Position numbers and translations under genes: made by a program. Source: Rhodovulum tesquicola (GTDB lineage: Bacteria; Pseudomonadota; Alphaproteobacteria; Rhodobacterales; Rhodobacteraceae). Taken from it: a DNA stretch of 64,000 bases. Each line of letters opens with the position of its first letter. The stretch's first letter is position 1. The notes beneath the pieces were generated by a model. The model worked only from the letters and a program-made list of their open reading frames with translations, was not told the origin of the DNA and did no database searches. The DNA is taken from contig NZ_JAMYDV010000009.1 in assembly GCF_024128855.1 (NCBI RefSeq), forward strand, positions 1-64,000, given 5' to 3'. Positions 1 to 64,000 of the stretch are shown here, piece by piece.

Positions 1-71
1 CCCATTCGGCGCTTGGCGGAAGGACACCGGTTGAGGCCCATCAGGGCCAAGACCTGAAGGCGGCGGCATGA
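1..71 (+). CDS. IS3-family transposase OrfB, C-terminal end (partial)
   Basis: Read from base 3, the frame gives HSALGGRTPVEAHQGQDLKA and ends at TGA 69-71. The block HSALGGRTPVEA matches the conserved C-terminal signature of IS3-family OrfB transposases (usually RPHSALGYRTPAEF or similar), just after the last catalytic Glu of the DDE domain. Only about 22 residues are inside the window and the catalytic residues lie upstream of it. It belongs to the element whose right end is at about 122. Confidence 0.75.
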   Translation, partial: HSALGGRTPVEAHQGQDLKAAA

Positions 72-122
72 TCAACAGGCAAGCTTAGCAACGCCGCAAA
101 TCTGTCCAGAAAACGGGGACCA
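1..122 (+). mobile_element. Right end of an IS3-family insertion sequence (partial)
   Basis: The window opens inside an insertion sequence. Bases 1-71 encode the C-terminus of an IS3-type transposase. About 50 bases later the sequence GTCCAGAAAACGGGGACCA (104-122) looks like the terminal inverted repeat, because an IS3 right end should close with CA and the transporter reading frame resumes immediately after it. The left end and most of the element lie outside the window, so the matching terminal repeat and the target-site duplication cannot be seen. The exact boundary (about 120-122) is inferred. Confidence 0.7.
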
Positions 123-750
123 CCTCAGTCTCCACCGGCCGCAGAACCCAGGCCTGCGCCGCCAGCGCGACAGTTAATGGAACCGCCACCGGATCTGACA
201 CCAAACCCATCGCCGCCGCCCCGACTATCGGCGCAGCCATCGTCGTGGTGCTGGCCAGTTCCCCGACAAAGAGGATGGACGCGGCCAGACCCGCCATCAG
301 CAGCACCAACGCAAGCGCATCCAGACGCACAAGCTGGCCGCCGATCCAGCGCGCAAACCCCGAACGAGCGACCAGCGTGGCAATCGCCAGACAACCGCAG
401 AACAGCGCCAGAATGTCCCAGCGCAGCCCGCACATGGCATCCGGACCCTGAAGCCGCAACTCATCCTTGCCAATGTCCGATGGCAGCAGGAACAGGTTCG
501 TGCCGCCGATCACCCCAATCGAGGCATCCGGCGGTTTGAGGCTCAGGTCACCCCAGAGTAACAGCCGCTCGATAGCGCGCCGCGCGATCCAGGCCGCTGC
601 GGTCAGCCCCACCATCGCCCAGTCGAGTGACCCGACCTCGGTCCCGGTTCTGCGCCCGACATGCGCCGCGAACAGCGCGTTCGGCGGCGTGCCGATCAGC
701 GAACCCATGCCGCTGATCGTGGCTGCATGGGCGACGCCAGAATCAACGCT
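123..750 (-). pseudogene. Remnant of an SLC13/DASS-family anion transporter, interrupted by an IS element
   Basis: The frame runs from an in-frame TGA at 751-753 down to the IS boundary. It opens with GVAHAATISGMGSLIGTPPN, the first substrate-binding signature of SLC13/DASS carriers (AATIGG...TLIGTPPN), which normally sits about a third of the way into a 450-600 residue protein. The second half holds ELASTTTMAAPIV, matching the second signature near the C-terminus (E.SNTAT...P). The N-terminal third is missing, the segment between the signatures is too short, and the 3' end runs into IS sequence after GTGGAGACTGAGGTG. This is a decayed gene with no plausible start codon, not a working transporter. 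Substrate cannot be assigned. Confidence 0.75.
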
Positions 751-781
751 TCAGAAAACCGGTCGCCCGGAGGCCGCGCCG

Positions 782-1561
782 CTAGAGCGTGACGTTCACC
801 GCACCACCATCGAGCAGGATGTTCTGCCCGACGATGAACCCCGCATGCTGCGAGCAGAGAAAGGCGCAGGCCGCGCCGAACTCGGCCGGGGTGCCGTAAC
901 GCCGGGCGGGGATCGTGGCGGCACGCCGGGCGCGGGCCTCATCAAGCGTGATCGCCTCGGCCGCGGCTACGTCGCGATCCAGCGCATCGGCCCGGTCGGT
1001 GGCATGGATTCCGGGCAGCAGGTTGTTGATCGTCACGCCATGCGGCGCAACCTGACGCGCGGTGCCCGCGACATAGCCCGTCAGCCCCGCCCGCGCCGCG
1101 TTCGACAGCCCCAGCACCGGGATCGGCGCCTTGACCGACTGGCTGGTGATGTTCACCACCCGGCCCCATCCCCGCGACATCATGCCGGGCAACAGCGCCT
1201 TCATCAGCGCGATGGGGGTCAGCATGTTGGCATCCAGCGCGGCGATGAAATCCGCCCGCTCCCAGTCGGTCCACATCCCCGGCGGCGGCCCCCCGGCATT
1301 GGTCACAAGGATGTCGACCTCGCCCGCCGTGGCCAGCACTTGCGCGCGGCCCTCCGCGGCGGTGATGTCGGCTGCAACCGCGGTCACCGTCACGCCATGG
1401 GCGGCGCGGATCGCCGCCGCGGCCTGCTCCAGCGCCTGCTCGCCGCGGGCGTTCAGCACCAGGTTGACCCCGGCTGCGGCCAGTGCCTCGGCGCAACCCC
1501 GGCCAAGCCCCTTCGACGCGCCGCAGACCAGCGCCCGCTTGCCCGTAATCCCGAGATCCAT
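782..1561 (-). CDS. Short-chain dehydrogenase/reductase (SDR) family protein
   Basis: A Rossmann-fold protein of about 259 residues. It has the N-terminal nucleotide motif GASKGLGRG, the NAGG motif after the fourth strand, and the C-terminal GQNILLDGGAVN stretch typical of classical SDRs. The usual catalytic YxxxK is absent: the aligned segment reads LGLSNAARAGLTGY, as in a divergent SDR branch annotated as 3-oxoacyl-ACP-reductase-like. The start is placed at MDLGITGKRAL; a start ten codons upstream is possible. It ends 28 bases before the stop codon that bounds the SLC13 remnant. Substrate unknown. Confidence 0.75.
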   Translation of the reverse strand: MDLGITGKRALVCGASKGLGRGCAEALAAAGVNLVLNARGEQALEQAAAAIRAAHGVTVTAVAADITAAEGRAQVLATAGEVDILVTNAGGPPPGMWTDWERADFIAALDANMLTPIALMKALLPGMMSRGWGRVVNITSQSVKAPIPVLGLSNAARAGLTGYVAGTARQVAPHGVTINNLLPGIHATDRADALDRDVAAAEAITLDEARARRAATIPARRYGTPAEFGAACAFLCSQHAGFIVGQNILLDGGAVNVTL

Positions 1562-1613
1562 GAACGCCCCCTTCGCGTCTCCTTCGGCCAAACAGACCCA
1601 CCCGCACGACGTC

Positions 1614-2240
1614 TCAGGACGTCAGCGCCCCAAGCAAAGGGGTCCATTGCGCACGCATCGGCGCATAGACCTTCCGATTGCTGTCGAACACCGTCAGCCC
1701 CGCTTCGGCCAGGTCACAATAGGCGACCCGCTCGTGGATCGTTGCCACGGGCGCCTGCCCGATCTTCTCGGCAAAGGCGGCAAGGCGCTCGGCATCCCGC
1801 CCGCGCGGACGGACCCGGTTGGCCACCAGTTCCACTCCTGCCTTGCCCTTGCGGATGCGCTTGATCCCCGCGATCTCGCGCAGAAAGCGCCGCGTCGCAT
1901 CGGCATCGAAGAACGAGGGCAGCACGGGGACCACCACCGCCCGCGCCTCGGCGACAAGGGCTGCGGCATCCTCTTCGTAGATCGATCCGGGCGCGTCGAC
2001 GATCACCCAATCCGCCCCTTTGGTGCTGCTGCCCAGCGCCCCCGCCCCGGTCCAGTCGAGTGCCCTGATCGGCGCGGCCCCGGCAGGGCGGCGCCTGAGC
2101 CAGCGCCAGGCGGATTTCTGCGGATCTGCATCGGCCAGCGCCACCCGCCAGCCGCCATCGGCCAGCGCCGCGGCCAGCGTCACCGCGATCGTGGTCTTGC
2201 CGCAGCCGCCCTTGCGGTTGGCGATCAGAACCGTCTTCAT
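1614..2240 (-). CDS. Orphan ParA-family ATPase
   Basis: A 208-residue ParA/MinD-type P-loop ATPase. The deviant Walker A motif NRKGGCGKTT lies at residues 8-17, followed by ADADPQKSAW (switch I-like) and WVIVDAPG (Walker B). No ParB partner, parS-like repeat or plasmid gene is nearby, so chromosome or plasmid partition is not supported. Orphan ParAs of this size often position a protein cluster or other cargo. It is transcribed divergently from the universal stress protein gene, with 135 bases between the starts. Confidence 0.8.
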   Translation of the reverse strand: MKTVLIANRKGGCGKTTIAVTLAAALADGGWRVALADADPQKSAWRWLRRRPAGAAPIRALDWTGAGALGSSTKGADWVIVDAPGSIYEEDAAALVAEARAVVVPVLPSFFDADATRRFLREIAGIKRIRKGKAGVELVANRVRPRGRDAERLAAFAEKIGQAPVATIHERVAYCDLAEAGLTVFDSNRKVYAPMRAQWTPLLGALTS

Positions 2241-2375
2241 GGCATGCCCTCCACCCCACGCGCGTTCTCCAGCATAACGCCTGCGCTCCGCACCGCAATC
2301 GCTGCGCCGCCGGTGCGCTTGACAGGCCCGCCCGCGCCGCCCGATCCTTTGACGGCAAACCCACGGAGAACTCCG

Positions 2376-3206
2376 ATGCCAAAGACCTTTCTCGTCGCCA
2401 CCGACCTCAGCCCGCGCGCCGACCGCGCGGTGCAGCGGGCGTTCCGGCTGGCGGGCTGGGTCGGGACCGATCTGGTGCTGGTCTCGGTGATCGACGCCGA
2501 CCTGCCCGCCGAGATCGCGGGCCAGATGAGCGCCGCGGCCGAGTTGCGGCTGGCCCAGTTCGCCGCCTCGATCCCCCATTCGGGCGAGGTCAGCCACGAC
2601 ACCAGGATCGTCCTGGGCGATCCGTCCGAAGCGATCCCGGCGCTGGCGGCGGAACTTGATGCGGCTCTGGTGATCCTCGGGCTGCACCGGCCGCGCGCCT
2701 TTCTGGATATCCTGCGCGAAACCACGAGGGAGCGGATCGTGCGCCATTCGCCGCGCCCTGTGCTGCTGGTCCGCGATCCGGTCGATCATGCCTATGCCAC
2801 AGTGCTGGCCGCGCTCGACTTCGCGCCCGCCTCGACCGCGGCGCTGGAACTCGCCGCCCGGCTTGCGCCCGAGGCCGATATCCATGGGCTGCATGCTCTG
2901 CATGTTCCCTATCGCGGCTTTCTTGCGCCCGAGCCTGTGCCTGGCACGCCCTCGCCCCTGCGTGCCGATGCCCTGACGCGGCTGGCCGCCTGGCACGACA
3001 GCCACGTCCTGCCCGCCCATCTGCGCGAGGTCGAGATCGTCGAGGGACCGGCGCATCGGGTGCTGGCCGAGCGGATCGAGGCATTGCAGCCCGATCTGAT
3101 CGCGCTGGGCGCCCATGGCAGGGCGGGTGCCGCGCCCTCGATCCTGGGCAGCATTGCGAATGACATGATGCGCGATCCGCCCTGCGACCTGCTGATCGCG
3201 CGCTAG
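2376..3206 (+). CDS. Universal stress protein with two tandem Usp domains
   Basis: 276 residues forming two UspA domains of about 140 residues each. Domain one starts KTFLVATDLS and includes VILGLHRPRAFLDIL. Domain two ends with GAHGRAGAAPSILGSIA, the G-x2-G-x9-G-S pattern of ATP-binding Usp proteins. Tandem Usp proteins are cytoplasmic and usually rise under starvation, redox stress or low oxygen. The start follows a GGAG ribosome site at 2364-2367; a longer upstream reading frame only shadows the opposite-strand genes. A TTGACA at 2319-2324 could be a -35 element but has no convincing -10 partner. Confidence 0.85.
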   Translation: MPKTFLVATDLSPRADRAVQRAFRLAGWVGTDLVLVSVIDADLPAEIAGQMSAAAELRLAQFAASIPHSGEVSHDTRIVLGDPSEAIPALAAELDAALVILGLHRPRAFLDILRETTRERIVRHSPRPVLLVRDPVDHAYATVLAALDFAPASTAALELAARLAPEADIHGLHALHVPYRGFLAPEPVPGTPSPLRADALTRLAAWHDSHVLPAHLREVEIVEGPAHRVLAERIEALQPDLIALGAHGRAGAAPSILGSIANDMMRDPPCDLLIAR

Positions 3207-3248
3207 GGACGATTGCGCGCCCGCGCCCCTGCCGCTATATCCGCGCCC

Positions 3249-4856
3249 ATGCTGGACGCCCCCCAAAACCGCCCCGCCCTGCCCCCGGAAATTGCCCGGC
3301 GGCGTACCTTTGCCATCATCAGCCACCCCGATGCGGGCAAGACGACGCTGACCGAAAAGTTCCTGCTTTACGGCGGCGCGATCCAGATGGCCGGACAGGT
3401 GCGCGCCAAGGGCGAGGCCCGGCGCACGCGGTCGGACTTCATGCAGTTGGAAAAGGACCGGGGCATCTCGGTCTCGGCTTCGGCGATGTCCTTCGACTAC
3501 GGGCGCTACCGCTTCAACCTGGTCGACACGCCGGGCCACAGCGATTTCTCGGAAGACACCTACCGCACGCTGACTGCCGTCGATGCGGCGGTGATGGTGA
3601 TCGACGGCGCGAAGGGCGTGGAAAGCCAGACCCGGAAGCTGTTCGAGGTCTGCCGGCTGCGCGATCTGCCGATCCTGACCTTCTGCAACAAGATGGACCG
3701 CGAGGCGCGCGACACGTTCGAGATCATCGACGAGATCCAGGAAATGCTGGCAATCCATGTCACGCCGGCAAGCTGGCCGATCGGAATGGGGCGCGATTTC
3801 CTGGGCTGCTACGACATGATCAACGAGCGGCTGGAACTTATGGACCGGGCCGACCGCAACCGCGTGGCGGAATCGATCCGGATCGACGGGCTGGACGACC
3901 CGAAACTGGCCGAGCATGTCCCGGACGACCTGCGCGAGAAGCTGATCGAGGAGGTGGCGATGGCGCGCGAGCTTCTGCCCCCCCTCGATCCGCAACAGGT
4001 TCTCGAAGGGCACATGACGCCGATCTGGTTCGGCTCGGCGATCAATTCCTTCGGGGTCAAGGAGTTGATGGAGGGCATCGGCGCCTATGCGCCCGAACCC
4101 CAGGTCCAGCCCGCCGAACCCCGCCAGATCGCCCCCGAGGAATCCCGCGTCGCGGGTTTCGTGTTCAAGGTGCAGGCCAACATGGACCCCAAGCACCGCG
4201 ACCGGGTGGCCTTCGTGCGGCTGGCCTCTGGGCACTTCCAGCGCGGGATGAAGCTGACCCATGTGCGTTCGGGAAAGCCGATCACGGTCTCAAGCCCGGT
4301 GCTGTTCCTGGCCGCTGACCGGGAACTGGCGGAAGAGGCATGGGCGGGCGACATCATCGGCATCCCGAACCACGGGCAATTGCGCATCGGCGACACGCTG
4401 ACCGAAGGCGAGGCGCTGCGCGTGACGGGCATTCCCAGCTTCGCGCCGGAATTGCTCAAGGTCTGCCGGGCGGGCGACCCGATGAAGGCCAAACATCTGG
4501 ACAAGGCGCTGATGCAGTTTGCCGAAGAGGGCGCCGCCAAGGTGTTCAAGCCGATGATGGGCTCCGGCTTCATCGTGGGCGTCGTGGGCGCGCTGCAATT
4601 CGAGGTTCTGGCCAGCCGGATCGAGCTGGAATACGGTCTGCCCGTGCGGTTCGAGCCCAGCCAGTTCACCTCGGCCCGCTGGGTCCATGGCGACAAGGCC
4701 GCGGTCGAGGCGTTCACCCAGAAGAACAAGCAGCATATGGCCACGGACAATGATGGTGACGTGGTCTACATGACGCGGCTGCAATGGGATATCGACCGGG
4801 TGGCCCGCGACCACCCGGAATTGAGCCTGAGCGCGACCAAGGAAATGCAGGTCTGA
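3249..4856 (+). CDS. prfC: Peptide chain release factor 3 (RF3)
   Basis: A 535-residue translational GTPase that recycles RF1/RF2 from the ribosome after peptide release. The G domain has G1 HPDAGKTT at residues 26-33, G3 DTPGHSD and G4 NKMDRE, and the rest matches RF3 in length and order (about 530 residues). The start at MLDAPQNRPALPP is preferred because the twelve extra upstream codons are low complexity. Convergent with the Sel1-repeat gene, 42 bases from its stop codon. Confidence 0.95.
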   Translation: MLDAPQNRPALPPEIARRRTFAIISHPDAGKTTLTEKFLLYGGAIQMAGQVRAKGEARRTRSDFMQLEKDRGISVSASAMSFDYGRYRFNLVDTPGHSDFSEDTYRTLTAVDAAVMVIDGAKGVESQTRKLFEVCRLRDLPILTFCNKMDREARDTFEIIDEIQEMLAIHVTPASWPIGMGRDFLGCYDMINERLELMDRADRNRVAESIRIDGLDDPKLAEHVPDDLREKLIEEVAMARELLPPLDPQQVLEGHMTPIWFGSAINSFGVKELMEGIGAYAPEPQVQPAEPRQIAPEESRVAGFVFKVQANMDPKHRDRVAFVRLASGHFQRGMKLTHVRSGKPITVSSPVLFLAADRELAEEAWAGDIIGIPNHGQLRIGDTLTEGEALRVTGIPSFAPELLKVCRAGDPMKAKHLDKALMQFAEEGAAKVFKPMMGSGFIVGVVGALQFEVLASRIELEYGLPVRFEPSQFTSARWVHGDKAAVEAFTQKNKQHMATDNDGDVVYMTRLQWDIDRVARDHPELSLSATKEMQV

Positions 4857-4898
4857 ACCCGGCTGACAGGGGACCGCTTGCGCGGCGCCCCGCTCGCC

Positions 4899-6317
4899 TC
4901 AGCGGGTCAGCAGCGCGGCAATGACGCGCGGGTTCATAACGCTGTCGGCGCAGCCCGACGTATCGGCCAGCATGTGACAGGCCCTTAGCATTGCACGCAA
5001 TGTCGAGCGCGTGGCAACGCCGTCGAGCGGACCGGCATAGAGCCCCTCGTCGCGCATGCGCTTCTGCAGCAGGTAAATCGCGAAATTCGGGTTGGCGGCG
5101 TTGAGCTGCCCCGCAAACCATGCGGAACGCAACGGCCCGGCCATGTCCAGCGCCTCGGCCAGCGGCGCGAAATCCTGCGGCGTGCGCGCCTCGGCCACCC
5201 GCAGGCTCAGGCCCAGTTGGGCCGCCTCGGTGGGGGTCAACAACTCGCCGTAACGGTCCAGCGCCTCGCGGGCCCCGGCCCGGTCGCGGCGCACGTTCAT
5301 CCCGTTGCCGTCGCGCTTCAGCGCGACCAGCGCCTTCAGCGCCTCGGCATTGCCCCGCTCGACTGCCTCGTCGAGAATCGCGAGCGCCGCGGGACCGTTC
5401 GCCCGCATGCTGATGCCCCACATCTGCCGTTCGGCCTCGAGCACGTCGACACGGTCCTGACCGAGAGCCCGAGCGCGCTCGGCGAAGGCCGGGAACTTGG
5501 CACGCGAGTCTGCGCCCAGGTAACCATACATCGCCCCCTCCGCCAGCTTGGTCCAGGCCCCCGCCTGCCCCATCTCGGCCGCCCGCCGGAGATAGGCCTC
5601 GGCCCGGGACGGACCCCGCCGGTTCCACATCACCCATTCGCCATAGCTTTCCAACCCTGCGCCATTGCCGGCCTCGGCCGCCGCCTCGAACTGCACAAGG
5701 GCCGCTTCGGGGTCGGTGTCCAGGCCGATCCCGTAAAGCAGAAAACCACCCAGCGCGATCCGCGCCTCGACATCGCCCGCCGCAATGGCGCGGTCCAGCC
5801 AGGCCCGGCCCTCCACGGCATCGCGCTCAAGTGCCCAGCCGCCGACGAGATTATCGCCCAGCACCCGCATCGCCTCGACATCGCCCGCCTCGGCGGCCGC
5901 AGTCAGCAGCGTCCTGGCCCGCGCCGGATCGGCAGCAACCGGCCCGCCCCAGAGCAGCGCATTCGCCAGCACCCGGCTGGCCCTTGCATCGCCCGCAGCG
6001 GCGGCCGCGTCCAGCAGCGCAACGGCCCGCGCCGGATCGGCAGGAACCACGATCCCGTCAAGCAACATCTTGCCCAGGCTCGCGCGGGCAGCCACATCGC
6101 CGCCCGCCGCCGCCTCCTCGAGCAGGCGCAAGCCCTCCGCGACGTCCTGCCTCAATCCGTCGGTTCCGGTGACAAGCGCCTCGCCGATCACCCGCGCCCC
6201 GGCCGCGTCTCCCGGAACCGCGGCAACGTCGCCTTGCGCCAGCGCCCCCGGTCCCAAGGCGAAGCCCGCGAGCATGCTGCCAGCCAGCGCCATCCCCCTG
6301 ACCGACCGATACGCCAT
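4899..6317 (-). CDS. Secreted Sel1-repeat protein with a peptidoglycan-binding-like C-terminus
   Basis: 472 residues. An N-terminal signal peptide ends near GALAQG (about residue 28). Residues of about 40-250 hold at least five Sel1/TPR-like units, each about 36 residues, with the repeated pattern A..LG..LL.G.....DPA.A...L..AA.AGD. The last 60 residues include RMRDEGLYAGPLDGVATRSTL, which resembles the GxYxGPxDGxxGxxT core of peptidoglycan_binding_1 domains. This suggests a periplasmic scaffold that may touch the cell wall. A strong GGGAGGAG ribosome site lies just before the ATG at 6317. The partner is unknown. Confidence 0.75.
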   Translation of the reverse strand: MAYRSVRGMALAGSMLAGFALGPGALAQGDVAAVPGDAAGARVIGEALVTGTDGLRQDVAEGLRLLEEAAAGGDVAARASLGKMLLDGIVVPADPARAVALLDAAAAAGDARASRVLANALLWGGPVAADPARARTLLTAAAEAGDVEAMRVLGDNLVGGWALERDAVEGRAWLDRAIAAGDVEARIALGGFLLYGIGLDTDPEAALVQFEAAAEAGNGAGLESYGEWVMWNRRGPSRAEAYLRRAAEMGQAGAWTKLAEGAMYGYLGADSRAKFPAFAERARALGQDRVDVLEAERQMWGISMRANGPAALAILDEAVERGNAEALKALVALKRDGNGMNVRRDRAGAREALDRYGELLTPTEAAQLGLSLRVAEARTPQDFAPLAEALDMAGPLRSAWFAGQLNAANPNFAIYLLQKRMRDEGLYAGPLDGVATRSTLRAMLRACHMLADTSGCADSVMNPRVIAALLTR

Positions 6318-6509
6318 GATACTCCTCCCGGATTGGTGCCTCTTCGACTTCCAATGCCGGTGCGATCAAACGCTTGTCAACACGCGAAGGTTACAGCGAT
6401 ACCGCACGATCCTTGATTTTGCGCGAAACCGGCGCGACATCGGAGATGGGGTGCCAGCGGCCGCCCCGGCAACTGATACCGCAGTTTCCCGGCAGGGCGG
6501 CCGAACGCA

Positions 6510-7100
6510 ATGCGTGCTGACGACGACTGGATCATCTCGTCCCTGCTGGAAGACCTCGGCGCGCTTGCGCTTGCCCGCGACCGGGTCAGCGTCCACGATC
6601 TGGTCGAGACCATCGGGCCACGCGGCTTCGGCCCGCTGCTTGTCCTTCTGGCGGGGATGCTGATCCTGCCAACGGGCATGATCCCCGGCGTGCCGAACGT
6701 GGTGGCGCTGTTCCTGATCCTGATCGGCGGGCGCATGATGACCGGCGCACAGGAGATCTGGGTGCCGGACCGGTTGGGACGAGTCAGCTTTTCGGGGCAC
6801 ATGCTGGCCGTCTCGGTCGCGAAAGCCCAGCGCTGGGCGCTGTGGCTGCGCCCGCATCTGATGCCGCGCCTCGTCTTCCTGGTCGAAGGCGCGGTGGCGC
6901 GCCGCGCGATCGCGCTAATCCTGCTGCTGACCGGGGCGGTGATGACACTGGTCGGCCTGATCCCGGGCTTTCCCTTCGTGCTGTCGCTGCATGTGGTCGT
7001 GCTGGGGCTCGCACTGTCGTCGCGCGACGGGTTGGCCGCGCTGGTCGGCTATGCGCTGATCCTGGCCGAAATTCTGTTCATCACGGCCTTTTTCCTCTGA
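6510..7100 (+). CDS. ExoD-family membrane protein
   Basis: A 196-residue integral membrane protein matching the ExoD family in length and pattern: a soluble N-terminus (LLEDLGALALARDRVSVHDLVE), a hydrophobic hairpin with the family motif GMLILPTGMIPGVPN at about residues 48-64, and a second copy with similar spacing, LVGLIPGFPF, near residue 148. ExoD was named for exopolysaccharide defects in Sinorhizobium, but its biochemical role is not established. Divergent from the Sel1 gene across 192 bases in which I see no gene. The ribosome site is weak, so the start is less certain than the family call. Confidence 0.85.
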   Translation: MRADDDWIISSLLEDLGALALARDRVSVHDLVETIGPRGFGPLLVLLAGMLILPTGMIPGVPNVVALFLILIGGRMMTGAQEIWVPDRLGRVSFSGHMLAVSVAKAQRWALWLRPHLMPRLVFLVEGAVARRAIALILLLTGAVMTLVGLIPGFPFVLSLHVVVLGLALSSRDGLAALVGYALILAEILFITAFFL

Positions 7101-7256
7101 CGCCGTCAAGCGCCGTTCGGTCGCCGGGGGCGTACCTTGACGAAGCCGCCCCCATGCCCTAATGACCCTGACAGAAGAACGAGACCGGCAATCCGGCCGG
7201 TCGGGCCGCGCGGAACGGAGCGGCCATCGAAAGCCGCAACCACGCCAAGGACCCAC

Positions 7257-8702
7257 ATGACCACTTTCGCCGATCTGGGGCTTGACCCCAAGGTGCTTTC
7301 CGCCATCGCCGACGCTGGCTACACCGAGCCGACGCCGATCCAGGCAGGCGCAATACCTCCCGCTCTCCAGGGCCGCGACGTCCTCGGCATCGCCCAGACC
7401 GGCACCGGCAAGACCGCCAGTTTCGTGCTGCCGATGATCACGCTGCTGGGCCGCGGCCGGGCACGGGCGCGCATGCCGCGCAGCCTTGTGCTGGCGCCGA
7501 CCCGGGAACTGGCCGCCCAAGTGGCCGAGAATTTCGACACCTACGCCAAGAAGACGAAGCTGACCAAGGCTTTGCTGATCGGCGGCGTCAGCTTCAAGGA
7601 GCAGGACGCGCTGATCGACAAGGGCGTGGACGTGCTGATCGCGACGCCCGGCCGCCTGCTCGACCATTTCGAGCGCGGCAAGCTTCTGCTCACCGGCGTC
7701 CAGATCATGGTGGTGGACGAGGCCGACCGGATGCTCGACATGGGCTTCATCCCCGATATCGAGCGCATCTTCCAGCTGACGCCCTTTACCCGCCAGACGC
7801 TGTTCTTCTCGGCCACGATGGCGCCCGAGATCGAGCGGGTGACCAACACCTTCCTGTCGGCGCCGGAAAAGGTCGAGGTCGCCCGCCGCGCCACCACCGC
7901 CGAAAGCATCGAGCAGGGCGTCGTCCGCTACACCGCCACCCGCAAGGACATGCAGGCCAAGGAAAAACGCGCCCTTCTGCGCGCGCTGATCGACCGCGAG
8001 GGCGAAGCCTGCACCAACGCGATCATCTTCTGCAACCGCAAGACAGAGGTCGACATCGTCGCCAAGTCGCTGACCAAATACGGCTATGACGCGGCGCCGA
8101 TCCATGGGGATCTGGACCAGTCCCAGCGCACCCGCACGCTGGATGCGTTCCGCGCCGGTACGCTGCGCCTGCTGGTCGCATCGGACGTGGCCGCGCGCGG
8201 CCTCGACGTTCCCGCCGTGTCCCACGTCTTCAACTACGACGTTCCCTCGCACGCCGAGGATTACGTCCACCGCATCGGCCGCACCGGCCGCGCCGGTCGG
8301 CAGGGAAAGGCGCTGACGATCTGCGTGCCGCATGACGAGAAGTACCTCGCCGCGATCGAGGCGCTGGTCCAGAAGGAGATCCCCCGCGTCGAAAGTCCGC
8401 TCAAGGGCGGTGCCGCAGCTGGTGACCGGCGCGAAAGGGAGGCCTCTCCCCCGGCCGCGACCCAGCGGGAAAAGCAGCGCGATGTCCCTCGGCGCAAGGC
8501 CGAACCCGGTCCTGCCGAGCCGAGGCCAGACCCTTCAGACAGAACAGACCGCGCCGGACGCAGCGAGCGGGACGACCGAGACCGCCGCGGCACCAAGCCC
8601 GGCCGGGACGGCCCGGTGATCGGCATGGGCGATCACATGCCCGCCTTCCTCACCCGCTCCTTCAAGCCGAGTTCAGAGACCGCCGACGAGGCGGCCGACT
8701 AG
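7257..8702 (+). CDS. rhlE: DEAD-box ATP-dependent RNA helicase, RhlE type
   Basis: 481 residues. The two RecA-like domains carry the Q motif (Phe upstream of PTPIQ), Walker A AQTGTGKT at 46-53, PTREL, VDEADRMLDMGF with DEAD at 154-157, SATM, and HRIGRTGRAGR. The tail from about residue 385 is charged low complexity (E, R, D, P), typical of RhlE/DeaD RNA-binding extensions. It likely remodels structured RNA in ribosome assembly or mRNA decay. The ATG at 7257 has an AAGGA site six bases upstream; the longer frame from 7137 is not supported. Confidence 0.9.
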   Translation: MTTFADLGLDPKVLSAIADAGYTEPTPIQAGAIPPALQGRDVLGIAQTGTGKTASFVLPMITLLGRGRARARMPRSLVLAPTRELAAQVAENFDTYAKKTKLTKALLIGGVSFKEQDALIDKGVDVLIATPGRLLDHFERGKLLLTGVQIMVVDEADRMLDMGFIPDIERIFQLTPFTRQTLFFSATMAPEIERVTNTFLSAPEKVEVARRATTAESIEQGVVRYTATRKDMQAKEKRALLRALIDREGEACTNAIIFCNRKTEVDIVAKSLTKYGYDAAPIHGDLDQSQRTRTLDAFRAGTLRLLVASDVAARGLDVPAVSHVFNYDVPSHAEDYVHRIGRTGRAGRQGKALTICVPHDEKYLAAIEALVQKEIPRVESPLKGGAAAGDRREREASPPAATQREKQRDVPRRKAEPGPAEPRPDPSDRTDRAGRSERDDRDRRGTKPGRDGPVIGMGDHMPAFLTRSFKPSSETADEAAD

Positions 8703-8756
8703 CACGCCCCGCTGGCCGGTCCCTGCGGCGAGCCGCACATTCCCGCCTCGGCGTTC

Positions 8757-8812
8757 TGCCTTCTTCTGGCCGGAAATATCCTGGGGGTCCGGGGGCAACG
8801 CCCCCGGCCTCC
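8757..8812 (-). repeat. Dispersed hairpin repeat, copy A
   Basis: The core is CCGGGGGC (8789-8796), loop AAC, GCCCCCGG (8800-8807), an 8-bp stem. It is flanked by CTTCTTCTGGCCGGAAATAT, which on the minus strand reads ATATTTCCGGCCAGAAGAAG, the edge shared with the copies at 37743, 48691 and 52450. Relative to the upstream helicase gene it is in reverse orientation and has no strong T-run. Confidence 0.65.
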
Positions 8813-8924
8813 GTCGACCTTGGATCCGCAACACCCAGTCGAAATGTCGGCGCACTTTTTGGGGTAACATGATACCTATTTTTCAATCATTTGATAACAT
8901 TATGATTTTCGGAACGCACCCCTC

Positions 8925-8952
8925 TTGACTGTGCAACCAAAATGCTTAGAAC
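8925..8952 (+). promoter_or_regulatory. Likely promoter of rplM-rpsI
   Basis: TTGACT at 8925-8930 matches a sigma70 -35 element (5 of 6). A 16-base spacer leads to TAGAAC at 8947-8952, a moderate -10 element. It is the only promoter-like pair in the gap and sits 68 bases before the rplM ATG. Confidence 0.45.
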
Positions 8953-9019
8953 TCCGCCATCCCGACCGGGGCCGGGCCCTGCCCCGCCCCCTGGACCTCC
9001 CAGCGATAGGGCAAGAGAG

Positions 9020-9484
9020 ATGAAGACCTACACCGCTACCCCGGCGGAGATCGAGAAGAAGTGGATCGTGATCGACGCCGAGGGCGTCGTGCTCGGCCGT
9101 CTCGCCTCGATCGTCGCCATGCGCTTGCGCGGCAAGCACAAGCCCACCTTCACGCCGCATATGGACATGGGCGACAATGTGATCGTCATCAATGCCGACA
9201 AGGTACAGATGACCGGCAACAAGCGCGCCGACAAGAAGTACTACTGGCATACCGGCCATCCGGGCGGGATCAAGCACCGCACCGCGGCGCAGATCCTCGA
9301 AGGCGCCCATCCCGAACGGGTGGTGACCGCCGCGGTAAAGCGCATGCTGCCGGGCAACCGTCTGTCCCGCCAGCAGATGACCAACCTGCGCGTCTATGCC
9401 GGGGCCGAGCATCCGCATGTCGCGCAGAACCCCGAAGTGCTGGACGTCAAGTCCATGAACAAGAAAAACACCCGGAGCGCGTGA
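9020..9484 (+). CDS. rplM: 50S ribosomal protein L13
   Basis: 154 residues, the expected length for bacterial L13. It starts [20 protein letters not shown] and contains the family signature around GRLAS and VKRMLPGN...LRVYAG. L13 binds 23S rRNA early in 50S assembly. The ATG at 9020 sits behind a purine-rich AAGAGAG site; the frame continues upstream to 8942 but that part is proline-rich and not conserved. Its stop overlaps the rpsI start (TGATG), so the two are translationally coupled, as is usual for this pair. Confidence 0.97.
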
Positions 9485-9972
9485 TGGCCGAAGATCTCAA
9501 ATCCCTCGACCAGTTGAAATCCGTTTCGGGCGACGCGGCCGTGATGACCGATGCCGAGGCACCTGCCGCGCCGGTCCGCGACGAGCTGGGCCGCTCCTAT
9601 GCCACGGGCAAGCGCAAGGATGCGGTCGCCCGCGTCTGGATCCGCCCGGGTTCCGGCAAGGTGTCGGTGAACGGCAAGGACATGAGCGCCTATTTCGCCC
9701 GTCCGGTGCTGCAGATGATCCTGCGCCAGCCCTTTCAGGTGGCCGGCGTGTCGGACCAGTTCGACGTGATGGCCACCGTCAAGGGTGGCGGGCTGTCGGG
9801 TCAGGCTGGTGCCGTCAAGCACGGGATCTCCAAGGCGCTTCAGCTTTACGATCCGTCCTTGCGCGCGCCGCTCAAGGCTGCGGGTTTCCTGACCCGCGAC
9901 AGCCGCGTGGTGGAACGCAAGAAGTTCGGCAAGCGCAAGGCTCGTCGCAGCTTCCAGTTCTCCAAGCGTTAA
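9484..9972 (+). CDS. rpsI: 30S ribosomal protein S9
   Basis: 162 residues. The conserved S9 core starts at about residue 40 ([19 protein letters not shown]) and ends with the canonical C-terminus [18 protein letters not shown], whose last Arg reaches the P-site tRNA. The N-terminal extension of about 35 acidic residues is typical of alphaproteobacterial S9. It overlaps the rplM stop by one base and is followed by a rho-independent terminator. Confidence 0.97.
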
Positions 9973-10005
9973 GAAGAACGCCCGGACCGCATCTGCAGGT
10001 TCTCT

Positions 10006-10040
10006 GGAAAAGCGGGGTTTCCACCGCGCTTTTCCTTTTT
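10006..10040 (+). terminator. Rho-independent terminator of rplM-rpsI
   Basis: GGAAAAGCG (10006-10014) pairs perfectly with CGCTTTTCC (10027-10035), with a 12-base loop, followed directly by TTTTT (10036-10040). It lies 34 bases after the rpsI stop. Confidence 0.85.
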
Positions 10041-10084
10041 CCCCGCTCCGGCCCACCCTCCGGCCCATCCGCGGCGCAGGCCGC

Positions 10085-11635
10085 TCAGAACGCGCCGATG
10101 GGGATATGGGCAATCCACAGCAGCACGCGGAAATACCCCTCAAGGAAGGCGAGAACGAACCCGCCGCCGAAGGCCCAAAGTCCCCAGAGCACCGCCACCA
10201 CAAGGCTCAGCGGGATCGCCCAGACAAGGCCCAGCGCGAGCGCGGCGCGCACCGCGAGCGCGGGGCCTTGAGGCGCGCTCTCGATCCATCCCGCGACCGG
10301 CTGGCGCCACGCGCGCGGCCAGATGCCCTGCAGCCCGAACAGGCTGACCAGAAGGTGCAGCCCCGTGGGCAGGATCGTCGAGAACAGCATCAGATAAAGC
10401 CAGACATAAGCGGACGGCGTCTCGCGCATGCCCGCAAATAGCGCGCCCAGATCGAGCAGCGGCACACCCGCCAACAGGTTCAGCCCGTGGATCGCGGCGA
10501 CCATCGTGGCGCAAAGGGCAAGGAACAGGACGCAGGCAATCGCCAGATCAAGCAGCGCCCAGAACACCGGCCACCCCGACCGCAACCCCCGGCGCAGCAG
10601 CGACAGGGTGACGGCGTAAGACAGGACGTCGAACAGGGCGTTGATGAGGGGGAAGACGGCGAGGAAGAGGAAAAGGGTCCGGCGATTTTCGTCTATTCCT
10701 GACCAAGCGTGAAGTGAAACGACCAAAATCGCAACAGACAATATCCCTAATGAAACCAGCACTCTTCCCAGTTGCGCTTTGCCCGTATGGTCAAAGCGCA
10801 CAGCCGCAACCGCCACAAAGACCGCAACAGACCATCCAAAAAATAATACGCCAGAACCTGTCAGTCTCAAAGAAATCGTGCAAGCAACAGAGAGCGCAAT
10901 AACAGATGCGAGAGCTCCTGCTGCTACGCCCGTCAACATGGCAGGAATTGTCAGGGCAAATGCAAGGCCTACGAATGCCCCAGCCGAAGCCGTAAACAGA
11001 CCTTGACCAGCCACGATCACAATCGGTATCAAAAAAAGCGTAAAAACAAAAGCGAGTAGGGGCCAGTTAATTCTTTGCCTAGATCGAGATCTTGTTTCCC
11101 CTCGGCGAAGAATCCATGCGATGTAGTTTAGGCTGCATAACACGAACATAGTAAGTAAAACTGCCCGCTCTGGCAAAAACGCGGCATCGGGTAGCACCGT
11201 GATTCCACCCACACGCCCCTCGCCGCCCGTCACCACCCACTGTCCGACCAGCAGAAGCAGCGGATAGGCCACTGCCAGCAGCAGGGCGGTGTCGTAAAGC
11301 CGCCAGGTCAGCGCGGCGCGAAAGAGGGTGGGCCAGGTGTCGCGGTCGCTGGACTCGTCGCTATACCGGCGCCAGACCCACATTACGTTTCGCCGGGTCA
11401 GCGTGGTGTATATCTGCGTATAGCTGGACTGTCGCAGCGTTCCGGCAAGGAACCTGCGGCTCTCGCTTTCCGAAATCCCCAGTATGGCACTGGGCCAGCA
11501 GAGGACCAGCCACAGCAGCACCGCCCCCCAGACCACCCAATGCGGCGTGATCGCCACGAGCAGCGCCACCGCGCTGCCGGTGACCACGCCCCAGATCGCA
11601 AGGTTTGTCCCGATATGGCCCTGCTCGCTCACCAC
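10085..11635 (-). CDS. Polytopic membrane protein of unknown function
   Basis: 516 residues with roughly ten or more hydrophobic segments, a cytoplasmic-looking charged loop at about residues 55-100 (SESESRRFLAGTLRQSSYTQ...RRYSDESSDRDTW), and no catalytic motif I recognise. The start is GTG at 11635 with a second GTG next to it. It is the last gene of the long nuo-birA-coaX-rnj run, 30 bases after the rnj stop. A block at about 10680-11170 (residues about 155-318) is much less GC-rich (42-50% in the 60-base lines I counted) than the flanks (77% in the line at 10201), while the frame stays open. That suggests the middle of the gene was exchanged with foreign DNA. Confidence 0.7.
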   Translation of the reverse strand: MVSEQGHIGTNLAIWGVVTGSAVALLVAITPHWVVWGAVLLWLVLCWPSAILGISESESRRFLAGTLRQSSYTQIYTTLTRRNVMWVWRRYSDESSDRDTWPTLFRAALTWRLYDTALLLAVAYPLLLLVGQWVVTGGEGRVGGITVLPDAAFLPERAVLLTMFVLCSLNYIAWILRRGETRSRSRQRINWPLLAFVFTLFLIPIVIVAGQGLFTASAGAFVGLAFALTIPAMLTGVAAGALASVIALSVACTISLRLTGSGVLFFGWSVAVFVAVAAVRFDHTGKAQLGRVLVSLGILSVAILVVSLHAWSGIDENRRTLFLFLAVFPLINALFDVLSYAVTLSLLRRGLRSGWPVFWALLDLAIACVLFLALCATMVAAIHGLNLLAGVPLLDLGALFAGMRETPSAYVWLYLMLFSTILPTGLHLLVSLFGLQGIWPRAWRQPVAGWIESAPQGPALAVRAALALGLVWAIPLSLVVAVLWGLWAFGGGFVLAFLEGYFRVLLWIAHIPIGAF

Positions 11636-11665
11636 CCCTGCCCGTCTTTGCCTGTCCGGACGGCT

Positions 11666-13333
11666 TCAGGACAGGCGGCTTATCACCACTGTCACCTCGG
11701 GCCGCTTGCCGATCTCGTTCTCGGTGGTGCGTCGCGCGAGGATCCGCAGATCCTTTTCCAGCAGATCCTCGTCAGTCAAGAGCCGGTCGTCGGCACGGTC
11801 CAGGAAACGCTCCAGCGCCTGTTCCAGAACTTCGGACAGCGGCGCGCCGCCGGGCACGGTCTCGGGCAGGCCGGACAGTTCCACCCATGGCTCGCCCAGC
11901 GGCGTGTCGTCCTCGTCAAGGATCAGCGTCACCGTGACATGCCCGTTCAGCGCCATCCGGATGCGATCGCGCACGATCCCGTCCATGGCCCCGATCTGCA
12001 CCTTGCCGTCCAGATAGGTGCGGCTCGTCTCGACATGGCCAGCCACGACCGGCACTTCGCCGGTCAGGTCCAGAAGCGTGCCGTTCGGCGCCAGCGCGGC
12101 AGCCAGCCCGTTCTCGGCGGCAAGCTTCACATGCTCGCGCAGGTGGCGGTGCTCGCCATGCAGCGGCACCACCATCTGCGGCGCCACAAGCTTGTGGATC
12201 AGAGCCAGGTCCGGACGGTTGGCATGGCCCGACACATGGTAGAGATCTGCGCCGTCATCGACCACATCCACCCCCATCTCGGAGAAGGAATTGACGATGC
12301 GCAGCACGTCGCGTTCATTGCCGGGAATGGTCTTGGACGAGAACAGGAACAGATCCCCTTCCTTCAGTTCCAGTCCCAGATACTTGCCGCGCGACAATTG
12401 CGCAGAGGCTGCGCGCCGCTCGCCCTGGCTGCCGGTTACGATCAGCATCAGGTTCTCGCGCGGGATACCGGCGGCCATTTCGGGCGGTACAGTCGGCGGG
12501 AAATCGGTCAGCACGCCCGACTCGACGCCAGCCTCGATCATCCGCCGCATTGCCCGGCCCATCAGGCAGACCGACCGGCCGGCCGCGCGCCCGGCCTCGG
12601 CCAGGGTACGAACGCGGGCGATATTCGACGCGAAGGTGGTGGCCACGACCATGTGCGGCGCGCGCTCCACCAGTTGCCGGATCGCGGGACCCAGCGTCGC
12701 CTCGGACCGGCCTGGGTGCGGCGAGAAGACATTGGTCGAATCGCAGGCCAGAACCTTGACGCCGGGTTTCGCCACCTCCTCCCACAATGCGCGGTCGAAA
12801 GGCTCGCCCACCAGCGGGGTCGGGTCGAGCTTGAAATCGCCCGTATGCACGATGCGGCCAGCCGGCGTGTCGATGACCATGGACGAGCTTTCCGGGATCG
12901 AATGCGACACGGGCAGGAAGGACACGGTGAACGGCCCCGCCTCGATGCGATGCGGCCATGGCTCGACCACGGTGACCTTGGCCGGGTCCTGTCCCCGCTC
13001 TTCCATCTTGCGCGCGGCATGCAGCGCGGTGAAGGGGCGTGCATGGACCGGCGCGCGCAGGCGCGGCCAGGCAAGGCCCAGTGCGCCGACGTGATCCTCG
13101 TGGGCATGGGTGATGAAGATCGCCTCCAGCCGGTCGCGGCGCTCCTCGAGCCAGGCGATGTCGGCATAGATCAGGTCGACCCCGGGCGAGTTGTCCATGT
13201 TGGGGAATGTCACGCCGATATCGACGAGGATCAGCCGTTCCTTGCCCGGTGCGCCATAGCCGTAGACATAGGCGTTCATCCCGATTTCGCCGGCACCGCC
13301 GAGCGGAAGGTAGATAAGTCGTTCGCTGCTCAT
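11666..13333 (-). CDS. rnj: Ribonuclease J
   Basis: A 555-residue metallo-beta-lactamase/beta-CASP ribonuclease that processes and degrades RNA from the 5' end. Metal ligands are visible in HAHEDH (H76, H78, D80, H81), followed by SHSIPES, HTGDFKLDP and the beta-CASP motif TGSQGE. The length matches RNase J1/J2 (about 555). Its ATG overlaps the coaX stop by four bases (ATGA). The birA-coaX-rnj string after nuoN recurs in related alphaproteobacteria, from memory of such genomes. Confidence 0.93.
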   Translation of the reverse strand: MSSERLIYLPLGGAGEIGMNAYVYGYGAPGKERLILVDIGVTFPNMDNSPGVDLIYADIAWLEERRDRLEAIFITHAHEDHVGALGLAWPRLRAPVHARPFTALHAARKMEERGQDPAKVTVVEPWPHRIEAGPFTVSFLPVSHSIPESSSMVIDTPAGRIVHTGDFKLDPTPLVGEPFDRALWEEVAKPGVKVLACDSTNVFSPHPGRSEATLGPAIRQLVERAPHMVVATTFASNIARVRTLAEAGRAAGRSVCLMGRAMRRMIEAGVESGVLTDFPPTVPPEMAAGIPRENLMLIVTGSQGERRAASAQLSRGKYLGLELKEGDLFLFSSKTIPGNERDVLRIVNSFSEMGVDVVDDGADLYHVSGHANRPDLALIHKLVAPQMVVPLHGEHRHLREHVKLAAENGLAAALAPNGTLLDLTGEVPVVAGHVETSRTYLDGKVQIGAMDGIVRDRIRMALNGHVTVTLILDEDDTPLGEPWVELSGLPETVPGGAPLSEVLEQALERFLDRADDRLLTDEDLLEKDLRILARRTTENEIGKRPEVTVVISRLS

Positions 13334-14109
13334 TCTGCCCCGTTTTCCTTGTTATAGGCATGGATCACGGTCAGGCCGTGCATGGTCAGGTCGTCTTCGA
13401 CAGTGTCAAATAGAACGTCGCCCTGGGCGAACAACGGGGCAAGCCCGCCGGTGCCGACGACGCGCATCGGCGCCTCGTGTTCGGCGCGAATCCGCGTACA
13501 TATCTCGCGCACCAGCCCGACATAACCCCAGAAGATGCCCGATTGCATGCAGGCCACCGTGTTGGTGCCGATCACCTGTTGCGGGCGCGTCACGTCGACA
13601 TGCGGCAGCGCCGCGGCCGCCATGTGCAGCGCCTCGAGCGACAGGTTCACACCAGGCGCGATCACGCCGCCGATATAGGCCCCGTCATGGGCCACCACGT
13701 CAAAGGTGGTGGCGGTGCCGAAATCGACCACGATCAGGTCGCCGCCATGCCGGTCGAAGGCCCCCGCAGTGTTCACCAGCCGGTCGGGGCCGACATTCGT
13801 GCCCTGGTCCACGCGCGGCGCGTGCGGCAGCAGGCAGTCGGGCTTGCCCACCACCAGCGGGCGCGCGTTGAAATAGCGGTCGGCAAAGACACGCAGGTTG
13901 AACACGACGCGCGGCACGGTGGACGAGATGATGACATCGGTGATCCGCATCTCGATCCGGTGGTGTTCCAGAAGCGTCGAGAACCAGACGAAATACTGGT
14001 CAGCCGTGCGCGTATGCTCGGTCGCGGTCCGGAGCGTACAAAGAAACCTTTCGCCGTCCCAGATCGAGAAGACGGTATTGGTATTGCCGCAGTCGATGCA
14101 CAGAAGCAT
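13330..14109 (-). CDS. coaX: Type III pantothenate kinase
   Basis: 259 residues. It phosphorylates pantothenate in the first committed step of coenzyme A synthesis. The ASKHA-fold phosphate motif DCGNTNTVFSIWDGE is at residues 5-19, then GTNVGPDRLVNTAGA (pantothenate region), VDFGTATTFDVV (catalytic Asp strand) and a C-terminal VVGTGGLAPLF. CoaX needs a monovalent cation and is not feedback-inhibited by CoA. It overlaps rnj by four bases and lies ten bases after birA. Confidence 0.93.
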   Translation of the reverse strand: MLLCIDCGNTNTVFSIWDGERFLCTLRTATEHTRTADQYFVWFSTLLEHHRIEMRITDVIISSTVPRVVFNLRVFADRYFNARPLVVGKPDCLLPHAPRVDQGTNVGPDRLVNTAGAFDRHGGDLIVVDFGTATTFDVVAHDGAYIGGVIAPGVNLSLEALHMAAAALPHVDVTRPQQVIGTNTVACMQSGIFWGYVGLVREICTRIRAEHEAPMRVVGTGGLAPLFAQGDVLFDTVEDDLTMHGLTVIHAYNKENGAE

Positions 14110-14119
14110 GCGTCGCCCT

Positions 14120-14896
14120 TCAGAAGAACACGTCGGCCGCGGCGATGGTGCGCCGCCCGCCCGCCGTCTCTAGGACAAGCTGGCCGTCCTCGTCCACCGT
14201 GACGAAGGTCCCGGTCAGCTCCTCGGTGCCGGTGCGCGCGGTAATGCTCTGGCCCACCCGCGCGGCGCGGTCAAGCCAGGCAGCGCGCAGGGGGCCGAAC
14301 CCGTGGCTGCGGAAGAACGCATCCTGATGGGTCAGATGCTCGGCCAGGAAAGCCAGGAATTCCAGCGGATCGACGGGGTCCCCCGTCACCTCGGCCAGCG
14401 TGACGGGGGTCGGCCCGCGCGGATCGACCGCGACGGCGGCGGGCGCGGTGTTCAGGTTCACCCCGATCCCGATCGACAACCGCCCGACACGCCCCCCCGC
14501 CCCGTCCGATTCCAGCAGGATGCCCGCCAGCTTGCCGCCCCGCAACAGCACGTCATTGGGCCATTTCAGCGCGATGGCCGCGCGGTCGTCCACATAGGCC
14601 GTGAGCGTCGCGTAAAGCGCGTAGGAGGCGACGAAGGAGTAAAGCGCCGCCTGCGCCGGGGCGCAGCCCGGATCCATCACCAGCGTCGCCGACAGGTTGC
14701 CCTCGGGCGCGGCCCAGGCGCGGCCGCGGCGGCCGATTGCGGCGCTCTGGCGGCGCGCGACGATCCAGGTCGGGCGCGGCAGGGGCGCTCGGCGGCGTGC
14801 CTCGGCCATGGTGCTGTCGACCTCGTCGAGCAGGATCAGGTCGTGGCCGGACGGCCAGTGCCAACCGCCCCGCCCCGGGCCGGGCTCAGTTGACAA
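14120..14896 (-). CDS. birA: Biotin--[acetyl-CoA-carboxylase] ligase
   Basis: 258 residues. It activates biotin as biotinyl-AMP and attaches it to carrier lysines; in this window the MCC alpha subunit (K608) is an obvious substrate. Visible motifs are [25 protein letters not shown] (biotin-AMP loop) and [18 protein letters not shown]. There is no N-terminal helix-turn-helix, so this is a monofunctional ligase and not a repressor. The frame opens at a TTG overlapping the last 11 bases of nuoN, which implies translational coupling to complex I. Confidence 0.9.
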
Positions 14897-16328
14897 GGGT
14901 CTGCGCCGCGCTCAGTGCCAGCCCCTCGACCCCGAACAGGTTGATAACCCCCGCCACCATCGCGAAGGCCGACACCATCAGGAAGCCCCACAGCACCGGG
15001 GGCATCGCCCCGTCCAGCCGCGCCTCGCCCTCCTCGCCGAAATACATGAAGAAGACGATGCGCAGGTAGTAGAACGCCCCCACCACCGAAGCGATCACCC
15101 CCGCCACGGCCAGCCAGACCAGCCCCGCATCGACCGCCGCACGCACCACATAGAACTTGCCGAAGAAGCCCACCAGCGGCGGCACGCCCGCCAGGCTGAA
15201 CAGCAGCACCAGCATCGCCAGCGCCTTGGCCGGTTCGCGCGAGGCGAACATGTTCAGGCTGCGGATATCGGTCACCGGCTGGCCGTCCTTGTGCATCGAC
15301 AGGATGAAGGCGAAGGTGCCCACGCTCATGGTGATGTAGATCGCCATGTAGACCAGCATCGCCTGCACGCCCAGTTGCGTGCCCGCCGCCAGCCCCATCA
15401 GCGCGTAGCCCATATGCGCGATCGAGGAATAAGCCATAAGTCGCTTGATGTTGCGCTGCCCGATCGCCGCGACAGCGCCCAACGCCATCGACAGGAGCGA
15501 CAGCACCGCGATCACCTGCCCCCAGTCGCCCGGAACGGTGCCGAACGCCTCGTGCAGGACGCGGGCGAACAGCGCAATCGCGGCCATCTTGGGCGCGGTG
15601 GCGAAGAAGGCGGTGACCGGCGTCGGCGCCCCTTCATAGACATCCGGCGTCCACATGTGGAAGGGCACCGCCGAGACCTTGAAGGCGAGCCCGGTAATCA
15701 GGAAGACCAGCCCGATCAACAAGCCCAGCGGCATCTCGCCCCCCTCGATGGTCGAGAGGATGCCCGCAAAAAGCGTCGTGCCCGAATAGCCATAGATCAG
15801 CGAGGCGCCGTAAAGCAGCAGGCCCGAGGACAGCGCGCCGAGGACGAAATATTTCAGCCCCGCCTCGGTCGATTTCAGGCTGTCGCGCCGCATCGCCGCC
15901 ACGACATAAAGCGCCAGCGATTGCAGTTCGAGCCCCATGTAAAGCGTCATCAGGTCGGCGGCCGAGACCATCAGCATCATGCCGACCACGGCCAGCGTGA
16001 TGAGGATGGGGAACTCGAACATCAACGCGCGCGAGCGGCGCAGGTGTTCCGTGCTCATCAGCAGGACGGCACCGGCCGAGACCAGGATCACCACCTTGGC
16101 AAAACGCGCGAACGTGTCGTCGACGATGGCACCGCCGAAGCCGCTGCGCGTCTCGCCCGCGCTCATCCCCAGCCAGACGGCCAGCGCGAAAAACACCGCC
16201 GACGTGGTCCAGATCAGGATCGGTGCGGCCTTGTCCTTGGCGGTGTAGACCGCGGCCAGCAGCGCGACCATCGCATAGACGGCCAGCGCAATCTCCGGCA
16301 GCACAACGGAAAGATCGGCAGAGATCAT
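14886..16328 (-). CDS. nuoN: NADH-quinone oxidoreductase subunit N
   Basis: 480 residues, about 14 membrane helices. An antiporter-like proton-channel subunit of the complex I membrane arm (Mrp/ND2 family). The conserved core includes [15 protein letters not shown] and [20 protein letters not shown], with the charged residues of the central proton path. It is the last nuo gene, ten bases after nuoM, and overlaps birA. Confidence 0.96.
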
Positions 16329-16338
16329 CGCGGTCCCC

Positions 16339-17880
16339 TCAGTTCTGCGCCAGCCGCGTCGCGGCCTCGGCCGCGTTCAGCGCGGTCTGGTAGTTCGACA
16401 ACAGCGCCTCGACCGAGGGGCCGACGATATCGGTCACCAGCGCCGGGTAGACCCCCAGCAGCAGCGTCATCGCCACCAGCGGCGCAAAGATCGCCCGCTC
16501 GCGCAGGTTCATGTCGCGGATCGCCTTGAGGCTTTCCTTGATGAGCCCGCCGAACACCACCCGCCGATAAAGCCACAGCGCATAGCCCGCCGACAGGATC
16601 ACCCCGGTACAGGCCACCGCAGCGACCCAGGAATTCACCTGGAACACACCCGCCAGCGTCAGGAACTCGCCCACGAAACCCGAGGTGCCGGGCAGGCCCA
16701 CATTGGCCATGGTGAACAGCATGAAGACGAAGGCATAGGCCGGCATCCGGTTCACCAGCCCGCCATAGGCGTCGATCTCGCGGGTGTGCATCCGGTCATA
16801 GATCACGCCGACACAGAGGAACAGCGCGCCCGAGATGAAGCCGTGCGAAATCATCTGGAAGATCGCCCCGTCCAGCCCCTGCTGGTTCGCCGCAAAGATG
16901 CCCATGGTCACGAACCCCATATGCGCGACCGAGGAATAGGCGATCAGCTTCTTCATGTCGGACTGCGCCAGCGCCACCAGCGAGGTGTAGACGATGGCGA
17001 TGGCCGAGAGCCAGAACACCAGCGGCGCCCAGATGTCGGAGGCCACCGGGAACATCGGCAGGCTGAAGCGCAGGAAGCCATAGCCCCCCATCTTCAGCAG
17101 GATCGCGGCCAGCACCACGGACCCGGCCGTGGGCGCCTGAACGTGGGCATCCGGCAGCCAGGTATGGACCGGCCACATCGGCATCTTGACCGCGAAGCTC
17201 GCAAAGAAGGCCAGCCACAGCAGCGTCTGCATGCCGCCCACGATCTCGCGCCCGGCAAAGGACAGGCTGCCCGCGCTGAATTCATGCCGCAGAAGCGTCG
17301 GAATGTCGGTCGTGCCCGCATCCACGAACATCGCCACCATCGCGACCAGCATCAGCACCGAGCCGAGGAAGGTGTAGAGGAAGAACTTGAAGGTGGCGTA
17401 GATGCGTTCCTTGCCGCCCCAGATGCCGATGATCAGGAACATCGGGATCAGCCCGCCCTCGAAGAACAGGTAGAACAGCACCAGATCCAGCGCGGTGAAG
17501 ACGCCGATCATCAGCGTTTCCAGCACGAGAAACGCGATCATGTATTCCTTGACGCGGTGGGTGACGTTCCAGCAGGCCGCGATGGTCAGCGGCATGAGGA
17601 AGGTAGTCAGCATCACGAACAGCACCGAAATGCCGTCCACGCCCATCTTGTAGCGCAGCCCCATCAGCCATGCGCGGTCCTCGACGAACTGGAAATCGGG
17701 GTTCGACGGGTCGAAGCCGAACAGCACGAACAGCGAGATCAGGAAGGTCGCAGTGGTCGCGATCAGCGCCAGCCACTTGGCGTTTTTCTGCGCCGCCGCA
17801 TCCTCGCCGCGCAGGAACACGGCCAGGATCAGCGCGGCGATCAGCGGCGTGAAGATGATGATCGACAGAAGGTTTTCCAT
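16339..17880 (-). CDS. nuoM: NADH-quinone oxidoreductase subunit M
   Basis: 513 residues, an antiporter-like subunit (ND4). Typical motifs are [19 protein letters not shown] (helix 8 region) and [16 protein letters not shown]. The ATG at 17880 overlaps the nuoL stop in TGATG. A GTG immediately upstream at 17883 could also serve as the start and would add one residue. Confidence 0.96.
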
Positions 17881-19904
17881 CACTCAGGCCCCCCGGTCAG
17901 CATCATCCAGGTGATGAGAAGGGCAATGCCAATCACCATCGCAAAGGCGTAGTGATAGAGATAGCCCGATTGCAGCCGCCCCGCGACGCGGGTGAAGAAC
18001 GGCACGATCCCCATCGAGACCCCGTTCACCGCCCCGTCGATCACGCTGCCATCGCCCCCCTTCCACAACGCGCGGCCGATGCTCTTGGCCGGGTTCACGA
18101 AGATCGCGTCGAAGAACTCGTCAAAATACCACTTGTTGAGCAGGAACAGGTAGACCGGCCGGAAGGTCCGGGCCATGCGACCGGGCAATTCGGGCACGCT
18201 GATATAGAACATGTAGGCGATCCCGAGCCCCAGCAGCATCGCAAGGAAGGGGGCCGATTTTACCCATTTCGGCGCGTGATGCGCGGCATCCATCACGTTG
18301 TTGTCGGGCCCCATGTACAGCGCGCCCTGCCCCGGCAGCGGATGCGCGGGCGTGCCATCGACGGCGGCAATCTCTGGGCTGGGGATGCCGTAGAAGCGAT
18401 TCACCTGTTCCTGGCTGCCGAAGAAGCCCGAGAACCAGACCATGCCCGCCAGAACCGCACCCAGGCTGAGAACGCCCAGCGGGACCAGCATGGTCCGCGG
18501 ACTCTCATGGGCATGTTCATGTGTGTGCTTGTCGCCCCGGGGTGTGCCCCAGAACGTCAGGAACATCAGCCGCCAGGAATAGAAGCTGGTCATGGCCGCC
18601 GCGATCACCAGCGTCCAGAACGCCCAGGTCGCCCCGCCGCCCCAGGCGCTTTCGATGATCGCATCCTTCGACAGGAACCCGGCAAAGCCGATATGCGTCA
18701 GCGGGATGCCCACCCCGGTGATCGCCAGCGTGCCGATCAGCATGGCGTAGAAGGTATAGGGGATCTTGTCCTTCAACCCACCATAGCGGCGCATGTCCTG
18801 TTCGTGGTGCATCGCATGGATGACAGAGCCCGCGCCAAGGAACAGAAGCGCCTTGAAGAAGGCATGGGTGAAAAGGTGGAACATCGCAGCCGAATAGACG
18901 CCAACGCCGACCGCAACGAACATGTAGCCCAGTTGCGAACAGGTCGAATAGGCGATCACCCGCTTGATGTCGTTCTGCACCAGCCCAACGGTCGCGGCAA
19001 AGAACGCGGTCGCGGCGCCGACCACGACGATCATGGTCTGCGCGTCGGGCGCGAATTCCAGGATGGGCGACATGCGCGACATCAGGAAAACGCCCGCCGT
19101 CACCATGGTCGCGGCATGGATCAGCGCGGAAACGGGCGTCGGCCCCTCCATCGCGTCGGGCAGCCAGGTGTGCAGCAGCAACTGCGCCGACTTGCCCATC
19201 GCCCCGATGAACAGCAGCACCCCGATCACATTGGCCGCGTTCCAGGTGCCGTTCAGGAAGGTCAGATCGGTCTGCCCGATGGTCGGGGCGGCGGCGAAGA
19301 TGTCGTCGAAATTCACCGAGTCGACCAGGAAGAACAGCGCGAAGATGCCCAACAGGAAGCCGAAATCGCCCACCCGGTTGACCACGAACGCCTTGATCGC
19401 GGCGGCATTGGCCGACGGCTTGCGGTAGTAGAACCCGATCAGCAGGTAGGAGGCGACGCCCACCCCTTCCCAGCCGAAGAAAAGCTGCACGATGTTGTCC
19501 GCCGTCACCAGCGCCAGCATCGTGAAGGTGAAGAACGACAGATAGGCGAAGAAACGAGGCTTGTAGACCTCGCCCTCGCGCCATTCGGGGTCGTGATCCA
19601 TGTAGCCGAAGCTGTAGAGATGGACGAAGGCCGAGACGGTCGTGACGACGATCAGCATGATCGCGGTCAGCCGGTCCACCCGGATCGCCCAGTCGGCGAC
19701 CATGCTGCCGCTTTCGATCCAGCGAAAGATCTCGACCTGCCGCGTCACGCCGTCGAAGCCCAGGAACACCACCCAGGAGAACAGCATCGACAGGAAGACA
19801 AGGCCCGTCGTGGTCCAGAGCGCAGCCTTTTCGCCAAGGATGCGCCAGCCGAAGCCGCACAGGATCGCTCCGATCAGGGGGGCAAAGAGGATGATCTTTT
19901 CCAT
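17880..19904 (-). CDS. nuoL: NADH-quinone oxidoreductase subunit L
   Basis: 674 residues, the distal antiporter-like subunit (ND5), with the long C-terminal lateral helix region that runs along the membrane arm. Conserved stretches include [37 protein letters not shown] and [11 protein letters not shown]. Six bases after nuoK; its TGA shares a base with the nuoM ATG. Confidence 0.97.
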
Positions 19905-19910
19905 TGGCCC

Positions 19911-20216
19911 TTACCCCTTCATCACGTTGACATCGTCCACCGCGATGGACCCACGGTTGCGGTAGAAGCAGACGAGGATCGCAAGGCCGATGGCGGCCTC
20001 GGCGGCGGCGACGGTCAGGACGAACATGGTGAACACCTGCCCCACCAGATCGCCCAGATAGGCCGAAAAGGCGACAAGGTTGATGTTGACCGACAAGAGC
20101 ATCAGTTCGATCGACATCAGGATGACGATGACATTCTTTCGGTTCACGAAGATGCCGAATATGGCGATGACGAAAAGCGCCGCGGCCACCGTCAGGTAAT
20201 GTTCCAGTCCGATCAT
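19911..20216 (-). CDS. nuoK: NADH-quinone oxidoreductase subunit K
   Basis: 101 residues with three membrane helices (ND4L). It carries the conserved membrane glutamates in [12 protein letters not shown] and in [13 protein letters not shown] that form part of the proton path near the quinone module. Length and position between nuoJ and nuoL are standard. Confidence 0.97.
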
Positions 20217-20262
20217 TCCGTCCCTCCGGGCGTCCTGCCCGCCTGTTCTGGTTGCTCCGGGG

Positions 20263-20877
20263 TCAGAGGCCCTGCCCCGGTTTTACGTCCTTCAGTTCCA
20301 TCGCCTTGGCCGGGTCGCGATACATCTGCGCCAGCACGTCCTGACGCTTGACATCGGTGCGGTGGCGCAGCGTCAGCACGATTGCCCCGATCATCGCCAC
20401 CAGCAGGATCAGCCCTGCCGCCTGGAACAGGTGGATATACTGGTCGTAAAGCAGGTTCCCCAGCGCCCTGGTGTTATGCATCTCGGCCGGGTCGGGCGTG
20501 GGCGCGCCGCGCAGCAGCGCCGCCCCGTCCGAACTCTGCCAGACACCGAAAACCATCACGAGCTGCGCCAGGAACACCGCCCCGATCAGCGCCGCGATGG
20601 GGAAATAGGCCGCCATCCGGGCCTTGAGTTCGGTGAAATCGACATCGAGCATCATCACCACGAACAGGAACAGCACCGCCACGGCGCCGACATAGACGAT
20701 GACCAGCAGCATCGCCACGAACTCGGCCCCCAGGAGAACGAACAGCCCCGCGGATGACAGGAAGGCCAGGATCAGCCACAGCACCGAATGGACTGGGTTG
20801 CGCGCCAGCACCACGAACAGCCCCGACGCGACTGTGACCGCGGCAAAGCAGTAGAATGCGAAATCCGCGACGCTCAT
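20263..20877 (-). CDS. nuoJ: NADH-quinone oxidoreductase subunit J
   Basis: 204 residues, five predicted helices (ND6). Helix 3, with its pi-bulge, falls in the conserved [22 protein letters not shown]. The start at 20877 overlaps the upstream CMD-family gene by four bases (ATGA). A longer open frame to 21144 only shadows that gene. The C-terminal tail [22 protein letters not shown] is soluble and typical of alphaproteobacterial NuoJ. Confidence 0.95.
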
Positions 20878-21290
20878 CCGCCGTCCTCCTCGTTCCTGTG
20901 CCGCTCGTCGAACACGGTCTGCGCCAGTTCCAGCGCGCGCGTCATCGCCGGGATGCCGCCCAGCATCGCCATCTGATAGATCACCTCGGCGATCTCGCGT
21001 TCGGTGGCCCCCGCCTCGAGCGCGTGACGCACGGTCAGCTTGAACTGCGTGTCGGCCTGCGCGCCCAGCACCGTCAGCCCCGCCAGCACCACCAGAAGCC
21101 GCGTCTTGGCATCCAGCCCCTCGCGGTTGAAGGTGTTGCCCCACATCATCTCGATGAAGTCCTTGGGCATGGTCGGTATCAGCTTGTCGAATCCGTGCAC
21201 CTGGAAGCTTTCCAGCGCCGGGTTGAAGGCGCGGGCCATCTTGTGGCTCTGCTCAAGCATCTGTTCGAAGAGTTTGGCGTATCCGCTCAT
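20874..21290 (-). CDS. Carboxymuconolactone decarboxylase (CMD/AhpD-like) family protein
   Basis: 138 residues, all-helical CMD fold: [37 protein letters not shown] and [12 protein letters not shown]. The CxxC of the AhpD peroxidase branch is absent, so no redox activity is predicted. The gene is locked between nuoI and nuoJ by ATGA overlaps on both sides and must be made together with complex I. No defined complex I role is known to me. Similar unidentified ORFs occur in the Rhodobacter capsulatus nuo operon. Confidence 0.85.
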
Positions 21291-21781
21291 CGGTAGGGTG
21301 CATCCAGTTCGAGGTTGCGGGCGATCTCGGCTTCCCAGCGGTCGCCGTTCTCAAGCAGTTTCTGCTTGTCGTAGAACAGTTCCTCGCGGGTTTCGGTGGC
21401 GAATTCGAAGTTGGGGCCTTCGACGATGGCATCCACGGGACACGCCTCCTGGCAGAAGCCGCAATAGATGCATTTCGTCATGTCGATGTCATAGCGCGTG
21501 GTCCGGCGCGAGCCGTCCTCGCGCGGTTCGGCGTCGATGGTGATGGCCTGCGCCGGACAGATCGCCTCGCACAGCTTGCAGGCGATGCAGCGTTCCTCGC
21601 CATTGGGATAGCGGCGCAGCGCATGTTCGCCGCGGAAGCGGGGGGAAAGCGGCCCCTTTTCATGCGGGTAGTTCAGCGTGGTCTTGGGCGCGAGAAAGTA
21701 TTTCATCCCCAGCCGGAAGCCTTCGAGGAAATCCAGCAGCAGGAAGTATTTCCCGGCGCGTTTCCAGTCCATTGTAGTCAT
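21287..21781 (-). CDS. nuoI: NADH-quinone oxidoreductase subunit I
   Basis: 164 residues with two ferredoxin-type [4Fe-4S] motifs, [12 protein letters not shown] and [15 protein letters not shown], binding clusters N6a and N6b that pass electrons toward NuoB. The N-terminal amphipathic helix ([20 protein letters not shown]) anchors it to the membrane. Starts at 21781 or three codons later. It overlaps the CMD-family gene by four bases. Confidence 0.97.
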
Positions 21782-21889
21782 TGGACGGTCTCCTGTTCGC
21801 GGGACTGTGCGCAGCGCAGGGCCGCGCGGCAGAGGAGGCCCGGGGCCGCGACGGGCCAGCAGGTGCGCCTGTGTTCGCTCGGTCTCATG

Positions 21890-22396
21890 TCACTCCTCGC
21901 ACTGGGACATCAGGGCCTGAACCCGTGCGGTCATCTCGGCCCCCTGGGCGGGCATCGCGAAGGGGGCGGCCCAGATCTCCTGGTTGGCACAAAGTGCGTC
22001 ACGGCTCTCGGCGGCGCAGGCGTCGTCGCCCAGTGCCGCACAGGTCTCGGCCCGCACCAGATGCAGCGTCGCATACATGAAGCGCGTGTCGCCATGGTCC
22101 GACCGGACGATTTCAAGCAGGCGCTCGGCTTCGGTTCGCGCGGCCCGGTTGCCCAACTGCGGCACAGCCATGCGGAACAACACCTCCCAGCGCGCGCCGG
22201 CGATGCTCAGATCGCCCTCGGGGCCCTCGAGCGGCGCGCGGCTCTCCGATGTCATTAAATCGGTGAACTCACGATAGGCGCAGACGAAATCGCCCTTTTC
22301 AAAGCATGCCATGGCAACCGCGTCGGGCTGTGCTGCCGCCGGTCCGGCAAGACCGCCGACCGCCAGGGCAACCGTCATCAGAAGGATACGCACCAT
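21890..22396 (-). CDS. Small secreted protein of unknown function between nuoH and nuoI
   Basis: 168 residues. Signal peptide MVRILLMTVALAVGGLAGPAAAQ with an AAA-Q cleavage site. The mature part is helical and repeat-like, with cysteine pairs (ACFEKGDFVCAYREF; CAALGDDACAAE) spaced as in TPR/Sel1-type periplasmic proteins. The start is three bases after the nuoH stop, so it is cotranslated with complex I. Function unknown; it is probably one of the lineage-specific nuo-operon ORFs. Confidence 0.75.
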   Translation of the reverse strand: MVRILLMTVALAVGGLAGPAAAQPDAVAMACFEKGDFVCAYREFTDLMTSESRAPLEGPEGDLSIAGARWEVLFRMAVPQLGNRAARTEAERLLEIVRSDHGDTRFMYATLHLVRAETCAALGDDACAAESRDALCANQEIWAAPFAMPAQGAEMTARVQALMSQCEE

Positions 22397-22399
22397 GTC

Positions 22400-23437
22400 T
22401 CAGCCTCCCACCGCCCAACGGGCATAGGCGCCGCCGAACAATTCGAATTTCGCGAAGAACGCCACGATCACCACCCAGATCAGCGACATCGGCAGGAACA
22501 CCTTCCAGCCCAGCCGCATCAACTGGTCATAGCGGTAGCGCGGCACGATGGCCTTGACCATGGCGAAGAGGAAGAAGAACACCCCCATCTTGGCCACCAT
22601 CCAGAGCGCCCCGTCGGGCAGGCCCGGAATGGGCGACAGCCAGCCGCCGAAGAACAACAGCGTCATCAGCGCGCACATCAGGAAGATGGCGATGTATTCG
22701 CCCGCCATGAACAGCAAGAACGGCGTCGAGGAGTATTCCACCTGATAGCCCGCCACCAGTTCCGATTCCGCCTCCGGCAGGTCGAAGGGCGGGCGGTTGG
22801 TCTCGGCCAGCGCCGAGATGAAGAACAGGAACACCATGGGCAGATGCGGCAGCCAGTACCACGAGAAGATCCCGAAACTGCCATCCTGCGCCGCGACGAT
22901 GGCGCCGAAATTCAGGCTGCCGGTGGACAGGATCACCCCGATGATGATCAGCCCGATGGATACCTCGTAGGAGATCATCTGCGCCGCCGAGCGCAGCGAG
23001 CCGAGGAAGGGGTATTTCGAGTTCGAGGCCCAGCCTCCCATGATGACCCCGTAGACCTCGAGCGAGGAGATCGCGAGGACATAAAGGATCGCCACGTTGA
23101 TATCGGCCAGCACCAGACGGTCCGAGAACGGGATCACCGCCCAGGCCAGCATCGCCATGACAAAGGCGATCATCGGCGCCAGCAGGAAGACAGGCCGATC
23201 CGCGCCCGCAGGCACGATGACCTCCTTGACCACATATTTCAGCGCGTCGGCCACCGTCTGCAACAGGCCAAAGGCGCCCACGACGTTCGGCCCACGGCGC
23301 AGCTGCACCGCCGCCCAGATCTTGCGGTCGCCATAGACGAGAAACAGCAGCGAGATCATCACGAAGGCAATGACCATCAGCGACTGCGCCATGATCGTCA
23401 GCGCCACCCCGAAGCCGGTATCCAGAAAATCCGCCAT
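22400..23437 (-). CDS. nuoH: NADH-quinone oxidoreductase subunit H
   Basis: 345 residues, eight helices (ND1), forming much of the quinone chamber. Conserved loops are [19 protein letters not shown] near the N-terminus and [20 protein letters not shown], which lines the quinone entry path. The start is [10 protein letters not shown] at 23437; about 40 upstream in-frame codons overlap the neighbouring gene and are not conserved. Confidence 0.97.
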
Positions 23438-23453
23438 CTCGTCCCTTCGTTCC

Positions 23454-23903
23454 TCAGACCACCGGTATGCCTTGCCCGACACAATCGGCCACCACCACCT
23501 CGGCGTCGATGGTCCTGATCCCTTCGGGCAGAGCCGCCGACATCGTGTAGACGGCATCGGCCTTGACCACGCCGCCTGGTTCCGTGCCGATCTGCGTGCG
23601 CACCGGGCGCAGGAAGTTCATGCCCTGAACCAGCGCGAAATTCGCCGCCGCGCAGCGGGCATAGGCCTCGATCATTCCGGTGCTTTCCGGATCGCGCATC
23701 CGTACGACCATGTTCACCAGATCGGAGCTGAGCACCACCGCCTCGGCGCCCAGATAGGCCGGTGCGCGCGCGCCCGCTCGGGCCGCAACGCCTGCATCGG
23801 CCCCGGGCTGGGCCGGCGGCGGCACGTTGGGCGCACAGGCCCCCGTTCCGGCCATCAACGCAAGTGCCACCACCGGCGCGATATGACGGCGAGCACCCCG
23901 CAC
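23454..23903 (-). CDS. Small lipoprotein-like secreted protein between nuoG and nuoH
   Basis: 149 residues from a GTG start at 23903. The N-terminus [21 protein letters not shown] looks like a lipoprotein signal, with a weak lipobox (TGAC instead of LAGC). The rest is a small alpha/beta domain without a known motif; [30 protein letters not shown] resembles a secreted sandwich fold. Three bases separate it from nuoG. Function unknown. Confidence 0.7.
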
Positions 23904-23906
23904 CGG

Positions 23907-25919
23907 CTATTCCGCTGCCAATGGCGGCGAGCGGCGCGCCTTGGCATTTGCGGACAGTTCGGCCATCAGCCGCGAGGCCCGCGCGATCGGATTGGTCAGG
24001 TAGAAATCGGCGACCGCAGGCAGGAACGCCCCGCTGCCGAGCGGCGCGGCGGGCAGCGGATCCCAGGTGTTCTCGGGCAATTCGTCGATCAGGCCCAGAT
24101 TCGGAACGCGCCCGACCAGCCGCTTGCGCAGCGCCGCCAGCGTATCATAGGGCAGCGCCGCGCCCAGTTCGCCCGACAGCGCGCGCAGGATCGCCCAGTT
24201 CTCGCGCGCCTCGCCCGGCGGGAAACCGGCGCGCAGCGCCAGTTGCGCCCGGCCCTCGGTGTTGACGAACAGCCCCGCCTCCTCGGTCCAGGCGGCACCG
24301 GGCAGGATCACGTCGGCGCGGTGCGCGCCCCGGTCGCCATGGCTGCCCTGGTAGATCACGAAGGGGCCGGGCGCGATGTCGATCTCGTCCGCGCCCAGGT
24401 TCAACAGGACATCCGCGCCCTCCATCAGCCCGGCAAGACCAAGCGCGCTCACGCAGCCCAGGTCCATCGCGCCGACACGCGCGGCGGCCGTGTGCAGCAC
24501 CAGCATCCCGCCGCCGGTCTTCTCGGCCAGCAGCATCGCCGCTGCCAGCACCGCCGCGCCATCGGCCTCGCGCAGCGCGCCCTGCCCGACGATCACCAGC
24601 GCGTCGTCCTGCGGCCCGGCGCCCTCGACCAGACGCGCCAGCGCCGCACGGTCCGCGCCCAGATCGGCGACATCAAAGGTCAGATCCGCAACCTGCCCGA
24701 CCCGCTGCACACTAGCCCCATGCAGCCATGCCTTGCGGATCCGCGCGTTCAGCACCGGCGACTCGGCGCGCGGGTTGGTGCCGATCAGGTAGATGTTGCG
24801 GGCGTGCTCGATATCCTCGATCGCGGCATTGCCGACATAGGCCGAACGGTTGCCCGCCGGCAACCGCGCCCCGTCCACACGGCATTCCACATGCCCGCCC
24901 TGCCCCTCGACCAGATCCTTCAGCGCAAGTGCGGCCTCGACCGGCACCAGATCGCCCACGAGCCCCGCAAGCTTCCGCGCGCCCCTGATCGCCGTGGCGG
25001 CTGCCGCCAGCGCCTCGGGCCAGGTGGCGGGGCGCAGCTTGCCGTTCTCGCGGATATAGGGCCTGTCCAGCCGCTGGCGGCGCAGCCCGTCCCAGACGAA
25101 GCGGGTCTTGTCCGAGATCCATTCCTCGTTCACGCCGTCATGGTTGCGCGGCAGGATGCGCATCACCTCGCGGCCCTTGGTATCCACCCGGATGTTCGAG
25201 CCCAACGCGTCCATCACGTCGATGGTCTCGGTCTTGGTCAGTTCCCACGGCCGGGCGGTGAAGGAATAGGGCTTGGAAGTCAGCGCGCCGACCGGGCACA
25301 GGTCGATGATGTTGCCCTGCAATTCGCTGTCCAGCGTCTGGCCCAGATAGGACGTGATCTCGGCATCCTCGCCGCGCCCGGTCTGGCCCATCTGGGTGAT
25401 CCCCGCGACCTCGGTCGTGAAGCGCACGCAGCGGGTGCAGGAAATGCAGCGCGTCATGCAGGTCGCCACCAGCGGGCCAAGGTCCAGGTCCTCGGTGGCG
25501 CGCTTGGGCTCGCGGTAACGGCTGAAATCCACGCCATAAGCCATTGCCTGGTCTTGCAGATCGCATTCGCCGCCCTGGTCGCAGATCGGACAGTCCAGCG
25601 GGTGGTTGATAAGCAGGAACTCCATCACCCCTTCGCGCGCCTTCTTGACCATGGGGCTTTTCGTGCGCACGACGGGCGGCTGACCCTCGGGGCCGGGGCG
25701 CAGGTCGCGCACCTGCATCGCGCAGGAGGCCGCGGGTTTCGGCGGGCCGCCGACGATTTCCACAAGGCACATCCGGCAGTTCCCGGCAATCGACAGCCGT
25801 TCGTGATAGCAGAAGCGCGGCACCTCGATGCCCGCCAGTTCGCAAGCCTGAAGCACGGTCATCGCGGGGTCGACCTCGATCTCGTGCTCGTCGATGATGA
25901 TCTTGCGTAGCTCTGCCAT
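23907..25919 (-). CDS. nuoG: NADH-quinone oxidoreductase subunit G
   Basis: 670 residues of the peripheral arm. The N-terminal [2Fe-2S] domain ([18 protein letters not shown]), the His-ligated cluster N5 motif [15 protein letters not shown] and the ferredoxin-like motif [11 protein letters not shown] (N4) are complete. The large C-terminal molybdopterin-oxidoreductase-like domain is of the short alphaproteobacterial/mitochondrial length. It passes electrons from NuoF toward NuoI. Confidence 0.97.
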
Positions 25920-26020
25920 GCCCTTGCCCTGTCGTATCCCTGCCGCGCACGCCTATCGGCGCGGGCCTCTCGTACCGATTCCTGCCGCCGCGCCGGCGCT
26001 GTGCTGCCCAGCCCCCACGC

Positions 26021-26431
26021 TCATCGCGCCCTCAACAGAACGCCGACCTGGCTGTTGCGCGCGATCTCAGCGAGGCCCACCGGGCAGTAGCTTGCCGCCT
26101 CGCCCGGCCGCACGCCGCGCGCCACCAGCCAGGCGCGGGCGGCGTCCTCGATACGCTTCTTCTCGGCCTTGTCCGAGACATAGTTCTCGATCTCGCGGTC
26201 GGAGTAGCCCGCGGCGCTGGCCAAGTTCTTCAACGAGCGCATGAATCCATAGGCGCGGACCATCCTGGGCTCGATGCTGTCGCAATTCTTGCGGATCATG
26301 TCGGCGATGGCGATCACGGTCAGCCCGCGATTGACCTCGGCATGCTCGCGCAGCGGCGGACGGGCCTCGGCGGCCTGGACGGTCGTGGCGGCCATGACCA
26401 GGGCAAGGGCGGCAGAGAGGATCAGGCGCAT
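26021..26431 (-). CDS. DUF5333-like secreted protein between nuoF and nuoG
   Basis: 136 residues. Signal peptide MRLILSAALALVMAATTVQA, then a helical mature part with two cysteines (IRKNCDSIEPRM; SYCPVGLAEIARNS). It matches my memory of DUF5333 proteins of Rhodobacteraceae, which sit at this place in the nuo operon. It is likely periplasmic, with unknown function. The frame is open upstream to 26812 but that part overlaps nuoF. Confidence 0.75.
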   Translation of the reverse strand: MRLILSAALALVMAATTVQAAEARPPLREHAEVNRGLTVIAIADMIRKNCDSIEPRMVRAYGFMRSLKNLASAAGYSDREIENYVSDKAEKKRIEDAARAWLVARGVRPGEAASYCPVGLAEIARNSQVGVLLRAR

Positions 26432-26559
26432 GGGCGGAATTCCTTTCGCGACGGCGCGGGGCGCCGACAACCGGCCCCCACCGCTGCCCGAAATGGGGCC
26501 GAGGGGCGCTGCTATGCAATAGCAGCCCCGCACGGTCGCGCTTATGTGCGCCCTGCCTC

Positions 26560-27855
26560 TCACTCGGCCGCAACCGCGCTGAGCCGCCCGGTCTTGCGGG
26601 CCTTGATGCGGTCCTCGATCTCGTCGCGGAAATGCCGGATCAGGCCCTGGATCGGCCATGCCGCTGCATCGCCGAGCGCGCAGATCGTGTGGCCCTCGAC
26701 CTGTTTCGAGACGTCGAACAGCATGTCGATCTCCTCGATCTCGGCCTCGCCGGTGACCAGCCGCTCCATCACCCGCATCATCCAGCCGGTGCCCTCGCGG
26801 CAAGGGGTGCACTGGCCGCAGCTTTCATGCTTGTAGAATTTCGCCAGCCGCCAGATCGCCTTGATGACATCGGTGGACTGGTCCATCACGATCACAGCCG
26901 CCGTGCCGAAGGCCGAGTGCTGCTCGCGCAGCCAGTCGAAATCCAGGATCGCCTCGTCGCAGATCCTGGCCGGGATCAGCGGCACCGACGAGCCGCCGGG
27001 GATCACCGCCTTGAGATTGTCCCAGCCGCCCCGCACACCGCCGCAATGCCGGTCCAGCAGCTCGCGCAGCCCGATCGACATGCTTTCCTCGACGACGCAG
27101 GGGTGGTTCACATGGCCCGAAATCGCGAAGATCTTGGTGCCCGCATTGTTCGGTCGCCCGAAGCTGGCGAACCAGTCGCCGCCCCGGCGCAGGATGGTGG
27201 GCACGACGGCGATGGATTCGACGTTGTTCACCGTGGTCGGGCAGCCGTAAAGCCCCGAGCCCGCCGGGAAGGGCGGTTTCATCCGGGGCATGCCCTTCTT
27301 GCCCTCGAGGCTTTCCAGAAGCGCGGTTTCCTCGCCGCAGATATAGGCCCCGGCGCCATGATGAAGGTACAGGTCGAAATCCCAGCCCGTTCTCGCGGCG
27401 TTCCGGCCCAGAAGCCCGGCCTCATAGGCTTCGTCGATCGCGGCTTGCAGCGCCTCGCGCTCGCGGATGTATTCCCCGCGGATGTAGATATAGGACGCAT
27501 GCGCCCCCATCGCGAAACTCGCGATCAGCGCCCCCTCGATCAGCGTGTGGGGGTCGTGGCGCATGATCTCGCGGTCCTTGCAGGTGCCCGGCTCGGATTC
27601 ATCCGCGTTGATGACCAGGTAGTGCGGCCTCCCGTCGCTTTCCTTCGGCATGAAGGACCATTTAAGACCGGTGGGGAAACCTGCGCCGCCACGGCCGCGA
27701 AGACCGGATTTCTTCATCTCGTCGATGATCCAGTCGCGTCCCCTGGCGATGAGTGCCGCCGTGCCGTCCCAGTGCCCACGGGACCGCGCGCCGGAGAGGG
27801 TGCGGTCATACATCCCGTAGAGATTGGTGAAGATGCGGTCCTGATCGGTCAGCAT
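26560..27855 (-). CDS. nuoF: NADH-quinone oxidoreductase subunit F
   Basis: 431 residues, the NADH- and FMN-binding subunit. Motifs in order: [16 protein letters not shown] (NADH/FMN), [36 protein letters not shown] (FMN) and [13 protein letters not shown], the cysteines of cluster N3. It is 128 bases before the DUF5333-like gene and follows the HhH protein gene. Confidence 0.97.
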
Positions 27856-27960
27856 GGCTCATCCCCGTTGGTCCCGGCCGTTCTGCCGGATCTTCCATGT
27901 CGCGCCCCACACAAGGCGGCAGGGCACAGAACCCGACACAGGCCGGGTGCGGCGGCCGAC

Positions 27961-28040
27961 GGGCAGGTTACCCTGCCCTCGGCCCGGCTCCGCGGGGAAG
28001 GCGGGCGGCGGGGTCGGGGGCCGGTCCATCTTGCTGGACC
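27961..28040. repeat. Two hairpins in the gap between nuoF and the HhH protein gene
   Basis: The 255-base gap 27856-28110 holds no gene. GGGCAGG (27961-27967), loop TTAC, CCTGCCC (27972-27978) is a perfect 7-bp stem. GGTCCA (28023-28028), loop TCTTGC, TGGACC (28035-28040) is a second stem extendable by flanking bases. Neither has a T-run. Because the operon must read through, processing or mRNA-stabilising structures are more likely than terminators. Confidence 0.45.
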
Positions 28041-28110
28041 CGGCTCCTTGATCCGCCGCGCGTCGTCTGTCTTCGCCCCACCCGTCGCAGCTTGCTCAGT
28101 CGAGTTTCCC

Positions 28111-28806
28111 TCAGTCGGTCTTCTTGGAAAACTCCGTTTCGCCACCCGCGGCCAGAACCTTGGCCTGCGCAACCCACTCGTCGCGGCTCACGCGGCCCTT
28201 GAAGCCTTCGAGGTTCTCGTCGACCCAAGCCACCTCTTCCGGCGTCCAGTTGGCGATCTGATCGTAGTGGTAAAAGCCCAGATCGTTGCACAGCTTTTCA
28301 AGCTTGGCCCCGACACCCTTGATGCGGGTCAGATCGTCCGCGCCGCCCTTGCGCGGCGCCTTGAGCGCAGCGGGACGCTTGCCGGCCTCTGCCACCGGCG
28401 CAGGCGCGGCGGCCGGGGCAGTGGCAGGTTTGGGCGCCGGTTTCGGTGCAACGGCCGCCTTGGGGGCCGATTTCGGCACGGTCGGTGCAACCTTCACAGT
28501 TCCCGATCCCGGTTTCTTCGACGGCACGATCACCTTGGCGGCATTCGCATCGAGATAGGGCTTGCGGGCAGCCTCGCCCTCGCGCAGCGCCTTGGCGCTT
28601 GCGGCCATCTCTTCGTTGGTCCGGCAGAAATTCGCGATCAGGAAGAACCCTGCAACGATACCGGTGCCTGCGCCCGCGGCAAAGGCCACGAGGGCCCAGA
28701 TGCCGATCCAGACGAGGAAGGCCATGACGGTCACGCCAATCACGGCGGCCACAAGCCACCAGAAGATGGCCATCTTGAACTTCGCTTCACTGCGAGAAAT
28801 ATTCAT
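28111..28806 (-). CDS. Membrane-anchored helix-hairpin-helix-like protein between nuoE and nuoF
   Basis: 231 residues. Two membrane helices lie at about residues 12-60 (FWWLVAAVIGVTVMAFLVWI... then AAGAGTGIVAGFFLIANF). A Pro/Ala/Lys-rich linker follows at about 95-155. The C-terminal domain DDLTRIKGVGAKLEKLCNDLG...EEVAWVDENLEG is the small helix-hairpin-helix fold of COG3743-type proteins, otherwise found fused to NuoE or to ribosomal proteins. The start is MNISRSEAKF; a longer frame would overlap nuoE. Function in complex I is unknown. Confidence 0.8.
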   Translation of the reverse strand: MNISRSEAKFKMAIFWWLVAAVIGVTVMAFLVWIGIWALVAFAAGAGTGIVAGFFLIANFCRTNEEMAASAKALREGEAARKPYLDANAAKVIVPSKKPGSGTVKVAPTVPKSAPKAAVAPKPAPKPATAPAAAPAPVAEAGKRPAALKAPRKGGADDLTRIKGVGAKLEKLCNDLGFYHYDQIANWTPEEVAWVDENLEGFKGRVSRDEWVAQAKVLAAGGETEFSKKTD

Positions 28807-28855
28807 CTCTTGTCTCCGCTTCGACGGTTGTTCATCCGACGCCCTTTGTAGCGCG

Positions 28856-29602
28856 TCAGCCGCCATCTGTCTTGACGTCTTCCGCCGCAGCCCCCGCACG
28901 CCTCCAGGGCGTCAGAAGCGGCACCTCGGTCCCGTCGATCCGCTTGATCGTGTCGCCGATTGTCCGGGCCAGATCGACCGAAGCGTTCCGCTCCAGCCGC
29001 CGCCCACCCTGCCCGGTCAGGCTGGTCGGCCCACCCAGAGGTTCCGAGGCAAAGCGGCCATTCTGCGGCCCCGGCAGCGGCACCCGGCCCGCGGCCAGTT
29101 CGTCGAGGATGAAGGCCAGCCGTTCGGCGGTCAGGTCCTCGTAGTAATCCTTGCCGATCTGCACCATCGGCGCGTTCGAGCACGCACCCAGGCACTCGAC
29201 CTCTTCCCAACTGAATCGGCCACAGGGCGACAGCCGGTGCGGCTTGTCGGCGATCTTTTCGCGGCAGACCCCGATCAGGTCCTCGGCCCCGCAGATCAGG
29301 CAGGAGGTCGTGCCGCAGACCTGCACATGGGCCAACGACCCGACCGGGGATAGCTGGAACATGAAGTAGAACGTCGCCACCTCGAGCGCCCGGATATGCG
29401 CCATGTCCAGCATGTCGGCGACATGCTCGATCGCTGGCCGGGTCAGCCAGCCCTCCTGCTCCTGGGCACGCCACAGAAGCGGGATGATCGCACTGGCCTG
29501 CCGACCGGGCGGATACTTGCCGATCTGGGCCTCGGCCCACGCCCGGTTCTCGGGCGTGAACGCGAAGCTGTCCGGTTGCTCGTGGTGCAGACGTCTCAGC
29601 AT
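28856..29602 (-). CDS. nuoE: NADH-quinone oxidoreductase subunit E
   Basis: 248 residues, the 24-kDa-type subunit with a thioredoxin-like [2Fe-2S] domain. Cluster N1a ligands are in CGTTSC and CLGAC about 40 residues apart. The N-terminal helical domain includes [16 protein letters not shown] tail of about 80 residues (from about 170) beyond the usual domain is variable and typical of Rhodobacteraceae. The ATG overlaps the TAA of the preceding small gene by one base. Confidence 0.96.
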
Positions 29603-29886
29603 TACTTGGCACAGTCTCCCGAAATCAGGCGGATGCCGCCCTGATCGTTCATGTTTTCGATCTCGCCACGCTTACGGAGTTCGACGACGATGGCCTCCAG
29701 CCTGTCCTCGCTGAAACCGGTCGCGCGTTCCACCTGGCCAGCCTGCTCTTCATTGTTGACCATGCAGTTCGTTCCGGTCATCGCCGCGCGGAACTTGTCG
29801 AGATCGGACGCCGAGACCGAGGATTCGGCCATGGCCGCGGCAGGCGAAAGGGCGGCGAGGATCGCCAGGGTCTTGAGGGTCTTCAT
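29602..29886 (-). CDS. Small secreted protein of unknown function between nuoD and nuoE
   Basis: 94 residues. Signal peptide [20 protein letters not shown] with an AMA-E cleavage site, then a helical domain with two cysteines ([21 protein letters not shown]) likely forming one disulfide. An AAGGAG ribosome site sits eight bases upstream. It ends on the first base of nuoE, so the two are coupled. The 254 bases upstream (29887-30140) contain no gene. Confidence 0.75.
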
Positions 29887-30140
29887 GGATGTCACTCCTT
29901 GGGTTGCGAGCGCGGCAAGACGCGCCCCTGTCATGGTTCCCGCGCATCGCCGCGCGGTCCGGTCCGTGGGCGACCCGATGCCGCCCCCCGGTTTCACAAC
30001 AGCCCCCTTGTCATGCCGACGGCCCCCCGTCGACACCCCAGCACCGCCCGCCGCGATGCGCGGCAAACGGATCTCTCCGCCGGCCCCAGCACCGGCGCAA
30101 GTCCAGCCCGCAGCGCGGGCGGATATGACGACCGGCCGGC

Positions 30141-31349
30141 TCACCGGTCGATCTCTCCGAACACCACGTCCATCGTGCCGATGATCGCGGCGACATCGGC
30201 CAGTTGATGGCCGCGTGTCATGTGGTCCAGCGCCTGCAGATGCAGGAAGCCCGGCGCACGCAGCTTGGCGCGATAGGGACGGTTGGCGCCATCCGCCACC
30301 AGATAGACCCCGAACTCGCCCTTGGGCGCCTCGACCGCGGCATAGACTTCGCCTGCCGGAACGTGAAAACCCTCGGTATATAGTTTGAAGTGATGGATCA
30401 GAGCCTCCATCGAGGTCTTCATCTCGGCCCGTGTCGGCGGCGCGATCTTGCCACGGTTCAGCACCTCGCCCGGTTCGCGCCGCAGCTTTTCGCAGGCCTG
30501 CCGGATGATATGAGTGGACTGGCGCATCTCCTCCATGCGCACCAGATAGCGGTCGTAGCAATCGCCATTCCTGCCGATGGGCACCTGGAACTCGAACTCG
30601 TCATAGCATTCATAGGGTTGCGCCCGGCGCAGGTCCCACGCCATGCCCGATCCGCGCACCATCACGCCGGAAAAGCCCCAGTCCAGAGCCTCTTGCTGAG
30701 TGATGACGCCGATATCGACATTGCGCTGCTTGAAGATCCGGTTCTCCGTCAGCAGCCCGTCCAGATCGTCAAGCACCCGGGGGAAATCGACGGCCCAGGC
30801 GTCGATATCCTCGATCAGCGCGGGCGGCAGGTCCTGATGCACGCCGCCGGGCCGGAAATAGGCCGCATGCAGCCGCGCCCCGCAGGCCCGCTCGTAAAAG
30901 ATCATCAGCTTTTCGCGTTCCTCGAAGCCCCAGAGCGGCGGCGTCAGGGCGCCCACATCCATCGCCTGCGTGGTGACGTTCAGCAGGTGGTTCAGCACCC
31001 GGCCGATCTCCGAATAAAGCACGCGGATCAATTGCGCCCGGCGCGGCACCTGCGTTTCGGTCAGCTTTTCGATCGCCAGGCACCAGGCATGTTCCTGATT
31101 CATCGGCGCGACGTAATCCAGCCGGTCCAGATAGGGCAGGTTCTGCAGATAGGTGCGGCTTTCCATCAGCTTCTCGGTGCCGCGATGCAACAGCCCTATA
31201 TGCGGGTCGGCACGTTCCACGATCTCGCCGTCCAGCTCCAGGACAAGACGCAGAACGCCGTGCGCCGCAGGGTGTTGCGGCCCGAAGTTGATGTTGAAGT
31301 TGCGGATGGTCTGCTCACCCGCCCGCGCGCCCATGGCGTTGTCCTTCAT
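30141..31349 (-). CDS. nuoD: NADH-quinone oxidoreductase subunit D
   Basis: 402 residues, related to the large subunit of NiFe hydrogenases and forming the quinone site with NuoB. The conserved [18 protein letters not shown] includes the quinone-site histidine. C-terminal [12 protein letters not shown] is canonical. The first ATG (31349) is one base after the sulfotransferase stop. An ATG five codons later (31334) has a better AAGGA ribosome site and may be the true start. Confidence 0.96.
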
Positions 31350-31350
31350 C

Positions 31351-32226
31351 TCACACCCCCACCCGATGCGATTGCCAGACAGGGGGCACGCGTCCCAGCC
31401 GCTCTGCCACGAAATCGTATTGCGGCGCCAGCCATTCCGCCGCCGCGCGCCGCTGCTCGCGGCTCATCGGCACCGGCACGCCCGCATGCACCCGCACACC
31501 CAGTTCGGCCGGCCTGGTCGCGATCCCCAGGAACCCGCAGATCCGGTCGATCGAGGACTGCGAGAACAGTTCCTCATAGTAGGAAAGACAAAGCCGCGTC
31601 GGATCGACCGCTGCCCACAGCCGGGTCAGCACCGATCGGTAATCGCCCCGCTCGGCAATATGGGCCTCGTCGCCCGCAATGACGCGCGCAAGAATGCGCC
31701 CCGCCCTCGGCCCGATCGCCTCGCCCGGATTGGCGCGGCGGCGCGCGATCATGCGCACATGGCTCCAGAGCCGGTCGACCGGGTCCCGCAAAAGGTAGAC
31801 GAAGCGCACATCCGACGCCATCGCCGCCATCCGTTTCAATCGCCCCACCGGCAGCAGGGAATACGCAGGTGTTATGTCCGCAATAAGGCGGCGGGTGCCG
31901 CGTCCGGACTCGAGATAGTCCAGATAGGCCGCCTCGGTGCCCACCTCCAATGCCGACGACCAGTCCGCCATGTCCTTCAGCCGCCGGGCACGCGTCTCGG
32001 CCCGGGCGCGGTTGGCCGGAACCGGACGAACGGCCAGACGGGCGCGCTCCTCATTCAGTTCGGCCCGCGCCCGTTGCAGTCGCCCGCCTTCAAGCGCATC
32101 GAAGAAATGCAGTTCCTTGATCGAGCGCAGGTGGCAGTCTGGATGCCCCTCCAGATAGCGGTGCAGCCACGAGGTGCCCGCCTTGGTCGCGCCGACCCCG
32201 AACATGAGCGTACCCTCTCCGGTCAT
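31351..32226 (-). CDS. Sulfotransferase embedded in the nuo operon
   Basis: 291 residues with the PAPS-dependent sulfotransferase fold. The 5'-phosphosulfate loop [16 protein letters not shown] is at residues 10-25, EL-HFFD follows, and the 3'-phosphate strand is [18 protein letters not shown] at about residue 140. The C-terminus has the SxxR-like [17 protein letters not shown] region. Family members sulfate carbohydrates, lipids or small molecules; the acceptor is unknown here. The ATG overlaps the nuoC TGA by four bases and the stop is one base from nuoD, so it is translationally coupled to complex I. GC content resembles its neighbours. Confidence 0.85.
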
Positions 32227-32840
32227 GGCCGCCCCTTGGCCCCGGCGGCCTTGTCATCGCCCGGCAGGATGTAGTCCGCGCCTTCCCACGGGCTCATGAA
32301 GTCGAACAGCCGGTATTCCTGAGTCAGCTTGACCGGCTCGTAGACCACGCGCTTTTCGGTCTCGGAATAACGCACCTCGGTATAGCCGGTGGTCGGGAAA
32401 TCCTTGCGCAGCGGATGCCCGCGAAAGCCGTAATCGGTCAGGATGCGGCGCAGGTCCGGGTGGCCCGAAAAGATGATGCCGAACATGTCGAACACCTCGC
32501 GCTCGAACCAGTTGGCCGAGGGGTGGACGGTCGCGATCGAGGGGATCATCTCTTCCTCGCGGACAGCGCATCTCAGCCGGATACGCTGGTTCTGGTACAT
32601 CGACAGGAAATGATAGACCACGTCGAAGCGCACCTCGCGCTCGGGGTAGTCGACCGCGGTAATGTCGACCAGCGTCGAGAACCGGCAGGTGGCGTCCGCG
32701 CGCAGGAATTCGACCAGCCCCACGATCGCGGACGGGGCGGCGGTCACGTTCAGCTCGCCATGCGTCACCTCCCAGCCGATCACGCTGTCGCTGCGGCGCG
32801 CGGCGACATGCTGGCCGAGTTCCCTCAGCGCGTCATCCAT
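32223..32840 (-). CDS. nuoC: NADH-quinone oxidoreductase subunit C
   Basis: 205 residues, the 30-kDa-type subunit of the hydrophilic arm. The signature [29 protein letters not shown] is followed by GHPLRKDFP; both are diagnostic. It is separate from nuoD, unlike the fused nuoCD of enterobacteria, and here a sulfotransferase gene lies between them. Confidence 0.96.
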
Positions 32841-32918
32841 CGCTCATCCTCCCTAGGCGCATCGACTGGCCGTGCGCCCTCCTCCGCTCCCCTTCTGGGC
32901 CAAAGCCTACAGCCATGT

Positions 32919-32935
32919 ATGTGACCATGTCACAT
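32919..32935. promoter_or_regulatory. 17-bp perfect inverted repeat between nuoB and nuoC
   Basis: ATGTGAC (32919-32925), CAT, GTCACAT (32929-32935). The core TGTGA-N5-TCACA resembles a CRP/FNR-family site with a spacer one base too short, or a GntR-type operator. It lies in a 138-base gene-free gap inside the operon. Nearby CCCTTCTGGGCCAAAG (about 32890-32905) may be a fragment of the dispersed repeat. Confidence 0.4.
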
Positions 32936-32978
32936 CCTACCCCGACACGCGCCACGCCCAAGGCATCCGCCGGGCCGG

Positions 32979-33512
32979 TCATCGCACGATGGTCCCGGTA
33001 CGGCGGATCTTACGCTGCAATTGCAGGATGCCGTATAGCAGCGCCTCGGCGGTTGGCGGGCAGCCCGGCACATAGATGTCCACCGGCACGATCCGGTCGC
33101 AGCCGCGCACCACCGAATAGCTGTAGTGGTAATAGCCCCCGCCATTGGCGCAGGACCCCATCGAGATCACATAGCGCGGCTCGGGCATCTGGTCGTAGAC
33201 CTTGCGCAGCGCGGGGGCCATCTTGTTGGTCAGCGTGCCCGCCACGATCATCAGGTCCGACTGGCGCGGGCTGGCGCGCGGCGCGGTGCCGAAGCGTTCG
33301 AGGTCATAGCGCGGCATCGAGACATGGATCATCTCGACCGCGCAGCAGGCCAGCCCGAACGTCATCCAGTGCAGGGACCCGGTGCGCGCCCAGTTGATGA
33401 TGTCCGCGGTAGAGGTGACAAGGAAACCGCGATCCTGCAACTCGGCATTCAGCGCGCGCGTGGCCTGTTCGGCATCGGGTCCTGCAGTGTTGGGGTTCGT
33501 CGTCACGCCCAT
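32979..33512 (-). CDS. nuoB: NADH-quinone oxidoreductase subunit B
   Basis: About 177 residues, holding cluster N2 next to the quinone site. Ligands are the tandem cysteines in [12 protein letters not shown], then [20 protein letters not shown] and VPGCPP. The ATG at 33512 (MGVTTNPNT) follows an AAGGGGG site; seven further upstream codons are open but lack a ribosome site. It overlaps the end of nuoA by ten bases. Confidence 0.96.
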
Positions 33513-33868
33513 TCCAGCGCCCCCTTCTTCCATTCATAGGCAAAGCCCACGGTCAGGACGCCCAGAAAGACCATCATCGACCAGAAGCCCACCATCCCCA
33601 TCTCGCCGAAGGACACGGCCCAGGGGAACAGGAAGGCGATTTCGAGGTCGAAGATGATGAACAGGATCGCAACGAGGTAGAACCGCACGTCGAAGCTCAT
33701 CCGCGCGTCGTCGAAGGCGTTGAAACCGCATTCATAGGCCGAAAGCTTCTCGGGGTCGGGGCTCCTGACCGCGATCACAACCGCCGACAGCAAAAGCAGC
33801 AGGCCAAGCGCCACCACCATGCCGAAGAAGATCGCGATGGGGAGGTAGTTGCTCAGAAGCTCTTCCAC
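33503..33868 (-). CDS. nuoA: NADH-quinone oxidoreductase subunit A
   Basis: 121 residues, three membrane helices (ND3). The flexible loop carries the conserved [20 protein letters not shown], including the cysteine that marks the active/deactive transition in mitochondrial complex I. It is the first gene of the nuo operon; the 255-base upstream gap must hold the main nuo promoter. Confidence 0.96.
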
Positions 33869-34123
33869 CGGGTTCTCCCTTCTGTCCAGCGCGCATTGCT
33901 GACTCTTTTGCGCGTCTTTTCTACCCCGACGTTAGCCGGGGCACCGGGGGCGGGTCAACAAGGCCCGTCCTCCTCCCTCGGCCCCTCTGTTAGCGCGGCC
34001 GGGCAGAAATGTATACAGTCGTGCGCATTGAAAACGCGCCAGAATGATGCATCCCGGAAAATGTATTGAAAACAATATGCTTCCACGCCGGAGCTCGGAA
34101 ATCGCGGCGGCGCCCGGCGGGTA
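33869..34123 (-). promoter_or_regulatory. Upstream region of the nuo operon
   Basis: 255 bases without a gene between nuoA and the end of the liu operon, both on the minus strand. An AT-rich part (about 34005-34085) holds the inverted repeat TATTG-AAAA-CAATA (34064-34077), the direct repeat ATTGAAAAC at 34027-34035 and 34066-34074, and GTATAC near 34011. I could not choose a convincing -35/-10 pair, but the nuo promoter should be here. Confidence 0.45.
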
Positions 34124-34918
34124 TCAACCAGCCTCGCCGACCGCCCAGCGCGGCTTGCGCCGCTCGAAGAAAGCCGCGATTCCCTCGGCCGCCTCGTCAC
34201 TCTCCCAGGCCGCGACAAGACGGGCGATGCTGTCCTCGATCACCGCCTCGTCGATGCGCGGACCCAGCGCGCGCAGTTGCGCCTTGGCGCGGGCAACTGC
34301 GCCCGGAGCACAGGCGAGGAAAGGCGCGATCTCGGCCTCGGTGGCGGCGTCCAGCTCCGATTCCGGCACCGCCCGCGCCAAGAGACCCATCGCCACCGCC
34401 TCGCCCGCATCGAAACGCCGGCCCGACAGGAAAACCCGCCGCGATGCGGCCTCGCCCAGCCGCGCCGCGACATAGGGGCCGATGGTGGCCGGGATCAGGC
34501 CCAGCCGCGTCTCGGTCAGCGCGAAACGCGCGGTATTGACCCCCACCGCGACGTCGCAGACCGATATCAGCCCCACGCCGCCGCCAAAGGCCGGCCCCTG
34601 CACCCGCCCGATCAGCGGCCTGGGCATCGCGTTCAGCGCGCCAAGCATCGCCGCCAGCCGCCGTGCCGCCGCGGCTCGGGTCGGGCCATCGGCCGCGATC
34701 TGGGCCTGCATCCAGGCCAGATCCCCGCCCGCGCAGAAACTTGCGCCATTGCCGGTCAGCACGACCACGCGCACCGCTGGATCGGCACCCAACCGCTCGG
34801 CCGCCGCATGCAGCGCCGCGATCAGCTCTTCGGACAGCGCGTTGTGCTTGTCGATCCGGTTCAGCACCAGCCGCGCCACGCCGCGCCCGTCGATCTCGAT
34901 GCCCAGTTCCTCACGCAT
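34124..34918 (-). CDS. liuC: Enoyl-CoA hydratase/isomerase family protein, probable methylglutaconyl-CoA hydratase
   Basis: 264 residues with the crotonase fold. The oxyanion-hole strands are GNGASFCAGGDLAWM and RPLIGRVQGPAFGGGVGLISVCD. Crotonases cannot be assigned a substrate by fold alone. The last place in a liu operon, after HMG-CoA lyase and methylcrotonyl-CoA carboxylase, points to hydration of 3-methylglutaconyl-CoA in leucine breakdown. It overlaps the HMG-CoA lyase gene by eight bases. Confidence 0.85.
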   Translation of the reverse strand: MREELGIEIDGRGVARLVLNRIDKHNALSEELIAALHAAAERLGADPAVRVVVLTGNGASFCAGGDLAWMQAQIAADGPTRAAAARRLAAMLGALNAMPRPLIGRVQGPAFGGGVGLISVCDVAVGVNTARFALTETRLGLIPATIGPYVAARLGEAASRRVFLSGRRFDAGEAVAMGLLARAVPESELDAATEAEIAPFLACAPGAVARAKAQLRALGPRIDEAVIEDSIARLVAAWESDEAAEGIAAFFERRKPRWAVGEAG

Positions 34919-35792
34919 CGCGCCCGTCTCCCTCGCCTGTGCGCATCGCGCGCGCCATCGCAGCCGCCGCCTGGATCACCGCCAGATCAAGCCCGGTCTC
35001 GTAGCCCAGTTCCGCCAGCCGCGCCGCCACCGCCTCGGTCGCCACGTTGCCGGTGGCACCCTTTGCATAGGGGCAACCGCCAAGCCCGCCCACCGCCGCA
35101 TCGAAGACCCGCAAGCCCAGCGCCAGCGACGCCTCGATATTGGCCAGCGCCCGCCCGGCGGTGTCGTGGAAATGCCCCGCCAGCCGGTCGGACGGCGCGA
35201 CGTCGAGCACCGCGCGCAGCATCGCGGATACGCTGTCCGGCGTGCCCTGCCCGATCGTGTCGCCAAGGGAAATCTCGTAGCAGCCAAGGTCCATCAGCCG
35301 TTCGGCCACCTCGGCAACGCGCGCGGGCGGCGTCGGGCCGTCATAGGGGCAATCGGTCACGCAGGAAATGTAGCCGCGCATGCGCATCCCGTCGGCCCGC
35401 GCCGCCTCGGCCACGGGGGCGAAACGGTCCAGGCTTTCGGCGATGGTTGCATTAATATTGGCCCGGCTGAACCCTTCCGAGGCCGCGCCGAAAATCGCAA
35501 TCTCGTCCGCGCCCGCGGCTTTGGCCCGTTCATAGCCCTGCATGTTCGGCGTCAGCGCGGCATAGCGCACGCCCGGCGCGCGGGCGATGCCCGCCAGCAC
35601 CTCGGCGCCATCGGCCATCTGCGGTACCCATTTCGGGCTGACGAAACTTGCCACCTCGATCCGCCGGAACCCGGCGCGCGACAGCGTGTCGATCAGCGCG
35701 ATCTTTTCGCCCGTCGGGATCGGCCGCTTCTCGTTCTGCAACCCGTCGCGCGGGCCGACCTCGAAGATCTCGACCCGCTCAGCCATCCGCAT
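34911..35792 (-). CDS. liuE: Hydroxymethylglutaryl-CoA lyase
   Basis: 293 residues, a TIM-barrel lyase that cuts HMG-CoA into acetyl-CoA and acetoacetate, the last step of leucine degradation. The N-terminal EVGPRDGLQNE, the metal-binding HFHDTAGRALAN and the signature GGLGGCPYAKGATGN with catalytic Cys at residue 240 are intact. It overlaps the MCC alpha gene by 14 bases. The start may be the third codon (MAERVEIF). Confidence 0.93.
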   Translation of the reverse strand: MRMAERVEIFEVGPRDGLQNEKRPIPTGEKIALIDTLSRAGFRRIEVASFVSPKWVPQMADGAEVLAGIARAPGVRYAALTPNMQGYERAKAAGADEIAIFGAASEGFSRANINATIAESLDRFAPVAEAARADGMRMRGYISCVTDCPYDGPTPPARVAEVAERLMDLGCYEISLGDTIGQGTPDSVSAMLRAVLDVAPSDRLAGHFHDTAGRALANIEASLALGLRVFDAAVGGLGGCPYAKGATGNVATEAVAARLAELGYETGLDLAVIQAAAAMARAMRTGEGDGRDA

Positions 35793-37719
35793 CCTCCAGC
35801 CGGATCAGCGGCGCGTGGGGCTCGACCTGTGTTCCCGGCGTGACCATCACCTCGGCCACCACGCCATCGCGCGGGGCGGTCAGGGTGTGTTCCATCTTCA
35901 TCGCCTCGAGAATGGCCAGCGGTTCGCCGACCGTCACCGCCTGCCCTGCCGTGGCAAAGACCGCCTTGACAAGGCCCGGCATCGGCGCCTCGATCACGCC
36001 GGAATGGGCATGCGCAGCCGCGGCCCGGTCCAGCGGATCGAGCGGCACGAAACCGAAGGTGCCCGCCTCCCCGGCAAAGACATGGATCGCGCCGCCCGCC
36101 CGCAGCACCGGCCCCGGCGCGCGGCCTGCGATGCGCCAGCCGCCCGCATCGCGATGCGCCTCGAGCAACTCGCCCGCGATCTCGACCTCTGCGCGGCCGG
36201 GGCCGGTGGCCATCACCACGCCCGTGATCTCCTCGCCCGCATGGGCCAGCGTCAGCGTCCGACGGAGCGGCGACCAGAGCGCGAAGCCCGCAAGCGCCCC
36301 CTCGGGCAGCGCGGCGGCTTCGAGCAGCGCGGCGGCCTGCACGGCCATCGAGGGGCCCGGCGCCTCGGTCAGCGCGGCAAGGTCGCGCTCGATCAGGCCC
36401 GTGTCCACCTCAGCCCGCGCGAAACCTTCATGCCGGGCAAGACGGCCGAGAAAGGCCAGGTTCGTCACCGTGCCCGCAACCTGCGTCTCGTCCAGCGCGC
36501 GCGCCAGACGGTTCAGCGCGACCGCGCGGGTGGGGCCATGCACGACGATCTTGGCGATCATCGGGTCATAGAACGGGCTGATCCTGTCGCCCGTGCGCAC
36601 GCCCGTATCGGCGCGCAGCCCGGTCGGAAAGGCCAGATGGGCCAGCGTTCCCGTGGCGGGCAGAAAGCCTGCGAGCACGTCCTCGGCGTAAAGCCGCGCC
36701 TCGAAGGCATGGCCGGTCAGCGGGATGTCGTCCTGCCGCAGCGGCAGCCCCTCTCCGGCGGCGACGCGCAGTTGCCATTCCACCAGATCGAGGCCGGTGA
36801 TCGCCTCGGTCACGGGATGTTCGACCTGAAGCCTTGTGTTCATCTCCATGAACCAGAACCGGTCGGGCCTCAGCCCGTCCGAGCCATCGACGATGAACTC
36901 GACCGTGCCCGCGCCCTTGTAGCCGATGGCCTTCGCCGCCCTGACCGCCGCCTCGCCCATCGCGGCGCGCATCTCGGCGGTCATGCCGGGCGCGGGGGCT
37001 TCCTCGATCACCTTCTGGTGGCGGCGTTGCAGCGAGCAGTCGCGTTCGTACAGATGCACGGCGTCCACCCCGTCGCCGAAGACCTGAACCTCGATATGGC
37101 GGGGTTTCTCGACATATTTCTCGATCAGCACCGCATCATTGCCAAAGGCACTGCGGGCCTCCGAGCGGGCGGCGGACAGCGCGGCGGGGAAATCGGCTGC
37201 GGCCAGCACCTTGCGCATGCCCTTGCCACCGCCGCCCGCCACGGCCTTGATGAGCACGGGATAGCCGATGGCCTCGGCCGCACCGGCCAGGTGTTCGTCA
37301 TCCTGGTTGTCGCCGTGATAGCCCGGCACCACCGGAACGCCCGCCTGTTCCATCAGTGCCTTGGCAGCATCCTTGAGCCCCATCGCCCGGATCGCGGAGG
37401 CCGAAGGCCCGATGAAAACCAGCCCCGCCGCCTCGACCGCATCGACGAAACCGGGGTTCTCGGACAAGAAGCCATAGCCCGGATGGATCGCCTGCGCCCC
37501 GGTGGCGCGGGCGGCCGCGATGATGCGCTCGGCGCGCAGGTAGCTTTCGGCCGGCACTGCGCCGCCGATGGGCACCGCCTCGTCGGCGGCGGCGACATGG
37601 GCGGCGTATTCGTCAACGTCGGAATGGACTGCGACGGTTGCCACCCCCATCCGGCGGGCGGTGGCGATGATGCGGACCGCGATTTCGCCGCGGTTGGCGA
37701 TGAGGATTTTCCTGAACAT
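35779..37719 (-). CDS. liuD: Methylcrotonyl-CoA carboxylase, biotin-containing alpha subunit
   Basis: 646 residues. N-terminal biotin carboxylase (FRKILIANRGEIAVRII, ATP-grasp loop AVAGGGGKGMRKV, MEMNTRLQVEHPVTE), a middle BT-type linker region and a C-terminal biotinyl domain with EAMKMEHT, the biotinylated Lys being K608. Architecture also fits propionyl/geranyl-CoA carboxylases, but pairing with a carboxyltransferase and with HMG-CoA lyase supports 3-methylcrotonyl-CoA. Modified by the BirA encoded at 14120. Confidence 0.92.
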   Translation of the reverse strand: MFRKILIANRGEIAVRIIATARRMGVATVAVHSDVDEYAAHVAAADEAVPIGGAVPAESYLRAERIIAAARATGAQAIHPGYGFLSENPGFVDAVEAAGLVFIGPSASAIRAMGLKDAAKALMEQAGVPVVPGYHGDNQDDEHLAGAAEAIGYPVLIKAVAGGGGKGMRKVLAAADFPAALSAARSEARSAFGNDAVLIEKYVEKPRHIEVQVFGDGVDAVHLYERDCSLQRRHQKVIEEAPAPGMTAEMRAAMGEAAVRAAKAIGYKGAGTVEFIVDGSDGLRPDRFWFMEMNTRLQVEHPVTEAITGLDLVEWQLRVAAGEGLPLRQDDIPLTGHAFEARLYAEDVLAGFLPATGTLAHLAFPTGLRADTGVRTGDRISPFYDPMIAKIVVHGPTRAVALNRLARALDETQVAGTVTNLAFLGRLARHEGFARAEVDTGLIERDLAALTEAPGPSMAVQAAALLEAAALPEGALAGFALWSPLRRTLTLAHAGEEITGVVMATGPGRAEVEIAGELLEAHRDAGGWRIAGRAPGPVLRAGGAIHVFAGEAGTFGFVPLDPLDRAAAAHAHSGVIEAPMPGLVKAVFATAGQAVTVGEPLAILEAMKMEHTLTAPRDGVVAEVMVTPGTQVEPHAPLIRLEDADG

Positions 37720-37742
37720 CCGTGCCTCTTGTTGCGGTCGCC

Positions 37743-37797
37743 TGCGGGGGGCCAGCCCCCCGCACCCCCCGGGGTATTTGGCCCAAGAAGAAGGAGG
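37743..37797 (+). repeat. Dispersed hairpin repeat, copy B
   Basis: GCGGGGGGC (37744-37752), CA, GCCCCCCGC (37755-37763) forms a 9-bp stem, followed by GGGGTATTTGGCCCAAGAAG, the edge shared with the other copies. It fills the 86-base gap between the MCC beta and alpha genes and is in plus orientation, opposite to the operon. Confidence 0.7.
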
Positions 37798-37805
37798 GGG
37801 CGGGG

Positions 37806-39410
37806 CTACATCCGGAACACGCCAAAGCGGGTTTCGGGGATGGGCGCATTCAGCGCGGCCGAGAGCGAGAGGGCGAGCACCGCGCGCGACTTGCGCGGGT
37901 CAACGATGCCGTCATCCCAGAGCCGAGCCGAGGCGTAAAGCGGGTGGCTTTGCCGCTCGAACATCTCGATGGTGGGGCGCTTGAACTCGACCTCCTCCTC
38001 GGGCGACCAGGTGGCGCCCGACCGTTCGATGGCGTCGCGCCTGACCGTCGCCAGCACGCCCGCCGCCTGTTCGCCGCCCATCACCGAGATGCGGGAATTG
38101 GGCCAGGTCCAGAGGAAGCGGGGCTGGTAGGCGCGGCCGGCCATGCCGTAATTGCCCGCACCGAAGGACCCGCCCACGATCATGGTGATCTTGGGCACAT
38201 TGGTCGAGGCGACGGCGGTGACCATCTTGGCGCCGTGGCGCGCGATGCCCTCGTTCTCGTATTTGCGGCCAACCATGAAGCCGGTCACGTTCTGAAGGAA
38301 GATCAGCGGCGTGCCGCGCTGGGAACAGAGTTCCACGAAATGCGCGCCCTTCTGGGCGGATTCCGAGAAGATCACGCCGTTATTCGCGATGATGCCCACG
38401 GGGATGCCCATGACATGGGCAAAGCCCGTGACCAGCGTCTCGCCGAAGCGCGGCTTGAACTCGTCGAAGCGCGAGCCGTCCACGATGCGCGCGATCACCT
38501 CGCGGATGTCATAGGGCGTGCGCAGGTCGGTCGGCACCACGCCCAGCAATTCCTCGGGGTCGTAGGCGGGGTCTTCGGGCGTTTCCAGCCGCACGGTCGC
38601 GGGTTTCCCGCGGTTGAGATGCGCGATGGCCCGGCGGGCGAGTGCCAGCGCATGGGCATCGTCCTCGGCAAGGTAGTCGGCCACGCCCGAAAGGCGGGTA
38701 TGCACGTCGCCGCCGCCCAGATCCTCGGCCGTGACCACCTCGCCGGTGGCGGCGCGCACCAGCGGCGGTCCGGCCAGGAAGATCGTGCCCTGTTCGCGCA
38801 CGATGATGGTGACATCCGACATGGCGGGGACATAGGCGCCGCCTGCGGTGCAGCTTCCCATCACCGCGGCGATCTGGGGGATGCCCTTGGCAGACATCCG
38901 GGCCTGATTATAGAAGATGCGCCCGAAATGGTCGCGGTCGGGGAAGACCTCGTCCTGGTTGGGCAGGTTCGCGCCGCCCGAATCCACCAGGTAGACGCAG
39001 GGCAGATGGCATTCCTCGGCGATTTCCTGCGCGCGGAGGTGTTTCTTGACCGTCATCGGGTAATAGGTGCCGCCCTTCACGGTGGCGTCGTTGCAGACCA
39101 CCATGACCTCCTGGTCATGCACCCGCCCGATGCCCGCGATCACCCCCGCACAGGGGGCGTCGCCGCCGTAAAGCCCGTGCGCCGCCGTTGCGCCGATTTC
39201 CAGGAACGGCGCGCCCGGGTCCAGCAGGTTCGCCACCCGCTCGCGCGGGAGCATCTTGCCGCGTGACAGATGCCGTTCGCGGGCCTTCTCGCCGCCCCCG
39301 GCGGCAGCCAGCGCGGCGGCCTCCTCGATCAGGCGCAGCGCGTCCAGATGGGCGGCGCGGTTCGTGCGGAAAGCGTCCGAACCGGGGATAGCATTGGAAT
39401 TCAGGCGCAT
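37806..39410 (-). CDS. liuB: Methylcrotonyl-CoA carboxylase, carboxyltransferase beta subunit
   Basis: 534 residues with two crotonase-like carboxyltransferase domains. Motifs include [47 protein letters not shown] and [20 protein letters not shown], all typical of MCC beta subunits (about 535 residues). It transfers carboxyl from biotin to 3-methylcrotonyl-CoA. It lies downstream of the LprI-like gene by 111 bases in which I see no gene. Confidence 0.94.
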
Positions 39411-39521
39411 GCGTGCTGCTCCCCGAACTGCGGGGTCCCTGCGCGATCCGTAGCCATTGCCGTGCTCCTCCCTTCGCCCGCACCCGCGCCGCCCCCTCCC
39501 CCGGGGCGGTGCGCGCAGGGG

Positions 39522-40040
39522 CTACTTGGTTTCCATGTATTTGACCGCGCTTTCCAGAAACAGCGCCTGTTCGCCGATCCGTTTCATCGTGCAATTGCCC
39601 GCGGCGGTCGTCGTATAGGGCGTGCCGCGGCGCATCATCGCCTCGACCGCGCAGCGGATCTCGCGCCATTCGGCCCATTTCTGCTGCTGGATTTCCAGAT
39701 CCTCGGTCAGGCTGAAGGGCACGTCCTTGGATTTCGGGTTCTTCGCGAAATTGGCATCCGCAGCCTTGGCAAGTACCATCATCCGGTCGTGGGCGGCCGC
39801 CATCCGGCCCGTCCAGTATTCCGACTCCTGCCCCATGCAGGCCGCGATATCGCTGGGCGAGGCGTTCTTGATTCGCTGGAAACAGGCACGGGCGGATTCG
39901 CCGATGCATGTCACCTCCGCCCCGGGGGTGCGCTGCTTTTCCAGGCATTCCAGCGTGGCATCGGGCGAGAACCGGACCTGTTGTGCCATTGCAGGGGCTG
40001 CGAGGGCCAGGCTTGCGGCAAGAAGAAGGGAGAGTCGCAT
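39522..40040 (-). CDS. LprI-like (DUF1311) secreted protein in the liu operon
   Basis: 172 residues from the ATG at 40040, behind an AAAGGTG ribosome site. Signal peptide MRLSLLLAASLALAAPAMAQ, then a DUF1311/LprI-type domain with cysteine pairs: LECLEKQ, VTCIGESARAC, DIAACMGQESEYW, EIRCAVEAMM, GNCTMK. In Mycobacterium LprI inhibits lysozyme; a periplasmic role is likely here too. It sits between isovaleryl-CoA dehydrogenase and MCC beta, all on one strand. Its link to leucine catabolism is not obvious. Confidence 0.8.
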   Translation of the reverse strand: MRLSLLLAASLALAAPAMAQQVRFSPDATLECLEKQRTPGAEVTCIGESARACFQRIKNASPSDIAACMGQESEYWTGRMAAAHDRMMVLAKAADANFAKNPKSKDVPFSLTEDLEIQQQKWAEWREIRCAVEAMMRRGTPYTTTAAGNCTMKRIGEQALFLESAVKYMETK

Positions 40041-40076
40041 GGGATCACCTTTCAAAGTTGATTTTGTGACTCAGCT

Positions 40077-41240
40077 TTACTCCATCGCCTTCATCAATTC
40101 ACGCCCAACCAGCATCCGCCGGATCTCGGACGTGCCTGCGCCGATCTCCATCAGCTTGGCGTCGCGGAACAGCCGCGCCACGGCGCTGTCGGCCAGAAAT
40201 CCAGCCCCGCCCATGGCTTGCACCGCCTGGTGGGCCTGCTTCATCGCCTCTTCGGACGCGTAAAGCACGCAGGCGGCGGCATCCTGGCGCGTCACCCGTC
40301 CGCGATCACAAGAACGTGCGACGGCATAGACATAGGCCCGGGCGCTGTTCATCGCCGTGTACATGTCGGCGATCTTGCCCTGCATCAGCTGGAAATTCCC
40401 GATGCTTTCGCCGAACTGCTTTCGGTCGCGCATGTAGGGCATGATCTCGTCCAGAGAGGCCGCCATGATTCCGGTGCCGATGCCGGCCAGGACCACGCGC
40501 TCGTAGTCCAGGCCCGACATCAGCACCCGAACGCCCTTGCCCTCCTCGCCAAGGACGTTCTCGAAGGGGACTTCCACATCGTCGAAGATCAGTTCGGCCG
40601 TGTTCGAGCCACGCATCCCGAGCTTGTCGAAATGCGGAGACGTGGAGAACCCCTTCATCGTTTTCTCGATGATGAAGGCCGTGATGCCCTTGGGCCCGGC
40701 CTCCGGGTCGGTCTTGGCATAGACCACCAGCGTATCGGCATCGGGACCGTTGGTGATCCAGTATTTCGTGCCGTTCAGCGTGTAATAGCCGTTCCTTTTC
40801 TCTGCGCGCAGCTTCATCGACACGACGTCGGACCCCGCCCCGGCCTCGGACATGGCAAGCGCGCCGACATGTTCGCCCGAAAGCAGACCGGGCAGGTATT
40901 TGCGTTTCTGCGCGTCGGTCCCGTTCAGTTTGATCTGGTTCACGCACAGGTTGGAATGCGCCCCGTAGGACAGCGATACCGAGGCCGAGGCGCGCGCGAT
41001 TTCCTCGACCGCGATCACATGGGCCAGATAGGACATGCCCGCGCCGCCATATTCCTCGGGCACGGTAATGCCCAGCAGCCCCAGATCACCCATCTCGCGC
41101 CAGAGCGCGGCCGGGAAGATGTTGGTCCGGTCGATTTCGGCCGCCATCGGCTTGACGCGCTCCTGCGCCCAGCGATGCACCATCTCGCGCAGAGCGGCGG
41201 TGTCCTCGTCGAGGTCGAATTCCATCGTGGCGGTGAACAT
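40077..41240 (-). CDS. liuA: Isovaleryl-CoA dehydrogenase
   Basis: 387 residues of the acyl-CoA dehydrogenase family, first step of the liu pathway. FAD and substrate regions include [21 protein letters not shown] and [19 protein letters not shown]. The Glu in [12 protein letters not shown] (E247) fits the catalytic base position of isovaleryl-CoA dehydrogenases, which distinguishes them from short-chain enzymes with a C-terminal Glu. The start at MFTATMEFD is supported by GGAGGAGG upstream; the open frame continues 33 codons further without conservation. Confidence 0.93.
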
Positions 41241-41266
41241 CCGGCGCGCCTCCTCCAGGCACTTAT

Positions 41267-41280
41267 TGAACGCTTGTTCA
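41267..41280. promoter_or_regulatory. Inverted repeat upstream of liuA
   Basis: TGAAC (41267-41271), GCTT, GTTCA (41276-41280) is a perfect 14-bp palindrome, 27 bases before the liuA start. Spacing and half-sites resemble operators of TetR-family acyl-CoA regulators (GAAC-N4-GTTC). The liu operon likely starts here. No regulator gene is adjacent. Confidence 0.5.
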
Positions 41281-41376
41281 TTAAATAGCACCCCGGCGGG
41301 TGCGGCGTCAATCGTGCTGGCGGGGCGCGGGCGTCGCACCTACCCTGACCGCGGAAACGACCCCGGAGAATTCGCC

Positions 41377-41834
41377 ATGATCCGCGCCGCCCTTGCCGTG
41401 CTTCTTGCCCTGCAGCCGCTCGACGCGCCCGCACAGGAGGTCGGGCGCGTCGGCGTGGACTGGACCGGGAACGACATCATCCTCGAGGCGGTGGCCGATC
41501 CCAAGGTGAAGGGGGTGACCTGTCACATCGCCTATTTCAGCCGCTCGCTGATCGACCGGTTGAGCCAGGGCAACTGGTTCGAGGATCCGTCGAACGCCTC
41601 GATCGCTTGCCGCCAGACCGGCCCCATCGAGATCGGCCCGATCGACCGCAGCCAAGGCGGCGAGGAAGTGTTTCGTGAAAGCCGTCTCTGGTGCTGAAAT
41701 CGCTGCGCGTCCGTCGTGTCTTTGACGAGGCGAACCAGACGCTGATCTACCTGGTCCATGCCCGCGAACTGACTCAGGGCTCGGCCAAGATGTCGATCTC
41801 GACCGTGCCACTTTTCCGCTCGGGGGCCGAATAG
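41377..41834 (+). pseudogene. creA: creA-family gene with a frameshift
   Basis: The first frame gives a signal peptide (MIRAALAVLLALQPLDAPAQ) and a CreA-type domain (VGRVGVDWTGNDIILEAVADPKVKGVTCHI...GPIEIGPIDRSQGGEEVFRESR), then stops early at 41695-41697. From about 41685 the next frame continues exactly where CreA should: SLVLKSLRVRRVFDEANQ, then LIYLVHARELTQGSAKM, ending at TAG 41832-41834. One base appears to be missing between AGCCG and TCTCTG (41681-41690). The full family length (about 150 residues) is restored by one insertion. Either a pseudogene or a sequencing error. Divergent from liuA. Confidence 0.8.
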
Positions 41835-41861
41835 AGACCCCGCCGGACGCAGGTGCCCCGC

Positions 41862-43124
<1,263 letters not shown>

Positions 43125-43270
43125 ATCGGTCCTCTGCGGTCGTTCTGTGCGGCCCGTCCGGACCCTTTAGCCCGGAAGGCAGCCATTGCGCCCCACGCCA
43201 CCAAGCAGCGTAGGGCAGTCATTGCCGGGGCACAACGCCAAAATCCGGATGGATCGTCCCGGGTTTTGCG

Positions 43271-43903
43271 TCAGGCCTTGGTCCCTTCCACGGCTTCGCG
43301 GCTTTCGACGATCTGGTCGATCAGCCCCCAGGACTTGGCCGCCTCCGGATCCATGAAGTTGTCCCGCTCAAGCGCGTCCACCACTGCCTGGAACTCCTGA
43401 CCGGTGTGTTTCACGTAGATCTGGTTCAGCCGGTCCTTCAGCTTCTGCGTCTCCTGGGCGTGGATCATGATATCCGTCGCCTGGCCCTGGTAGCCGCCCG
43501 AGGGCTGGTGCACCATGATCCGCGAATTGGGCAGCGAGAAGCGCATCCCCGACGCACCGGCGGCCAGCAGAAGCGAACCCATCGACGCCGCCTGCCCCAC
43601 TACCAGGGTCGACACCTTGGGCTTGATGTACTGCATCGTGTCGTAGATCGACAGCCCCGAGGTCACCACGCCGCCGGGGCTGTTTATGTACATCGAGATG
43701 TCCTTGGTCGGGTTTTCGGCCTCGAGGTGCAGCAGTTGGGCCACGATCAGCGAGGACATCCCGTCATGGATCGGCCCGGTGATGAAGATGATCCGCTCCT
43801 TCAGAAGGCGCGAGAAGATGTCATAGGCCCGTTCGCCGCGCGAGGTCTGCTCGACCACCATGGGCACGAGGGTGTTCATGTAATGGTCGATCATGTCGGT
43901 CAT
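43271..43903 (-). CDS. clpP: ATP-dependent Clp protease proteolytic subunit ClpP
   Basis: 210 residues. Catalytic Ser107 lies in [14 protein letters not shown] and His132 in [15 protein letters not shown]; the handle region and [12 protein letters not shown] with the expected Asp follow. It forms the 14-mer chamber with ClpX. The start is at [15 protein letters not shown], with processing expected nearby; the longer frame to 44068 is not conserved. The 161-base gap upstream (43904-44064) shows no gene. Confidence 0.96.
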
Positions 43904-44064
43904 GTGCGCCTGCCTCAGGGATGCTGTGCGGGCCGGATGGCCCCTGTCTCCCCGAAGTCTTAGTTCCGGCTCCGGGGGCCTGCAAGGGATAGAGCAAAAT
44001 TGGACCGTTGTCGGTTGATGCGCCCCGGATCGCCCGAAGCGCAAGCAGCGATGGCCCCATTCGC

Positions 44065-44550
44065 TCAATTCGCGGGCGGTGCCTTGCGGATATCGCCGAG
44101 ATCCAGCACAGGCGCCACGTCCAGATGCCCCGCATCCAGAAGCCCCGCCACCCTTTCCAGCGCAGCGACCAGCATTGCCTGCTCCCAGTCGGGTAACGCC
44201 TCGAAGGCGGCGACATAGCGGTCGTGCAGCGGGTCAGGCGCGCGCGCGATGGCCTCGCGCCCGGCCTCGGTCACGAAGATGTTCATCTGACGGCGGTCGG
44301 CCTCCGAGCGGCGGCGCTCGACCAGGCCCTTTGCGACCAGCCGGTCGATCAGCGTGGTCATCGTGGGCTGCGACACCCCCATCCGCGCCGAAATTGCCTT
44401 GGGCGTGCTCTGCCCGGTCTCGGCCACGATCTGCAACACGCGGATCTGCACCGGAGTCAGTCCGGCGGCACGCGCCAGGTCGCGCCCGTAAAGCTCGGTC
44501 GCGCGCAGGATGCGGCGCAGGGCGATCAGGCTGACATCGGACCGTTTCAC
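44065..44550 (-). CDS. ectR: MarR-family transcriptional regulator, probable repressor of the ectoine operon
   Basis: 161 residues with a MarR-type winged helix: helix-turn-helix at [24 protein letters not shown] and wing [21 protein letters not shown]. It is encoded back to back with ectABC-ask, the position of EctR regulators in halophilic and methylotrophic bacteria. The GTG at 44550 follows GGAGG four bases earlier and is preferred over an ATG twelve codons upstream (44586), though spacing is short. Inverted repeats overlapping its own ribosome site suggest autoregulation. Confidence 0.85.
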
Positions 44551-44559
44551 GACACCTCC

Positions 44560-44630
44560 TTCGACTGACGAAGCGACCGTTCCCACCGATCCGGGCGACT
44601 CGCAAGCGTAATTTTTTCGTCTTACGAAGC
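44560..44630. promoter_or_regulatory. Two near-identical inverted repeats in front of ectR
   Basis: TTCGACTGACGAAGC (44560-44574) and TTCGTCTTACGAAGC (44616-44630) agree at 13 of 15 positions, and both have TTCG...CGAA dyad symmetry. They lie 56 bases apart; the first touches the ectR ribosome site. They look like paired operator sites of a MarR-type dimer, most simply EctR itself. Confidence 0.55.
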
Positions 44631-44634
44631 ATTT

Positions 44635-44648
44635 ATGACACCTGTCAT
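44635..44648. promoter_or_regulatory. Perfect 14-bp palindrome in the ectR-ectA gap
   Basis: ATGACA (44635-44640), CC, TGTCAT (44643-44648). It sits just beyond the second TTCG repeat and differs from it in sequence, so it may be a site for another regulator or part of the ectR promoter region. Confidence 0.4.
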
Positions 44649-44683
44649 CCCATGAACTTGCGTGTATGAACCCAAATATAAGC

Positions 44684-44703
44684 CTATAAATAGCTATTTA
44701 TAG
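44684..44703. promoter_or_regulatory. Perfect 20-bp palindrome, candidate EctR operator for ectA
   Basis: CTATAAATAGCTATTTATAG is identical to its reverse complement. Its core can be read as 8-bp half-sites TATAAATA and TATTTATA with a 2-bp spacer, the layout I recall for the published EctR1 operator of Methylomicrobium alcaliphilum. It ends 38 bases before the candidate ectA -35. The last five bases and what follows (TATAGCGTC) recur at the -10 element (44767-44775). Confidence 0.6.
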
Positions 44704-44741
44704 CGTCATCAATCCAGAAATCTCCCCACAAACTTAGCCTG

Positions 44742-44770
44742 TTGAAATTTCTTTTGACTAACTATATATA
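44742..44770 (+). promoter_or_regulatory. Candidate ectA promoter
   Basis: TTGAAA (44742-44747), 17-base spacer, TATATA (44765-44770). This is a near-consensus sigma70 pair, rare in this GC-rich DNA. The -10 lies inside a short palindrome CTATATATAG (44762-44771), so a repressor bound there would block it. The ectA ATG is 30 bases downstream of the -10. Confidence 0.6.
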
Positions 44771-44800
44771 GCGTCGCAACAGGACGGAGGACAGATCATC

Positions 44801-45340
44801 ATGGTCGAGACCATCGAAGCGAAACCGCTCTCTCGCACCGCGCCCATCACCTTCCGCCGCCCCACCGGGGCGGATGGCGAGGCGGTTTGGGCGCTGATCC
44901 GGGCGTGCAAGCCGCTCGACGAAAACTCGCTCTACTGCAACCTGATCCAATGCGATCACTTCGGCGACACATGCATCCTTGCCGAGATCGAGGGGCAGGT
45001 CGTGGGCTGGATCTCGGCCTATCTGCTGCCCTCCGACCCCGAGACGCTGTTCATCTGGCAGGTGGCCGTGTCCGGCCGCGCGCGCGGACGCGGACTCGGC
45101 CGCAAGATGCTGTTCGCGCTTCTCGAACGCGACGCCTGCGCTGGCGTGATGCGGCTTCAGACCACGATCACGCCGGACAATGACGCCTCCTGGGGACTGT
45201 TCCGTGGCGTGGCCCGCCGCTTGGGCGCGCGCCTCACGGACAAGCCGCATTTCACGCGCGATGACCATTTCGGCGGCCGCCACGCGACCGAGCACATGGT
45301 CACGATCCGGCTGGCCGAAGCGCTGCCGCTGGCCGCCTGA
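44801..45340 (+). CDS. ectA: L-2,4-diaminobutyrate acetyltransferase
   Basis: 179 residues, a GNAT acetyltransferase that makes N-gamma-acetyl-2,4-diaminobutyrate, the second step of ectoine synthesis. The acetyl-CoA loop is QVAVSGRARGRGLGRKM. The family-specific region DENSLYCNLIQCDHFGDTC is intact, as is the C-terminal DDHFGGRHATEHM. First gene of ectABC-ask, behind a GGAGG site ten bases upstream. Confidence 0.95.
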   Translation: MVETIEAKPLSRTAPITFRRPTGADGEAVWALIRACKPLDENSLYCNLIQCDHFGDTCILAEIEGQVVGWISAYLLPSDPETLFIWQVAVSGRARGRGLGRKMLFALLERDACAGVMRLQTTITPDNDASWGLFRGVARRLGARLTDKPHFTRDDHFGGRHATEHMVTIRLAEALPLAA

Positions 45341-45384
45341 TCCGACCCTCATCCGTTTCCATATCGAAAACAAGGGGATGCCCC

Positions 45385-46671
45385 ATGTCGACTGTTCCGA
45401 CAGCCGAAACCGACATCTACGCGCGCCGCGAATCCGCCGTGCGCTCCTATTGCCGCAGCTTTCCGGTCAGCTTCGCCCGCGCCGAGGGCGCAACCCTGAT
45501 CGATGCCGACGGCAATTCCTATATCGACTTCCTCGCAGGCTGTTCCTCGCTGAACTATGGCCATAACGACCCCGACATGAAGGCCGCGCTGGTCGAGCAT
45601 ATCCAGCGCGACGGGATCGCGCATGCGCTCGACATGCATACCGAGGAAAAGGCCGCCTTCCTCGCGGCCTTCGAGCACCATATCCTGCATCCGCGCGGGA
45701 TGGAGCATCGCGTGATGATGACCGGCCCTACCGGCACCAACGCGGTCGAGGCCGCGCTCAAGCTGGCGCGCAAGGTCACGGGACGGCGCAACGTGATCGC
45801 CTTCACCAACGGTTTCCACGGCATGACGCTGGGCGCGCTCGCTCTGACCGGCAATGCGGGCAAGCGCGCGGGCGCGGGCACCGCCCTGCCCGACGTGACG
45901 CATCTGCCCTACGAAAACAGCATGGGCGAGGACGTGGACACGCTGGAGTTGATCGAGACGCTGCTCACGAACCCCTCGTCCGGGATCGAGCCCCCCGCGG
46001 CCTTCGTCGTGGAACTGGTGCAGGGCGAAGGCGGGCTGAACGCCGCCTCCTGCGAATGGGTGCAGGGCATCGCGCGGATCGCCCGCGAACACGGCGCGCT
46101 GCTGATCGTCGACGACATCCAGGCCGGGATGGGCCGCACCGGCAGTTTCTTCAGCTTCGACCACATGGGCATCGAACCCGACATGGTGACGCTGGCGAAA
46201 TCGCTGTCGGGGTTCGGCCTGCCCTTTGCCTGCGTGCTGGTCCGGCCCGAACACGACATCTGGAAACCGGCCGAGCATAACGGCACCTTCCGCGGCAACA
46301 CCCATGCCTTCGTGACCGCCCGCGTCGCGCTGGAGAAGTTCTGGGCCGACGACACGCTCAGGAACCAGATCGCGCTGAAATCCCAGGTTCTGGAAGAACG
46401 GCTGAACACGATCGCCGCCCGGATCGAGGGCGCGCGCCTCAAGGGACGCGGCATGATGCGCGGCGTCGATGTCGGCTCGGGCGAACTTGCCGGCCGGATC
46501 TGCGCCGAAGCCTTCCGCCATGGCCTCGTGATCGAGACCTCGGGCGCCCATGACGAGGTGGTCAAGGTGCTCGCCCCCCTCACCATCCCGATGGAGCAGT
46601 TCCGCCAGGGTCTCGACATCCTGGAGGCGGCGGTGGAGACGCTCGTCCCTTTCCCGGTGGCGGCGGAGTAG
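45385..46671 (+). CDS. ectB: Diaminobutyrate--2-oxoglutarate transaminase
   Basis: 428 residues, a PLP-dependent class III aminotransferase that converts aspartate semialdehyde to 2,4-diaminobutyrate with glutamate as amino donor. The PLP-binding Lys is K272 in TLAKSLSG, preceded by the cofactor Asp region LLIVDDIQAGMGRTG. Also visible are MMTGPTGTNAVEAALKLAR and NTHAF. Forty-four bases after ectA and four before ectC. Confidence 0.96.
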   Translation: MSTVPTAETDIYARRESAVRSYCRSFPVSFARAEGATLIDADGNSYIDFLAGCSSLNYGHNDPDMKAALVEHIQRDGIAHALDMHTEEKAAFLAAFEHHILHPRGMEHRVMMTGPTGTNAVEAALKLARKVTGRRNVIAFTNGFHGMTLGALALTGNAGKRAGAGTALPDVTHLPYENSMGEDVDTLELIETLLTNPSSGIEPPAAFVVELVQGEGGLNAASCEWVQGIARIAREHGALLIVDDIQAGMGRTGSFFSFDHMGIEPDMVTLAKSLSGFGLPFACVLVRPEHDIWKPAEHNGTFRGNTHAFVTARVALEKFWADDTLRNQIALKSQVLEERLNTIAARIEGARLKGRGMMRGVDVGSGELAGRICAEAFRHGLVIETSGAHDEVVKVLAPLTIPMEQFRQGLDILEAAVETLVPFPVAAE

Positions 46672-46675
46672 GCCC

Positions 46676-47071
46676 ATGATCGTACGCGACTTTCACAAGC
46701 TCAAGGACACGAACCGCGCGGTCTCGGATGCGCAATGGACCTCGGTGCGCATGCTGCTGGCCGATGACGGGATGGGGTTTTCCTTCCACATCACCACGCT
46801 GGCTGCGGGCTCGGACCACACGTTCCACTACAAGCATCATTTCGAGAGCGTCTACTGCATCTCGGGGCGCGGCGCGATCACCGACCTCGCCTCGGGCGAG
46901 ACCTTCGAGATCCGGCCCGGCGTGATGTATGCCCTCGATCAGCACGACCGGCACACCATCCGCGCCGACGAGGATCTGGTGATGGCCTGCTGCTTCAACC
47001 CGCCGGTGACCGGCACCGAGGTGCACCGCGAGGACGGATCCTACGCGCCGGCCGCGGCCCTCGCCGACTGA
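46676..47071 (+). CDS. ectC: L-ectoine synthase
   Basis: 131 residues, a cupin that closes the ring of N-gamma-acetyldiaminobutyrate to ectoine. The start MIVRDFHKLKDTNRAV and the metal/cupin residues in ESVYCISGRGAI, ALDQHDRHTIRA are typical. No ectD hydroxylase gene follows, so the cluster supports ectoine, not 5-hydroxyectoine, from this locus. Confidence 0.96.
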   Translation: MIVRDFHKLKDTNRAVSDAQWTSVRMLLADDGMGFSFHITTLAAGSDHTFHYKHHFESVYCISGRGAITDLASGETFEIRPGVMYALDQHDRHTIRADEDLVMACCFNPPVTGTEVHREDGSYAPAAALAD

Positions 47072-47121
47072 CATCTCCAGACAAGGGCGCCCCCGGGGTC
47101 AACCCGGGCGGCGACAGGACC

Positions 47122-48555
47122 GTGACCAAGCATCCCCACACCGTCGAGAAGATCGGCGGCACCTCCATGAGCCGCGTCCACGAATTGTGCGACACGCTCT
47201 TCATCGGCGACCGCGCGGGCGACGCGCTCTATCACCGCGTCTTCGTGGTCTCGGCATTCGCCGGCATCACCAACCTGCTGCTGGAACACAAGAAATCGGG
47301 CGAACCGGGCGTCTATGCGCTGTTCTCCAACGCCGACAACGACCACGGCTGGTCGGACGCGCTGAACCGCGTCGCCGACGCCATGCGCGCCGCCCATGCG
47401 CAGGTTCTGGACCACCCCGGCGACCTCGCCGCCGCCGACGATTTCGTGCGCGACCGCATCGAGGGCGCGCGCTCCTGCCTGATCGACTTGCAACGGCTCT
47501 GTTCCTACGGGCATTTCCGCCTGTCGAGCCATATGGCGGTGATCCGCGAACTCCTCTCGGGCCTCGGCGAGGCGCATTCCGCCTTCGTGACCGCCACGCT
47601 CCTGCGACGCCGTGGTGTCGATGCCCGCTTCGTCGATCTCTCGGGCTGGCGCGACGAGGGCGAGCACAGCCTCGAAGACCGGATCGTGCAGGGAATGCGC
47701 GATGTCGATCTCTCGCGCGAGATGCCCATCGTCACAGGCTATGCCCAATGCGTCGAAGGACTGATGGCCGAATTCGACCGCGGCTATTCCGAGGTGACCT
47801 TCTCGAAACTCGCCGTGCTGACCGGCGCGGCCGAAGCGATCATCCACAAGGAATTCCACCTGTCCTCGGCCGACCCGAAGATCGTGGGCGCGGAAAATGT
47901 CGTGAAGCTGGGCCACACCAATTACGACGTGGCCGACCAGCTCTCGAACATGGGGATGGAGGCGGTCCACCCCAAGGCCGCCAAGATGCTGCGCCAGGCG
48001 GGCATCCCGCTGCGCGTGACCAACGCGTTCGAGCCGCACGATCCGGGCACGCTCATCGACGACGCCGAGGCGGGCGCAGCCCGGGTCGAGATGGTCACCG
48101 GACTCGGCGTCTATGCGCTCGAACTCTTCGAGCAGGACATGGTGGGAGTGAAGGGGTATGATAGCGCCATCCTCGAGGCACTAACACGCCACCGGGTGCG
48201 CATCGTCGCCAAGACCTCGAACGCCAACACGATCACCCATTACCTGGATGCGGGGCTGAAATCGGTGCGCCGGGTCGAACGCGACCTCGCGGCGCGCTAT
48301 CCGACCGCCAGCCTCAAGGCGCGCAACCTCGCCGTGGTGGCCGCGATCGGGCGCGACCTCGCCGGGCTCAGGGTGCTGTCGCGCGGGCTTGCCGCGCTCG
48401 AGTCCGCGGGGATCGACCCCGTCGCCGTCCAGCAGACCACCCGCGACGTGGACGCGCAGTTCGTCGTGCCCCGCGACCGGATGGAGGACGCTATCCGCGC
48501 GCTTCACGCCGTTCTTGTCGAGAACCGCAAGACCGCCCCGCGCCTGGCCGCCTGA
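47122..48555 (+). CDS. ask: Aspartate kinase of the ectoine operon (Ask_Ect)
   Basis: 477 residues from a GTG start (47122). It phosphorylates aspartate to supply the semialdehyde used by EctB. The family motif is TVEKIGGTSMSR instead of the usual KFGGTS, as in Ask_Ect enzymes; the two C-terminal ACT-like regions (VRIVAKTSNANTI; LAVVAAIGRDLAG) follow. A dedicated kinase lets flux enter ectoine outside lysine/threonine feedback. Last gene of ectABC-ask. Confidence 0.92.
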   Translation: MTKHPHTVEKIGGTSMSRVHELCDTLFIGDRAGDALYHRVFVVSAFAGITNLLLEHKKSGEPGVYALFSNADNDHGWSDALNRVADAMRAAHAQVLDHPGDLAAADDFVRDRIEGARSCLIDLQRLCSYGHFRLSSHMAVIRELLSGLGEAHSAFVTATLLRRRGVDARFVDLSGWRDEGEHSLEDRIVQGMRDVDLSREMPIVTGYAQCVEGLMAEFDRGYSEVTFSKLAVLTGAAEAIIHKEFHLSSADPKIVGAENVVKLGHTNYDVADQLSNMGMEAVHPKAAKMLRQAGIPLRVTNAFEPHDPGTLIDDAEAGAARVEMVTGLGVYALELFEQDMVGVKGYDSAILEALTRHRVRIVAKTSNANTITHYLDAGLKSVRRVERDLAARYPTASLKARNLAVVAAIGRDLAGLRVLSRGLAALESAGIDPVAVQQTTRDVDAQFVVPRDRMEDAIRALHAVLVENRKTAPRLAA

Positions 48556-48690
48556 GTCCGGCGCGGGGCGCGCATTTGCCCCCTCCATCCGTAGAAGAGC
48601 CCGCAGCGCGCCTCCGGCGTCATCCCCTGCCCCGGACCCCGATCCGGGGCCACTACTCTCTCGCAACGCACCGGGCCATGCCGCCCACGG

Positions 48691-48809
48691 CCTTCTTCTT
48701 GGCCGAAATACCCCCGCCGGAGGCGCGCGGGCCAAAGGCCCGCGCCACGCCCAACCCCGGACAAGCGGGGCGCCTGCGCCCCGCGCCAGCCGGGGGCGGG
48801 AGCGCCCCC
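48691..48809 (-). repeat. Dispersed hairpin repeat, copy C
   Basis: On the minus strand it begins at the ynjD-type gene's stop codon (48810-48812) with GGGGGCGCTCCCGCCCCCGG, continues through hairpins including GCGCGGGCC-TTT-GGCCCGCGC, and ends in GGGGGTATTTCGGCCAAGAAG. It closely resembles copy D over about 110 bases. It lies in the 254-base gap between the convergent ask and ABC-transporter genes, where I see no gene. Confidence 0.75.
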
Positions 48810-49442
48810 TCAGCCCAGTTCGACCACGCATCCCCCCGCGGCCGCGGCATCGGCCGCGTCATGGGTCACCAGAAGCACCGGCAGCCCCCGCGCCCGGGCG
48901 CGCGCAAAGACCATCTCGCGCACCTGCACCCTCAGACCGGCATCCAGCCGCGAGAACGGCTCGTCCAGCAGCAGCGCGCGCGGTTCGGCCAAGAGCATCC
49001 GCATCAGGGCGACGCGCGCCTTTTGCCCGCCCGACAGCGTCGCGGGATCGCGATCCGCAAAGCCCGCCAGCCCGACCTCGGCAAGCGCCGCCGCCACGCG
49101 CGCCGCCCGTGCCGACCGCCCCCGCACCGCGCGCGGCAGGCCGAAGGCCAGGTTGCCGCCGACGCTCAGATGCGGGAACAGCAGCTCCTCCTGATAGAGG
49201 ATGCCCACCCGCCGCGCCTCGGGCGGCTGGCGCGTGATCTCGCACCCGTCAAGCCGCACCCGCCCCGTCATCGCGAAGCTCGGTGCCAGCGTGCCCATGA
49301 TCGCCGAAAGAAGCGTGGACTTGCCCGATCCCGACGGCCCCATCACGCTCAGTACCTCGCCCGGCGCGATATCTGCCTCCAGCGCCACAAGCGGCACCCC
49401 GGCGCGCGTTATCCTCAGCCCCTCCAGCCGCAACCCCGCCAT
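48810..49442 (-). CDS. ynjD: ABC transporter ATP-binding protein (YnjD type)
   Basis: 210 residues, short for an importer ATPase, as in YnjD and ThiQ. Walker A GPSGSGKST, signature LSGGQKARVAL, Walker B ALLLDEPFSRLD and switch His in LLVTHDAADA are all present. It energises the permease encoded just upstream; the genes overlap by one base. Cytoplasmic face of the membrane. Substrate unknown. Confidence 0.88.
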   Translation of the reverse strand: MAGLRLEGLRITRAGVPLVALEADIAPGEVLSVMGPSGSGKSTLLSAIMGTLAPSFAMTGRVRLDGCEITRQPPEARRVGILYQEELLFPHLSVGGNLAFGLPRAVRGRSARAARVAAALAEVGLAGFADRDPATLSGGQKARVALMRMLLAEPRALLLDEPFSRLDAGLRVQVREMVFARARARGLPVLLVTHDAADAAAAGGCVVELG

Positions 49443-51127
49443 CAGCCTGCCCTCAGCCCGCGCCGGTTCGCCCACAGAATCCGCGGGGCCGCCAGCGCCA
49501 GCGCAAAGCCCGCCATCCCCACCAGCGTCTGCGCAAGCGCGGTGACCGCGATCGCCCGCCGGTCGCCGCCCGCGGCCAGCGCGACGGCCTCGGTCGTCAG
49601 CGTCTGCACCCGCCCGCCGCCGATCAGCAGCGTCGGCAGGTATTGCCCGACCGACACCGCAAAGCCCACCGCCGCCGCGCTCAGCACCGGGGCCAGCAGC
49701 ATCGGCAGCCGCACCTGCCGGAAAACGCGCCCCGGCCCCGCCCCCAGCGCCGCAGCGACGCTTGCATGGCGCGCATCCCAGGCCCGCCATGGCGCGGCCA
49801 GCGACAGGAAGACATAGGGCAGCACAAAGACCAGATGCCCCAGGATCACCGCGCCCCGCCCCATATCGACGCCCGCCATCAGCGCGAACGCCTGCAAACC
49901 CGGCAGAAACGCGACCTGCGGCACCAGAAGCGGCAGGTACAAAAGCCACAGGCTGCGCGCCCCGGGCACCAGCCCGAACCGATGCTCGGCCTCCAGACAG
50001 GCCAGCACCAGCGCCAGCGCCAGAGCGGTCGCCGCCCCCGCGATCCAGAGCGTTTCAAGACCCGGCGCCAGAAGCCCCGGGCCATGCCGAAGCCAGCTTC
50101 GTGCACTGATCGCCTCGGGCCATGCCTCTGGAAAGGGCCAGAGCCCCGCCACCGACCACAGCCCCAGCCCCGCGAGCCCCGCGATCACCGCGCCCGTCGC
50201 CAGCATGGCCAGCCCCAGCCCGGCCAGCCGCAACACGCCATCGCCCTGCCGCCGCGCGCCCGCCTCCGCCCAGACCCGGCCCAACCGCCCCAGCACGACC
50301 TCGCCCAGCCGCCACAGGCCCAGCGCGCCGATCACCAGCGCCAGTTGCAGCACCGCCCCCGCCGCCGCCTGAAACCGCAGCGTCAGATCCGGGTCCGCCA
50401 TCCAGCGCACCACCTGCACCGACAGCGGCGGCGGCGTGCCGGGACCAAGGATGATCGCCACATCGACCACCGACATCGAATAGGCCAGCACCGCATAAAC
50501 CGGCAGCCGGATCTGGGCATAGACGCACGGAAACACCGCCTTCAGCCAGCCCGTCACGGGCCCATAGCCCAGCGCGCGCGCAACCCCCATCCGCTGCGCG
50601 GGCCGAACCTGCGGAAGTGCTGCCAGCGTCATCAGCAACAGGAACGGCACCTCCTTGACCACCAGCCCAGCGACCATCGCCAGCCCAAGCGGATCCTGCA
50701 CGATCAACAGATCGGGCGGCCGCTCCCACCCCGTCGCCCAGGGCGACAGCGCGCGGGCGATCCAGCCCGAGGGCGCGATCAGGAAGGCAAGGCCAAAGGC
50801 CGCCGCCGCATGCGGCACCGACAGAAGCGGCGCCAGCGCCTGTTCCAGCCCCGCCATCGCCCGCGTGCCCTGCCAGCCCGCGACGAACAGCACCACGATG
50901 ACCAGCGAGATCGCTGTGGCCGCCAGCCCCACCCCGACCGACAGCATCACCGCCCCCGGCAGGCCCGGCCAGGCCGCCAGCGCGGTCATGGGTGCCAGAC
51001 TCGGCCGCGTACCCCCAAGCGCGGGAAACACCCCCAGCGCCGGGGCCAGCGTGCCGACCAGCCCCGCCGTCACCGGCCCCAGCAGGACCAGAAGCGTCAG
51101 CAGCGGCGCGCCGCGCAGCGGGCGCAT
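49442..51127 (-). CDS. ynjC: ABC transporter permease with two fused membrane domains (YnjC type)
   Basis: 561 residues, about 12 membrane helices, formed by two homologous permease halves, each with an EAA-type loop: EVPFLLLMTLAALPQVRPAQRMGVARALGYG and the second around ASVAAALGAGPGRVFRQVRLP. Two-in-one permeases of this kind occur in iron, thiamine and YnjC-type importers. Six bases follow the binding-protein gene. Confidence 0.87.
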   Translation of the reverse strand: MRPLRGAPLLTLLVLLGPVTAGLVGTLAPALGVFPALGGTRPSLAPMTALAAWPGLPGAVMLSVGVGLAATAISLVIVVLFVAGWQGTRAMAGLEQALAPLLSVPHAAAAFGLAFLIAPSGWIARALSPWATGWERPPDLLIVQDPLGLAMVAGLVVKEVPFLLLMTLAALPQVRPAQRMGVARALGYGPVTGWLKAVFPCVYAQIRLPVYAVLAYSMSVVDVAIILGPGTPPPLSVQVVRWMADPDLTLRFQAAAGAVLQLALVIGALGLWRLGEVVLGRLGRVWAEAGARRQGDGVLRLAGLGLAMLATGAVIAGLAGLGLWSVAGLWPFPEAWPEAISARSWLRHGPGLLAPGLETLWIAGAATALALALVLACLEAEHRFGLVPGARSLWLLYLPLLVPQVAFLPGLQAFALMAGVDMGRGAVILGHLVFVLPYVFLSLAAPWRAWDARHASVAAALGAGPGRVFRQVRLPMLLAPVLSAAAVGFAVSVGQYLPTLLIGGGRVQTLTTEAVALAAGGDRRAIAVTALAQTLVGMAGFALALAAPRILWANRRGLRAG

Positions 51128-51133
51128 GGGCGG

Positions 51134-52342
51134 CTACTCGGCCAGGCCGAAGCGTTTGCCCCAATCGGCCTCGATCAGGCGCATCCAGGAGGGGTGCGGC
51201 TCGGGCAGCGCGGGGCCCAGTTCCTCGGGCGAGAGCGTGGCGATGCCCAGCTCCAGCGCCTCGAACCGCGCGCGATCCTCGGGCGACAGCTTGTCCATGG
51301 CCAGAACCGTGCCATAGCCCAGCACATCCGGATCCTGCGCCCGCGCCTGTGCCTCGGGCGACAGCAGGAAATCGGCCAGCACCATCGCGCCCGCCTTGGC
51401 ATTGGCGTTGTAGGGGATCGCCACGAAGCTTGCATTGCCGATGGTGCCGCCCTCCAGCACCAGGGTCCGCACCGTGTCCGGCAATTGCCCCTTGGCAATC
51501 GTCGCCGACGCCTCGCCCGGGCTGAACGAGATCGCAAGGTCGATCTCGCCATCCGCCATAAGCTGCAATTGCCGCGGCCCGCTTGACGGATAGGCCCGGC
51601 CCTGCCGCCACAGATGCGGCGTCAGATCGTCCAGAAACGCCCAGAGCGGCGTGGTGACGGCCGCGTAATCGGCCTGATCGGCCGGGCGCTGCAACACGGA
51701 AGGGTCCTCGATCATCCCGTAAAGCGCCTGTTTCAGAAAGGTCGTGCCCAGGAAATCGGGCAGCTGCGGATAGGTGAAGCGGCCCGGATTGGCCGCCGCC
51801 CAATCCAGCAGCGCCGCCATGCTGCGGGGCGGATCGGGCAGCCGCGCGGTATCGTGATAGAACACCACCTGCGCCATCGCCCATGGGCTTTCCAGCCCCT
51901 CGGTCGGCACCGTGAAATCGGCCCTCACCGCGGGCTTGCCGTCCACATCTACAAAGCGCCAGTTCGGCAAATCCTCGGCCCAGGGGCCGAACAGCAGCCC
52001 CGCCTCCTTCATCGCCCTGAAATTCGGACCGTTGATCCAGATCAGGTCAACCGCGCCGCCGGTGTCCTTTCCGGCGGTCTTCTCGGCCAGCACGCGGCTG
52101 ACGGCATCCGCGGTATCGGCCAGCTTCACATGCTCGACCCGCACGCCATGGCGCGCCGCAACCTCGTCACCGGCCCAGCGGATGAAATCGTTGGTCGCCG
52201 CCGCCCCGCCCCAGGCGTGCCAGTAAACCACCTGTCCCCGCGCCTCCTCCAGAACCGCTTGCCAGTCGGAGGGGTCGGGATCGGACAGTGCGGCCCCCGG
52301 CCCCAGTGCGGTCAGGGCGACAAGAACGGCAAATCGGCGCAT
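51134..52342 (-). CDS. ynjB: Periplasmic substrate-binding protein (YnjB type)
   Basis: 402 residues with signal peptide MRRFAVLVALTALGPGAALS. Mature regions VVYWHAWGGAAATNDFIRW and DLIWINGPNFRAMKEAGLLFGPW, and the late FVAIPYNANAKAGAMVLADF, match YnjB proteins, which have not been given a firm substrate to my knowledge. An AAGGAG ribosome site lies seven bases before the ATG. Start of the ynjBCD-like operon. Confidence 0.88.
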   Translation of the reverse strand: MRRFAVLVALTALGPGAALSDPDPSDWQAVLEEARGQVVYWHAWGGAAATNDFIRWAGDEVAARHGVRVEHVKLADTADAVSRVLAEKTAGKDTGGAVDLIWINGPNFRAMKEAGLLFGPWAEDLPNWRFVDVDGKPAVRADFTVPTEGLESPWAMAQVVFYHDTARLPDPPRSMAALLDWAAANPGRFTYPQLPDFLGTTFLKQALYGMIEDPSVLQRPADQADYAAVTTPLWAFLDDLTPHLWRQGRAYPSSGPRQLQLMADGEIDLAISFSPGEASATIAKGQLPDTVRTLVLEGGTIGNASFVAIPYNANAKAGAMVLADFLLSPEAQARAQDPDVLGYGTVLAMDKLSPEDRARFEALELGIATLSPEELGPALPEPHPSWMRLIEADWGKRFGLAE

Positions 52343-52449
52343 CGGCAGTCTCCTTACGGTTTCACCGCCCTTATGCCAAGCCGCCACCTTCCCGCGAAGC
52401 CCCAAGCTTGAAAAACCCCGTGATCGACCGGCCCCGACTCCACAGCACC

Positions 52450-52567
52450 CTTCTTCTTGGCAAAAATACCCCCGCGCGGAGCGCGCGCCCGGCATCGCCG
52501 GGCGCCACGCCCAACCCCAAACAAGCGGGGCGAACGCCCCGCGCCGGCCGGGGGCGGGAGCCGCCCC
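52450..52567 (-). repeat. Dispersed hairpin repeat, copy D
   Basis: On the minus strand it follows the acp stop codon (52568-52570) with GGGGCGGCTCCCGCCCCCGG, further hairpins (GCGGGGCG/CGCCCCGC), GGGTTGGGCGTGGCGCC and GGGGGTATTTTTGCCAAGAA. It occupies the end of the 225-base gap between acp and ynjB; no gene is seen there. Same plan as copy C, including start at a stop codon. Confidence 0.75.
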
Positions 52568-52816
52568 TCACCCCGCAAGCCGCCGCCCGAGATAGCCCAC
52601 CGCCAGCGCCAGAGTCGCGATCTGCGGACAGTCCCGCTCGGGGATATCCACCCCGAGCGCCTTCTGCAGCACCGCCACAAGGTTCAGCACATCCATCGAG
52701 TCAAGCTCCAGATCTTCCTGCAGATGGTCGTCGGGTCCGATCGCTTCCGCTTCGATATCGGGCGCAACCGAGGTGAGCGCGGTCAGGTAGGCTGCACGGA
52801 TCTCGTCTTCGGTCAT
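52568..52816 (-). CDS. Acyl carrier protein
   Basis: 82 residues. The phosphopantetheine attachment Ser is S40 in DLELDSMDVLNLV, within the acidic four-helix ACP pattern. It is not the housekeeping AcpP, which is usually about 78 residues with GADSLD and sits with fab genes. It overlaps the E2 gene by four bases (ATGA), so it is made together with a 2-oxoacid dehydrogenase. No ketosynthase or acyltransferase is nearby. What it carries is unknown. Confidence 0.87.
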   Translation of the reverse strand: MTEDEIRAAYLTALTSVAPDIEAEAIGPDDHLQEDLELDSMDVLNLVAVLQKALGVDIPERDCPQIATLALAVGYLGRRLAG

Positions 52817-53961
52817 GGCTCCTCCGGATGTTGCAAGTGCCGGTCGATCTCCAGCAGGAAACGTGCACCGATCCGTCCGTCGCTGACGCGGTGATCGGCG
52901 GCCAGTGTCGCGGTGACGCTCTGGCGGATCGTCACCACGCCTTCATGCACCATGGGCTCGGGCCGGGGCGCGCCAAAGCCCACAAGCGCCACCTGGGGCG
53001 GGTAGATGATACCCGCCATCACCTCGACCCCGGTCTCACCCAGGCTCGACAGCGTGATCGTGCCCTCCGTCAGTTCCGAACTGCGCAGCCGTCCGGCCCG
53101 GGCGCGCGCGACCAGATCGCGCATCGCCGCCATCATCGCGTCAAGCTTCAGCAGATGCGCGTCAAGGATCGCGGGCGCGATCAGCCCGCCGCCGCGCAGC
53201 GCCACTGCCAATCCCAGATGCACAGCTGCCGCGGGCCGGAACCCCTCTTCGCCGTAATGACCATTGACCGCAGGCACCAATGCCGCCGCCCGCGCCACCG
53301 CGCGGGCGATCAGCGCCCCCATCAACAGCCGGTCCTCGGGCGGGCGCGCGGCGTTCTGCGCGGAGAGCCAGTCCGTCGATGCCTGAAGGTCGATCCGGTG
53401 GGCCAGATAGTAATGCGGGATCTCGCGTTTCGACTTTGCCATGGCAGACGCAATCGCCTTGCGCATCCCGGCGCGCGGGTCGGGGGCTTCTTGCGCGACC
53501 GCCTGCGCCCGCTCGACATCGGCCAGCAGGATCGCCCCGCCGGGGCCCGTGCCCGTCACCGTCGCCAACGCGATCCCGCGTTCTGCCGCCAGCTCCCGCG
53601 CTGCAGGCGACGCCGCAAGGCCCCGGGCAGCCGGGCGTTGCGGCTGCGGCTCTGGCGTTTCGGGCGCAGCCGGTTCCGGCGCGACGACCTCCGTCCACCG
53701 CGCCGTCCCCGGTTCGGCCGCCTCCCCCGCCCCCCGGATCCGCGCCAGCGGCGCGCCGACGGTCAGCGTCTGGCCAATCTCCGCCTCCAGCCGTTCGACA
53801 GTGCCCTCCTCGAAGATCTCGATCTCGATCGCCCCCTTCTGGGTCTCGACCACCGCCACGATATCGCCTCGCCGCACCCTGTCGCCGGGGCCGACCAGCC
53901 ATTCGGTCAGGGTGCCCGCCTCCATGTCGGCACCAAGGGACGGCATGGTGAACAACCCCAT
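52813..53961 (-). CDS. Dihydrolipoamide acyltransferase (E2) with one lipoyl domain
   Basis: 382 residues. Lipoyl domain at 1-78 with the lipoyl-Lys K42 in VVETQKGAIEIEIFE; E3/E1-binding domain at about 110-150 (LAASPAARELAAERGIALATVTGTGPGGAI); catalytic domain from about 165 ending in TLAADHRVSDGRIGARFL with the active His. It transfers the acyl group made by the adjacent E1 to CoA. No E3 gene is in the window, so lipoamide dehydrogenase must come from elsewhere. Two bases follow the E1 stop. Confidence 0.9.
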   Translation of the reverse strand: MGLFTMPSLGADMEAGTLTEWLVGPGDRVRRGDIVAVVETQKGAIEIEIFEEGTVERLEAEIGQTLTVGAPLARIRGAGEAAEPGTARWTEVVAPEPAAPETPEPQPQRPAARGLAASPAARELAAERGIALATVTGTGPGGAILLADVERAQAVAQEAPDPRAGMRKAIASAMAKSKREIPHYYLAHRIDLQASTDWLSAQNAARPPEDRLLMGALIARAVARAAALVPAVNGHYGEEGFRPAAAVHLGLAVALRGGGLIAPAILDAHLLKLDAMMAAMRDLVARARAGRLRSSELTEGTITLSSLGETGVEVMAGIIYPPQVALVGFGAPRPEPMVHEGVVTIRQSVTATLAADHRVSDGRIGARFLLEIDRHLQHPEEP

Positions 53962-53963
53962 CG

Positions 53964-55958
53964 CTACCTCCCCATCACCCCCCGGACGACAGCGACAATG
54001 CCCACCACCTGCGGGATCGCAGCCTCTTCCAGGTGTTTGGGATAGGGGATCGGCACCTCCTCGGCACAGACCCGGACCAGCGGTGCATCCAGCGACCAGA
54101 AACACCGCTCGGCGATACGGGCCATGATCTCGGCGGCCAGCGAGCCCGAGCGCCAGCCCTCGTCCACCACGACGGCGCGGCGGGTGCGGGTGACGCTCTC
54201 GGCGATGGTGTCCTCGTCGAGCGGGCGCAAGGACCGCAGGTCGATCACTTCGGCCTCGATGCCCTCGCCCGCCAGCGCCTCGGCCGCCTCCAGCACCTTG
54301 AACAGCGAGCCGCCGTAGGTGATGAGGCTCACGTCCCGGCCGGGGCGCCTGATCGCCGCGAGGTCGATCCCGACCGGCCCCACGGCTTCGTCGATCCGGC
54401 CCTCGCGGTTGTAGAGCATGACGTTCTCGAAGATCAGCACCGGGTCGGGATCCTGAAGCGCGGTCCAGAGCATGCCGCGGGCATCCTCCAGCGTGGCGGG
54501 CGCCAGCACGCGCAGGCCGGGGATATGGGCGAACCAGCCTTCGAGGCTATGGGAATGCTGGGCCGCAAGTTGCCGCCCCGCGCCGGTGGCCATGCGGATC
54601 ACCACCGGGCAAGCGAACTGCCCGCCGGACATGTGCCGCAGGGTGGCCGCCGTGTTCAGGATCTGGTCGAGCGCCAGGGGCGAGAAGTTCACCGTCATCA
54701 CCTCGACAATCGGGCGCATCCCCGCCACCGCCGCCCCGATCCCCGCCCCGGTGAAGCCCGACTCGGACAAGGGCGTGTCGCGGATGCGGTCCTGGCCGAA
54801 CTCGGCCATCAGGCCCTTGGACACGGCATAGCAGCCGCCATAGGCGCCCACGTCCTCGCCCATCAGGAACACCCTGTCGTCGCGGATCAGCGCGTCGCGG
54901 ATCGCCTGTTTCACCGCCTCGCGGTAGGTCATCGTGACGGTCCGGCCCGAGGGTTGGGCGGCGGGTGGCGGCGGCGGGCGGTCCTCGGCCATGACGTGGC
55001 GGGTCAGATTCTCGACCGGCTCCCACTCCGCCGCCTCGGCAAAGGCCACGGCAGCGTCGATCTCGGCGGCGACCTCGGCCTCGATCCGGGCAACGTCTTC
55101 CTCGTGGGCGAGGCCTGTTTCCAGCAGCCAGCCCTGGAATCGCACGATCGGGCCCTTCTGCCGCCAGTCCTCGACCTCGGCCTTGTCGCGGTAAAGCTGG
55201 GCGTCGAACATCGAATGCGCGCGGAAACGGTAGGTCTTCGCCTCCAGAAACACTGGCCTGGCGGTCTCGCGGATGCGGGCGAGCGCGCGACGGGTCGCGG
55301 CCTCGATCGCGACCACGTCCATGCCATCGACCTGGTGGGCCTCCATCCCGTAGCTTTCGGCCTTGGCGGTCAACTGCGTCTGCGCCTCGGTGCGCGCCAG
55401 CGCCGAGCCCATCGCGTAGCCGTTGTTCTCACAGACAAAAAGGACGGGCAGGCCCCAGAGCGCCGCGAGGTTCATCGATTCGTTGAACTCGCCCTCGGCC
55501 ACCGCCCCCTCGCCGAAGAAACACGCCGTGACGTGGGGGGCGTCCTGCATCCGGTCGGCGAGCGCCAGCCCCACCGCCAGCGGCAGCCCGCCGCCGACAA
55601 TGGCATTGCCGCCGTAGAAGTTGCGCGCGGCATCGAAGATGTGCATCGACCCGCCCCGCCCGCCAGATGCGCCGGTGGCCTTGCCGAACATCTCGGCCAT
55701 GACGGCTTCCATCGGCACGCCGCGGGCCAGCGCGTGGCCGTGTTCGCGGTAGGTCGCCACGATCCGGTCGCCCGGTCCCAGAACCGGGATGACGCCCGAG
55801 GCGATCGCCTCTTCCCCGTCGTAGAGATGCAGGAAGCCGCGGATCTTCTCTCGCGTGTAAAGTTCCGCGCAGCGGTCCTCGAAGCGGCGGATGCGGATCA
55901 TGTGGCGAAGCAGGTCCAGCACATGGGCGCGCGTCAGGTGGGGCTTGTCGCCGGTCAT
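53964..55958 (-). CDS. Fused E1alpha-E1beta thiamine-dependent 2-oxoacid dehydrogenase
   Basis: 664 residues. Residues 1-320 are an E1alpha: [43 protein letters not shown] and the TPP motif [15 protein letters not shown]...CENN. A proline-rich linker ([11 protein letters not shown]) at about 330 joins an E1beta from about 343 ([17 protein letters not shown]...GEDVGAYGG). The alpha half is most like pyruvate dehydrogenase by eye ([13 protein letters not shown]), but acetoin or branched-chain substrates are not excluded. The stop is two bases before E2; the start overlaps the acetyl-CoA synthetase gene. Confidence 0.88.
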
Positions 55959-57694
55959 GTCTCGTCGCTCTCCAGCGTGGAAATGTCGCCCTCGGGCAAG
56001 CCCATCTCGCGCGCCTTCAACAGCCTGCGCATGGTCTTTCCCGAGCGGGTTTTCGGCAGCGTCTTGCGGAACACCACCTCGCGCGGCGCGACCGCGGGGC
56101 CAAGCCGCCTGCGCGCATGGCCGCGGATGGATTTTTCGATTTCTTCAGATGGTTCGAATCCGGGGTTCAGGCAGACATAGGCGCGCACGACCTCGCCCGC
56201 GGTCTCGTCCGGCAGGCCGATCACGGCGGCCTCGGCCACCGCCTCATGCTCGATCAGCGCGCTTTCGACCTCGAAGGGGCCGATCAGGTGGCCCGAGGTC
56301 TTGATCAGGTCGTCGGCGCGGCCGACGAACCAGAAATAGCCGTCCGCATCGCGCATCGCCAGATCGCCGGTCAGATACCAGCCGCCGACGAAGGCCTTGT
56401 CGTAGCGGGCCTGTTCGTGGAGATAGGCGCGCATCATCGAGGGCCAGCCGGGGCGCAGCGCCAGTTCGCCGATCTCGCCCTCGCCGAATTCGCGCACGCC
56501 GTCGCCGTCCCGTTCGACGATCCCCGCCACCTGCCCCGGCAGCGGCTTGCCCATCGAGCCGGGCTTGATGTCCATCGCTTGCGTGTTGGCGATGACGATG
56601 CCGCCCGTCTCGGTCTGCCACCAGTTGTCGTGGAACGGACGGCCGAACACGCGGTTGCCCCAGACCACCGCCTCGGGGTTCAGCGGTTCGCCGACGCTGG
56701 CGAGGAAGCGGAGCGCGGAGAAGTCGTAGGGTTTCGCCGCCGCGTCGCCCGCCCGCATCATCATCCGGATCGCGGTGGGCGCGGTGTACCAGACCTCGAT
56801 CCGCTCGTCCTGAAGGGTCGAATACCACCGGTCGAGGTCGAATTCGCCTTCGTCCATCAGCATGTGCACCCGGTTCACGAGGGGCGCGATGATCCCGTAG
56901 GAGGTCCCCGTCACCCAGCCCGGATCGGCGGTGCACCAGTAGCGCGTGCCGGCCCGCATCTCGAGGGCGTAGCGCCCCGTCATCGCGTGCCAGGCGACCG
57001 CACCGTGGACATGGACGGCCCCCTTGGGCTGTCCCGTCGTGCCGGAGGTGAAATGGATCAGCGCCGTGTCCTCGGGGTCCATCGGCACGGGGGCGAACGT
57101 GTCGGAGGCCGCCGCCATCGCGGGGCCAAGGGCCACGCAGCCCTCGGGGGCGTCGTCGCCGACGATCAGGATCAGCCTGAGGGACGGCAAGTCCCGCCAC
57201 CATTCCGCAATCTTGCGCTTGTAGATCGCCGCAGTGGTGACCAGCGCGTTCGCCGCGCCGATCTCCATCCGGGTGCGGATCGGTTCCGGCCCGAAGGCCG
57301 AGAAAAGCGGCGAGAACACCATCCCCGCCTTCAGCGTGCCCAATGCGGCGACGAAAAGCTCCACCTCGCGGCCCATCAGGCCGAAGACCCGGTCGCCGAC
57401 ACCCAGCCCGTGGGCGCGCAGCACATGGGCAAAGCGCGCGGTCTGGCCCGCGAGATCGGCATAGGTGAACGCGCGCCGCGCCCCGTCCTTGCCGAGCCAG
57501 GTCATCGCCGGGTCGGCCCCGTGGCCCGCCGCGACATGGGCGTCCAGCGCCTCGTGCGCGATGTTGAGCTTGCCGCCGGGCAGCCCGGCCAGCATCGCGC
57601 GGGCATCGTCCCAGGTGAAGCGCGCACGGATGTCCTCGGTCAGCGCGGCACTTGCGCGGACGTCCTCGGGTTTCGTGATCGTCTCGAACGCCAT
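55955..57694 (-). CDS. acsA: Acetyl-CoA synthetase (AMP-forming), short type
   Basis: 579 residues of the adenylate-forming family. Visible are [17 protein letters not shown] (A3), WWQTETGG (A5), [20 protein letters not shown] (A8) and the C-terminal [11 protein letters not shown] with catalytic, acetylation-prone Lys K553. The length fits the roughly 570-residue AcsA type of Bacillus and not the 650-residue enterobacterial Acs. Acetate is the likely acid. The start at [11 protein letters not shown] has GGAGGAGG upstream. It overlaps E1 by four bases. Confidence 0.88.
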
Positions 57695-57721
57695 GTCTCC
57701 TCCTCCCATGGCCTTCGTCGC

Positions 57722-60094
57722 TCAGCCCATGCGCTCGGCCTCGGCCACGTTGCGCTTCACGGCGAGAAAACTGTCGGGCGTGACCGAGATCGTGTCGATG
57801 CCGTAGCCCACCAGAAGCCGGGCGAACCCCGGGTCGTTCGAGGGCGCCTGCCCGCAGAAGCCGACCTTGCAGCCCACCGCATGCGCCCGCTCGATCACCG
57901 AGCGGATCATCCACTGCACGGCGGCGTTCCTTTCGTCGAAAAGCGCCGCCAGCGCCTCGGAGTCGCGGTCCACCCCCAGCGTCAACTGCGTGAGGTCGTT
58001 CGACCCGATTGAAAAGCCGTCGAAGCGGCGCGCGAAGTCCTCGGCCAGAATGACGTTCGACGGCACCTCGCACATCACGTAGACCTGCAACCCCTTTTCC
58101 CCGCGTTTCAAGCCATTTGCAGCCATGACTTCAAGAACGCGGTCGGCCTCCTCGGGGGTGCGGCAGAAGGGGATCATGACGATGACGTTGTCGAACCCCA
58201 TTTCCTCGCGCAGCCGCCTGATCGCCTGACATTCCAGCGCGAAGCCCGGCGCGTAAGCCTCTGAATAGTAGCGTGATGCGCCGCGGAAGCCGATCATCGG
58301 GTTCTCTTCCTTCGGCTCGAAGCCCGCGCCGCCCAGCAGTTCGGCATATACATTGGTCTTGAAGTCGCTCATCCGCACGATGACCGGTTCGGGATAGACC
58401 GGGGCCGCGTTCCGCGACAGACCCATGGAGAGTTTCTCGATGAAGAACTGACGGTTGTCCTGAAATCCTGACACAAGGTCCGCGACCTTCGCGCGGGTCT
58501 CCTCGTCCAGCCGCTCGGGATGGATCAGCGCCATGGGATGCGCCTTGATCGCGTTGTTGACGACGAATTCCATCCGGGCAAGGCCCACCCCCCCGGCGGG
58601 CAGCCGCCACCAGCGGATCGCGGCCGAGGGGTTGGCCGTGTTCAGCATCACCCGCGTGCGCGTCTGGGCCACGTCCGAAAGCGCGATGTCCTCGACCGAA
58701 TAGCGCGCGAGGCCCTCGTAGACATAGCCCGTCTCGCCCTCGGCGCAGGAGACCGTCACCTCCTGCTCGTCGTGCAGCATGTGGGTGGCATTGCCGGTGC
58801 CGACGATGGCGGGCAGGCCCAGCTCGCGGCTGACGATGGCGGCGTGGCTGGTGCGGCCCCCGTGGTCGGTCACGATGGCCGCCGCGCGCTTCATGATCGG
58901 CACCCAGTCGGGGTCGGTGATCGAGGTGACAAGGATCGCGCCGTCCACGAACCGGTCGATGTCCTTGGCGCAGTCGATCACGCAGACGGGGCCGGTGGCG
59001 ACGGCAGCCCCCACGGACAACCCGGTCAGCAGCGTCTTGCCCTTGTCGTGCACACTGTAGCTGCGGAAGCCCGCCGCATCGGCGCGGGACTGCACGGTTT
59101 CGGGGCGGGCCTGCACGATGAAGAGCTCGCCCGTCTCGCCGTCGCGCGCCCATTCCATGTCCATCGGCATGCCGTAATGCCGCTCGATCGTTACGGCCAT
59201 GCGCGCGAGGTCGAGGATCTCGGCATCCGACAGAACGAAGCGGCCCCGCTCCGCCTTCGAGGTCGGCACGTTCCGGGTAGTCTGCCCGCCCGTGCCATAG
59301 ATCATCTTCTTTTCCTTGGCCCCCAGTCCCTTTTCGAGGATTGGCACCACTCCGGGCCGGTCGAGGAAGGGCTTGTAGACCTGGTATTCGTCGGGCGTCA
59401 CCGCGCCCTGGACCACATTCTCGCCCAGCCCCCAGGCGGCGTTGATCAGCACGAGGTCGGGATAGCCCGTTTCGGTGTCCAGCGAGAACATCACCCCCGC
59501 GCCGCCCGTATCGGCGCGCACCATCCGTTGCACGCCGACCGACAGCGCCACCTGCCCATGATCGAATCCTTTCAGCCGACGGTAGGCGATCGCCCGGTCG
59601 GTGAACAGCGAGGCAAAGCAGCGCCGACAGGCCGCCAGAAGCGCATCGGCGCCGCGAATGTTCAGGAACGTCTCCTGCTGGCCCGCGAAACTGGCATCGG
59701 GCAGATCCTCGGCCGTGGCCGATGAGCGCACCGCGACGGCCACCGCCTCCCGTCCCTCGCGGCGGCAAAGTTCGGCATAAGCCGCGCGGATCTCACCCGC
59801 GATGTCCTCGGGCCACTCGCCGTCGCGGATCATCCGGCGGATCCTGTCGCCCGCCTCGGCCAGTTCGATCCGGTGGCCCGCAAGCGCCGCCAGCGTTGCC
59901 GCGATGCGCGCCTCGAGATCGTTGTGCCGAAGAAAGGCGCGATAGGCGTCGGCCGTGGTAGCGAAACCGTCCGGCACCTTGATGCCCTGACCGGCCAGCG
60001 CCGCCACCATCTCGCCGAGCGAAGAATTCTTGCCGCCCACGCGGGCGACATCGCGACGGCGAAGGTCTTCGAACCAAGCCACATGCTGGGCCAT
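57722..60094 (-). CDS. ppsA: Phosphoenolpyruvate synthase (pyruvate, water dikinase)
   Basis: 790 residues. It makes PEP from pyruvate and ATP, opening gluconeogenesis from acetyl- or lactate-derived pyruvate. N-terminal ATP-grasp: GGKNSSLGEMVAAL and PDASFAGQQETFLN. The phosphohistidine domain is VTDHGGRTSHAAIV with His at about residue 417. The C-terminal PEP domain ends GFCGQAPSNDPGFARLL. It is the first gene downstream of an FNR-type box; 27 bases separate it from acsA. Confidence 0.95.
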   Translation of the reverse strand: MAQHVAWFEDLRRRDVARVGGKNSSLGEMVAALAGQGIKVPDGFATTADAYRAFLRHNDLEARIAATLAALAGHRIELAEAGDRIRRMIRDGEWPEDIAGEIRAAYAELCRREGREAVAVAVRSSATAEDLPDASFAGQQETFLNIRGADALLAACRRCFASLFTDRAIAYRRLKGFDHGQVALSVGVQRMVRADTGGAGVMFSLDTETGYPDLVLINAAWGLGENVVQGAVTPDEYQVYKPFLDRPGVVPILEKGLGAKEKKMIYGTGGQTTRNVPTSKAERGRFVLSDAEILDLARMAVTIERHYGMPMDMEWARDGETGELFIVQARPETVQSRADAAGFRSYSVHDKGKTLLTGLSVGAAVATGPVCVIDCAKDIDRFVDGAILVTSITDPDWVPIMKRAAAIVTDHGGRTSHAAIVSRELGLPAIVGTGNATHMLHDEQEVTVSCAEGETGYVYEGLARYSVEDIALSDVAQTRTRVMLNTANPSAAIRWWRLPAGGVGLARMEFVVNNAIKAHPMALIHPERLDEETRAKVADLVSGFQDNRQFFIEKLSMGLSRNAAPVYPEPVIVRMSDFKTNVYAELLGGAGFEPKEENPMIGFRGASRYYSEAYAPGFALECQAIRRLREEMGFDNVIVMIPFCRTPEEADRVLEVMAANGLKRGEKGLQVYVMCEVPSNVILAEDFARRFDGFSIGSNDLTQLTLGVDRDSEALAALFDERNAAVQWMIRSVIERAHAVGCKVGFCGQAPSNDPGFARLLVGYGIDTISVTPDSFLAVKRNVAEAERMG

Positions 60095-60114
60095 CTTCCG
60101 TCCTCCCCTCGGCG

Positions 60115-60134
60115 TGACGTCCCTTTGACGTCAA
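60115..60134. promoter_or_regulatory. Repeated TGACGTC elements in front of ppsA
   Basis: TGACGTC occurs at 60115-60121 and again at 60126-60132, the second inside the palindrome TTGACGTCAA (60125-60134). They overlap the place where transcription would start if the FNR-type box acts at -41.5. A second regulator binding here is possible. Confidence 0.4.
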
Positions 60135-60161
60135 CCTAGGCAGGCCGAAGCCCCATGCGCG

Positions 60162-60175
60162 TTGATCGGTATCAA
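60162..60175. promoter_or_regulatory. Perfect FNR/FnrL-type box upstream of ppsA
   Basis: TTGATCGGTATCAA matches the FNR consensus TTGAT-N4-ATCAA at every fixed position. Its centre (60168.5) is 74.5 bases before the ppsA ATG. If the box is at -41.5, transcription would begin near 60127. The 114-base gap between ackA and ppsA has no other gene. This marks ppsA-acsA-E1-E2-acp as a probable low-oxygen unit. Confidence 0.65.
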
Positions 60176-60208
60176 GGCACCGGCCCGGTGGTCCGTGCAA
60201 GATCGCCT

Positions 60209-61399
60209 TCAGCCGATCTGCCCCAGCATGTCGCGCGCCGCCCGTGCGATCACGATTTCCTCGTCGGTAGGGATCACCAGCACACGCACCCGGCTGAGAT
60301 CGGTGCTGATCACGGTCTCGCCCCTGCGGTTGCGCAGTTCGTCAAGCTCCATCCCGATCCAGCCCATGCCCTCGCAGACCTTTTGCCGGATATGGACCGA
60401 GTTCTCGCCAATTCCGCCGCAGAAGACCAGCGCATCCAGCCCCCCCAGCGCGGCCGACAGCCCGCCCAGTTCGCGGCGGATGCGGAAGACGAAATAGCCG
60501 ATCGCCTGATACGCGGGGTCGGTCCCGGCGGCCTCCAGTTCGCGCATGTCATGCGAGAGCCCCGACACCCCAAGAAGCCCCGAGCGGCGATAAAGCAGGT
60601 CCGCGATCTCGTCCGCGCCCATGCCCTCGTGCTGCATTAGGTAGAGCACCACGCCCGGATCGAGCTGGCCGCAGCGCGTGCCCATCGGCAGCCCGTCCAG
60701 CGCCGAGAACCCCATCGACGAGGCGATCGAGCGCCCGCCGATCATCCCGCACATCGACGCCCCGTTGCCCAGATGCGCGACGATCACCCGGCCCGCATGC
60801 AGGTGCGGCGCAATCTGGGTCAGCCGCCCGGCGATGTAGTCATAGCTGAGCCCGTGAAAGCCGTAGCGCCGCACGCCCTTGTCGTAATAAGCGCGCGGCA
60901 GCCCGAACGTGTCGTTCACCCAGGGGTGATGGCGGTGAAAGGCCGTGTCGAAACAGGCGACCTGGACCGCCTGCGGAAAGGCCGCCAGCGCAGCGCGCAC
61001 ACCGGCAAGGTTATGCGGCTGGTGCAAGGGCGCCAGCGGCTCCAGCCGGGCCAGCGCGTCCAGCACTTCCGGGGTCAGCCGGACGGGCACGGCATGGTCC
61101 GGCCCGCCATGCACGATGCGATGCCCCACCGCGTCGATTGCCGCCCCGGGTCGGGCGCGCGCGATCAACTCCAGCACGCGTTCCAGCGCGCAGGCGTGAT
61201 CGGCCGCGTCTTCGGAGGAAAGCGGAGCATCCGACAGCACCGCACCCGCGGCACTGCGCGCCCGCATATGCGGCCCGTTGCCGATCCGGTCGATCTCGCC
61301 CAGGATCTGCGCCACGGGCTCCGCCCCGGGATTGTCCAGTTCGAACAGGCCGAATTTCAGCGAAGACGAGCCTGCATTCAGCGTCAGGATATCCGTCAT
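60209..61399 (-). CDS. ackA: Acetate kinase
   Basis: 396 residues, ASKHA fold. LNAGSSSLKFGLFE at residues 6-19, VGHRIVHGG, FDTAFH, AHLGNGASMC and VFCGGIGENS are the expected phosphate, acyl and adenosine motifs. It makes ATP from acetyl phosphate or the reverse. Three bases follow the Pta gene, forming the classic Pta-AckA pair. Butyrate or propionate kinase activity cannot be ruled out. Confidence 0.94.
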   Translation of the reverse strand: MTDILTLNAGSSSLKFGLFELDNPGAEPVAQILGEIDRIGNGPHMRARSAAGAVLSDAPLSSEDAADHACALERVLELIARARPGAAIDAVGHRIVHGGPDHAVPVRLTPEVLDALARLEPLAPLHQPHNLAGVRAALAAFPQAVQVACFDTAFHRHHPWVNDTFGLPRAYYDKGVRRYGFHGLSYDYIAGRLTQIAPHLHAGRVIVAHLGNGASMCGMIGGRSIASSMGFSALDGLPMGTRCGQLDPGVVLYLMQHEGMGADEIADLLYRRSGLLGVSGLSHDMRELEAAGTDPAYQAIGYFVFRIRRELGGLSAALGGLDALVFCGGIGENSVHIRQKVCEGMGWIGMELDELRNRRGETVISTDLSRVRVLVIPTDEEIVIARAARDMLGQIG

Positions 61400-61402
61400 C
61401 GC

Positions 61403-62827
61403 CTATTCCGCCGCCCGCCCGGCCGCCAGTTCGCCCGTTGGCAACCGGCCCGCCAGCCGCGCCTCGTGCAGCGCCGCCACCGCGCAGGAGGCAAGCCGCG
61501 CCTTGTCGTCATCCGACCGCGAGTTCAGGATGATCGGCACCCGCGCGCCCATCACCACGCCCGCCCCCTCGGCATGACTGATATAGGCCAGCTGCTTTGC
61601 CAGCATGTTGCCGGCATCGATGTTCGGCACCACCAGCACCTCGGCACGCCCTGCGACCTGGCCCTTGATCCCCTTGGTGCGCGCCGCGGCGATGTCGACC
61701 GCGTTGTCCATGGCAAGCGGCCCGTCGACAAGGCCACCGGTGATCTGGCCGCGCTCGGCCATCTTGGACAGAAGCGCCGCGTCCAGCGAGGACGGAATGT
61801 CGGGGTTCACCGTCTCGACCGCCGACAGCACCCCCACCTTGGGAACCTCGATCCCGATCGAGATCGCAAGGTCGATGGCGTTCTGGACGATGTCCATCTT
61901 GGTGCGCAGATCGGGAGCTATGTTGATCGCGGCGTCGGTGACCAGCAGCGGGTGGGCGACGCCGGGGACGTCCATCACGAAGACATGGGTGAAGCGGCGG
62001 CCCGAGCGAAGGCCGTTTTCCTTCCGCAGGGCTGCCTTGAGCATGACATCCGTATGCAGATGCCCCTTCATCAGCGCCGCCGCCCGACCCTGCGCCACCA
62101 GGTCGACGGCAATATTTGCCGCGGTAAGGTGATCTGCCGCCTCGACGATCTCGATCCCGTCGAGCGAGGCGCCAATTTCGCGCGCGGCCGCCGCGATCTT
62201 CGCCGGGTCGCCGATCAGGATCGGGGCGATGATCGTGTGCCGCGCCCCCAGCAGCGCGCCGCCCAGCGATTTCGGTTCCTCGGGCGCGATCACCGCCGTC
62301 GGCAGCGGCGGCAGCGGTTCGGCACGCGAAATGATCGCGTCGAAATGGCGGTGGCGCTCTATCAGCAGGCCGGGGATCTCCAGATCGTCGAACCGCATCT
62401 TGCGGGCGGGCGCCTGAACCTCGGCCTCGCCGGTCAGGATCGTCGCGCCATCCGAGCGTCGGCTCACCTCGGTCGCCATCACCAGCCCGTCGGGCGGGCG
62501 CTTGTCGGTGACGGTGACCCGCGCCACCAGTTCGTCACCCGCATGGGCGCGGCCCTGAAAGCGCAGCGACTGCGCGCGGTAAAGCGTGCCCGCGCCGGGC
62601 AGGATGTTGCCGATCACCGCCGAGACCAGCGAGCCCACCCACATCGCCGGCGCCACCGCCTCGGGCATGCCGTCGCCATCGCCGTCATGCCCCGCGAGAT
62701 GCATGGGATTGTGATTGCCCGAGGCGGAAGCGAAGACGTAGAAGTCGTCTTCTGTGCAGATGCGCACGATCTCGGCGCTGTCGCCTATGGCAATCTCGTC
62801 GAAGACGCGGTTTTCCTCGATTTTCAT
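61403..62827 (-). CDS. MaoC-like dehydratase domain fused to phosphate acyltransferase
   Basis: 474 residues. The N-terminal 150 or so form a MaoC hot-dog domain (FASASGNHNPMHL); the remainder is a phosphate acetyl/butyryltransferase domain (ALMKGHLHTDVMLKAAL, RFTHVFVMDVPG, ITGGLVDGPLAMDNAV). Such fusions are annotated as bifunctional enoyl-CoA hydratase/phosphate acetyltransferase. The hydratase Asp of SGDxNPxH is Asn here, so that activity may be reduced. Coupled to ackA, it links acyl-CoA and acyl phosphate. The start follows DUF3141 by seven bases. Confidence 0.88.
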   Translation of the reverse strand: MKIEENRVFDEIAIGDSAEIVRICTEDDFYVFASASGNHNPMHLAGHDGDGDGMPEAVAPAMWVGSLVSAVIGNILPGAGTLYRAQSLRFQGRAHAGDELVARVTVTDKRPPDGLVMATEVSRRSDGATILTGEAEVQAPARKMRFDDLEIPGLLIERHRHFDAIISRAEPLPPLPTAVIAPEEPKSLGGALLGARHTIIAPILIGDPAKIAAAAREIGASLDGIEIVEAADHLTAANIAVDLVAQGRAAALMKGHLHTDVMLKAALRKENGLRSGRRFTHVFVMDVPGVAHPLLVTDAAINIAPDLRTKMDIVQNAIDLAISIGIEVPKVGVLSAVETVNPDIPSSLDAALLSKMAERGQITGGLVDGPLAMDNAVDIAAARTKGIKGQVAGRAEVLVVPNIDAGNMLAKQLAYISHAEGAGVVMGARVPIILNSRSDDDKARLASCAVAALHEARLAGRLPTGELAAGRAAE

Positions 62828-62834
62828 TCGGCCC

Positions 62835-64000
62835 TCATTCGGCAGCGGTTTCCCTTGTCCGGACCGAGTCGCCCAGCGCCTTGGCGCGGGGGGCTTCGGA
62901 CGCTTGTTCCTGTACCGCCTTGGGCCACGCAACGGCACCGAAGGCCCGTATCCAGGGCGCGCCCCAAACCGCGTGAAAGCCCGTCTCGACCGCCGCTCTG
63001 CGCATCGCCGCGCCCAGATCCAGCCAATTCCCCGCCAGTTCAAACCCCATCCGCTCGACCCAGACAAAGGGATTGTCGGGCGCGGCGGGCTGGCGCGTCT
63101 CGCGTATGCGCGCTGCTGCAGTCGACACCGGCCCGAGCCAGGGGTTCCGCGACGAGATCGCAGCATTGCCCAGCCGCAGCGGGTGCAGCGCGCGCGAGGC
63201 CTCGGCCATGGGTGGGGCAATGGCGGCCCGCAGGGCGGGCGCCAGCGCCTCGCAGCTTTCAGCCTGCATCCGCAACGCCCGGGCGGCAGCGGCATGGGGG
63301 GCGGGATCCGCGTCCGGGACAACCCCGTCCAACGCGTCGAATGCGCAAGGCGCCAGCGACAGCTCGACCCGGCGCGCATCCCCCCGCCCCTCGACGGCTT
63401 CCACGCCCATCAGATAAAGCCCCGGGGCCAGCGCCGCGACCGCCTCAAGCGCAGGCAGGCCGTTCACGCGGCCCGCCTGCACAAGCCCCAGCCCCGCCTC
63501 GGCATGGCGCAGCACGACCACCCGCTGGCCAGCGGCGCGGATCGCGGTGGCATCGGGATAAACACGCTCCAGCCAGCCCAGCACCTCGGCCGGAGTGGCG
63601 ACGGGATCGTCGGGGCGAATACAGATCACCACCGGCGCAGCGATCACGCGCAGATCGAGCGGGCGGCCAAGGCCCAGCACCGCCGCATTGCGCGCCAGAC
63701 GGTCGCCCGGCGGCAGCGCATCGGCGGCCCAGCGCACCTCCTCGCCGGTCATCAGCGCGGGACCGCCGCCCCGGCGCGCAGCCTCGACCACGCGCGGCCC
63801 GGCCCGGTCGGCCTCGGACAGAATCCCCGCCAGCGGGCGCAGCCAGGCGCCGCGGGGGTCGTCCAGCGCGGAGGCCAGCGAGGGCGTCGCCCCATCGAAC
63901 ATCCCGCCACCCAGATCGGACAGCATCCCGGCCACGGCCACTAACGGAGCCGCACCAACGGACGACCGCCCCGGCGCCAGCGCCACCATGTCCAGAAGCA
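62835..64000 (-). CDS. DUF3141-family protein, PHA-synthase-like (partial, runs off the window)
   Basis: At least 385 C-terminal residues are present and the frame stays open to the window edge, so the true start lies beyond 64000. DUF3141 proteins are about 750 residues with an alpha/beta-hydrolase domain related to polyhydroxyalkanoate synthases. The visible end NPFVWVERMGFELAGNWLDLG...GAPWIRAFG is typical of the family. Its usual partners are Pta-type acyltransferase and acetate kinase, as here. Function not established. Confidence 0.75.
   Translation of the reverse strand, partial: LLDMVALAPGRSSVGAAPLVAVAGMLSDLGGGMFDGATPSLASALDDPRGAWLRPLAGILSEADRAGPRVVEAARRGGGPALMTGEEVRWAADALPPGDRLARNAAVLGLGRPLDLRVIAAPVVICIRPDDPVATPAEVLGWLERVYPDATAIRAAGQRVVVLRHAEAGLGLVQAGRVNGLPALEAVAALAPGLYLMGVEAVEGRGDARRVELSLAPCAFDALDGVVPDADPAPHAAAARALRMQAESCEALAPALRAAIAPPMAEASRALHPLRLGNAAISSRNPWLGPVSTAAARIRETRQPAAPDNPFVWVERMGFELAGNWLDLGAAMRRAAVETGFHAVWGAPWIRAFGAVAWPKAVQEQASEAPRAKALGDSVRTRETAAE

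Follow-up and report, generated by a model that had tools for sequence, protein, structure and literature searches.

Predicted EctR operators of the form TTNG-N5-CNAA, in tandem at the ectA promoter of Rhodovulum tesquicola and in related ectoine loci

The stretch of DNA analysed here (the window, 64 kb) is part of a 3.5-Mb genome, whose closest named relative by EctA is Rhodovulum steppense (96%). It carries an ectoine cluster in which ectR, a regulator gene, lies divergent from ectA and adjacent to ectABC-ask, an arrangement that is also found in relatives. The genes are as follows.

44065 to 44550, minus strand: ectR, regulator of the MarR family; its likely start is the GTG at 44550, preceded directly by GGAGG
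44801 to 45340, plus strand: ectA, diaminobutyrate acetyltransferase (TIGR02406, 176.7 bits; cut-off 120.6)
45385 to 46671, plus strand: ectB (TIGR02407, 594.2 bits; cut-off 552.2)
46676 to 47071, plus strand: ectC (NF009806, 189 bits; cut-off 128), its start placed from the profile match within a longer ORF
47122 to 48555, plus strand: ask, aspartate kinase of the ect cluster (NF006614, 675.5 bits; cut-off 536)

The ectR product has the MarR winged-helix domain of the EctR group, matching PF12802 (MarR_2) at 64.2 bits against a cut-off of 27 and PF01047 (MarR) at 62.1 bits against 24.6; none of the NCBIfam models reached its own cut-off with this protein. The ectoine hydroxylase family had no match in this genome and equally none in 14 control genomes, so this negative carries no information. 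One genome of the same genus has a second ectA copy (L086, G015:C16:45191-45676) that is 60% identical and has neither a nearby ectR match nor the operator motif described below; that genome also carries an ectR-linked ectA copy.

The ectA loci compared here came from three sources: named genomes (70 loci), the genus, in which 15 of 16 genomes carry ectA, and the family, where 394 genomes were searched and the best 30 matches kept. Each region was defined as the stretch between the ectR and ectA starts. Four loci with both genes in the same direction (L035, L036, L044 and L047) were left out and identical sequences were collapsed, giving 83 regions. These were split by EctR identity (at least 51%) into 61 alphaproteobacterial-type regions and 22 that are mostly from gammaproteobacteria; the 22 include two alphaproteobacteria, L025, with no site at either spacing, and L051, with spacer 4. 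We then enumerated pairs of four-letter half-sites, with at most one inner N and spacers of 0 to 10, and compared their frequencies with those in dinucleotide shuffles. TTNG-N5-CNAA was found in 57 of the 61 alphaproteobacterial-type regions, against a shuffle mean of about 6.5-6.85. The next broad pattern, ANTT-N9-AANT (36 of 61; shuffle mean 8.8), we read as TTNG-N5-CNAA plus one flanking letter per side. With spacer 4, the count in the same set was 11 of 61 (shuffle mean 7.2), whereas in the mostly gammaproteobacterial set TTNG/CNAA half-sites at spacer 4 were present in 19 of 22 regions (shuffle mean 3.4), including that of the alphaproteobacterium L051. One of the 61, L110, lacks a spacer-5 site and has a strict one at spacer 4.

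The motif recurred in a held-out set consisting of 40 further rows of the family search, taken in rank order, from which L131 (contig end) and L141 (no ectR found) were dropped. Among the remaining 38 regions, 31 had the spacer-5 motif (shuffle mean 4.3, maximum 9), and 35 had a best score of at least 9.5 with the matrix described below. By contrast, TTNG-N5-CNAA was present in 0 of 21 ectA loci that have no ectR match in the flank, a control that is looser and partly one of lineage because 17 of the 21 come from other groups, the other four (L086 among them) being alphaproteobacteria. TTNG and CNAA half-sites at spacers 9 and 10 also exceeded shuffles, both in the 61 regions (21 and 19; means about 6) and in the 38 held-out ones (10 and 11; means about 4); outer half-sites would explain this excess only in part. 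Three Roseovarius regions (L014, L019 and L020) are richer in the motif than most, each with three to five strict spacer-5 sites in the ectR-ectA interval. Some deep-branching regions, L021, L169 and L025 among them, have ectR yet show no strict site at spacer 4 or 5, and their EctR may recognise a different motif.

For scoring, we built an EctR matrix from 106 sites in the 60 other regions, leaving the window out of training; scores obtained with it for the training loci are circular. The features between ectR and ectA, including palindromes noted earlier, are listed here with their matrix scores where these apply.

44560 to 44572, no strand assigned: O4, TTCGACTGACGAA, matching the strict motif and lying at the ribosome-binding region of ectR; score 12.8, second in 64 kb
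44616 to 44628, no strand assigned: O3, TTCGTCTTACGAA, strongest candidate EctR operator; score 17.4, best in 64 kb
44635 to 44648, no strand assigned: ATGACACCTGTCAT (ATGACA-TGTCAT), private palindrome with 6-bp arms around CC; in 0 of 60 other regions
44684 to 44703, no strand assigned: CTATAAATAGCTATTTATAG, private 20-bp perfect palindrome with 10-bp arms; in 0 of 60 other regions
44734 to 44746, no strand assigned: O1, TTAGCCTGTTGAA, degenerate candidate EctR site with the -35 box as its right half; score 7.1, identical in sister species L001
44742 to 44747, plus strand: -35 box TTGAAA of the ectA promoter, identified by eye and by conservation, 17 bases before TATATA
44749 to 44761, no strand assigned: O2, TTCTTTTGACTAA, candidate EctR site between -35 and -10 with a degenerate left half; score 11.6, third in 64 kb
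44762 to 44771, no strand assigned: CTATATATAG, palindrome covering TATATA; exact palindrome in 0 of 60 other regions
44765 to 44770, plus strand: -10 box TATATA of the ectA promoter, identified by sequence and conservation

The top four matrix matches of the window, and five of the top seven, fall in the ectR-ectA region, and nothing outside this region in the 64 kb scores 10 or more. Fourth in rank is 44753 (10.6), an overlapping register of the place at 44749, and seventh is 44734, behind two sites within ORFs (20138 and 62318). At the alignment position of O3, all 16 regions with EctR more than 80% identical, the window included, have TTNG-N5-CNAA. The position of O2 holds a strict site in 7 of these 16 close regions and one with a broken left half in the rest. 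O1 and O2 in the window are each one letter off the strict pattern; they lie next to each other across the -35 box and the spacer, and had been overlooked in the initial annotation. TTNG/CNAA operator-like sites lie at the ectA promoter, as degenerate sites in the window and as full sites in relatives. In an alignment of the 16 regions, the conserved blocks, by mean identity to the window, are O1 (0.86), the -10 region (0.77), O2 (0.73) and O3 (0.67); conservation is poor at O4 (0.33 against the 15 nearest relatives) and at the ATGACA palindrome (also 0.33), and likewise at the 20-mer (0.37) and its surrounding spacer (0.34-0.37). We trust O4 less than O3, and it is probably a weak, private or accidental extra site. 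The ectR leader (44573-44615; block mean identity 0.53) has words common to most of the 16 regions (GCAAG and CACCAA-like) that are neither an operator nor an obvious promoter.

An automatic promoter and terminator scan of 44480-44830 returned nothing, including no sigma-70 site; TTGAA[AG] is present in 16 of 16 close regions, and we used it as a promoter anchor. It was found in 73 of 99 mapped regions, the 26 without it being left unclassified; L080 was reassigned by hand, the script having taken a later TTGAAA. TTNG lies exactly 8 bases upstream of the anchor in 52 of the 73 promoters, whereas any other offset in the range 4-21 gives 0-8 of 73. Thus, the -35 box is itself half of a putative operator. 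In 20 of the 73 promoters a second candidate operator lies 15 bases beyond the first, counted from the start of the first, and in 42 of the 73 it lies 33-36 bases beyond; no promoter has both, and 11 have neither placement at the threshold used. The 15-base class comprises 15 of the 16 close regions together with L096, L097, L088, L091 and L105; L002, whose site scores low, is the close region missing from it. All 20 classifiable held-out regions have the 33-36 arrangement, and five anchored ones have neither. On a quick EctR tree, the placement classes need one change and the spacer lengths two. Because many of its branches are poorly supported and it gives no direction of change, the tree describes clustering and not a dated event.

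The initial annotation had drawn attention to five palindromes between ectR and ectA. All five are where it placed them, and the region is indeed the ectR-ectA control region, with operator-like sites both over the promoter and upstream. The description of the palindromes as unrelated fails for the two TTCG-CGAA repeats (44560 and 44616), which are two copies of one motif, since a matrix trained without the window ranks both at the top. AGCGTC occurs at the end of both AT-rich palindromes (44702-44707 and 44770-44775), its first two letters being the palindromes' own last two. In dinucleotide shuffles of 44551-44800, a perfect palindrome with arms of at least 10 appeared in 1 of 2000, and at least two perfect palindromes of at least 10 bp appeared in 22 of 1000. 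A 17-nt near-repeat, TAGCTATTTATAGCGTC and TAACTATATATAGCGTC, shares 15 of 17 letters, was equalled in 1 of 500 shuffles, and ties the 20-bp palindrome to the -10 region. The AT-rich pair is hence above composition, as shuffles rarely match it, and yet private, as neither palindrome occurs in the 60 other regions. The initial annotation named absence from close relatives with EctR as the observation that would refute it; such relatives do lack the 20-mer, the exact CTATATATAG, ATGACA-TGTCAT and the TTCG-CGAA copy at 44560, but not the copy at 44616. The sister species L001 lacks the first three of these, and its EctR equals that of the window except for the start codon (99.4%; identical once the first codon is set to M). 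What is conserved of CTATATATAG is the -10 region CTATAT, found in 12 of 16 close regions (mean letter identity 0.75), and not the palindrome; we therefore rejected CTATATATAG as a conserved operator.

The private palindromes are quite probably non-functional, products of AT-rich drift or of a putative template-switch mutation that copied between the -10 region and the upstream spacer. Their location in a fast-changing spacer, the divergence of the sister species there (60% over the 20 bp) and the letters shared by the pair are all consistent with this, although missing conservation alone is no proof of missing function. It is improbable that they are operators of a second, putative dimeric regulator recruited in this species only. 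Palindromy above shuffles and the motif shared with the -10 region would fit such a regulator; however, the palindromes are in no relative compared, and the flanks at 44649-44683 (0.37) and 44704-44733 (0.34) are conserved as poorly as the 20-mer across 15 relatives. Moreover, with up to two mismatches the 20-mer occurs in none of the 15 other genus genomes searched and once in its own genome, so no regulon is visible. We found no evidence for two regulators or for looping in the ectR-ectA region.

A different alternative concerns the protein: TTNG-N5-CNAA might be the site of another conserved MarR-type protein. Sites of MarR/SlyA proteins resemble one another closely, and the SlyA operator quoted in PMC8070244 (TTAGCAAGCTAA) is very similar, with TTAG...CTAA half-sites alike, a spacer of N4 and different targets. 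We regard this as very unlikely given the presence of the motif with ectR and its absence from loci without ectR, four of which are alphaproteobacterial, and given that all 16 close regions carry a site on the ectR side. Least credible of all is the model first put forward, in which EctR binds the 20-bp palindrome, taken as an EctR1-like 8-2-8 site, and CTATATATAG over the -10 element, possibly with looping: the palindrome and near-repeat are above chance and the palindrome centres are 73 bp apart, which would be near seven helical turns, but the 20-bp sequence is found in none of the 60 relatives, not even in L001 with its matching EctR, has a best EctR-matrix score of -7.6, and lacks the TTNG...CNA core of the EctR1 operator (10 of 18 letters agree), so that it resembles an EctR1 20-bp operator neither in core nor in conservation with ectR. 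The striking 20-bp palindrome is probably the wrong place to look for EctR control, which corrects the earlier finding.

We also scored the genome for sites beyond the ect cluster, covering matches to TTMGN5CKAA and TTNGNNWNNCNAA (69 rows, some duplicates). Among these matches, the best outside the ect region is TTCGACTTGCGAA (score 16.2; G000 C34:18686-18698, L217:3187-3199). It lies 99 bases ahead of the probable start of a gene for a TRAP-type binding protein, with DctQ- and DctM-like ORFs (by eye) following that gene. The best solved relatives of this protein are 3fxb, 3gyy and 2vpn (E 6e-155 to 4e-129), which we take to be the ectoine-binding UehA/TeaA. An EctR-type site thus stands ahead of an ectoine-type TRAP importer in three close species. 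All three have one at -252 or -253 (scores 10.2, 19.4 and 8.1), and two of the three have another at -99 or -100 (16.2 in one, a weak 6.2 in the other). The spacing to the gene agrees across species, although the aligner does not bring the -252 sites exactly into register. Five other genus loci have no such site and eight family loci have none scoring 8 or more. Importer control, if real, is therefore recent and local. As a family-wide rule it was rejected, 13 of 16 importer loci having no upstream site of at least 8 (one of the 13 has a single 7.1 site). The other own-genome matches scoring above 11.6, C14:22116 (11.8) and C26:32566 (12.1), lie inside ORFs and were taken as chance.

EctR1 of Methylotuvimicrobium (Methylomicrobium) alcaliphilum 20Z is likewise a MarR-type repressor encoded next to ectABC-ask. 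Its site reportedly reads TATTTAGT-GT-ACTATATA and contains TTAG-N4-CTAT, which would make it one base tighter than the alphaproteobacterial N5 motif. A 2018 review (PMC5924519) describes EctR1 as a repressor of the ect genes in M. alcaliphilum that occupies the -10 region of an ect promoter and also regulates its own gene. The review adds that ectR of Methylophaga thalassica was not found to be autoregulated, that functional work on EctR had been confined to a few methylotrophs, and that the signal to which EctR responds had not been identified. CosR of Vibrio represses ectABC-asp and solute transporters (PMC7876524), and its consensus, as quoted in PMC8070244, is TTTGA-NN-TCTAA, that is, TTTG-N4-CTAA. 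The CosR half-sites are the same as those of the window motif, which supports the motif independently, with a spacer of N4 instead of N5. A global role in osmotic regulation is described for CosR, whereas here, among the matches scored, sites were found only at ect and, in three close species, at the importer. In the literature searched, subscription papers aside, we found no alphaproteobacterial EctR operator, although one may exist in print. EctR-type control is already known, and the predicted spacer-5 operators and tandem promoter arrangement are what is new here. The spacer in these sites is one base longer than in most gammaproteobacterial sites and that of CosR, and, depending on lineage, 15 bp or about 34 bp separate the second predicted ectA operator from its neighbour; the importer site in three close species is likewise new.

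Judging from sequence comparison, we propose that EctR represses ectABC-ask through the tandem promoter sites and, probably, its own gene through the upstream site, a reading to which we assign a probability of roughly 0.8. By analogy with EctR1 and CosR, EctR would be the protein that binds these sites, represses, regulates its own gene and responds to salt. A MarR-family EctR dimer would occupy copies of TTNG-N5-CNAA. At the ectABC-ask promoter, one dimer would sit on O1 and cover the -35 box, and another, on O2 15 bp downstream, would fill the space up to the -10 box; RNA polymerase would be kept off at low salt by occlusion because the two dimers cover the -35 box and the space to -10. A third dimer, at the upstream O3, would probably repress ectR itself, and high salt would weaken EctR binding. 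EctR may nevertheless not be the salt switch, since salt induction in M. alcaliphilum persists without EctR (PMC5924519, PMC8759281).

The comparison across lineages suggests, at about even odds, that EctR has diverged into two operator geometries sharing their half-site letters, with N5 used by most Alphaproteobacteria and N4 by Gammaproteobacteria and CosR. The ectR-ectA region of the window, like the alphaproteobacterial-type set, uses spacer 5 and is therefore not filed in the N4 class. The two kinds of dimer would be mutually blind, because one spacer base turns the half-sites by about 34 degrees. On the same view, the second promoter operator would have shifted among lineages between two positions, one between -10 and the start, about 34 bp away from O1, and one in the -35/-10 spacer, 15 bp away as in Rhodovulum, and the importer would have been captured recently in three species. 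The one-base spacing difference would be a natural experiment in how MarR dimers choose their sites. Together with its placement and spacing classes, the predicted family-wide operator makes EctR control testable in photosynthetic and marine bacteria.
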